Assembly (NCBI GenBank): GCA_028283145.1
Contig: JAPYNY010000023.1
Coordinates: 1-33,076, forward strand
Length of the DNA: 33,076 nt
DNA from: Candidatus Hopanoidivorans cymbastelae
Lineage (GTDB): Bacteria; Actinomycetota; Acidimicrobiia; Acidimicrobiales; Hopanoidiivorantaceae
Reading direction: 5' to 3'
Positions 1-33,076 of this stretch are shown here, piece after piece (within the stretch, counting starts at the first letter, position 1; each line of letters opens with the position of its first letter). Position numbers and translations under genes: made by a program. The notes beneath the pieces were generated by a model. It was not told where the DNA came from. It worked only from the letters and a program-made list of their open reading frames with translations, and searched no databases.

Positions 1-807
1 AACGCGGGTGTTCTCGTTGACCGAAAAGAAGAACTGAGCTGACGCGCTGTTGGGAGCTCCGCCTCTGGCCATGACCAAAAGCCCCCTTGGGTAGTTGAAA
101 CCGGTGCCTTCGTCTTTGATGTTGTAGCCCGGCCCGCGGTCATTGGCGGAGTTGTTGTGCGGCGAGCCTCCTTGGATGATGCCAATGCTCGGGTCGGTGC
201 GGTGCAGTAAAGTGCCGTCATAATACTTGTGGCGGGCCAAGGAGATGAAGTTGTTGGTGGTTCCAGGGGTGTTCACAGAATCAAGCCTGACTTTGAATTC
301 CCCGGCTGTGGTGGTGAAAGCAGCCGTGTATTCCACGCCTTCCTGCAAGCAGTTCTGGAACGAATCGTCGAAATCCAGAACCCGGTCGGCATCGGAAGTT
401 GGGCACGGCGTGCTGCCGTAGTCGTCATCGGTGTAGGGGGTGTACTTTGGTGGCACAATTTCCTCCAATTCTGTTGTTGTGGTGGGCGGGACTTCTGGGA
501 TGGTAATGTTATTTCCCGGCTCTTCGGGTTCGTTCCCCTCCTGTTCGCTGACATTATCTTGGACTGTGGGAGGCGTGACCTCTTCAGTTCCGTTGTTGTC
601 CAGCGCCAAAAAATACCAAGCCATGAATGCTCCGACGGCGATCACGCCCACAATGATCCAGTTGCGAATGGAACGCTTGCGTTTGCGCTGAGCGGCAGCT
701 TCGCGTTCAGCTTCCAGCCTCTGCTGGCGTCTTTGCTTTTGGCGCGCTCGCTTGTCGGTGCGGTGGGGGTGAGATGACTTTGAGTCGGTCTGTTCAATTT
801 CGTTCAC
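1..807 (-). CDS. Membrane-anchored cyclophilin-type peptidyl-prolyl isomerase (partial, C-terminus outside window)
   Basis: Reading the minus strand from a GTG at 807 gives 269 open codons running off the left edge. Residues 1-45 are basic and Lys/Arg/Gln-rich (cytoplasmic), followed by one hydrophobic segment (NWIIVGVIAVGAFMAWYFLA) and a Glu/Pro/Thr-rich linker. The enzyme domain then starts: FTTTAGEFKVRLDS, NNFISLARHKYYDG, LLHRTDP and the cyclophilin signature region GLLVMARGG...SASAQFFF. The family catalyses cis-trans isomerisation of prolyl bonds; here the domain should sit outside the membrane as a folding factor. The start is not certain: there is no ATG, and GTG is the first plausible codon, preceded by a weak GGCAGG. 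Family assignment is confident, exact start less so. Confidence 0.85.
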   Translation of the reverse strand, partial: MNEIEQTDSKSSHPHRTDKRARQKQRRQQRLEAEREAAAQRKRKRSIRNWIIVGVIAVGAFMAWYFLALDNNGTEEVTPPTVQDNVSEQEGNEPEEPGNNITIPEVPPTTTTELEEIVPPKYTPYTDDDYGSTPCPTSDADRVLDFDDSFQNCLQEGVEYTAAFTTTAGEFKVRLDSVNTPGTTNNFISLARHKYYDGTLLHRTDPSIGIIQGGSPHNNSANDRGPGYNIKDEGTGFNYPRGLLVMARGGAPNSASAQFFFSVNENTRV

Positions 808-840
808 AACACAAGAATTTTACCTGCCGATTTCAAAAGC

Positions 841-916
841 AACAAGGCAGGGCAGCGAAAATAAGACAGAGGAGTGAAAAATAAGACAGGAGAACGAAAA
901 CAAGGCAGGCAGGCGA
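841..916. repeat. Short degenerate tandem repeat upstream of the aspartokinase gene
   Basis: Three copies of a roughly 15-bp core resembling gCGAAAAyAAGrCAG lie about 20 bp apart at 855-869, 875-889 and 895-908, with partial copies on both sides. They fill most of the gap between the divergent cyclophilin and aspartokinase genes, so they could affect either promoter. No known riboswitch was recognised. Confidence 0.55.
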
Positions 917-950
917 AAAAGCTGCCACAGCAAAGGTAGCTTAAATTAAC

Positions 951-2210
951 GTGGCCCTAGTTGTCCAGAAATTTGGTGGCACGTCAGTCGGCGACACCAG
1001 TCGCATCAAAGAAGTTGCTGGCCACGTTCAGTTCACGCACCGAAGAGGCAGTTTCCCCGTGGTGGTTGTCAGCGCCATGGGCAAAGAGACAGATGAACTC
1101 TACAGCCTCGCCAACAACGTAACTCAGCGCCAGCCAGGGCGAGAGATGGACATGCTGGTTACAGCTGGCGAGCGCAAGGCCATCGCCCTGATTTGTCTGG
1201 CACTGGCGGATTTAGGCGTGCCAGCCAGATCGTTCACCGGCAGCCAAGCCGGTTTCATCACCGACGGGGTGCACCAAGACGCCCGCATCCAGGAAATACG
1301 CCCACAGCGCATCCAGGAGACCATAGCAGAAGGCATCGTCCCGGTGGTGGCTGGTGCTCAGGGGGTGTCGGGCTCAGGCGATGTTACTTTCTTGGGGCGG
1401 GGAGGCTCAGACACCACCGCCGTGGCTCTGGCGCACGCCATCGGAGCCGAGCTGTGCGAACTCTATACGGACGTTTCGGGAGTTTTCACGGCCGACCCCC
1501 GCCTGGTGCCGCACGCCAGAAAAATATCTGAGATTTCATTTGGCGAGATGCTGGAGATGACAGCCACGGGCTGCCCCAAACCAGCCATGCGCTCGGTGCT
1601 GGTGGCGCGCACCTATTTGATGCCACTGCATGTTCGCTCAGCTTTCACCTGGGAACCCGGCACGCTAGTCAAAGACGCAAACTTCCACCAACAGGAGCCC
1701 GACCCACAGGCACAGGAGGCCCAGACCATGGAACGCCCGATTATTTCAGCGGTGACTCACGATTCTTCCCAAGCCAAGATGACCCTGCTGGCAGTGCCCG
1801 ACCGGCCTGGCGTGGCGGCCACGGTCTTCAGGCGCATCGCCGACCTCAACTTGGACGTTGACATGATTGTCCAGAATGTCTCAGACGAAGGCGTTACCGA
1901 CATTTCCTTCACGGTTGCCAAAGCCGACCTCTCCGTCGGCATTGAGAATATGGAAACGATCATGGCTGAAGTCGGCGGCAAAGGAGTCACTGCCAACAGC
2001 GACATCGCGCGCGTCAGCCTGATCGGGGCGGGGATGAAGTCTCACCCTGGCGTGGCAGCGCAGATGTTTGAGACCTTGGCCGCTCACAACATCAATATTG
2101 AAATGATCACCACCTCAGCTATTCGCATCAGTTGCGTGGTGGACGAAAGCGATATGGAGCAAGCTGTGCTGGCCCTGCACTCAGCTTTCGGCTTGGACAA
2201 GGCAGCTTAG
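951..2210 (+). CDS. lysC: Aspartate kinase, two tandem ACT domains
   Basis: Phosphorylates aspartate to 4-aspartyl phosphate, the first step to lysine/diaminopimelate, threonine and methionine. The start is GTG and the protein begins with the family hallmark VVQKFGGTSV. The kinase domain covers about residues 1-245 (VVVVSAMGKETDEL, VTAGER, LGRGGSDTTAVALA, DVSGVFTADPR). Two ACT domains follow, about 270-340 (LLAVPDRPGVAATVFRRIA) and 345-415 (IGAGMKSHPGVAAQMFETLA, then NINIEMITTS), the region that binds feedback amino acids. At 419 aa this is the usual length for the monofunctional enzyme. An internal AGGAGG plus in-frame ATG at 1728 probably gives a separate regulatory beta subunit. The usual downstream asd gene is absent; the next gene is convergent. 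Confidence 0.95.
   Translation: MALVVQKFGGTSVGDTSRIKEVAGHVQFTHRRGSFPVVVVSAMGKETDELYSLANNVTQRQPGREMDMLVTAGERKAIALICLALADLGVPARSFTGSQAGFITDGVHQDARIQEIRPQRIQETIAEGIVPVVAGAQGVSGSGDVTFLGRGGSDTTAVALAHAIGAELCELYTDVSGVFTADPRLVPHARKISEISFGEMLEMTATGCPKPAMRSVLVARTYLMPLHVRSAFTWEPGTLVKDANFHQQEPDPQAQEAQTMERPIISAVTHDSSQAKMTLLAVPDRPGVAATVFRRIADLNLDVDMIVQNVSDEGVTDISFTVAKADLSVGIENMETIMAEVGGKGVTANSDIARVSLIGAGMKSHPGVAAQMFETLAAHNINIEMITTSAIRISCVVDESDMEQAVLALHSAFGLDKAA
1714..1730 (+). promoter_or_regulatory. Internal ribosome binding site and start for the aspartokinase beta subunit
   Basis: A full AGGAGG (1714-1719) stands 8 nt before an in-frame ATG (1728-1730), codon 260 of lysC. Translation from here gives about 160 aa containing both ACT domains, matching the alpha/beta overlapping-subunit layout known in Bacillus and Corynebacterium aspartokinases. 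Confidence 0.7.
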
Positions 2211-2247
2211 CAACGGGCCAGGGGCAGTCCGCCGATGTCCCGAGGCA

Positions 2248-2276
2248 GCCAGACCAGTCGGCGGCTTGGTCTCGGC
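2248..2276. terminator. Hairpin between convergent lysC and SDR genes
   Basis: GCCAGACCA (2248-2256) pairs with TGGTCT-C-GGC (2267-2276) across a 10-nt loop with one bulged C. It lies between two convergent genes. There is no T tract, so the terminator role is inferred. Confidence 0.4.
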
Positions 2277-2312
2277 GTCCTAGCCCAGTCGGCGGTCCAG
2301 CCGGCAGTGCAT

Positions 2313-3095
2313 CTAGAAATGCAGGTAGTGTCCGCCGTTGGCATCCAGAGTGTGGCCGGTCACCGCAGCCGACAGATCGGAAGCCAAAAACACCACAGCC
2401 CCTGAAATTTCTTTGGAATCGGGGATATGCCTGAGAGCTATCTGGTCGGTAATTTCCTTCTTCACCTCATCGAATGGAACTCCTCGGCTCTCAGCTTGAT
2501 TCTCAAAAAACCATTTGACTGACGGCCCCCAGATATAGCCTGGCGCCACGCTGTTCACCCGAATGCCGTAAGGGCCGACCTCGTTGGCCAAGGTTCGTGC
2601 AAAGGAGAACAGAGCTGACTTGGCTGCGGAGTAGGCGCCAAAGTAAGGCTGCGGCCGCCGTATGGACATGGTGTTGATCATCACCACGGAGCCTTTTTGC
2701 TGTTCTTTCATTTGAGGCAGCACTGCTTGGGTGACCTGCAAGGCTGCGGTGCAGTTGAAGAGCACGCTTTCCTGCCAGCTTTCTGCAGAAAGATCTTCCA
2801 ATAGCTCAAACGACGGCTGCTTGAAAGCGTTGTTCACTACCGCATCAATGCGGCCAAATTCCGCGATGGTGGCGGCTGCCAGAGCTTGGCACCGCTGTGG
2901 GTCGGTAACGTCGGTGGGCACACATAGCGCTTGGCGTCCCAAGGCACGCACTTCGGCGGCAACCTCCTCCAAGCGCTCGGGCGTGCGAGAAGCCAGCACT
3001 ATGTGAGCTCCCTGCTCAGCACACGAAAGTGAAATGTCGCGGCCCATGCCTGGGCCGATTCCCGAGACGATTACGATTTTGTTTTCAAGCAGCAT
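2313..3095 (-). CDS. Short-chain dehydrogenase/reductase (SDR family)
   Basis: NAD(P)-dependent oxidoreductase, 260 aa, the normal length for a classical SDR. Visible motifs: glycine-rich cofactor loop SGIGPGMGRD (11-20), NNA at 88-90, and catalytic Asn114, Ser144, Tyr155 and Lys159 (YSAAK). The end EISGAVVFLASDLSAAVTGHTLDANGG is typical. RTPERL after the second strand (Ser-Arg at 36-37) suggests NADP(H) rather than NAD, an inference. A Shine-Dalgarno-like AAAGGA precedes the ATG. It follows the thiolase-like gene by 47 nt on the same strand and is probably co-transcribed with the steroid-type pair upstream, where a hydroxyacyl or hydroxysteroid substrate would fit. The true substrate cannot be read from sequence. 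Confidence 0.88.
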   Translation of the reverse strand: MLLENKIVIVSGIGPGMGRDISLSCAEQGAHIVLASRTPERLEEVAAEVRALGRQALCVPTDVTDPQRCQALAAATIAEFGRIDAVVNNAFKQPSFELLEDLSAESWQESVLFNCTAALQVTQAVLPQMKEQQKGSVVMINTMSIRRPQPYFGAYSAAKSALFSFARTLANEVGPYGIRVNSVAPGYIWGPSVKWFFENQAESRGVPFDEVKKEITDQIALRHIPDSKEISGAVVFLASDLSAAVTGHTLDANGGHYLHF

Positions 3096-3142
3096 GGTTG
3101 TCCTTTCTGATGGTTCTTATCCGATGTCTTATCCGATGGTTC

Positions 3143-4318
3143 TTAATGGTTGTCTTGGCTCAAGATGAGCGCACTGGTCGGCACGGCTGTGCCAGCGGTT
3201 ACCAGGATGTTGGCGGCCGAGTCAACTTGGTTGACAGACGTGCCTCTGATTTGGCGCACGCCCTCGGCTATGCCGTTCATGCCGTGCAGGTAGGCTTCGC
3301 CCAACTGCCCGCCGTGTGTGTTGAAAGGTAGGCTGCCGTTCAGTGTCAGATTGCCGTCGGCGATGAAATCCTTGGCTTCACCCCGGTCGCAAAACCCGAA
3401 TTCCTCAAGTTGTGGCAGCACCAGCGGCGTGAAATGGTCGTAGATGATGCCCACGTCAATGTCGTCGGGGCCCAGTTGGCTCATCTGCCATAATTGACGG
3501 GCGCACAGCCCCATCTCGGGAATGCCCACGATGGAGTCGCGGTAGTAGCTGCGCATCATGTGTTGGTCTTCGGAAGCACCCTGAGCCGCAGCAGCCAGCA
3601 CGGCCGGTTTTTGCTTCAAGTCGCGGGCTCGCTGTGCTGAAGTAATCAGAAGCGCCTGGCCGCCGTCGGTCTCTTGGCAGCAGTCCAGCAGACGCAGTGG
3701 GTCCACAATCATGCGGCTGGCTTGATGGTCTTCCAGTGTGATGGGGCGCTCGTAGAAGTAGGCGGCGGGGTTGTTGGCTGCATGTTGGCGATCGACCACC
3801 GAAACTCGGCCGAAATCCTCGCTGGTAGCACCGAATTCGTGCATGTAGCGAGTGGCAAACATGGCTACCCAAGAGGCTGGAGACACCAAGCCGAAGGGCG
3901 TGCTCCAAGAAAACGACACGACTTCGGCTTCCGCACCGGCCGGCCGGTCTTGCACGCCTGAGCCGAAACGATGCCAGGAGCGCTCGTTGAAAGCCCGGTA
4001 GCAGAGCACATAGTCAGCTGCGCCTGAATAGATGGCTTGAGCAGCCAAGGCAATAACTCCGCAAGCCGCTCCTCCGCCATGATGCACCATGGAAAAGTGG
4101 GTCAACTCGGAGATTCCCAGGTTGCGAGCCACTTCAATTTCGGGATTGTTCTCAGCCGAAAATACCACCATGCCGTTGACTTCGCTGGGTGGCAGTCCCG
4201 CGTCTTCACAAGCAGCGGCGCAGCATTCCACGGCTAACTGCATGGGAGTGCGGCCGGAATCTTTGGAGAATTCAGTAGCCCCGATGCCGGCGATGGCAAT
4301 CTCATATGAGAATTTCAT
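3143..4318 (-). CDS. Thiolase-fold lipid-transfer/aldolase protein, Ltp2-like
   Basis: A 391-aa thiolase-superfamily protein of the SCP2-thiolase/lipid-transfer group (IAGIGATEFSKDSGRTPMQL at the start; NTHGGQLGEAYLHGMNGI near the C-terminus). By eye, the loop holding the nucleophilic cysteine of true thiolases reads HHGGGAACG (79-87), with Ala84 at the cysteine position, so classical thiolysis is unlikely. In mycobacteria the relative Ltp2 pairs with the DUF35 part of ChsH2 and performs the retro-aldol cleavage that ends steroid side-chain removal. The gene just upstream encodes a DUF35-containing hydratase, supporting that role here. AAGGAG lies 10 nt before the ATG. Family confidence is high; the exact substrate is inferred. 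Confidence 0.82.
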   Translation of the reverse strand: MKFSYEIAIAGIGATEFSKDSGRTPMQLAVECCAAACEDAGLPPSEVNGMVVFSAENNPEIEVARNLGISELTHFSMVHHGGGAACGVIALAAQAIYSGAADYVLCYRAFNERSWHRFGSGVQDRPAGAEAEVVSFSWSTPFGLVSPASWVAMFATRYMHEFGATSEDFGRVSVVDRQHAANNPAAYFYERPITLEDHQASRMIVDPLRLLDCCQETDGGQALLITSAQRARDLKQKPAVLAAAAQGASEDQHMMRSYYRDSIVGIPEMGLCARQLWQMSQLGPDDIDVGIIYDHFTPLVLPQLEEFGFCDRGEAKDFIADGNLTLNGSLPFNTHGGQLGEAYLHGMNGIAEGVRQIRGTSVNQVDSAANILVTAGTAVPTSALILSQDNH

Positions 4319-4449
4319 GGTTTGTCAACTCCTTGTTGTAGCAAAGTTGTAGCAAAATCTGATGGGTGCTATGTGTTAGGGGGGTGTGCGGTATTGGCGG
4401 GCGCGGCGTCAGGTGTATGTGTTTTGGTGTGTGGCGACCAGCCAGCCCC

Positions 4450-5958
4450 TCAACGCCGGGGCGCGGCGGGCACGGACAAAACAGCCGAGCCAGTGATATG
4501 GGGGCCCAGCGAGTTGATGCCAGCAAATTCAACTGTCACATCAGCGCTTGAGCCGTCATCGGCATGGTTTTCAATGGCTGTAACCTTCCCCGACATGGTC
4601 ATGCAGTCATACGGATGGTTGGGGGCGCCAAGCCTGATTTTCAGATTCTTGAACATGGCGTCAGGCCCGGCCCAGTCGTTCACATAGCGAGAGGCCAACC
4701 CGGACGACGACAAGATATTCATGAAGATGTCCTTGGAACCCTTTTCGTGCGCCAAGTCTCGGTCGTGATGGACGTCCTGGTAATCGCGAGTGGCGATAGC
4801 TGTGGCCACAATCGCAGTCGGTGTCAGCGGAATAGGACAAAGCGGCATCTCATCTCCCACCTTCACCTCCTCCAACAGCAAAGTCTGCTCCCGGCGGGGT
4901 CGGCGGGCTGGGCGAAACAGCGGCAGGGAAAAGCCTTGAGGGTCTTTGTGGAACCAGACCTGCAAATCCATGCCCACTTTGACCTGGCCGTAGGAGCAGT
5001 CGGTTATGTTGGACACCAGCCGCGTGCCTTCTTCTAGTTCCACCAGCCCGACTATAGGGGGTTGTTTGAAGGCTGGCAGCGGCGGATAGTGAACTTGGCA
5101 GTGGCTGTACAAAGTTCCCTTGCCGGAAGCTACAATCCAGCCCAGATCCATAGAGCCACAGGCTGGGCAGCGCACACCGGGGGGATGTTGCAGCCGCAGG
5201 CAGTTATTGCACTGCTGGATGCGCAACTCTTTGTTGGCAGCGCCTTCCCAGAAGAATTGCGTATCTGGGTTCATGGAGGGTTTGGGGCGCTGCAGCTGCG
5301 GGGGCGGTGCGTTGGGAGCTGCAGCCCCGCCCGCGTTATCACCTCGCCCCGAGCCGCTGTCTGGCCCCGTGTCGCCGCGGCCTTGTCCCGTGTCGCGCCC
5401 GGTGTAGGGCTTGAACTTCAAAATCCTGAAGAACATGGAGCCTACAGGGTCGCCTTCGGTTGTTTGATATTCAGTTTCGGTGGTGACGAAATGGCCGATC
5501 CCAAGCGCCGTTTGCTTCTCTTCCGAAACGTCTACCAGCTTTTGGCGCCCCTCAATGCGTTCCCCCAAGCGCAAATAGCGATGATAGACGTGCTCTGAGT
5601 TGGTAGCGACCACACCGATGTAGCCAGCCGCGTCCAAGAGGCTCAAAGTCTGGCTGTAAGACTCGGCATCTTCACCCTCGCTTTCGGCTGAAAGGTTTTT
5701 GGGCAGCGGGGGATTGCCCATCTCTTCATGCTTGATGCGCACGCCGGGCATTGTCCAGGCGTTCAGCATGGCTGGCGGCGCCACAATCTCCCCATGTGGC
5801 CCGTGCTCGGCAGATTCTTCGTCTAGATAATTGGGGTTGCCCTCTCCCATGGCCTCGCACCAGTGGCGAATCATAGGGATATTGACCGGGTCGGGAGCTT
5901 GTTGTGCCGGACCGACGATGCCGATACCCGAGCGGAGTTGTGTCAGAAGATCACTCAT
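4450..5958 (-). CDS. Fused MaoC-like / DUF35 zinc-ribbon OB-fold / MaoC hydratase (ChsH2-ChsH1-like)
   Basis: A 502-aa protein with three parts. Residues 1-186 form a MaoC/FAS1-like hot-dog domain lacking an obvious catalytic Asp/His pair. After a Gly/Pro-rich linker (187-228) comes a DUF35 unit: zinc ribbon with Cys250, 253, 264 and 267, then an OB-fold to about 350. Residues 357-500 form a second MaoC domain with the hydratase-type segment RDYQDVHHD (391-399), offering Asp395 and His397/398. In M. tuberculosis the enoyl-CoA hydratase of cholesterol side-chain degradation is split into ChsH2 (MaoC + DUF35) and ChsH1 (catalytic MaoC), followed by Ltp2. Here ChsH2 and ChsH1 equivalents are joined in one polypeptide and the next gene is Ltp2-like. 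Domains are confident; steroid substrate is inferred. Confidence 0.8.
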   Translation of the reverse strand: MSDLLTQLRSGIGIVGPAQQAPDPVNIPMIRHWCEAMGEGNPNYLDEESAEHGPHGEIVAPPAMLNAWTMPGVRIKHEEMGNPPLPKNLSAESEGEDAESYSQTLSLLDAAGYIGVVATNSEHVYHRYLRLGERIEGRQKLVDVSEEKQTALGIGHFVTTETEYQTTEGDPVGSMFFRILKFKPYTGRDTGQGRGDTGPDSGSGRGDNAGGAAAPNAPPPQLQRPKPSMNPDTQFFWEGAANKELRIQQCNNCLRLQHPPGVRCPACGSMDLGWIVASGKGTLYSHCQVHYPPLPAFKQPPIVGLVELEEGTRLVSNITDCSYGQVKVGMDLQVWFHKDPQGFSLPLFRPARRPRREQTLLLEEVKVGDEMPLCPIPLTPTAIVATAIATRDYQDVHHDRDLAHEKGSKDIFMNILSSSGLASRYVNDWAGPDAMFKNLKIRLGAPNHPYDCMTMSGKVTAIENHADDGSSADVTVEFAGINSLGPHITGSAVLSVPAAPRR

Positions 5959-6059
5959 GGCGCCCTGCTCTTTCCTTGCTCGCTGTTTTATACATATCCT
6001 TTGAATACTTTAGCGCAGTTGCGGGTGGCGAATTGTTGGCTGATTGGTAATCTCAAAAT

Positions 6060-6341
6060 ATGAGGCTGTCTGTGCGGAAAATCCTTTCAAGCTTTAATCA
6101 ACCCAAGCTAGACCAGCCATCCTCCACCGAAGCCATGCAAAACGGGGCTGCCCGATGGGAAATAGAAGACGACCACTACTTCGTCAAATCGCCCCGTGTT
6201 CTGCCCCGCCGAGGCATAGATGACGAATCGGTCGTCAAAGCTATCGTGGTGGCCAGTGTGATTTGGTCGGTGCTGACCATTGCTGCGCTGTTGGCACTTT
6301 ACGGTCTTTATCGGCGTCTGCGCTCCAGATTCAAGAAGTAA
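6060..6341 (+). CDS. Small single-pass membrane protein of unknown function
   Basis: 93 aa. Residues 1-62 are polar; one clear hydrophobic helix follows (about 63-84, IVVASVIWSVLTIAALLALY), ending in a basic tail RRLRSRFKK, so the N-terminus would face outward by the positive-inside rule. No family was recognised. It is divergent from the hydratase gene. No strong ribosome binding site is visible before the ATG, but the coherent topology argues against a chance ORF. Confidence 0.5.
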   Translation: MRLSVRKILSSFNQPKLDQPSSTEAMQNGAARWEIEDDHYFVKSPRVLPRRGIDDESVVKAIVVASVIWSVLTIAALLALYGLYRRLRSRFKK

Positions 6342-6349
6342 GCCCACCC

Positions 6350-6417
6350 GGCCCTCAGCAAGTTCCACCCAGCAAGTTCACCTGGCCCTCAGCAAGTTCT
6401 CCCCAGCAAGCTCCGCC
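6350..6417. repeat. Two tandem copies of a 34-bp direct repeat
   Basis: Copies at 6350-6383 and 6384-6417 start with GGCCCTCAGCAAGTTC and each holds an inner shorter echo (CCCAGCAAGYT). They lie directly after the small membrane protein, before the convergent nuclease gene. Confidence 0.75.
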
Positions 6418-6502
6418 TTGGCCGGCCCCTTTTAGATCGCGCCGCGCTCAAGCCTAGTTCTGGCTCAAGCCTGCCTCTAGGTCTCTGGGTGGCGTGCCCC
6501 GC

Positions 6503-7621
6503 CTAGGCCGAATCCAAGGTCGCCGATCCTGCCCCCCGGTTGAACAGAATCTGCTTCAGTTTCATGGCTGGCGCGCTGTCTTTCAGCTTGCCTGTCTCAT
6601 TGAATTGAATCACGGTTTCCATGCCCTCCTGGCAGTGAGCCAAAAACGCACACCAACCACACAATATGGAGGGCTTGGCCTCAAAGGTTTGGCTGATGCG
6701 ACTGTCGGAGATTCGCCCCCAGGTTTCTACCAGCTTGGCCTGCACGTCTTCTAGCTTGGCCGGGGTGACTTCCTCTGCGATCTGACCATTTAGCTCTCCC
6801 AGATACAGCACCCTGACCTTTGCCGGCATATCCGACGACTCCTCGGTCACAGCTGCTGCATAGAGCATCACCTGGAAAACATGGCTGTCTTCCAGGTGGC
6901 GCTGATTAGGGTCGGAATTTGGCCCAGGGTGATTAGGCTTGCCCGACTTGTAGTCGTTTATCACAAGCCCCTGTGGGCTGTTGTCCAAGCGGTCTATGTA
7001 GCCCACGAATGGAACCCCGGAGACTTTGGTGGTAAGTTTCACCTCCACGTCAATGACTTCAACTTGCTGCGGATCCTCTATAGTCCAAAGTTTTGTAATT
7101 GAATCCCAGGCGCGCCATTTGAATCTGGCGATAGCGGGTTTGCCCAAGTTCAGTCGCTGAAAGTCTTTGTCACGGCTGATTTCGTCGAATTTTTGCCCTG
7201 CTATGGCCTGGGCTATGTCTTGAGTTCGCTGCTCAGGCGGCAGGTTCATAAGAGCCTCCAGGACGCTGTGGGCAAAAGTGCCTATCACCGCCGCCAGCCC
7301 CGGGGGGTCGGGCAGTTTTTCTAGGTAGCGGAACTTCCATTTTTTAGGGCAGTCGTCATAAAGCTTGAGTTGGGAAGGCGACAAAGCCGGTGGGCCAAAA
7401 TCCTGCTCCTGCTCTTGTTCCTGAGTCTGTTCCGAATCTGTTTCAGGCACCCCTGGAGTAGCTGGCTCAGCTTCCTGCCCGGCAGATCCCGGTTCGGTCA
7501 GCGCCTCGTCGTCAACTGCCTTCGGCTCCGATGGGCTCATGTGCCCATTCTCGCCCATGTTCCCGTTATCGTCCATGTGCCCATTCGTGCTGATGTGCCC
7601 TGTCTCAAGTTCCATGCTCAT
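6503..7621 (-). CDS. RecB-like PD-(D/E)XK nuclease with iron-sulfur cysteines
   Basis: 372 aa. After an acidic, low-complexity N-terminus (about 1-76), the segment LSPSQLKLYDDCPKKWKFRY (80-99) opens a RecB/AddB/Cas4-type nuclease. Catalytic features: His118 in GTFAHSVLE, Asp210 in GYIDR, then Asp223 and Lys225 in NDYKSG, and a Gln-containing VFQVMLYAAA helix. Cys91 with Cys321, Cys324 and Cys330 (CGWCAFLAHC) matches the four-cysteine [4Fe-4S] clasp of this family. It probably acts on DNA ends in repair; no helicase gene is adjacent. The gene overlaps the end of moeA by ATGA. GGAGG abuts the first ATG, so the second ATG at 7615 (residue 3), 6 nt downstream, is the better-spaced start. Confidence 0.85.
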   Translation of the reverse strand: MSMELETGHISTNGHMDDNGNMGENGHMSPSEPKAVDDEALTEPGSAGQEAEPATPGVPETDSEQTQEQEQEQDFGPPALSPSQLKLYDDCPKKWKFRYLEKLPDPPGLAAVIGTFAHSVLEALMNLPPEQRTQDIAQAIAGQKFDEISRDKDFQRLNLGKPAIARFKWRAWDSITKLWTIEDPQQVEVIDVEVKLTTKVSGVPFVGYIDRLDNSPQGLVINDYKSGKPNHPGPNSDPNQRHLEDSHVFQVMLYAAAVTEESSDMPAKVRVLYLGELNGQIAEEVTPAKLEDVQAKLVETWGRISDSRISQTFEAKPSILCGWCAFLAHCQEGMETVIQFNETGKLKDSAPAMKLKQILFNRGAGSATLDSA

Positions 7622-8904
7622 CCTCCAAGCTGTATGAACTCAACTTCTTCTCCTTGTGCTATGCCGTCTGAATCCGCCAGCACAGCCAGGCCGTTGGCAG
7701 CAGCCATGCCCGAGAGCTGGTGCGAGCCCTGCCCCCCAGCCGACCTAAGCCAGAACTGCCCGTCTGAGTAGTTCCAGCTGACCCTGGCAAAGTGGGTTTT
7801 GCCATCTGAGCGTCTAGGGAGTGCTTCGGCTGCAATGCCACGCCGCCTGAGTCGCTGAATTTGGGTGTGTCCAGCCATCTTGCGCAGGGCGGGTCGGGCA
7901 AATAGCTCAAATGAGACCATGCACGACACTGGATTGCCAGGCAGCCCAAACACAGGAGTGCCGCTGACCGTGCCGAATGCCAAGGGTTTAGCAGGGCGAA
8001 TGGCGATTTGCATCCATCTCATTTGACCGATGCGGTCCAGCACCACCTTGACGTAGTCGTAGTCTCCCATGCTGACCCCTCCAGTTGTGATGATGGCATC
8101 GCATGTTTGGGCGTGCTTCAAGAAAGCCTCTCCGATAGCGGTTTCGTCATCGGGGATTACGCCTCCGTTGATGGGTTCGCATTGGGCTTCCTGCGCAAGG
8201 GAGATAATGGCAATCCTGTTGGAATCCCGGATTTGACCGATTTCCAAGGGGCTGCCGTCTGAGATCAGTTCGTCCCCGGTGGAAAAGACAGCCACCCTGG
8301 GTTTGGGATAGGCCGAAATTTTTGTCACCCCAATGCTGGAGAGCACGCCCAAGTGTGCTGGGGTGAGACAGGTTTGTGCCGGGACGGCCAGTTGCCCCGC
8401 GGTGAGGTCTTCGCCCGCCCGACGAATATGCGTGCCAGGCTGGACTTGCTGGAATATCTCCACCTGCTCTGCTTCAGACGGGGCCGCGGCTGGGTTGGGG
8501 CTGTCTGAGTTGGAGCTTGTGGCGCCAAGGCTTGTCGTGCCCGCAAAAGACCTAGTCAATTCCACCTGCACCACAGAATCGGCACCAGGCGGAATAGGCG
8601 CTCCCGTCATGATCCGAATGGCTTGCCCCTGCTGGACAGGCGTCTCAGGCTGTGCTCCTGCCGGTAAAGTCCCAACGACCTCCAGCACCACAGGAGTTTG
8701 TTCAGAGGCGCCGATGGTGTCGCTGGAGCGCACGGCAAATCCGTCCATGGCTGTGTTGTCCCAAGCTGGGATTGGCTCAGGCGAAGCAATGTCTTGCGCC
8801 GTAACCAGCCCTAGTGCTTCATCCACGGCCACTTCTGCGGCAGAAAGGCATGAAATTTGCTCAAAGATATGCTTTTGCGCCTCCTCGAGCGGAATCAAGG
8901 CCAT
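7618..8904 (-). CDS. moeA: Molybdopterin molybdenumtransferase MoeA
   Basis: Inserts molybdate into adenylylated molybdopterin in molybdenum cofactor synthesis. 428 aa from ATG 8904 (MALIPLEEAQKHIF), a normal MoeA length. Landmarks: PAWDNTAMDGFAVR and MTGAPIPPGADSVVQ in the N-terminal domains; the MPT-binding domain carries VFSTGDEL, IRDSNR and ITTGGVSMGDYDYVK; then GLPGNPVSCMVSFELFARP. The reading frame stays open upstream, but the extra 66 residues lie inside plsY; the 8904 start shares one base with the plsY stop (TGATG), the usual sign of translational coupling. A Ser/Pro/Ala-rich insert (TSLGATSSNSDSPNPAAAPS) interrupts the middle of the protein. A molybdenum enzyme is expected elsewhere in the genome. 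Confidence 0.92.
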   Translation of the reverse strand: MALIPLEEAQKHIFEQISCLSAAEVAVDEALGLVTAQDIASPEPIPAWDNTAMDGFAVRSSDTIGASEQTPVVLEVVGTLPAGAQPETPVQQGQAIRIMTGAPIPPGADSVVQVELTRSFAGTTSLGATSSNSDSPNPAAAPSEAEQVEIFQQVQPGTHIRRAGEDLTAGQLAVPAQTCLTPAHLGVLSSIGVTKISAYPKPRVAVFSTGDELISDGSPLEIGQIRDSNRIAIISLAQEAQCEPINGGVIPDDETAIGEAFLKHAQTCDAIITTGGVSMGDYDYVKVVLDRIGQMRWMQIAIRPAKPLAFGTVSGTPVFGLPGNPVSCMVSFELFARPALRKMAGHTQIQRLRRRGIAAEALPRRSDGKTHFARVSWNYSDGQFWLRSAGGQGSHQLSGMAAANGLAVLADSDGIAQGEEVEFIQLGG

Positions 8905-9512
8905 CAGAGTTTGGCTTCCTCGTGTTTCAGCAGCCGCCTGATATTTTCCAAATGCTTGAGCACAATCAAGACCACCACCGCAGCCACGAAGCACATCTCC
9001 CACCATTGTCGCCCAGAAAGCGCCATGCCGGCCAGCACAGTCGGGGAGGCCACCAGAGATGCCACGGAAGCTCGGCCCCAGAACTTTAAAACAGCCAGCC
9101 AAATCGCCAAGCTCGCCACCGCCGCCAGCGGAGACAGAACTATCACAAAACCGCCGTAGCTGGCTACACCTTTGCCGCCTTTGAATCCCCTGGCCGCGGG
9201 AAACATGTGCCCGGCCACGGCTATTGCCCCGCTCACCACAGCTATTTCGCGGCTGGCCAGAAGCAGCCCCAGCAAAGTTGGAATCACCACCTTGACGACA
9301 TCTCCCAGCAACACTGCCAAGCCCGGAAGCATGCCTGCAATGCGATATACATTGGTGGCTCCTGGATTGCCCGAGCCTTCTTCAGTGGGGTCGTGCTCGG
9401 TGATATAGCCGACAAGCAGGGCAGTCGGGAACATGCCCAGTACGTATGCGCCGGCAATAAAAATCCACCACCAGCCGAAGTCCCATGAGGTTGAAGCGGT
9501 TGCCAGCAGCAT
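8904..9512 (-). CDS. plsY: Glycerol-3-phosphate acyltransferase PlsY
   Basis: Transfers acyl groups from acyl-phosphate to glycerol-3-phosphate, the first acylation in phospholipid synthesis, in the cytoplasmic membrane. 202 aa with five or more hydrophobic segments. The PlsY motifs are present: GSGNPGATNVYR, AGHMFPAARGFKGGKGVA and the C-terminal LKHLENIRRLLKHEEAKL. It is first of three overlapping minus-strand genes (plsY-moeA-nuclease), an odd functional mix probably held together by shared transcription only. Confidence 0.93.
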   Translation of the reverse strand: MLLATASTSWDFGWWWIFIAGAYVLGMFPTALLVGYITEHDPTEEGSGNPGATNVYRIAGMLPGLAVLLGDVVKVVIPTLLGLLLASREIAVVSGAIAVAGHMFPAARGFKGGKGVASYGGFVIVLSPLAAVASLAIWLAVLKFWGRASVASLVASPTVLAGMALSGRQWWEMCFVAAVVVLIVLKHLENIRRLLKHEEAKL

Positions 9513-9665
9513 ATTTCTATGGTAGCTAAAGGTGTTGTAGCAGTTTGCGGGTTTAGCCCTTTTTTAGCGGGAGGTGTGGCTGCTTTGAGGCGGCTGGCAC
9601 GGCCTGATATCCCTGCCTGATATAATGTGGCAAGTTCGCATTTCTCAGGTAGCCTGATTTTTGCT

Positions 9666-10058
9666 ATGCCAACTTACGAATACCGCTGCCGCACTTGTGA
9701 TGCAAGCTTTGATATAGCGCAGTCATTTTCAGATTCGCCGCTGACGCATTGCCCGCAGGTTGGTGATTCAGCGGCCCCGGCCGCCTGTGCGTCGCCAGGC
9801 AAGGGCGAGGTGAGAAAAGTTTATTCCGCTCCTGCCATTACCTTCAAGGGGAACGGATTTTACAAGACCGACAGTCGTGCCAGTAAAGCCAAGACCGAAT
9901 CCGGCAGTTCCGTTTCCGAAAGCAAATCTTCAGATAAATCGTCAGACACAAAGACGAGCGACACCAGCGGCAACTCCAGCAGTTCCAGCGAAAGCACGTC
10001 CAGCTCTGAAAAATCTTCTGAAAAATCGCCCAGCAAATCAGCGGCTGTGGCTAGCTGA
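9666..10058 (+). CDS. FmdB-family zinc-ribbon protein with Ser-rich tail
   Basis: 130 aa from the ATG at 9666, where the family-typical MPTYEYRC begins; an upstream ATG at 9627 adds 13 residues with no family support. Cys8 and Cys11 (CRTC) and Cys29 (HCP) form most of the small zinc ribbon; the fourth ligand is probably Cys44 after a short insertion. VRKVYSAPAITFKGNGFYKTD is the conserved end of the FmdB/CxxC_CxxC_SSSS domain. The rest (about 75-130) is Ser/Lys/Thr low complexity, commonly seen in this family. Function is a presumed regulatory or RNA/protein-binding role, not established. Confidence 0.85.
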   Translation: MPTYEYRCRTCDASFDIAQSFSDSPLTHCPQVGDSAAPAACASPGKGEVRKVYSAPAITFKGNGFYKTDSRASKAKTESGSSVSESKSSDKSSDTKTSDTSGNSSSSSESTSSSEKSSEKSPSKSAAVAS

Positions 10059-10080
10059 TGCCAGTTTGTCTTTCCGCCCG

Positions 10081-10149
10081 CCCCTGATAGCTGTTGTGCC
10101 CGATAGCCGCCGTCCCTGATAGTTGCTGCCCCTGATAGCCGCTGTGCCC
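10081..10149. repeat. Degenerate short tandem repeat after the FmdB-like gene
   Basis: Four imperfect copies of a unit like CCTGATAGCYGYTGTGCCC occur in 69 bp between the zinc-ribbon gene and the serine hydrolase gene. No function visible. Confidence 0.55.
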
Positions 10150-10198
10150 CCGAAATTTTCCAACACCCCGACAGCTAGGTGACAGCCAGGTTTAGATT

Positions 10199-11524
10199 AT
10201 GAGTTCCGAATTAGTCATTTCTGGCACAACTGCGCCCGGATTTGAGGGCGTGCGCTATGAGTTCGCAAATAACTTTCTCCACCGCCATGAGCTAGGCGCT
10301 TCGCTGGCGGTGATTCGGGGCAACGAAGTGCTGGTTGATCTATGGGGCGGCTGGATGAATCGAGATAAACAACAGCCTTGGGAGCCTGACAGCATCGTCA
10401 ATGTCTGGTCAACCACCAAGGGTCTCGTGGCGCTGGCGGCCCACATTCTGATAGACCGGGCAGAGTTGGACTTAGATGCTCCAGTGGCCAGATACTGGCC
10501 GGACTTTGCTCAATCAGGCAAGAGCCAAATCACAGTCAAACATCTGCTGAGCCACCGCTCTGGTTTGGCCGCTTGGCGCAAACCAATCAGCGAAGAAGAG
10601 ATACACGACTGGGCAATGCTATGTGATTTGCTGGCAGCCCAATCCCCTTGGTGGGAGCCTGGCACGACTTCGGGTTATCATGCGCTGACCTTCGGACATC
10701 TGGTGGGCGAGCTGGTTCGCAAGGTTGACGGACGCAGCATAGACGTCTTCATTCGTGAAGAAATCAGCCAACCTTTGGGGGCTCATTCAGTAAGTGGGGA
10801 TTTCTTCGTGGGCACCCAGCCGCAAGACGATGCCCGCACAGCCGATTTGTGGCGCATTCCAGACGAACTGCTGTCCAAAAAATCCTCGTCAGGGCCAGCC
10901 CAGGATCAAAACGGCGCCTCCGCCAGTGCCGCCTCCGCCAGTGCCACATCCAACAGTGCCGCCTCCGGAAATGCTAGCCAGCAGAATTCCCCCAGCGCAC
11001 CAGCACCCGATTCAACCGAGGACAGCCTAGACCTGATGGCTACGGCCATGTCTTCGCCGCTGATAGGCCCTAAAATCGCCAACTCCACCGAATGGAGAAG
11101 GGGAGTCTTTCCGGCAGCCAACGGTCATGGTTCGGCTAGGGCCATCGCTTCCATGTATGCGGCCTTGGCAGCAGGTGGCACGGTTGATGGCTTGAAACTG
11201 GTCAGCCCTGAAGCAGTCGAGAAAATGCGTGAGCCTCAACCCACAGGCCTGGATTTGGTTTTGAAAGATGTGGGCAAGATGACCTGGGGGTTGGGCTTCA
11301 TGGTCAACGCCCAAAACTGGTTTGGCTCAAACAAGCGCGCCTTCCATCACGGAGGCTATGGAGGCTCCTTGGGTTTTGCCGACCCTGAAGCCAACTTCGG
11401 TTTTGCCTACGTCATGAACGCTATGAACCTCTCCACGTTGGTGCTGGATGTGCGGGCAGCGCTTTTACTGAACTCCGTCTATGAGGGGTTGGAGTCAGAA
11501 ACCTCCAGCACCGCCGTTGCCTAG
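10199..11524 (+). CDS. Serine hydrolase, class C beta-lactamase/esterase family
   Basis: 441 aa. The nucleophile motif SxxK is STTK (Ser71, Lys74); the second-motif tyrosine is Tyr160 (SGYHALTFG); the third motif is HHGGYGG near the C-terminus, as in esterase-type members (EstB-like) rather than true beta-lactamases. No signal peptide is visible, so it is probably cytoplasmic. A low-complexity insert rich in Ala, Ser, Asn and Gln (about 230-275) is encoded by short direct repeats of GCCTCCGCCAGTGCC near 10915-10970 and probably forms a loop. Only AGG-type ribosome binding is seen before the ATG. Substrate is unknown; an ester is most likely. The next gene, 42 nt away on the same strand, is a thioesterase. 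Confidence 0.87.
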   Translation: MSSELVISGTTAPGFEGVRYEFANNFLHRHELGASLAVIRGNEVLVDLWGGWMNRDKQQPWEPDSIVNVWSTTKGLVALAAHILIDRAELDLDAPVARYWPDFAQSGKSQITVKHLLSHRSGLAAWRKPISEEEIHDWAMLCDLLAAQSPWWEPGTTSGYHALTFGHLVGELVRKVDGRSIDVFIREEISQPLGAHSVSGDFFVGTQPQDDARTADLWRIPDELLSKKSSSGPAQDQNGASASAASASATSNSAASGNASQQNSPSAPAPDSTEDSLDLMATAMSSPLIGPKIANSTEWRRGVFPAANGHGSARAIASMYAALAAGGTVDGLKLVSPEAVEKMREPQPTGLDLVLKDVGKMTWGLGFMVNAQNWFGSNKRAFHHGGYGGSLGFADPEANFGFAYVMNAMNLSTLVLDVRAALLLNSVYEGLESETSSTAVA

Positions 11525-11566
11525 CTTGGCGGCCCGCTAGCCCGAAGTCGGTTCGGCCCAATTTCT

Positions 11567-12439
11567 ATGTCTGATCCAACTGCTTCTGCTTCAGTTGCTT
11601 CTGCTTCGGCCCCGGCGGCGGCAATGGCAGCAGCCACCGACTTCACCAAGGTTGGCAACGGAGTTTATGAGAGGGTCAATGACGAAAGCTGGTTGGGCTA
11701 CCCAGGGTTGTTCGGGGGCTACGTCAATGCTTTGGCCCTTCAAGCCTGTGCTTTGGAGGTGGATGATCCTGCCAGAGACCCACGAACCTTGACAGTTCAT
11801 TTCCTGCGGCGCTTCCCGATTGGGCATATGAGGGTTGAGACGCACATAGAGCGGTCGGGGGTTTCCGTTACGGTGGTAACGGCTCGCATGTATTGCGAAG
11901 GGACGCTTTGCGGTTTTGCCACTGTTACATTTGCCAGAGAGCGCGAGTCTCTGGATTTTACCGACCTGCAGATGCCCCAAGCTGCCAGCTTTGACCCGAC
12001 TTTGCCTCTTTCAGGTGATTTGCCATTCCCATTCAGAAGGAACTTGAGGATGTGGGATGTGTTTGACGGCGTTCCGCCTGGGCAGACCTTGAACCACTCC
12101 GGAGGTTGGGCTTTGCCGGCCCAAGCTGAGCCGATAGATGAGCGCTTTTTGGTGGCTGTGGCTGATGGGTTCACTCCGGTGGCCTACCGCAAGCTGTCAG
12201 CCCCCACGACTCCTATGATGGCTGGCACGATGGAATTCACAGCCTATTTCAGGGCTAATCCGAGATGCGTTTCGGTGGGCGAGCCGGTGCTGGCTGTGTT
12301 GACAACCGCTGCTTCTTTGCATGGCTACGTGGAGGAAGACTGCAATATCTGGTCGCAACAGGGGGAGCTTTTGCTGCAGAGCCGCCAGTTGCGGTTCATC
12401 CAGAAGGCTAAGACTTCCATGCCCGAGTTGATGAGCTAG
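11567..12439 (+). CDS. Acyl-CoA thioesterase-like double hot-dog protein
   Basis: 290 aa. After an Ala/Ser-rich leader (about 1-24) the sequence follows the two-hot-dog thioesterase layout (TesB/4HBT_3 group): LGYPGLFGGYVNALALQA, then TLTVHFLRRFPIGHMRVETHIERSG split over strands, ATVTFARER, and a second half with MMAGTMEFTAYFRA and LLQSRQLRFIQ. This family hydrolyses acyl-CoA. It follows the serine hydrolase closely and may share its transcript. A start further in (Met20) would remove the low-complexity leader; ribosome-binding evidence is weak for either. Confidence 0.8.
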   Translation: MSDPTASASVASASAPAAAMAAATDFTKVGNGVYERVNDESWLGYPGLFGGYVNALALQACALEVDDPARDPRTLTVHFLRRFPIGHMRVETHIERSGVSVTVVTARMYCEGTLCGFATVTFARERESLDFTDLQMPQAASFDPTLPLSGDLPFPFRRNLRMWDVFDGVPPGQTLNHSGGWALPAQAEPIDERFLVAVADGFTPVAYRKLSAPTTPMMAGTMEFTAYFRANPRCVSVGEPVLAVLTTAASLHGYVEEDCNIWSQQGELLLQSRQLRFIQKAKTSMPELMS

Positions 12440-12601
12440 CGCCGTTGGTCTCCCCTTGCCTAGCTGGAGCGTCCTGAACTTGTGTCCCCATCCAATCTGC
12501 ATTCCTGCCCAAACCTGCTCGTCTCCGAACCAACGTCCCCGTTCGAGTTGATGGGCGAGTTGATGGGTTGACGTGTCAGTCCCCAAAACTAAACTAGAGT
12601 T

Positions 12602-13048
12602 ATGCCAGATTTATTTGAAAATTTGACAGCCAACGTGTCAAATGAATTGTCGTCGCTCACTGAGGAACTCTGGGAAGGCGATATGGAACCCGAGGTGTTA
12701 GAGCTTTGCAGAATTCGCATGGCTTCCATGTTGGGTTCGCCGACTGACGTGGCTCAGCGCAATCCCAAAGCTGTCGACGCCGGGCTTTCGGAGAAGAAAA
12801 TTCTGTCTCTCCCAATGTGGCCCACCTCAGAGTTGTTTTCAGAAGCTGAAAGAGCGGCTCTGGCCTTCACAGAAAAGTATGTGCAAGATGCTCACAGCAT
12901 CTCCGACAAGGACTGCGAGGAGTTGAACGGCCACCATTCACCTCAGGCTGTGGTGAACCTCACGCTAGCCTTGGCAACTTTTGAAGCCATTATCCGCAGT
13001 CGTGTAGTTTTGGCACAGTTGCGCTCTGAAGATTCAGACTCCGAGTAA
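12602..13048 (+). CDS. Carboxymuconolactone decarboxylase (CMD)-family protein without CxxC
   Basis: 148 aa, all-helical by composition. EPEVLELCRIRMASMLGSPTD aligns by eye to the CMD/AhpD core, but the position where redox members have CxxC reads SPTDV, so no peroxidase-type dithiol is present. The second half (SEAERAALAFTEKYV ... SPQAVVNLTLALATFEAI) matches the family's repeat helices. It resembles in layout the selenocysteine-type CMD protein at 15671, though divergent. Function unknown; cysteine-free members are often annotated only by family. Confidence 0.75.
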   Translation: MPDLFENLTANVSNELSSLTEELWEGDMEPEVLELCRIRMASMLGSPTDVAQRNPKAVDAGLSEKKILSLPMWPTSELFSEAERAALAFTEKYVQDAHSISDKDCEELNGHHSPQAVVNLTLALATFEAIIRSRVVLAQLRSEDSDSE

Positions 13049-13686
13049 ATTAAGCCAAGCCAGCCTCAGATAACTATAAAATGGGATTTCATGTGTTTTA
13101 TTTGTCTAGTTAGGTTTTTCGCGGTTAGCGGAAGGCAGGGTGGTTGGTTTAGGGGTGTTTGTGCATGTTGGGGAGATGGAAAACACCTTCAGGAAACCGG
13201 TTGGTCCCGATAAATTTGAACAACTGAGAAGCAAGATGGGAATAAGCATAGGCAAGCGCCAGCACCCTGTGAGGTTGTCTACCTGCCAGCATCGGGTTGC
13301 CCAGTTATTATATACTCATTAAGAGCGTTCTGGTTTCGTTCGGAGCCGCCGACTCAGATGAAAACGCTTTGGAAGGCGTAGGACGGCTCAAAGAGGAGCA
13401 GAGCCAATAGAGAAGAAAGAATGGATGTGAAACTTACTGATATGATTCACCGCGAAGAGTTCCGAAAACACTCTTCGGTGTGCCCTGAAATTCCGGTAGC
13501 CAGTCAAGGGAAATCAAAAAAGCAGGCCTCTACTATGCTAGCAGAAGTTACGGTTACCCGCCTTGGACTGCAAGAAGAACCCACAGGTTAGTTCTACAGT
13601 GCAGGATCTGGAAGAAACGCTGCTCGAGTATCCTCGTATAATGCGTGTTTAGCATGGGCCTTTGCCGCACGAAGTAGGGCAGAAAG

Positions 13687-13818
13687 TTGTCACCTTATGG
13701 GTCTCTTTCCAGTCGTCAGATAATCAAAATTCTGAAATCCCACGACTTCTGGTTTGTCTGCACGGAAGGAAGCTACCATCACTTTAAAAACAAGTACGGT
13801 AGACTGGTAATAGCTTAA
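13687..13818 (+). pseudogene. Possible HicA-like toxin remnant
   Basis: From a TTG at 13687, 43 codons read LSSRQIIKILKSHDFWFVC, then TEGSYHHFKNKYGRLVIA. This looks like the HicA/YcfA fold (helix with IIKIL, then GSHxxF and a strand), but the catalytic GSH is GSYHH and the C-terminal third, normally ending in a Leu-rich helix, is missing. Family members usually have 60-80 aa. No HicB-like gene follows. It could be a chance match; assignment rests on eye alignment only. Confidence 0.3.
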
Positions 13819-13820
13819 AC

Positions 13821-13864
13821 ACACCCGCTTAAATCACGGGCGTGTAAGGCAATAAATATTGCCT
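13821..13864. promoter_or_regulatory. Two adjacent hairpins upstream of the unknown gene at 13915
   Basis: CCCG (13824-13827) can pair with CGGG (13837-13840), and an almost perfect palindrome AGGCAATAAATATTGCCT occupies 13847-13864. They lie 50-95 nt before the 13915 start and could be an operator, an attenuator or a terminator for the preceding fragment. Confidence 0.35.
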
Positions 13865-13914
13865 CTGACGAGACTACCTGGCAGACAATACTACACAGAT
13901 AGGGGAAGGACAAG

Positions 13915-14595
13915 ATGGCTTACAACGCCCATCCGATGAACACCACCACAGTTACTTGGCTGGCCGAAGCGGTGGAAGACACACTCACCACAAAGGGAAC
14001 TTCTGTACTGCCTCTATCGGAGAGTGTGGAAGAACGACTACAAGTTAATAACTACAAGGTTATCACCAAACCTACGCTGACGTTGGAAGACGCTTCCAGC
14101 TTCATTCAGCGAATGAAGTTCCTAGGTTCGCTGCTTGATTTCCTAGCAGCACCGAAAACATCTTACACACATCTGATAATCCAAGCCAACGAACAGGGGT
14201 TAGGCAAAGACATCCAAGCTGGGTTGATAGCGGTTTTCCCTCTGACTGAAACAGGTGAGAATCAAGCCCGACTGCTTCATTCGGAGTTGCCCTTCAGCTA
14301 TCTGAAACGAACTGAGCGCGGCAAAACCGAGGAGTTGAGCAGACAGCACGACAACTGGAGTGATATAACTGCTAGACCTGTTGCGCCTATGTCGGTGAAA
14401 GTCATTCAACCTGACGGCACCGAGATGGAATACAGAACTTTGCCTTCACCTTCAGCTATATTGGCTTCGGCTTTCCTTGCGCACCCTGAAACTGACCCTG
14501 ACTGCCCGTTCAGGCAAGTCGTCCAGTGGGAGCACGACAGGGTTGAACTGGCTGGTGCTGACGGGCGGAAGTTCATCTGTGAGCCGACAGGATAG
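13915..14595 (+). CDS. Hypothetical protein in AT-richer island
   Basis: 226 aa, not recognised. A good ribosome binding site (GGGGAAGGA) lies about 5-6 nt before the ATG, which supports real expression. The protein is soluble, without signal peptide, transmembrane helix or obvious catalytic motif. Segments such as LTLEDASSFIQRMKFLGSLL suggest helix, and VKVIQPDGTEMEYR plus WEHDRVELAGADGRKF suggest beta hairpins, so a mixed alpha/beta fold is likely. It stands between a possible toxin remnant and two doubtful small ORFs, upstream of the selenoprotein gene, with no functional partner evident. Probably horizontally acquired, judged from context and composition. Confidence 0.55.
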   Translation: MAYNAHPMNTTTVTWLAEAVEDTLTTKGTSVLPLSESVEERLQVNNYKVITKPTLTLEDASSFIQRMKFLGSLLDFLAAPKTSYTHLIIQANEQGLGKDIQAGLIAVFPLTETGENQARLLHSELPFSYLKRTERGKTEELSRQHDNWSDITARPVAPMSVKVIQPDGTEMEYRTLPSPSAILASAFLAHPETDPDCPFRQVVQWEHDRVELAGADGRKFICEPTG

Positions 14596-14756
14596 CAGCG
14601 GTGAAACTTCTAGCGGTAGCCATAGCAACCGTGGTACCGTCTGTACGTTGTCTCCGTGGCGGGTATTCAGCATTCAGACGGGTTATATACCGATACCTGA
14701 AGTCCTGAGCATATCGGGAAGCTAACCCTGAGAGGCTGGATAAATGCAGAAGGTGG

Positions 14757-15182
14757 ATGCCTCACACCATTTGCACTTTGAATAATGTTTGGATAACCGA
14801 GTGGGATTTGCCTTCGTTCACTGCCAGTTGGGAGGTAGCGTTTCTGACTGGAGCTTGGAACAGCACTCACCCTTTGGAAGACAGCAACACCTGTAGTCTG
14901 TTCGTGGCATATGACCTGTTTGACATAAACAGGCAAGTCAGCTATGTCGGAGAGCCTTATGATGTGTGCTATAACACCCGATATTTCTCAATCGGAGAGA
15001 CTGGAGCGGGATACCACAGCACACTAACTGCTCGAAGCAGCCAACCGATGACAACCGCCAAGCCAACATTGGTGGTAGGTGCAAGCCATGTCTCTGGCTG
15101 CCCCAAATGTAAGCAGTATAGGCGGGATTTGAAAACCTGGATGAGGCAGCACTGCTTTGAACTATCTTGCAAAGGTGAATAG
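14757..15182 (+). CDS. Hypothetical small protein with C-terminal CxxC
   Basis: 141 aa, not recognised. The N-terminal two-thirds is rich in Trp, Tyr, Ser and Thr with beta-like alternation; the C-terminus contains SGCPKCKQYRRDLKTW and a further HCFELSC, which could bind a metal. AAGGTGG directly abuts the ATG, so initiation is not well supported. It may be a decayed or spurious frame. Confidence 0.35.
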   Translation: MPHTICTLNNVWITEWDLPSFTASWEVAFLTGAWNSTHPLEDSNTCSLFVAYDLFDINRQVSYVGEPYDVCYNTRYFSIGETGAGYHSTLTARSSQPMTTAKPTLVVGASHVSGCPKCKQYRRDLKTWMRQHCFELSCKGE

Positions 15183-15670
15183 ATCTGAGGGGGAGAGAGT
15201 AGCCCGTAGAAAAACAGCCGATGAGAGCTATAGGGAGTCTTTACATGAGAGGAACTGCCAACAGAGTTGGAAGCGGAGATTGAAACGGAAGCTGCCAGCT
15301 TGGATAGAACGGGGAGGCAGGTGCGCTGTCTGTGCTACTTCCATACCGCTCTGCAGCTGCTCTCAGACTAGCTCTGGTGTTGTGCACCCTAAAAAAGATG
15401 TGTACATAGACCGCTGAAATCCATCATCAACCGGTCAGGCATCCCAAAAAAAGTCTTCACGGGAAACTAACAGAACGCAGTTCCGACGACAGCAGCAAGG
15501 GCAGCTAATTTTGAGTTACAGTGCAATGCAAAGATCAGAAGCTCAACTACGAAACTCACGGGTGCCTAATGTGGATGATTCTATAGACAGTGTTTTTTGA
15601 CGGAAAAACCCACAAATGGTAAGTTAAGTTTGTAGTTGCCTATAAAATGAATACCTAGGAAGGAATTATT
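15183..15670. other. 488-bp stretch upstream of the selenoprotein gene
   Basis: No convincing gene. A TTG-initiated plus frame (15157-15417, 86 aa, basic with CAVC and CSC) overlaps the previous ORF and has no recognisable family. Near the 3' end a TATAAA at 15641-15646 could be a -10 element for the 15671 gene, and AGGAAGG (15657-15663) is its ribosome binding site. Confidence 0.45.
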
Positions 15671-16171
15671 ATGCGCCTTAAGCCCCCAGACGGAACAAGT
15701 ATATTCGGATATCAGCCTGAACTAGCTGCCAGCTTCTGGCGGTTTTATGGCGAGTTGTGGTCTAACGGCGAGTTGGACCAGTCCACCAAGGAGGTGGCTC
15801 GGCTCCGCAACGCCCGTCTCAACGATTGCGGCATATGAAAGAACGTACGTTTCGCAGGTGCGAAACAGCAGGGTCTCACAGAAGAGCTAGTAGAGCAAAT
15901 CGTTGACGGCTACGAAGACTCCGAACTGTCTCAAAAGCACAAGGCAGCCTTAGCCTATGTTGACGTGATTCTGACCGATCCCAACAAAGTCATGGATGAG
16001 GAGCTTAAGGCCAGCTTGCGCCAGCACTTTTCAGATGCCGAGTTGGAGGAGTTGACCCTCACCGCCGGCATCGCCTGTGGTTTTTCCAAAGCTGCCATTG
16101 CCTGGGGGCCACCTCCTGAAATGCCTGTAATGGAAATGCCATCGCCCGACCCAAATAGCCCCATTATTTGA
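15671..16171 (+). CDS. CMD/AhpD-like selenoprotein (in-frame UGA, CxxU motif)
   Basis: Read through one in-frame TGA (15836-15838), the gene encodes 166 aa of the carboxymuconolactone decarboxylase/AhpD family. The segment RLRNARLNDCGI-U-KNVRF shows that the TGA replaces the second cysteine of the redox CxxC seen in relatives (typically DCxYC followed by a basic helix), giving Cys53-Gly-Ile-Sec56. Both sides belong to one family in one frame: helix ASFWRFYGELW before, and HKAALAYVDVILTDPNKV plus LTAGIACGFSKAAIAWG after. AGGAAGG lies 7 nt before the ATG. A SECIS-like hairpin follows the TGA, and selA and selB are 6-10 kb downstream. The likely role is thiol/selenol peroxide or disulfide reduction in the cytoplasm. 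The alternative, a nonsense mutation, is less likely because the remainder is intact. Confidence 0.88.
15836..15866 (+). promoter_or_regulatory. UGA selenocysteine codon with bacterial SECIS-like hairpin
   Basis: Right after the UGA, GTTTCGC (15849-15855) pairs perfectly with GCGAAAC (15860-15866) around the loop AGGU. Loop guanines begin 18 nt after the UGA, within the range known for bacterial SECIS elements, which also require a G early in the apical loop to bind SelB. Confidence 0.82.
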
Positions 16172-16249
16172 TCCTGAAAACCTAATCTCGGGCATTCCCG
16201 CCATCTAATCATCCTCGCCATCTAATCCCAACCGCCCCGTTATTTTATT

Positions 16250-17293
16250 TTGAGTTTTGACGGTTCATCTCAGAATTCGCATGCTCCGATAGTCGCAGTC
16301 AAGCAGCTCTACAAGCGTTATGGAGATTTGGTCGCCCTGAAGGGCATTGATTTTGAGTTGAACAGGGGGGAGATTTTTGCGCTGTTGGGGCCGAATGGGG
16401 CTGGCAAATCCACGTGCATTGAAATTCTGGAGGGTTTCAGGCGTCCCAGTGGGGGAGAGGTTTCCGTTTTTGGGTGCGACCCGCAGCAGCACGACCAAAC
16501 GGTGAAGGAGCGTCTGGGTTTCGTCTCCCAGGAATCGGGCGTTGAGCTGGTTCAGACACCGCGTGAGGTTTTGAACACCTACAGGCATTGCTATGCCGAT
16601 GGGCGCGCCCCCGAAGAACTGCTGGATTTAGTCGGCCTGTCAGACAAAGCCGACTCAAAGATTTCCCGACTTTCAGGCGGGCAGAAGCGTCGCTTGGACT
16701 TGGCGCTGGGGCTGGTGGGCAATCCCGAGTTGCTGTTTTTGGATGAGCCGACCACGGGATTTTCCCCTGAGGCACGCCGAGAGTCTTGGCGCATACTGCT
16801 GGAGTTGAAACAAGCTGGCATGACTATCCTGCTTACTTCGCACTACATGGACGAAGTCAGTTTCCTAGCCGACAGAATGGCGATTCTAGTTCAAGGCGAG
16901 ATTGCTTTTTTGGGTGAGCCAGAAAACTTGGGGCTAGAGCAGACAATAGTTGAATTCGTGCTGCCGCAAGGTTGGAGCTTGGCTGGGTTTGAGGCTTGGT
17001 TGGGGACGCTGCCTGATGGAACGGCTGAATTGGAACTGCCCAGGCAGCCCCAGGCGCAGCCACAGTCCAAAGTGGCCCTCAGCACAGCCGACCCAACGGA
17101 GTTTTTGTATCGCCTGACGCAAAAAGCCAAAGCCAGCCAGATATCGCTGGAAGGGCTGACCGTCAGCAAACCCACACTGGAGGAAAACTATCTAGGGTTG
17201 ATTGGAAGACACAGCAACTCGAGTAACGATTTGGGCGGTGAGGATTTGGTTGGGCGCAACGATTTGGGCGGTGAATTGGAGCTCGGGCCATGA
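16250..17293 (+). CDS. ABC-2-type transporter ATP-binding protein
   Basis: 347 aa; energises export by the permease encoded next. Walker A GPNGAGKST (47-55), signature LSGGQ (141-145), Walker B LLFLDEP (161-167) and switch His198 are all present, as in daunorubicin-resistance/ABC-2 exporters. The C-terminal 100 residues are a variable Pro/Gln/Leu-rich region ending in Gly-Asp repeats (NDLGGEDLVGRNDLGGE). The only start that keeps the full N-terminus is TTG at 16250; no strong ribosome binding site is visible. It overlaps the permease start by ATGA. Substrate unknown. Confidence 0.9.
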   Translation: MSFDGSSQNSHAPIVAVKQLYKRYGDLVALKGIDFELNRGEIFALLGPNGAGKSTCIEILEGFRRPSGGEVSVFGCDPQQHDQTVKERLGFVSQESGVELVQTPREVLNTYRHCYADGRAPEELLDLVGLSDKADSKISRLSGGQKRRLDLALGLVGNPELLFLDEPTTGFSPEARRESWRILLELKQAGMTILLTSHYMDEVSFLADRMAILVQGEIAFLGEPENLGLEQTIVEFVLPQGWSLAGFEAWLGTLPDGTAELELPRQPQAQPQSKVALSTADPTEFLYRLTQKAKASQISLEGLTVSKPTLEENYLGLIGRHSNSSNDLGGEDLVGRNDLGGELELGP

Positions 17294-18195
17294 CCGCCTT
17301 GCGGCCAAGCAGTTCATCTGTCGTCTCCTCCAACTCCAGCGATGTTGGCGCGCCCGCCTCCGTGCCCGCCTCTGCCCACGCGCCTGTGCCCGCCCGCGCC
17401 CCGGCCAAGTTCTCCGCCAGCACATCACAACAAATTTGGACATGGTTCCAGCACCACAACCGCACTATATGGCGCACTCCGATTGCAACTTTTTTTACCA
17501 TTGCGCTGCCGTTGGTCATGATGGTTGTCTTGAGCAGTTTCATTGACGGCTCAGTCCAATATGGGTCAGACGGCAGCAGTGTTACATTTCAAGATTATTA
17601 CGTGCCGGCCATGGCAGCCTTTGCCGCAGCTTCAGCCACCTATACCAATCTTTGCGTATCCGCCGCTTTGCAGCGCGAACAGGGCATTTTGAAGCGGGTC
17701 AGGGGCACGCCTTTGGCCACTTGGAAGTTCTTCGTCAGCAGCATCATGTCGGCGATTTGGCTGGCGTTTATCGGAGCGGTCTTGCTTTTTGCTGTGGGCA
17801 TCGCCTTGTTTGATGTGTCGCTGGATTTTTCCCAGCTGGGCTGGCTGGCCGTTTTTTTCGCAGTGGGGGTTTCTGCTTTCGCCGTGCTGGGGATGGCTGT
17901 TTCCAATCTGGCTAGCACGGGACAAGCCGGCTCAGCCATCGCCAACGCTACGATTCTGCCGCTGTCGTTCATCTCGGGGTTGTTCATTCCAGCAGGTGAA
18001 ATTCCAGTAGCCATTGAAATCATCGGAGACATCTTCCCGCTGAAGGCTTTCGGCGAGGGCATGAGAGGCGCGTTTGACCCAGGATTGTCAAGTGGGAATT
18101 TGTGGAATTTACTACTTTTGGTGATTTGGGGCTTGGCTGGTTTGTTTTTTATGCTGAGATATTTTCAGTGGGTTCCCAAGGCAGAAAGGGAGTAA
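17290..18195 (+). CDS. ABC-2-type transporter permease
   Basis: 301 aa. A Ser/Ala/Pro-rich cytoplasmic leader (1-45) precedes six hydrophobic segments (for example TFFTIALPLVMMVVLSSFI, IWLAFIGAVLLFAVGIALF, LAVFFAVGVSAFAVLGMAVS, LWNLLLLVIWGLAGLFFML). EQGILKRVRGTPL and NATILPLSFISGLFIP are conserved ABC-2 features. Translationally coupled to the ATPase gene. With the ATPase it should form a 2+2 exporter of a drug, lipid or polysaccharide; nothing in the window decides which. Confidence 0.88.
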   Translation: MTALRPSSSSVVSSNSSDVGAPASVPASAHAPVPARAPAKFSASTSQQIWTWFQHHNRTIWRTPIATFFTIALPLVMMVVLSSFIDGSVQYGSDGSSVTFQDYYVPAMAAFAAASATYTNLCVSAALQREQGILKRVRGTPLATWKFFVSSIMSAIWLAFIGAVLLFAVGIALFDVSLDFSQLGWLAVFFAVGVSAFAVLGMAVSNLASTGQAGSAIANATILPLSFISGLFIPAGEIPVAIEIIGDIFPLKAFGEGMRGAFDPGLSSGNLWNLLLLVIWGLAGLFFMLRYFQWVPKAERE

Positions 18196-18203
18196 CTAAA
18201 GAA

Positions 18204-19235
18204 ATGGCAGAGCAATACAGCAGCCAGGCCAGCAAAGCTGTGCCGGGAGCAGCAAGAGCACCAGCAGACGACCAGGAGTTTTCCATGCTGGCAGAAGCAG
18301 CCGCCGAAGCGGGTTTGGAGACTTCAGACGACTGGCCGGTGCGGCGGATTTTTTTTGAGTTGGAGGCCGCGACAGTAGGAGCCGCCACGCCTCGACTCTC
18401 TGCGCCGAGAGAAGCCACGCCCGGCGAAGCCATGCCAGCAGAAACCACCCTACCCCGCCAACTGAGCGCCATTGTCTGGGGAGACGCGCCACCTGAAGTT
18501 GTCATGTTTCACGGCGGCGCGCAAAACGCCCACACTTGGGACACAACGCTGATGGCCTTGAACCGCCCAGCCTTGGCAGTCGATCTGCCTGGGCATGGCT
18601 GTTCAGACTGGCGTGCCGACCACAGCTACAGTCCGCTTCAACTGGCCCAGGATGTCCAGCACATAGTAGCGGAGTTGGCACCCGAAGCTGCTTGTGTGGC
18701 TGGCATGTCGCTGGGAGGCCTGACAGCTCTGATGCTGGCCGATTTGCAACCGCAGCTGGTTCGCCGGCTGATGCTGATTGACATAACCCCCGGTGTGAAT
18801 CGCGCCAAGGCGGAACCTATCCTGGAGTTCATTGGCGGCCAGCAGGTTTTCCAGTCGTTCGAGGAAATTCTGGATTACACCATCCAGCACAACCCCACTC
18901 GCTCACACGCTTCTCTCAGGCGGGGCGTGCTGAATAACGCCAAGGAGCTGCCCGATGGAAACTGGACTTGGCGCTGGGATCCCACCAGAATAGGAGAGCA
19001 AGCATCACCCGAAATAGCTTTCGCTTCGGCTTGGGATGCTCTGGATACATTAAGTGTTCCGCTGTGGTTGCTGAAGGGTTCTGAGTCGGGCGTGGTGGCT
19101 GATGAAGATGTGGCTGAACTGCTCACACGACGCCCCGATGCCGAGGTGATTGTGGTGCCAGGGGCGGGGCACAGCATCCAAGGCGACAAACCTGTGGAGT
19201 TGGCTGCCTTGCTGGAGGCATTCATTTCGGTCTAG
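18204..19235 (+). CDS. Alpha/beta hydrolase
   Basis: 343 aa from ATG 18204; the open frame reaches back into the permease gene but that part is only a shadow. The hydrolase core starts at about residue 80. HGGAQNAHTWD supplies the oxyanion region, GMSLGG the nucleophile elbow (Ser in GxSxG), an Asp in the VADED region near 300 and His in PGAGHSIQG. LPGHGCSDWR is also typical. The first 80 residues are Ala/Glu-rich without recognisable fold. It follows the ABC permease by 8 nt and is likely co-transcribed. Substrate unknown. Confidence 0.87.
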   Translation: MAEQYSSQASKAVPGAARAPADDQEFSMLAEAAAEAGLETSDDWPVRRIFFELEAATVGAATPRLSAPREATPGEAMPAETTLPRQLSAIVWGDAPPEVVMFHGGAQNAHTWDTTLMALNRPALAVDLPGHGCSDWRADHSYSPLQLAQDVQHIVAELAPEAACVAGMSLGGLTALMLADLQPQLVRRLMLIDITPGVNRAKAEPILEFIGGQQVFQSFEEILDYTIQHNPTRSHASLRRGVLNNAKELPDGNWTWRWDPTRIGEQASPEIAFASAWDALDTLSVPLWLLKGSESGVVADEDVAELLTRRPDAEVIVVPGAGHSIQGDKPVELAALLEAFISV

Positions 19236-19287
19236 CCGACGGAGGCAGCAAGCCTTGACGGCGGGCGCTTATAGCCGAAAAGCAGAT

Positions 19288-19524
19288 ATGAGAAATTACA
19301 TTATCGCTTCCGACATTCCTGAGTTCCTGAAGGATCCTTCAGTGCCTGGATATATAGTGCCTTTGTCTCAGTTTGTCATGGACTGGAACCGCAACCCCGA
19401 TTTGAGGCAGGAATCGCCCGCTGTCTGTGCCCGGCACGATGTTTATTTTGAGGCTGCAATGCTGGACAAAGGCAAGGCAAGTCATGAAGAGAGAAACATG
19501 CGAAAGAGTTTCGTTAGAACCTAA
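19288..19524 (+). CDS. Hypothetical 78-aa protein upstream of cassette 1
   Basis: Not recognised. The sequence (IIASDIPEFLKDPSVPGYIV, FVMDWNRNPDLRQ) looks like a folded helical protein rather than chance, but there is no Shine-Dalgarno and the ATG overlaps nothing. Its 3' end overlaps the next small ORF in another frame, so the two could be halves of one frameshifted gene. Composition changes from GC-rich to more balanced at this point, which may mark the left border of an acquired segment. Confidence 0.4.
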   Translation: MRNYIIASDIPEFLKDPSVPGYIVPLSQFVMDWNRNPDLRQESPAVCARHDVYFEAAMLDKGKASHEERNMRKSFVRT

Positions 19525-19621
19525 TACAATCCGTTCATTGCTGAATGAATTGGATGAATCTGTTCCTAGCGGTTATGCCACACGTTTTACAATTGTGGGA
19601 GATGGTAGAGTGGGTGCATGA
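19484..19621 (+). CDS. Hypothetical 45-aa protein coupled to the HEPN gene
   Basis: Starts inside the preceding ORF and ends in TGA overlapping the start of the HEPN gene (ATGA at 19618-19621), a layout that favours coupled translation. EPNTIRSLLNELDESVPSGY could be a helix plus turn. No family recognised. Cassette 2 has no equivalent, so it is not an obligatory part of the cassette. Confidence 0.35.
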   Translation: MKRETCERVSLEPNTIRSLLNELDESVPSGYATRFTIVGDGRVGA

Positions 19622-20784
19622 ATAAAGCGGAGTTGGCGGCTGTCATAAAGGAAGCAACGGGGGCACATGTCCTAGGCGTCTTGCCTTCGTCGGAAGGGCA
19701 CAGTTTTGGTGTAACCCCGTTTGAATTGCTGGTTCAGGGCGAAACAGGAAAAGTTGAACGTTTCAGGCTTGGCGACTGCAAGCTCATAGGCGTTCACCAA
19801 GGGGATGGGACGGCTCGCTTGGAGCTGCATGGAACGCATTTTCATTCTGATTTTCATCGCAGAAGCGAAGGGAGCACAGATCCTGAAGTAGATCAGTTCA
19901 GAAAGCAGTTTGCTTGTGCTATGTCATTTTACGAGGACTGGCAGTTTTTGTGGGAGCGAACCATGCTGCCCGAATTTACTTCCATTGTGAACGATTATTG
20001 GGCTTGGAAGCATGTCGGCTCATGGAATAAATATCCAGGTCCTTCCACGATCACGACAGGTCCGATGGAAGTTCATGGTAGCGTTAGGCAAAACATGGGT
20101 CGAGCCTTGGGTAAGTCTTTGTTTACCAGTTTGGACGCTTTTCTTCTTCAAAAAGAATACACAGGGCACCATTACGGAAAGACAGGATCACTTAATAGCG
20201 GTGAGTGGTATGAAGGCATCACTCCGACATTGAGGTTTTTGGTTAAATGGTTGGAAGATGCTTGCATTTATGACGTCTGCAAGAAAAAGTATGTTTCAGT
20301 TTTATCTAAAGAGCAGCAAAATAAACTGAAAAAAATTCAAGTTGAAATTGAACAATACGACCCGTTTTGTTTTTGGAATCAAGTGGAAAGAGATTGGAAA
20401 CAAAAAAGCAATTCTCAATCCAAAATGGATTTTGTACTCAACATGGCTGACAAGCAGAAACAAGACCCAGAAAAAGAAGAAGAAATGATAGCCACTTATA
20501 TTCGTACAGCAAGAAACACTGCGGCACATAATCGATACCCTACGACAATTGAGCAGATGTATCTGCTTCGTGTTGGCTATAAGGGAATTGAAGAGACACT
20601 GTCTGGGCAAGCTTTGGATGCTTGTTACAGTTTTCTTGCCGAGTTGCACACGGATGTGTGCAGCTTAGAGCGAGCAAACATAAAATGCTGGCATGAGGAG
20701 ATTTGCAAAGAGGCGCAAAGCTGTGCTGAAAAATTGGCGTACGTTCTTGGAAGCGAAGAAATTGCCAAGGCGAGGTCAGCATGA
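19618..20784 (+). CDS. HEPN-type putative RNase, first gene of cassette 1
   Basis: 388 aa. The last third holds TARNTAAHNRYPTTIEQMYL, with Arg299-Asn300 and His304: the R-(N/D/H)-x3-H motif of HEPN ribonucleases, set between helices (IATYIR before, LLRVGY after). Residues 1-110 look like a mixed alpha/beta domain (GVTPFELLVQGETGKVERFRL), followed by a long helical middle with ALGKSLFTSLDAFLL and EGITPTLRFLVKWL. No transmembrane segment. The equal-length protein at 27299 shares the same blocks. The gene overlaps both neighbours by ATGA and leads a three-gene unit with DUF2442-like and DUF4160-like proteins. HEPN proteins in such settings usually are RNA-cleaving toxins or abortive-infection effectors; that role is inferred. 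The N-terminal domain is unrecognised. Confidence 0.75.
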   Translation: MNKAELAAVIKEATGAHVLGVLPSSEGHSFGVTPFELLVQGETGKVERFRLGDCKLIGVHQGDGTARLELHGTHFHSDFHRRSEGSTDPEVDQFRKQFACAMSFYEDWQFLWERTMLPEFTSIVNDYWAWKHVGSWNKYPGPSTITTGPMEVHGSVRQNMGRALGKSLFTSLDAFLLQKEYTGHHYGKTGSLNSGEWYEGITPTLRFLVKWLEDACIYDVCKKKYVSVLSKEQQNKLKKIQVEIEQYDPFCFWNQVERDWKQKSNSQSKMDFVLNMADKQKQDPEKEEEMIATYIRTARNTAAHNRYPTTIEQMYLLRVGYKGIEETLSGQALDACYSFLAELHTDVCSLERANIKCWHEEICKEAQSCAEKLAYVLGSEEIAKARSA

Positions 20785-21305
20785 CAACAACCAGCGCGTA
20801 TCCGCTCAAATCGGTGAAACCTCTGGCTGGGTATAAAATCTGGGCGGAGTTCTCAGACGGAACCGAAGGGGAAGTTGATTTGACCTGTCTGACTGAAATA
20901 CCGTATCTGTCTAAACTGAAGGATCTGAAGGTTTTTGCTAGTGTACGTTTGGACGATGGTGGAAGCGCGCTCAAATGGGGAGCAGATGAGGAAGAGTTGG
21001 ATGCCAGTTGGGAAACCGTTTATGAGCAACTCACCGGCAAAAGCTACAAAGAAGCCTTACCCGATATTGAACCTATAGTAGTTGTGGCAATCAACTGGAA
21101 CATCATCCCAGACGTGCGCATTAAATTTTCCGATGGCACACAGGGTGAAGTCCGCCTCACAAATATCAGTTATGAACCTGCAGACACGGAAGATATCAAA
21201 GAGCCCCACACTCTTTTTGTGACTGATGCGGGAGGTGTCATCTGGGGCAATAAAGAATTCTACACCGACGAGATATATGAACTTTTGACACCCGAAGTCT
21301 CATAA
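20781..21305 (+). CDS. Protein with two DUF2442-like domains, cassette 1
   Basis: 174 aa formed by two similar halves. Half 1 (about 9-90): VKPLAGYKIWAEFSDGTEGE, then DLTCLTEIPYLSKLKDLKVF and LKWGADEEELDASWETVY. Half 2 (about 99-172): VVVAINWNIIPDVRIKFSDG, then TQGEVRLTNI, FVTDAGGVIWG and DEIYELLTPE. The pattern DGxxGEVxL ... (L/I)xWxxxxExxxxxIYExLTG is that of DUF2442, small proteins often found next to DUF4160 genes and suspected to be antitoxin-like. The start overlaps the HEPN stop by ATGA, so the two are made together, as expected of a toxin with its neutraliser. The paralogue at 28470 has the same two-half layout. Confidence 0.78.
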   Translation: MTTTSAYPLKSVKPLAGYKIWAEFSDGTEGEVDLTCLTEIPYLSKLKDLKVFASVRLDDGGSALKWGADEEELDASWETVYEQLTGKSYKEALPDIEPIVVVAINWNIIPDVRIKFSDGTQGEVRLTNISYEPADTEDIKEPHTLFVTDAGGVIWGNKEFYTDEIYELLTPEVS

Positions 21306-21317
21306 GGCTGGATTTGC

Positions 21318-21599
21318 GTGCCCTGTGTCATAGAAATAAGCCGATATGGCTGGAGTGGCTACATCTACCCAAACGATCACAACCCTCCACATCTGCATAT
21401 CAAGTTGAATAAAAAAATCCTTTTCAAAATAGAAATATCAGGTGGTTATGAAATCCTGGAATTTTACGAAAGAAAAACCATCAAAACCCCAGCCATCAAA
21501 TATCTGCAGGACATTTTGAAAAGACATTCGCAGGAATTACTGACAATTTGGGACGAACGACAAGACGGCAGTGTAAAGCACCCAGTTATCAAAGCTTAA
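21318..21599 (+). CDS. DUF4160-like protein, cassette 1
   Basis: 93 aa from GTG at 21318, 12 nt after the DUF2442 stop, with AAGG upstream. The N-terminal region YIYPNDHNPPHLHIK is the DUF4160 hallmark (NDHxPPHxH), and the end KRHSQELLTIWDE matches the family's final helix. The cluster of histidines could be a metal or catalytic site. The family is often paired with DUF2442; its biochemical role is not established. Intact here, frameshifted in cassette 2. Confidence 0.8.
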   Translation: MPCVIEISRYGWSGYIYPNDHNPPHLHIKLNKKILFKIEISGGYEILEFYERKTIKTPAIKYLQDILKRHSQELLTIWDERQDGSVKHPVIKA

Positions 21600-21626
21600 C
21601 CCGATTCACCTTTGTGTTGGTTTGCG

Positions 21627-21962
21627 TTAGTCCCAGTAGCCGCTTTCCTCATAATATTCGAACCAGTAAGCTATCTCATCTTCCATCATCTCTTGTATCT
21701 CCTGTTCGAAGTAGCGTATTTCAGCTTCTTCCCATTCGTCTTCTTCCTCAAAACTTTCTTCTGATTCTTCTTCGTCTTCCTCTTCATCTGATTCTTCGTA
21801 GCTTTCTGCATCTGGTTGTTCGTCCTGCCGTGTCTTGTCTTCTAAAGCGGCAGCAGCAGTTTCTGCTTCTGCTTCTAGCAGTGCGATATATTCGGGCGTG
21901 TCATGCTGGCTTTTCCGCAGCAAGGCCAAGTGTTCTTTCCGCCAATGAATGACACGATACAT
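21627..21962 (-). CDS. Highly acidic protein of unknown function
   Basis: 111 aa. The N-terminus is helical and mixed-charge (HWRKEHLALLRKSQHDTPEY), followed by an Ala/Glu helix and a long Glu/Asp/Ser stretch (about 54-80), ending in EDEIAYWFEYYEESGYWD. The start is 3 nt after the fxsA stop on the same strand, so it is probably translated from that transcript. The ORF is long and regular for its size, but low-complexity composition prevents family assignment. It ends convergently with cassette 1, 27 bp away. Confidence 0.5.
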   Translation of the reverse strand: MYRVIHWRKEHLALLRKSQHDTPEYIALLEAEAETAAAALEDKTRQDEQPDAESYEESDEEEDEEESEESFEEEDEWEEAEIRYFEQEIQEMMEDEIAYWFEYYEESGYWD

Positions 21963-21965
21963 CGC

Positions 21966-22325
21966 CTAGCGCCTTCTCAGACGGCTCAGAACCAAGGTGC
22001 GCGCTACTATCCGACTTGGCGGAAACAGCAGCAGCAAGCCCACCGCATCGGTGATAAACCCCGGAGTCAGCATCAGCGCACCGCCAAACAAAATCAAAAC
22101 CCCATCAGTAACGGGTTTGTCGGGAATGATGCCTTCTGAGAGGTTTTCTTGAATTCTGCGCCATGCTGCCAAGCCTTCCCGCTTCAGCAAAATCCCGCCC
22201 ACGATGCTTATCAGAAACAGCAAGCCCACGGTTGGCCACGCACCTAGCAGGCTGCCCACCCCGATGATCACAACAATTTCCAGCGAAGTAACCAGCATGA
22301 GCATGAGGATGATAACCAATAGCAC
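21966..22325 (-). CDS. fxsA: FxsA-family membrane protein
   Basis: 119 aa. Two blocks of hydrophobic helices (LEIVVIIGVGSLLGAWPTVG, LLFLISIVGGILLKREG) and the family signatures GLAAWRRIQENLSEGIIP and GVLILFGGALMLTPGFITD, then LLLFPPSRIVAR. FxsA is an inner-membrane protein first known from overproduction suppression of F exclusion of phage T7 in E. coli; its general function is unclear. The GTG at 22325 lacks a clear ribosome binding site, so the internal ATG a few codons later is an alternative. Confidence 0.85.
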   Translation of the reverse strand: MLLVIILMLMLVTSLEIVVIIGVGSLLGAWPTVGLLFLISIVGGILLKREGLAAWRRIQENLSEGIIPDKPVTDGVLILFGGALMLTPGFITDAVGLLLLFPPSRIVARTLVLSRLRRR

Positions 22326-22443
22326 AAGTTCAGTTTACGTCCCGAATGTAGCTCCTCATTTTTTCTCTACGATAAGGGTATGGGGACACAAGGCAAAACG
22401 CAGGCAATAAGGGTATAAGAATGAAGGCTGTGAGGACACCGGC

Positions 22444-23862
22444 ATGAGCCCAGCCCGCGAAGCCGCTTTGGCCAGCGAGGCCGCTTTGGCCAGTGAGGCC
22501 GCTTCGGGCAGCGAGCATAGCCAAACCCGCCAGACCGACCAAACCAGCAGAGCCGTCCCGCCCTCGGTTGATGCCTTGGCCCGCCAGCTAGCCCAGTCTT
22601 CCCCCCTGCCGCATCCGCTTCTGGTTGATGCGGCGCGCGAAGCTATAGCGACAGGCCACCCAGACCAAGCCGAAGCCTTGGCCCGCCAAGCTGAAGTCAA
22701 GCTGCTTCAGCCAGTCATCAACGCTACTGGCGTTTTGCTCCACACCAATTTAGGCAGGGCGCCGTGGCCGCTCAGCCACCCAGCCGGCTATGCCAACCTG
22801 GAATTCAACTTGGCTACGGGCAAGCGCGGTTCACGCCAGTCGGCAGTGGGGCAGCTATTTGCCAAGCTGGTCGGAGCCGAAAGTGCTCACATTGTCAATA
22901 ACGGAGCCGGGGCGATGCTGCTGGCTTTGGCTGCGCTGGCGGACGGGCGTGGCGTGGCGGTGTCGCGTGGCGAGTTGGTGGAGATTGGCGGCGGTTTCAG
23001 AGTGCCCGAAGTGATGAGCCAGTCAGGAGCCAAGCTGATTGAAGTGGGCACCACCAACCGCACCCGAGTTGGCGACTACGCCAGTGCCATGTCGCGCTCT
23101 TCGGCAGATATTGCGCTGTGTTTGAAAGTCCACCAGTCAAACTACACCATTGAAGGCTTCACCGAGTCGGTCTCGGTGGGCGAGTTGGTGCAGCTGGGAG
23201 CACCAGTTATCTTTGACATCGGTTCTGGGCTGTTGGATGCCAGTTGTCCCTGGCTTGCGGGCGGGCCACCCGCGTGGCTAGCTAGTGAGCCGGCCGTGCG
23301 TCAAAGTCTGCAAGAAGGCGCCGACTTGGTGATTTTTTCGGGAGACAAGTTGCTGGGTGGCCCCCAAGCGGGCATCATCTGCGGGAACGCTGAGCTGGTC
23401 GAGCTTTGCGCACGACACCCCCTGGCTAGAGCACTGCGGCCCGGCAGTCACATACTTGCCGGCTTGCAGCACGTGGCGATGGCCTACCTGCGCCGAGATT
23501 TGTCGCAGCTTCCCTTCTGGCAGTTGGCCACCAGGCCCACCGAGGAGTTGAGGCAACGCATTGAGGCTGTCGGCTTGGGCCCGGCGGTGGAGATGGGCTC
23601 TGTGCCCGGCGGGGGCACCTTGCCTGGAGTGGAAATTCCCTCACTGGGAATTTGTCTTGAAGGGGATCTGAGCCATGAGTTGCGCCAGCGCAGCCCCGCA
23701 GTGATTGCTCGCGTCTCCCAAGGGCAGACCTATCTGGATTTCCGCACCATCTTCCCCGAACAAGATGCCGAAGTAGCCGAAGCGGTCAAAAGTTGCGCCA
23801 ATGCCAATGCCAATGCCAATGCCAAAGCTGGCAACATTGCCCCGCACCCGCACGCCGACTGA
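22444..23862 (+). CDS. selA: L-seryl-tRNA(Sec) selenium transferase SelA
   Basis: Converts Ser-tRNA(Sec) to Sec-tRNA(Sec) with selenophosphate; PLP-dependent, cytoplasmic. 472 aa, near the usual 460. Features: PVINATGVLLHTNLGRAPW (90-108), NLATGKRGSR, NNGAGAMLLAL, RGELVEIGGGFRVPEV, FDIGSGLL and the PLP lysine Lys302 in FSGDKLLGGPQAG. The termini have repeat-driven extras: three 18-bp copies at the 5' end and five 6-bp units at the 3' end. It is followed by selB, 62 nt away. Together they support decoding of the UGA at 15836. selC (tRNA-Sec) and selD were not found in the window. Confidence 0.96.
   Translation: MSPAREAALASEAALASEAASGSEHSQTRQTDQTSRAVPPSVDALARQLAQSSPLPHPLLVDAAREAIATGHPDQAEALARQAEVKLLQPVINATGVLLHTNLGRAPWPLSHPAGYANLEFNLATGKRGSRQSAVGQLFAKLVGAESAHIVNNGAGAMLLALAALADGRGVAVSRGELVEIGGGFRVPEVMSQSGAKLIEVGTTNRTRVGDYASAMSRSSADIALCLKVHQSNYTIEGFTESVSVGELVQLGAPVIFDIGSGLLDASCPWLAGGPPAWLASEPAVRQSLQEGADLVIFSGDKLLGGPQAGIICGNAELVELCARHPLARALRPGSHILAGLQHVAMAYLRRDLSQLPFWQLATRPTEELRQRIEAVGLGPAVEMGSVPGGGTLPGVEIPSLGICLEGDLSHELRQRSPAVIARVSQGQTYLDFRTIFPEQDAEVAEAVKSCANANANANAKAGNIAPHPHAD
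22462..22515 (+). repeat. Three 18-bp in-frame repeats in the selA 5' end
   Basis: Copies at 22462-22479, 22480-22497 and 22498-22515 (unit GCCGCTTTGGCCAGCGAG, third diverged) encode AALASE-type hexapeptides ahead of the conserved SelA domain. Confidence 0.8.
23797..23826 (+). repeat. Five 6-bp in-frame repeats in the selA 3' end
   Basis: GCCAAT four times, then GCCAAA, encode an Ala-Asn tract near the SelA C-terminus; such short repeats are prone to slippage, so copy number may vary between strains. Confidence 0.85.
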
Positions 23863-23924
23863 AGCACAACCCTGTCCAAGCCCGCCGATTGAAGCGCGAA
23901 ATACCCACACCCACCGCCCTGCTC

Positions 23925-25712
23925 ATGCACGTCATCTCCACCGCCGGACATGTTGACCACGGCAAATCCACCCTGGTCTTGGCGCTCACAGGCACCGACC
24001 CCGACCGCTTCGCCGAGGAAAAAGAGCGTGGCCTCACCATAGACTTGGGTTTCGCCTCCATGACTTTGCCGTCTGGCAGACAGGTGTCGTTTGTGGATGT
24101 CCCTGGCCATGTGCGGTTTTTGAAAAACATGCTGGCAGGGGTCGGCGGGGTGGATGCCTGTCTCTTCATTGTGGCGGCCACCGAAGGCTGGAAGCCGCAG
24201 TCGGAGGAACACCTGCGCATTCTGGATTTGCTGGGGCTCAAGCAGGGGTTGGTGGTGCTCACCAAAGTTGGCATCGCCGATGAGGAATCGCGTGAAATCG
24301 CCTTGTTGGACATTGAAGACCATGTGGCAGGCACCTTCTTGGAGGGCGCCAAGGTCGTGGCAGTTGACTCCATGGAGAGAATCGGCCTTGAAGAGTTGCG
24401 CCACAGCTTGGATGAGATGTTGCAGCAAACTCCGCCAGCCCCCGACCACCATCGCCCCCGACTTTGGATTGACCGCACTTTCACCATCAAAGGCGCCGGT
24501 GCCGTTGTAACTGGCACGTTGCTGGGAGGCCAGTTGACGGTGGAAGACAAGTTGTTGCTGGTGTCGCAGCAGAGGGAGGCACGCAATAGCGAAGTGCGGG
24601 TGAGGGGCATTCAGACGCACGACCGAGCCATTGAAACTGCGGTTCCAGGCAGTAGGGTAGCTTTGAATCTGGTCGGAATCGGTGCGGCTGAAATGCAGCG
24701 AGGAGATGTGCTGGTGCAGGCGGGGCAGTGGTATCAAAGCGATACTTTTGACGCTTCGCTGTCGGTGCTGGAGTCGCTCAATCACGATGTGTCAAGGCGG
24801 GGCGCGTACGTGGCCTACCTTGGCTCAGGTGAGTTTCCCGTCCGAGTGAGGGTGCTAAGCACGCACGACTTGCTGCCCGGCGAAACAGGGGCGGTGCGGG
24901 TGTTCCTGCCGCACAAGTTGCCGCTTTTGCCGGGCGATTATTTTGTGTTGCGTGAATTCGGGCGGGCTGAAACCGCTGGCGGGGGGCAAGTGCTAGACGT
25001 CGCGCCGTGCCTGCCTGCGTCCAAAGCTCAGCCCCTTTGTCTGAGTGACGGGCAGTTGGACGTCGCAACCAACACAGAGCGGATAGTCAAGGAACGGGGC
25101 TGGGTCAAGGCTGAAGAGTTGCGTTTGCTGGCGGGCGAAGCTGTGGCTGCGATGGTGGACAGCTGGGCAGTGGGGGATTGGATTGTGTGGCCGCAGGCTT
25201 TGGAAGCCACACGCCAAGGCATCCAGGAGTTGCTGTCTGAAAGCCCTGTTGATTTGGCAACCATGGACGAACGCCAGCGCATCGCTCTGGAAGGCATGGA
25301 AGGCGTGGAGATTGAGGGTAGCCTGGTTCGCTTGCCGGGGCAAATAGACAATTTGGCGCAGCACCCATATCTGCAAGCTCTGGCGGAATCGCTTTTTACA
25401 CCTCCGTCGCCCGAGGGTGTGGACAGAACGGAATTGCGGGCCATGCTTCACAGGGGCTTGCTGGTGGAATCGTCGGGAGTGTTCTTCGCCAACCAAGCAG
25501 TGGCAGCAGCGATGGAAGTTGCCGAGGAGTTGTTTGAACAAGCACCGCAGGGTTTCACAGTGGCAGCTATACGGGAGCGTTTGAGCACATCCAGGAAATA
25601 CATCATGCCGCTGCTTGAAATCTTGGACAGCCAAGGCATCACTAGGCGCCAAGGCGACCTTCGCACCGCAGGCCCGCGCCAAGCCGAGGCCAAAGCGAAA
25701 TTCAAAAACTAG
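23925..25712 (+). CDS. selB: Selenocysteine-specific elongation factor SelB
   Basis: GTPase that brings Sec-tRNA(Sec) to UGA codons marked by a SECIS hairpin. 595 aa from the ATG at 23925 (MHVISTAGHVDHGKST); the frame is open further upstream but that part overlaps selA and is repeat-derived. P-loop GHVDHGKST (8-16), EEKERGLTIDLGF (switch I), DVPGHVRF (switch II, 58-65). The G4 element reads TKVG (113-116) where TKxD/NKxD is expected. EF-Tu-like domains 2 and 3 follow, then the winged-helix tail that reads SECIS, with the hallmark end STSRKYIMPLLEILDSQGIT. Length is normal. It pairs with selA in one transcript. Confidence 0.95.
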   Translation: MHVISTAGHVDHGKSTLVLALTGTDPDRFAEEKERGLTIDLGFASMTLPSGRQVSFVDVPGHVRFLKNMLAGVGGVDACLFIVAATEGWKPQSEEHLRILDLLGLKQGLVVLTKVGIADEESREIALLDIEDHVAGTFLEGAKVVAVDSMERIGLEELRHSLDEMLQQTPPAPDHHRPRLWIDRTFTIKGAGAVVTGTLLGGQLTVEDKLLLVSQQREARNSEVRVRGIQTHDRAIETAVPGSRVALNLVGIGAAEMQRGDVLVQAGQWYQSDTFDASLSVLESLNHDVSRRGAYVAYLGSGEFPVRVRVLSTHDLLPGETGAVRVFLPHKLPLLPGDYFVLREFGRAETAGGGQVLDVAPCLPASKAQPLCLSDGQLDVATNTERIVKERGWVKAEELRLLAGEAVAAMVDSWAVGDWIVWPQALEATRQGIQELLSESPVDLATMDERQRIALEGMEGVEIEGSLVRLPGQIDNLAQHPYLQALAESLFTPPSPEGVDRTELRAMLHRGLLVESSGVFFANQAVAAAMEVAEELFEQAPQGFTVAAIRERLSTSRKYIMPLLEILDSQGITRRQGDLRTAGPRQAEAKAKFKN

Positions 25713-25774
25713 GCGGAGTGGGGGCTGAGCAGGCAGCGGGGGAGACTGGAGCCGGCTTGGCAGTTGGCTAGAGA

Positions 25775-25800
25775 GGCTGCCCGATGTAGCGAGGGCAGCC
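25775..25800. terminator. Hairpin between convergent selB and whiB
   Basis: GGCTGCCC (25775-25782) and GGGCAGCC (25793-25800) form a perfect 8-bp stem with a 10-nt loop. No T tract, but the position between convergent genes fits a shared terminator. Confidence 0.5.
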
Positions 25801-25842
25801 GCGGGCTAGGCGGACAACTGGCTGGCTGGCTTGGAGACCAGG

Positions 25843-26121
25843 CTAAGAAACGCTGCCGTTGTTGCGACTTTTGATGATGGCTCTCAACTCGGATTCGGAC
25901 TTGCCGCCCCAGATGCCCTGCGTCTCTTCGTACTGAAGGGCATGGTCTAAGCACTCTTCGCACACAGGGCAACTGCGGCAGATAGCCTTGGCAGCCTTCT
26001 CACGCTCCAGCCGTTGGTGCTTCTTTTCAAGCTCGGGCGGCGGATAGAAAATATCTGCCATTCCAGGGGCCCGACAAGCCGCGTGATGACGCCAGGCAAT
26101 ATGTGGAAGGATTGTGCTCAT
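25843..26121 (-). CDS. WhiB-family iron-sulfur transcription factor
   Basis: 92 aa, typical for WhiB proteins, which are restricted to Actinobacteria and their phages. Four cluster ligands: Cys16 (HAACRAPG), Cys48, Cys51 and Cys57 in CRSCPVCEECLDHAL (an extra Cys54 is also present). GIWGGKSE (69-76) is the G(I/V)WGG turn, followed by a basic helix end (AIIKSRNN) for DNA binding. WhiB proteins bind [4Fe-4S] and act with sigma factors in redox, division or stress regulation. Which subgroup this is cannot be decided here. Confidence 0.93.
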   Translation of the reverse strand: MSTILPHIAWRHHAACRAPGMADIFYPPPELEKKHQRLEREKAAKAICRSCPVCEECLDHALQYEETQGIWGGKSESELRAIIKSRNNGSVS

Positions 26122-26598
26122 TTCACATCCTCCATATCTTCTGGCATGGTCTTGGCCAAGGCAGAAATTCCTGCCCAGCCAACTGTTGTTGAATTTGTGT
26201 CCCTACTCACATTGCCTAAATTAGCAGTTACTCAGCACTTATGCAAGTGCAGTTTTTTTGGCAAGCCGTGCTTTGCGAAATCAAAGGTCATTCTTCTAGT
26301 TTTTGAGGCTGGCAAATGCAGAGCGGCAGATGGGGGCAGACGATACGTAAAGCTCCTAATTTCAGTCACACATTTCAAGCAGTTTGAAGCTCGACCAGTT
26401 CCCAAGGGCTAGTGTAAGCTGTGGCTACTTTGAGCTTTCCCCAAGGTATTCGCTAGCGGGCGTGCAGTCTCACCGGCAGACTGATGTCTGCTCGCTTCAT
26501 GGTGCTCCTGATCTCTTTGGCTTGGCACGTTCTGGTGTCAAGCTTCGACCTGAGGGGACGTGAACCTTGAGTTGTTTTGAGAACAGGAATTGCATCTC
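26122..26598. other. Gene-free stretch after whiB
   Basis: Nothing convincing on either strand. A 6-bp hairpin (CAGTCT at 26465-26470 with AGACTG at 26478-26483) is the only structure noticed. The upper part should contain the whiB promoter. Confidence 0.4.
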
Positions 26599-26877
26599 CT
26601 AAAACCGATGATCTTCAGCCACTATCTCAAGGCCGTGCCAAACTCCGCAAGCCGCGATGAGAATATCATTTTCTGCTTTCTGTATTTTTTGCGGCGAAAG
26701 TACAGCCAAGCGGAGATATTCCTTTATCCCTTCTGCTGTCTCATCTACTTGAATGTTGGGTGTGAGAAGGCTGCAGCAGAAGACGTCTTCAAGGAGCCGG
26801 AGGGTTTCCGGCTTCGCTCGCTGACGGCTTCTCCAGTGCCAGGCGTAATGATCGCTCCATTCATCCCATAATGATGT
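26599..26877 (-). pseudogene. PIN-domain (VapC-like) gene fragment
   Basis: This minus frame is open for about 92 codons between two TAGs but has no usable start. It contains SPQKIQKAENDILIAACGVW then HGLEIVAEDHRF, which matches the end of PIN-domain toxins (acidic residue in DILIAA, then GxxIVxxDxxF). An N-terminal Asp motif (YYID) occurs in another minus frame, at the end of the ORF 26861-27034, next to the point where this frame begins (WDEWSDHY). This suggests a frameshifted gene. PIN toxins are RNases of about 130 aa. Match judged by eye only. Confidence 0.42.
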
Positions 26878-27034
26878 CTATGTAATAAGCAGGCCTCGTC
26901 CTTGTGTAGTCAAGAATTTTCTCCGGAGTATGGGTGTATCGGATAGCAGCCGACGGGTCCAGCAACATCCCGTTGCTTCCGATAGGTCTAACCATTGCAA
27001 TGTGTCCTCCAACACTGGCGTAGATCTTGTGCAT
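26861..27034 (-). CDS. Hypothetical 57-aa ORF joined to the PIN fragment
   Basis: MHKIYASVGGHIAMVRPIGS then NGMLLDPSAAIRYTHTPEKI and RPAYYIDIIMG. No family recognised. It could be the antitoxin of the former PIN toxin fused by overlap to its first residues, or the PIN N-terminus before a frameshift. No ribosome binding site visible. Confidence 0.28.
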   Translation of the reverse strand: MHKIYASVGGHIAMVRPIGSNGMLLDPSAAIRYTHTPEKILDYTRTRPAYYIDIIMG

Positions 27035-27269
27035 CTGCGGAGTTTCATGTGCTTGTCCCCGGAGGCCAAGCTGCGCTGGTTAGCAGCGGCTCACAGATTC
27101 ATAATGCCAGGGCGTCGCGCGCTGGCCGAAGCGGAGCAGACCCGTTGAAAGTTTCGTATCTGGTGTGGATTCACAAGATCATTTCGCCGGGCAGTTTGTG
27201 TGTGCTTTGCCGGGTTCCAGCACTTTTGGGTAGGTACGAGCTCCTCTCGCGTATGCAGGAAAAACAGGG

Positions 27270-27275
27270 TATAAT
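27270..27275 (+). promoter_or_regulatory. Candidate -10 box for cassette 2
   Basis: A consensus TATAAT lies 23 nt before the HEPN start at 27299; no good -35 at 16-18 nt upstream. AAAGGA at about 27286-27291 is the ribosome binding site. Confidence 0.45.
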
Positions 27276-27298
27276 GATTGCACAGAAAGGAAACCGCC

Positions 27299-28465
27299 AT
27301 GGCCCTCAGGCTCTCACAGCGCAATGAGATAGATAAAATCGTAGAAGAAACGACTGGCGCGCACATAATATCTGTGCTGCCAGCGGTTCAAGAGCATGGT
27401 TTTGCATTATCTCCGTTTGAGGTGTTCATCGTGAAAAAAGACAGAATTGCAAACCGCTTCAGTCTTGGCGATTGTGAGTTGTTGGGATACCATAACAAAA
27501 ATGAACGCACTAGGCAAGTGGAATTGTTCATGCACAAGAACGGAAGCTATTCCACTTCGGGTTACAAATCAGATATTTGGCGGATTAGCGTTAATGGCAC
27601 AGATGATTTATCGCAGTTCAAGCGGCATTATAGAATTGTCAAAAATGTTTTCTTTGGAGATTGGCAGTATTTCTGGGAAAAAATTATATTAGAAGGGCTG
27701 GATTCCATAGAGACTGAACGCCAGATGTGGGAAAGCATTTCCGCGATGAACAGGATTGAACGTCAGCACAGCCTAAATTTGAAACTTGAACAATCTCTCA
27801 GGAAGTCACTGTTCACAAATTTGGACGCCTTTTTGATTCCAACTGGAAGCAGCACAATAAATGTCTCAGAATTCGCCAAAACAGGCGATATCTATGAAGG
27901 CGTCACTCCCTCATTAGCTGCCTTTGTCAAGTGGCTGCAGAATATTCCTCAGCTTTCTGGATCAGAAGGGAACTATTTTGATATTTTTTCCGATGAACAG
28001 AAGAGAGCACTTCAAGCTATTGAAAAAGATCTTACAAAATTTGATCCGTATAGTTTTTGGCAAACGATTGAGCAGATATCGGAAATGGAAAACATTGATT
28101 CCATCGACAAACTGAATTTTGTTTTAAGAGAAGCAGACATACAAAGAACCAGTGCAGACAAAAAGGAAGAACTGATAGCTACTTATATTCGGACAGCGAG
28201 GAATATTTTGGCGCACAATTTGGAAGCCACTTCAATAGAAGAAATGTATTTGCTGAGGATAGGCTACACCCCTGTTGCTGGCGACCTGGTCATATCCCAA
28301 GCTTTGGAAATCTGTTTTGATTTCGTCCAAAGATTGAACGACAACGTATTTTGCCTCCTGCCAGAACGATTGAAGAGCTGGGAAGACTGCGTCAAAAGAG
28401 CAGCTGCATCGGATACCAGAGATTTGGAAACCTGTTTGCAGAGCCATTCAGGCAGTTCCCTTTAG
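27299..28465 (+). CDS. HEPN-type putative RNase, first gene of cassette 2
   Basis: 388 aa from the ATG at 27299, which has AAAGGA 7 nt upstream; the in-frame start seven codons earlier lacks one. It is the diverged twin of the 19618 protein: TGAHIISVLP, FALSPFEVFIV, RFSLGDCELLGYH, SLRKSLFTNLDAFLI, YEGVTPSLAAFVKWL and DPYSFW all have counterparts in the same order. The HEPN motif is RNILAH (Arg301, His306) inside IATYIRTARNILAHNLEATS. Total length is identical to the twin, so both copies appear under constraint. Followed 4 nt later by the DUF2442-like gene. Proposed RNA-cleaving toxin or defence effector; the N-terminal 230 residues are unrecognised and may sense a trigger. Confidence 0.75.
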   Translation: MALRLSQRNEIDKIVEETTGAHIISVLPAVQEHGFALSPFEVFIVKKDRIANRFSLGDCELLGYHNKNERTRQVELFMHKNGSYSTSGYKSDIWRISVNGTDDLSQFKRHYRIVKNVFFGDWQYFWEKIILEGLDSIETERQMWESISAMNRIERQHSLNLKLEQSLRKSLFTNLDAFLIPTGSSTINVSEFAKTGDIYEGVTPSLAAFVKWLQNIPQLSGSEGNYFDIFSDEQKRALQAIEKDLTKFDPYSFWQTIEQISEMENIDSIDKLNFVLREADIQRTSADKKEELIATYIRTARNILAHNLEATSIEEMYLLRIGYTPVAGDLVISQALEICFDFVQRLNDNVFCLLPERLKSWEDCVKRAAASDTRDLETCLQSHSGSSL

Positions 28466-28469
28466 CCCT

Positions 28470-28976
28470 ATGCTCAAGTCAGTAACCCCTATGCCTGGGC
28501 ACAAAGTCTGGGCTGTGTTCTCAGACGGGTCGAAAGGCGAGGCCGACCTGTCTGGTCTGCTGGACATTCCGTATATGTCCAAACTGAAGGACTACGAGTT
28601 TTTTTCCACGATGCGCCTTATGGGGGGAGCGATTTTCTGGAATTATGGGAAGGACGATGAACTGGACTGCGGATGGGAGGACATCTACTTTCAGATAACT
28701 GGGAAGCGTTGGACTGAGATAGCAATGGAAGGCGTGGAACCCATAGCAATGAAGGAAGCCAAGATGATTGTCCCTCCGGATGTTTATGTGAAATTCAACG
28801 ACGGCGCGGAAGGTGAGATCCGTCTTACAGACTATTCTTATGACAAGGCCCCTCCGAATTTGATAGCAGATCCGTTGGACGTGTTCATATCAGATGATGG
28901 AGATTTGGTCTGGAATGGCAGAACGTTTGATCTGAACCAGATTTACGAGCACTTGACCTCAGACGACTTGAATTGA
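28470..28976 (+). CDS. Protein with two DUF2442-like domains, cassette 2
   Basis: 168 aa, parallel to the 20781 protein. Half 1: SVTPMPGHKVWAVFSDGSKG, LSGLLDIPYMSKLKDYEFF, FWNYGKDDELDCGWEDIYFQ. Half 2: PPDVYVKFNDGAEGEIRLTD, DVFISDDGDLVWNGRTFDLN, QIYEHLTSDD. Starts 4 nt after the HEPN stop, without overlap, unlike copy 1. No strong separate ribosome binding site, so translational coupling is likely. Proposed antitoxin or regulator of the HEPN protein, by position and family habit. Confidence 0.78.
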   Translation: MLKSVTPMPGHKVWAVFSDGSKGEADLSGLLDIPYMSKLKDYEFFSTMRLMGGAIFWNYGKDDELDCGWEDIYFQITGKRWTEIAMEGVEPIAMKEAKMIVPPDVYVKFNDGAEGEIRLTDYSYDKAPPNLIADPLDVFISDDGDLVWNGRTFDLNQIYEHLTSDDLN

Positions 28977-28985
28977 ACAGAATTC

Positions 28986-29266
28986 ATGCCCACTGTCATG
29001 ACGATACAAGATTTCGGCTGGCGTGATTACATCTATTCTAACGATCATGAACCACCCCATATGCATATCTACCTTAAGAAGAACTACTTTTTGAGATAGC
29101 AATTTCAGGTGATTATGAAATACTTAGGTTACACACTCGCAAACATGTCAAGGCTCATAAAATAGACTATTTGCAGCAAATATTGAAACAGCATTCAGAA
29201 ATGCTCATGAAAATGTGGGAGGACAGAAGGAAGGGCCTGTCCAAATATGCGGTCATTGAGGCCTAA
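28986..29266 (+). pseudogene. DUF4160-like gene with a one-base frameshift, cassette 2
   Basis: ATG at 28986 gives GWRDYIYSNDHEPPHMHIYL with the DUF4160 histidine motif, then stops at TAG 29097. The second part continues in another frame: FEIAISGDYEILRLHTRK to KQHSEMLMKMWEDRRKGLSK, ending TAA 29264-29266. Adding one T to the run of five at 29088-29092 (CTACTTTTTGAG) restores 93 aa, exactly the length of the intact twin at 21318. So this is a single-base deletion, a sequencing error in a homopolymer, or a frameshift site. All other parts are intact, which points to a recent event. Confidence 0.8.
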
Positions 29267-29332
29267 AAATTCTGTGCTGTGGCTTTGTTGACTCATCAGT
29301 AGATGCGGTGGCGGAAGTTTCGGGGGGGGGTA

Positions 29333-29698
29333 TTGTCCGTCAAGTGGGGCACTGTGATGTAATAATCCAAGATCGGTGTCCGTATGTGGCTTGTAGCCAT
29401 CTTTTGATGGTTATCAGCTTGAAAGTGGCGTCCAGTATGAAACTGCCCTTGATCCGGGCATCACTCAGAAATCCGCTTGGCATGCGATGCACCGCAAACA
29501 AGAAGTGTTCATAGATTACAAGCTTGGGCTTTTTGGACGGATAGCGGAAGTCTGTGAGACCTATGTCGGTGGCAGGGAACGCCACAAACATGATTGGAAA
29601 AAACAGTGCTAGGACATAGGGTCTGTTGTTAATGTGGCCGTGGTCGGATCGACCCAACAAAAAACTTATGCTTTCAGACAAAAAGAGCAAAAACTAGT
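29333..29698 (+). pseudogene. Decayed IS1595-type (ISXO2-like) transposase remnant
   Basis: Translated in changing frames, the plus strand shows successive pieces of this transposase family: LSVKWGTVM, stop-stop, SKIGVRMWLVAIF, stop, WLSA, then SSMKL, GITQKSAWHAMHR and AEVCETYVGGRERHKH, then VVNVAVVG. Typical members read TGTVMxxSKIPLRxWxxAIY, GITQKSAWHMxHRIR and VExDETYVGGxERNKH. At least four stops and two frame changes are present, and the first catalytic Asp (DETYVGG) is Cys. Zinc-ribbon N-terminus and C-terminal catalytic part are missing. It cannot move by itself. No inverted repeats or target duplication were identified. Confidence 0.7.
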
Positions 29699-29700
29699 CT

Positions 29701-30395
29701 GAACTGGTGGTGCGTGTCAAGCTCAATGTTTGGCGGTTGGGTTGTCATGTTGGGCACTGCTTAAAACTCTCCGCTTTATCCGCCGCTGTTTCTACTTGGG
29801 AGTGTATCAGCAGCTTTCCCTGCGGAATTAGGCTTGACATCACATCGGCTTGGCAAACGTGCTGGTCAGCCGTTTTTGCTGGGTAAAGCGTGACATGTGC
29901 TCCCTGCGCAAGCGAGAGGCGTTCCATGCCCGCTCGGCGGAACTCGGCGGGGAGCGCACAGCTCGGCCGGTCAGCGTTCGCGTTTTGGCTGATAACGTTG
30001 CCTAGCTTATGAACCATCACGAAGGAAGGCAAAGCAGTTGAAGCCGGTGGCTGTCACCCACGGAGGACGACGAAGTCGGATGTGGGATGAGATACCCATG
30101 CTTGGGGGTTAGGCGTCGGAAGTGGGAAGCGTTGAGCGAAATCCGGCGTAACACCCCACGGACAGCCGTGAGTGCGTTCGGCGCGACGATGGAACACCAG
30201 CAAGCTGGCAACAGGGTTGGGTGTGCCCAGCCTACCCGAAGCATAGCGACGGGCGAATCATTATAAGAGCGGATATTCAGCAAAGCGCTGCTGCTTAATT
30301 ACTGGAAAATTATCAAGGGGATGAAAAACGGAAGGGCAAAATTTTTTCCCCTGATTCCCATGCTGGCAAACCCATAGTGGTAAACTAAGGGGTAT
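29701..30395. other. Stretch between transposase remnant and OLD nuclease
   Basis: GC-richer than its flanks at 29870-30260. A minus ORF (29745-30032, 95 aa: LPAEFRRAGMERLSLAQGAH, KTADQHVCQADVMSSLIPQG) looks protein-like but is unrecognised and could be the end of a broken gene. A hairpin-rich segment follows (separate entry). The last 100 bp are AT-rich and carry TAAACT and AAGGGG just before the OLD gene. Confidence 0.4.
30040..30260. ncRNA. Possible structured RNA or mobile-element end
   Basis: Several short perfect hairpins lie close together: GGTG/CACC (30046-30058), CACGG/CCGTG (30157-30170, tetraloop ACAG) and CCAGC/GCTGG (30197-30208). No known RNA class was recognised and strand is undecided. 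A guide-type RNA or intron fragment is possible but unproven. Confidence 0.22.
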
Positions 30396-32102
30396 ATGAT
30401 CCGCAAAGTAACTGTCAAGAATTTCAAGCTGTTTGCAGACCAGACTTTTGAGCTTTCAGATTCTCTCGTTTTGGCTGGCCCCAACAACTCTGGCAAGACA
30501 ACCCTGCTTCAGGCAATCGCCATGTGGAAATTCGGGCTTGAAAGGTGGTTGTCCCGGAAGAAAGATGGATCTATACAATCTAAGAAGGTTGGAGTGCAAA
30601 TCACTCGCCCAGAATTCACCGTGGTTCCATTAAGAGAAATGAACCTACTTTGGACTGATAGGAGCTCCGGAAGTGGAAATAAAAACAAAATAGAAATTTG
30701 TGTTGAGGGCAAAAATCGCCAAAGCGGCGATAAATGGAAATGCGAACTTGAATTTGAATACGCGACTAACGAATCAATTTACGTTCGCCCAAAAAACGTC
30801 AAAAGTTTGACCGATGAGGAAATAAGCGCATTTCCACCTGACGAGGCGATGGAGCTTGAAGTTGTTTATGTACCGCCGTTATCGGGCAATAAGTGGGATG
30901 AACCTAGACTTTACGAGGGAATGGTGAATCGGCTGAGCGCACAAGGCAGCACTGGTGAAATACTTAAAAACCTTCTTTTAGACGTAGCTGAAGATGAGGC
31001 AAGCTGGAAGGATCTCAGAGACCATATTCAAGATTTATTTCAAATTGAGGTCCAAAGGCCAATATTTGCGGCTGCTGATCCCTATATCACTTGCGAATAC
31101 AAAATTCCAGATAAGAGAAAGCCACTTGACCTGTCAAGCTTAGGGAGCGGCACTCTTCAAGTAATGCTGCTGTTGGCATTTTTGTATTCTCGCTCGGCTT
31201 CAGTGTTGCTTCTGGACGAGCCTGATGCTCGCCAGCATGTGATTTTGCAAGATGAGGTATATGGTAGACTGAAGAAAATAGCTAAAGATCGTGGGGCTCA
31301 GTTGATAATTGCTACTCATTCTGAGGTAGTATTAGATTCAACTGAGCATGAGAATGTGATGGCATTTTTTGGTGAGTCGGCTAGGCGTCTGGGTTCTGAA
31401 ACTGAGCAAGAACAATTGCGTGAAGCCCTGAAACTCCTTACAACCAAAGAATTATTTTTAGCTGAAGAAATACAGAACGTCCTTTACGTAGAGGGTGAGT
31501 CGGATGGGAAAATCTTGTCTGAATGGTCAAAAATTCTGAAAGAGCACCCCAGCAGCAAGTTTTTCAGGCGACCTTATGTTGTACCGCTTGGAGGTCGCAA
31601 TGTGCGTGAAGCAAAAAAACACTTTTCTGCCCTTAAATTGGCTGTGTCCCAAATACGTGGATTTTGCTTGTTGGACAAAGATGATAAGGAACCGCTGGAC
31701 GACATCCATGATAACGGTTTGTGGGTGATGAGTTGGTCCCGTTATGAGATCGAGAGTTATTTGTTGCATTTCAACGCCATCAAAAGGTTTATTGCAGAAA
31801 GTAGGCCTTGGGCAGGCGGGGACGATACGCTTCATGATGCACCTCTCAAGGAAGAGATATTCGAAGGATTAAGGAAATTCAATATTTCGGTGCTTGAAGG
31901 CACCCAGGATTTTGGTGATCGTATTCTTGGTCAAATCAAGGCCAGTGAAGTTGTGATAGTCCCATTGCTGCAAGGCTTGGGTATGGATATAACAAAAAAA
32001 GATTTGTTCCTGCTGGCAAAAGTAATGGAGCCGGAGGAAATTCATCCAGACGTGATAGCTATGCTAGACAAAATCGCCGAGGCTTTTGGGCTGAGTGGCT
32101 AG
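30396..32102 (+). CDS. OLD-family ATP-dependent nuclease (AAA ATPase + TOPRIM)
   Basis: 568 aa. ABC-type ATPase head: Walker A GPNNSGKTT (28-36), signature-like SSLGSGTLQVM (247-257), Walker B LLLDEPD (271-277), and the IATHSE switch (305-310). A TOPRIM-type nuclease domain follows: VLYVEGESDGKIL (Glu366, Asp370), LLDKDD (425-430) and SRYEIESYLL (448-456). This is the OLD/GajA-like layout, used for phage defence or DNA processing. No UvrD-type (GajB) partner lies next to it, and the following gene is convergent, so it appears to be a stand-alone class 1 OLD protein. AAGGGG is 4 nt before the ATG. AT-richer than flanking core genes, suggesting acquisition. Confidence 0.85.
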   Translation: MIRKVTVKNFKLFADQTFELSDSLVLAGPNNSGKTTLLQAIAMWKFGLERWLSRKKDGSIQSKKVGVQITRPEFTVVPLREMNLLWTDRSSGSGNKNKIEICVEGKNRQSGDKWKCELEFEYATNESIYVRPKNVKSLTDEEISAFPPDEAMELEVVYVPPLSGNKWDEPRLYEGMVNRLSAQGSTGEILKNLLLDVAEDEASWKDLRDHIQDLFQIEVQRPIFAAADPYITCEYKIPDKRKPLDLSSLGSGTLQVMLLLAFLYSRSASVLLLDEPDARQHVILQDEVYGRLKKIAKDRGAQLIIATHSEVVLDSTEHENVMAFFGESARRLGSETEQEQLREALKLLTTKELFLAEEIQNVLYVEGESDGKILSEWSKILKEHPSSKFFRRPYVVPLGGRNVREAKKHFSALKLAVSQIRGFCLLDKDDKEPLDDIHDNGLWVMSWSRYEIESYLLHFNAIKRFIAESRPWAGGDDTLHDAPLKEEIFEGLRKFNISVLEGTQDFGDRILGQIKASEVVIVPLLQGLGMDITKKDLFLLAKVMEPEEIHPDVIAMLDKIAEAFGLSG

Positions 32103-32105
32103 GCA

Positions 32106-32134
32106 GAGCACTCTTGCTGGAAGATAGGGTGCTC
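32106..32134. terminator. Hairpin between convergent OLD and nfeD genes
   Basis: GAGCACTC (32106-32113) pairs with GGGTGCTC (32127-32134) with one G-U and a 13-nt loop, directly after the OLD stop codon. Confidence 0.45.
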
Positions 32135-32161
32135 GTCCAGCGAGGCAAAGTCTCCAGTCAG

Positions 32162-33076
32162 CTAAGTAACGCCGGCGGTTTCTTTGGCCGAGTCCTCTGT
32201 TGGTTCCTCCTCAGCTTCGCCGTCAGTAGCATCCACTGCACCCTTCTCCCCGCCAGCAGCTTCCCCCTCCGCCGCAGTCCCTTCCGCCCCCTCGCCTTCC
32301 ACAGGCTCCACCATCAAGGTCAACCCCACCAACTCTTCCACCACAGCCTTCTCACCCGAAGCGATGGTAACGGCGCGGCGGGTGCGGGCACGCCAGAGCG
32401 TTCCTCGGATTTTTATGATTCCATCTGGATCAATGGCTTCAATCGCTTCGCCTTCTTCGCCGACCATCCACTCCCGTCCAATAGTCGGGGTTGAGAATCG
32501 GCTGCGTATCACCACGGGCATCACCCACACCATCCCCACCAGCACGCCAAGCGGCCCCAGCGCCATCGGTATCCACGACATGTCGGCTCCGTTGGCGCCG
32601 TCAAACAGCGTTAGGGTGCCCCACACCAAAGCCCCAGTTCCGACGATCGTCCAAAGTCTCGGCACTCCCACTTGTGCGTCAATGCAATAGGCGAACATGG
32701 CAAACACAAGCAGCGCTACAGCCCACCAGTTCAGCGGTAGTATCGCCAAGCCATAGCAAGCCAACACCAAGCTGACTGCCCCGGTAGCTCCGGCGATGCC
32801 CACCCCGGCGGAGAAGAATTCAAAAGCAAACAGCCACAAGCCAATCAGCAGCAGCACATAGGCAATCGGCGGGCTGGCGACCGTGTGGAACAGCTGGTCT
32901 AAAGCTGAGAGGCGCACGAATTTCACTGGGGTCAGCGGTTCCAGCCTGGGCTGGTTATCGTCATTGAAAGTAGTGGCTGACTGGAAGCCCAGCTGGTCTA
33001 GATTGACCAGGAAGTCTCCCACGGTGGGTGCTGGGAAACTTGATATGCCCAACTCTAGGGCTTCGTCTGCCGAGAC
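32162..33076 (-). CDS. NfeD family membrane protein (partial, N-terminus outside window)
   Basis: The frame is open to the right edge; SADEALELGI at the edge resembles the end of the ClpP-like serine-protease part of long NfeD proteins, so the true start lies outside. Within the window are four or five hydrophobic helices (for example AYVLLLIGLWLFAFEFFSAG, VSLVLACYGLAILPLNWWAV, WIPMALGPLGVLVGMVWVMP) followed by the OB-fold of NfeD (VGEEGEAIEAIDPDGIIKIR, then LWRART and ASGEKAVVEELVGLTLMVEP). The tail is a Glu/Gly/Ala-rich stretch. Long NfeD proteins are thought to act with SPFH/stomatin proteins in membrane quality control. An internal TTG at 33052 is not the start. Confidence 0.85.
   Translation of the reverse strand, partial: VSADEALELGISSFPAPTVGDFLVNLDQLGFQSATTFNDDNQPRLEPLTPVKFVRLSALDQLFHTVASPPIAYVLLLIGLWLFAFEFFSAGVGIAGATGAVSLVLACYGLAILPLNWWAVALLVFAMFAYCIDAQVGVPRLWTIVGTGALVWGTLTLFDGANGADMSWIPMALGPLGVLVGMVWVMPVVIRSRFSTPTIGREWMVGEEGEAIEAIDPDGIIKIRGTLWRARTRRAVTIASGEKAVVEELVGLTLMVEPVEGEGAEGTAAEGEAAGGEKGAVDATDGEAEEEPTEDSAKETAGVT

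Follow-up and report, generated by a model that had tools for sequence, protein, structure and literature searches.

Selenoproteins of the AhpD-like and CMD-domain type, in which selenocysteine (Sec, U) forms part of a CxxU motif, were reported in the 2005 Sargasso Sea selenoproteome (PMC1088965). In the entries of the current prokaryotic selenoprotein table that concern these proteins, the AhpD-like CxxU protein is listed under TIGR01926 (PMC13188914), and the CMD domain-containing CxxU selenoprotein (PF02627) is represented by MBW1767730.1 (PMC1088965, PMC13188914). According to these entries, Sec-containing AhpD-like/CMD-like CxxU proteins are already known; we count the gene described here as a further member. 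The catalytic relay of AhpD itself consists of Glu118, Cys130, His132, Cys133 and His137 (PMC3141380).

The window, that is, the whole stretch of 33,076 nucleotides analysed here, contains an AhpD-like/CMD gene whose frame opens with ATG, carries a single internal TGA at codon 56 within the motif DCGIU (C53-G-I-U56) and continues for 110 codons after it, with neither a frameshift nor a second internal stop (Table 1). The Pfam model CMD (PF02627) matched the read-through protein with E = 7e-11 and 42.4 bits (cut-off 23). The initial annotation had claimed that one TGA interrupts a continuous frame exactly at the second residue of the redox CxxC, that both sides of the TGA belong to the same family, and that a 7-bp hairpin with the loop AGGU begins 10 nt past the TGA, its guanines standing at 18 nt. 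The position of the TGA was as described, the family claim is borne out by one PF02627 match that runs through the TGA from residue 16 to residue 96, and the hairpin coordinates were confirmed, the 18 nt being the distance to the first loop G. On comparative grounds, we consider it highly probable that the gene encodes a real selenoprotein of CMD/AhpD-like fold, and the predicted Sec insertion at UGA56 appears nearly certain. We base this reading on the TGA or Cys codon at the homologous position of relatives, the conserved hairpin, and the Sec machinery together with other canonical selenoproteins in the genome. Inspection by eye of the other window genes that contain one internal TGA brought up nothing else that was convincing.

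Table 1. Features of the window discussed in the text (strand + is the strand as presented)
Feature	Position	Strand	Remarks
CMD-fold paralogue without CxxC	12602..13048	+	in Acidimicrobiia it normally adjoins the Sec gene on the upstream side
2.6-kb stretch splitting the paralogue/Sec gene pair	13049..15670	.	ORFs 13915-14595 and 14757-15182
Shine-Dalgarno-like AGGAAGGA	15657..15664	+	assigned from sequence
Predicted AhpD-like/CMD selenoprotein gene	15671..16171	+	166 aa, Sec at codon 56, AlphaFold pLDDT 89.5
TGC, Cys53, first residue of CxxU	15827..15829	+	invariant in 26 aligned homologues
TGA, predicted Sec56, second-Cys position of CxxC	15836..15838	+	all aligned homologues have TGA or a Cys codon here
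Bacterial SECIS-type hairpin, 7-bp stem, loop AGGT	15849..15866	+	conservation, covariation
Terminal stop of the Sec gene	16169-16171	+	also TGA
selA, L-seryl-tRNA(Sec) selenium transferase	22444..23862	+	TIGR00474 387.8 bits, PF03841; start uncertain
selB, Sec-specific elongation factor	23925..25712	+	TIGR00475 291.9 bits, SelB winged helix PF09107

Homologues with TGA at the aligned codon occur in Acidimicrobiia, Rhodospirillaceae/Defluviicoccus and Binatia. A contig scan with peptides such as KQQGLTEE recovered TGA forms at four Acidimicrobiia loci (L002-L005), 17 Rhodospirillaceae/Defluviicoccus-type loci (16 distinct ones, L006 and L007 being one contig in two bins) and 8 Binatia loci, and Cys forms in Mycobacterium and Nevskia. 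Because such peptides favour UGA forms, 296 genomes of the class were searched without a peptide filter, and, the window aside, the best 16 loci (L078-L093, with 40-60% identity) comprised 12 UGA forms and 4 Cys forms. The latter, from G113, G160, G157 and G234 of the same class, have TGC or TGT at the codon, show 48-53% identity and sit at two separate places among the UGA forms in the tree. Residues E41, R44, C53, C/U56 and R60 are invariant across 26 aligned sequences. Among the genomes read, SelB scored over its cut-off in 17/17 with UGA forms versus 7/11 with Cys forms (Fisher p = 0.016, the genomes being related and therefore not independent). Since one class has the gene both with Sec and with Cys, in the presence and absence of SelB, the exchange of Sec and Cys is open to study in close orthologues. 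Among the records, the nearest relative of the window genome is an uncultured Acidimicrobiales genome.

The Acidimicrobiia gene has a regular companion. An upstream CMD paralogue lacking CxxC was found in 20/20 distinct Acidimicrobiia loci of the subfamily (the window, L002-L005 and L078-L093, with L082 repeating the L005 locus), the four Cys forms included. Gene order places it immediately before the Sec gene in L002-L005; in L003 and L004 the two genes overlap at ATGA or nearly do so. The window copy was considered as a further selenoprotein and rejected, having neither an internal TGA nor a CxxC. Its product is modelled by AlphaFold with the AhpD/CMD fold (pLDDT 93.5). CxxC was present in none of the upstream partners read, some of which retain one Cys close to the first Cys position, and in L089, L092 and L093 only the C-terminal half of the partner was recognised. 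At all 17 Rhodospirillaceae-type loci (16/16 distinct), a different CMD paralogue directly adjoins the Sec gene on the downstream side, its CxxC positions replaced mostly by an acidic or other residue plus Phe; this arrangement also occurs in two members of the class, G140 and G305. No partner paralogue was found at the Binatia loci and at those of some other UGA homologues, so the family in general does not depend on the partner. Phylogenetically, the downstream paralogues cluster with the Rhodospirillaceae selenoproteins (support 95), and the upstream ones fall with the Acidimicrobiia type. Because the two groups join different selenoprotein types, two origins of the dead paralogue are favoured; a single origin is disfavoured but not rejected (p-AU 0.097).

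Judging from gene pairing, the upstream paralogue probably provides a partner subunit with a structural or regulatory role. We tentatively hypothesize, giving the idea close to an even chance, that an active selenium subunit and a catalytically dead paralogue may form a hetero-oligomer. The stronger version, in which the hetero-oligomer would be obligate and active/dead pairs would have arisen separately in Acidimicrobiia and Rhodospirillaceae as a recurring architecture of Sec-containing AhpD-like enzymes, seems rather unlikely to us. A considerable chance, somewhat below even, belongs to the explanation that the selenoprotein is genuine but the paralogue is left over from a tandem duplication and shares no function with it. 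Such duplicates often lie side by side through descent alone, the partner is variable in sequence and shortened in some genomes, and in the window genome the two genes lie 2.6 kb apart. However, despite much divergence the pair has stayed tightly spaced or overlapping in L078-L093 and L002-L005, with Sec and Cys forms alike, the partner is predicted with high confidence to fold as a CMD protein, and a second pair exists in Rhodospirillaceae with the paralogue on the other side.

In one Acidimicrobiia subgroup (L079, L080, L086, L088 and L090), a gene that appears to encode a short-chain dehydrogenase (VTGAGQGVG) lies upstream of the paralogue/active-gene pair, a possible functional clue. At L095, L097, L098, L102 and L103, more distant AhpD-like genes with Sec or Cys are situated just downstream of a gene resembling molybdopterin oxidoreductases.

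The separation of the pair in the window is due to an insertion seen only in the window genome among these loci; the spacing is 92 bp in the same-genus genome, and elsewhere the genes overlap or are tens of bp apart. The two ORFs in the inserted stretch had no convincing family match, and no clear terminal repeats were found at its ends. A further insertion in the window genome separates a hydrolase gene from selA, the two being adjacent in L002. Two diverged copies of a two-gene cassette occur at 19618-21305, within this second insertion, and at 27278-28976, with 34% identity over the long gene. The cassette consists of a gene for a protein of ~390 amino acids with a conserved TYIRTARNxxAHN stretch, without a Pfam or PADLOC match, followed by a DUF2442 gene. 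Near the contig end, 30396-32102 encodes an AAA ATPase resembling defence ATPases of the OLD/AriA/GajA type (PADLOC AriA 1e-23).

Bacterial SECIS elements are hairpins shortly downstream of the UGA whose apical loop has a G as its first or second base. In the window, positions 15849-15855 pair with 15860-15866 in seven perfect pairs, and the loop at 15856-15859 (AGGT) has G as its second base. Taken alone, this hairpin stands out only moderately for a sequence encoding its protein: the stem was reached in 4.6% of the draws when codons were recoded synonymously (p 0.046), and the energy gave p 0.094. Synonymous-shuffle tests on single sequences have little power for the Acidimicrobiia type, whose peptide by itself already favours the stem, and we therefore relied on conservation and covariation. 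Counting the T of TGA as position 1, the Acidimicrobiia type has its stem at 14-20/25-31 with the loops AGGT, GGTC or AGTT, and the other UGA forms at 17-23/27-33 with GGC, GGT or GTT. In both registers, 100% of the cells are standard pairs, versus 26-66% in slid controls. Cells altered on both sides in a compensatory manner number 5 and 15 in the two register sets; for example, a T-A pair of the window corresponds to C-G in L003, both changes being synonymous. The hairpin is in place in nearly all of the 35 UGA forms; in the UGA homologues L038 and L041, no clean hairpin was found at the usual register. An unusually strong stem was found in 19/35 UGA forms versus 0/11 Cys forms. Between the window and the same-genus genome, 11/11 codons of residues 57-68 are identical versus 31/82 elsewhere (p = 7e-5, comparison restricted to identical residues), a contrast that is weaker or absent against more distant relatives.

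These observations bear on the explanation that the gene is a decaying pseudogene or contains a sequencing error, the TGA being a chance nonsense mutation of TGC or TGT. The TGA is indeed one base away from Cys codons, and 15671-16171 bears no other direct sign of translation. However, independent assemblies from several lineages agree on TGA at this codon, the frame is otherwise intact, the codons following the TGA are better conserved than those elsewhere, and a conserved hairpin follows on its 3' side. Chance is excluded by this conservation, namely TGA in three lineages, paired cells with compensatory changes and codon identity after the TGA, which refutes the reading as pseudogene or error and leaves it very improbable. 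The initial annotation had expected Cys at position 56 of orthologues, had named decay of the gene in relatives as a sign against its proposal and had concluded on a real selenoprotein. In our alignment the column is invariant with Cys or Sec, and in the relatives the gene is undecayed and its hairpin conserved with covariation. Along with the sel genes of the genome, the homologous TGA/Cys codons and the hairpin covariation support that conclusion.

The genome provides the means for decoding UGA as Sec. The ORF of selB opens at 23793, and the ATG at 23925 fits MHVISTAGHVDHGKS. ARAGORN and Rfam detected no tRNA-Sec or RNA family in the window alone; a tRNA-Sec with the anticodon TCA is located on another contig of the genome, so that the host carries selA, selB, selC and selD. 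SelD of the window genome itself contains Sec, with the active site GAG-U-AAK read through a TGA (L077, G000:C56). Sampling of the selenoproteome, carried out through family searches only, also revealed a formate dehydrogenase FdhA with CNRTUHAPSV (L108, G000:C4) and a peroxiredoxin with TPGU (L106, G000:C11). A second frame of the peroxiredoxin family with one TGA lies at G000:C19, and AhpC/TSA proteins are present in the genome. The U of CNRTUHAPSV in FdhA, of TPGU in peroxiredoxin and of GAGU in SelD stands at a known Sec position in each case. Because selA, selB, tRNA-Sec, SelD and the FdhA and peroxiredoxin selenoproteins occur in the genome, the organism is a Sec decoder. A reassigned code in which TGA is an ordinary sense codon for Trp or Gly would likewise keep the frame open, but it is hardly conceivable, since the Sec gene and selA both terminate in TGA, homologues have Cys rather than Trp or Gly at the position, the tRNA-Sec carries the TCA anticodon, and the other in-frame TGAs read fall on the known Sec positions of FdhA, peroxiredoxin and SelD.

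The AlphaFold model of the Sec protein has the all-helical AhpD/CMD fold and matches Pseudomonas aeruginosa PA0269 and other AhpD-like structures (Foldseek against 2IJC: probability 1.0, TM about 0.70 by query and 0.79 by target). The protein scored 19 with the AhpD core model TIGR00778 (cut-off 27.8) and 30.6 bits with the peroxidase-related model TIGR01926 (cut-off 81.8). The five-residue AhpD relay of Glu, Cys, His/Tyr, Cys and His is incomplete: the corresponding residues are Glu41, Cys53, Ile55, Sec56 and Arg60, so that Glu41 is retained, His132 is replaced by Ile55, and His137 by the invariant Arg60. We propose that SelB and Sec-tRNA(Sec), acting on the downstream hairpin, would decode UGA56 as Sec, and that Sec56, which takes the position of the peroxidatic second Cys in CxxC, is the likely nucleophile. 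Its location at the Cys133 position fits such a role in a thiol/selenol redox cycle with Cys53, which is expected to be the resolving thiol. By analogy with M. tuberculosis AhpD, Sec56 would be oxidised by a peroxide or disulfide substrate and would then form a selenenyl-sulfide with Cys53, which a cellular thiol or dithiol reductant would reset. Due to the replacement of His137 by Arg60 and of His132 by Ile55, the substrate or the proton path may differ from that of AhpD. The Sec protein is probably a redox enzyme of the AhpD type. Peroxidase activity of this type is a reasonable guess rather than a result, because the invariant Arg60 occupies the site of the relay His and the scores fall short of the NCBIfam AhpD cut-offs.

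With the Sec gene we have a well-secured case in which an ORF caller would cut a gene short, and the literature searched holds little on Sec in this Acidimicrobiia lineage. The conserved CxxC-less neighbour offers a concrete, testable hypothesis for functionally unknown selenoproteins. A word search of open-access literature found no description of the pairing with a dead paralogue, which is the part that may be new. As far as its account of the protein goes, the Sargasso AhpD-like selenoprotein resembles the window protein in belonging to the CMD/AhpD superfamily, in having Sec for the second Cys, in its downstream bacterial SECIS element and in its occurrence in marine bacteria; it differs in that the window protein scores below the TIGR01926 cut-off and in that this account mentions no paralogue pair. 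The CMD domain-containing selenoprotein, as tabulated, is likened to the window protein by family and motif alone, that is, by PF02627 over its cut-off and by CxxU. The best NCBIfam match of the window protein is the GroundWater_YciW (seleno)protein NF053654, a model annotated as (seleno)protein, with 41.5 bits, far below the equivalog cut-off of 310 bits. M. tuberculosis AhpD (1KNC, 1GU9) has Glu118, Cys130 and Cys133 where the window protein has Glu41, Cys53 and Sec56, but it carries His132 and His137 in place of Ile55 and Arg60, has another chain topology and is a weak fold match. The best solved relative by both sequence and fold is PA0269 (2IJC, 2O4D, 7XW1; PMC3141380). While it has Cys for Sec, His55 for the family's Arg60 and Tyr50 for Ile55 of the window protein, it shares with the latter the arrangement Glu-x11-Cys-x2-Cys in the same helix pair.
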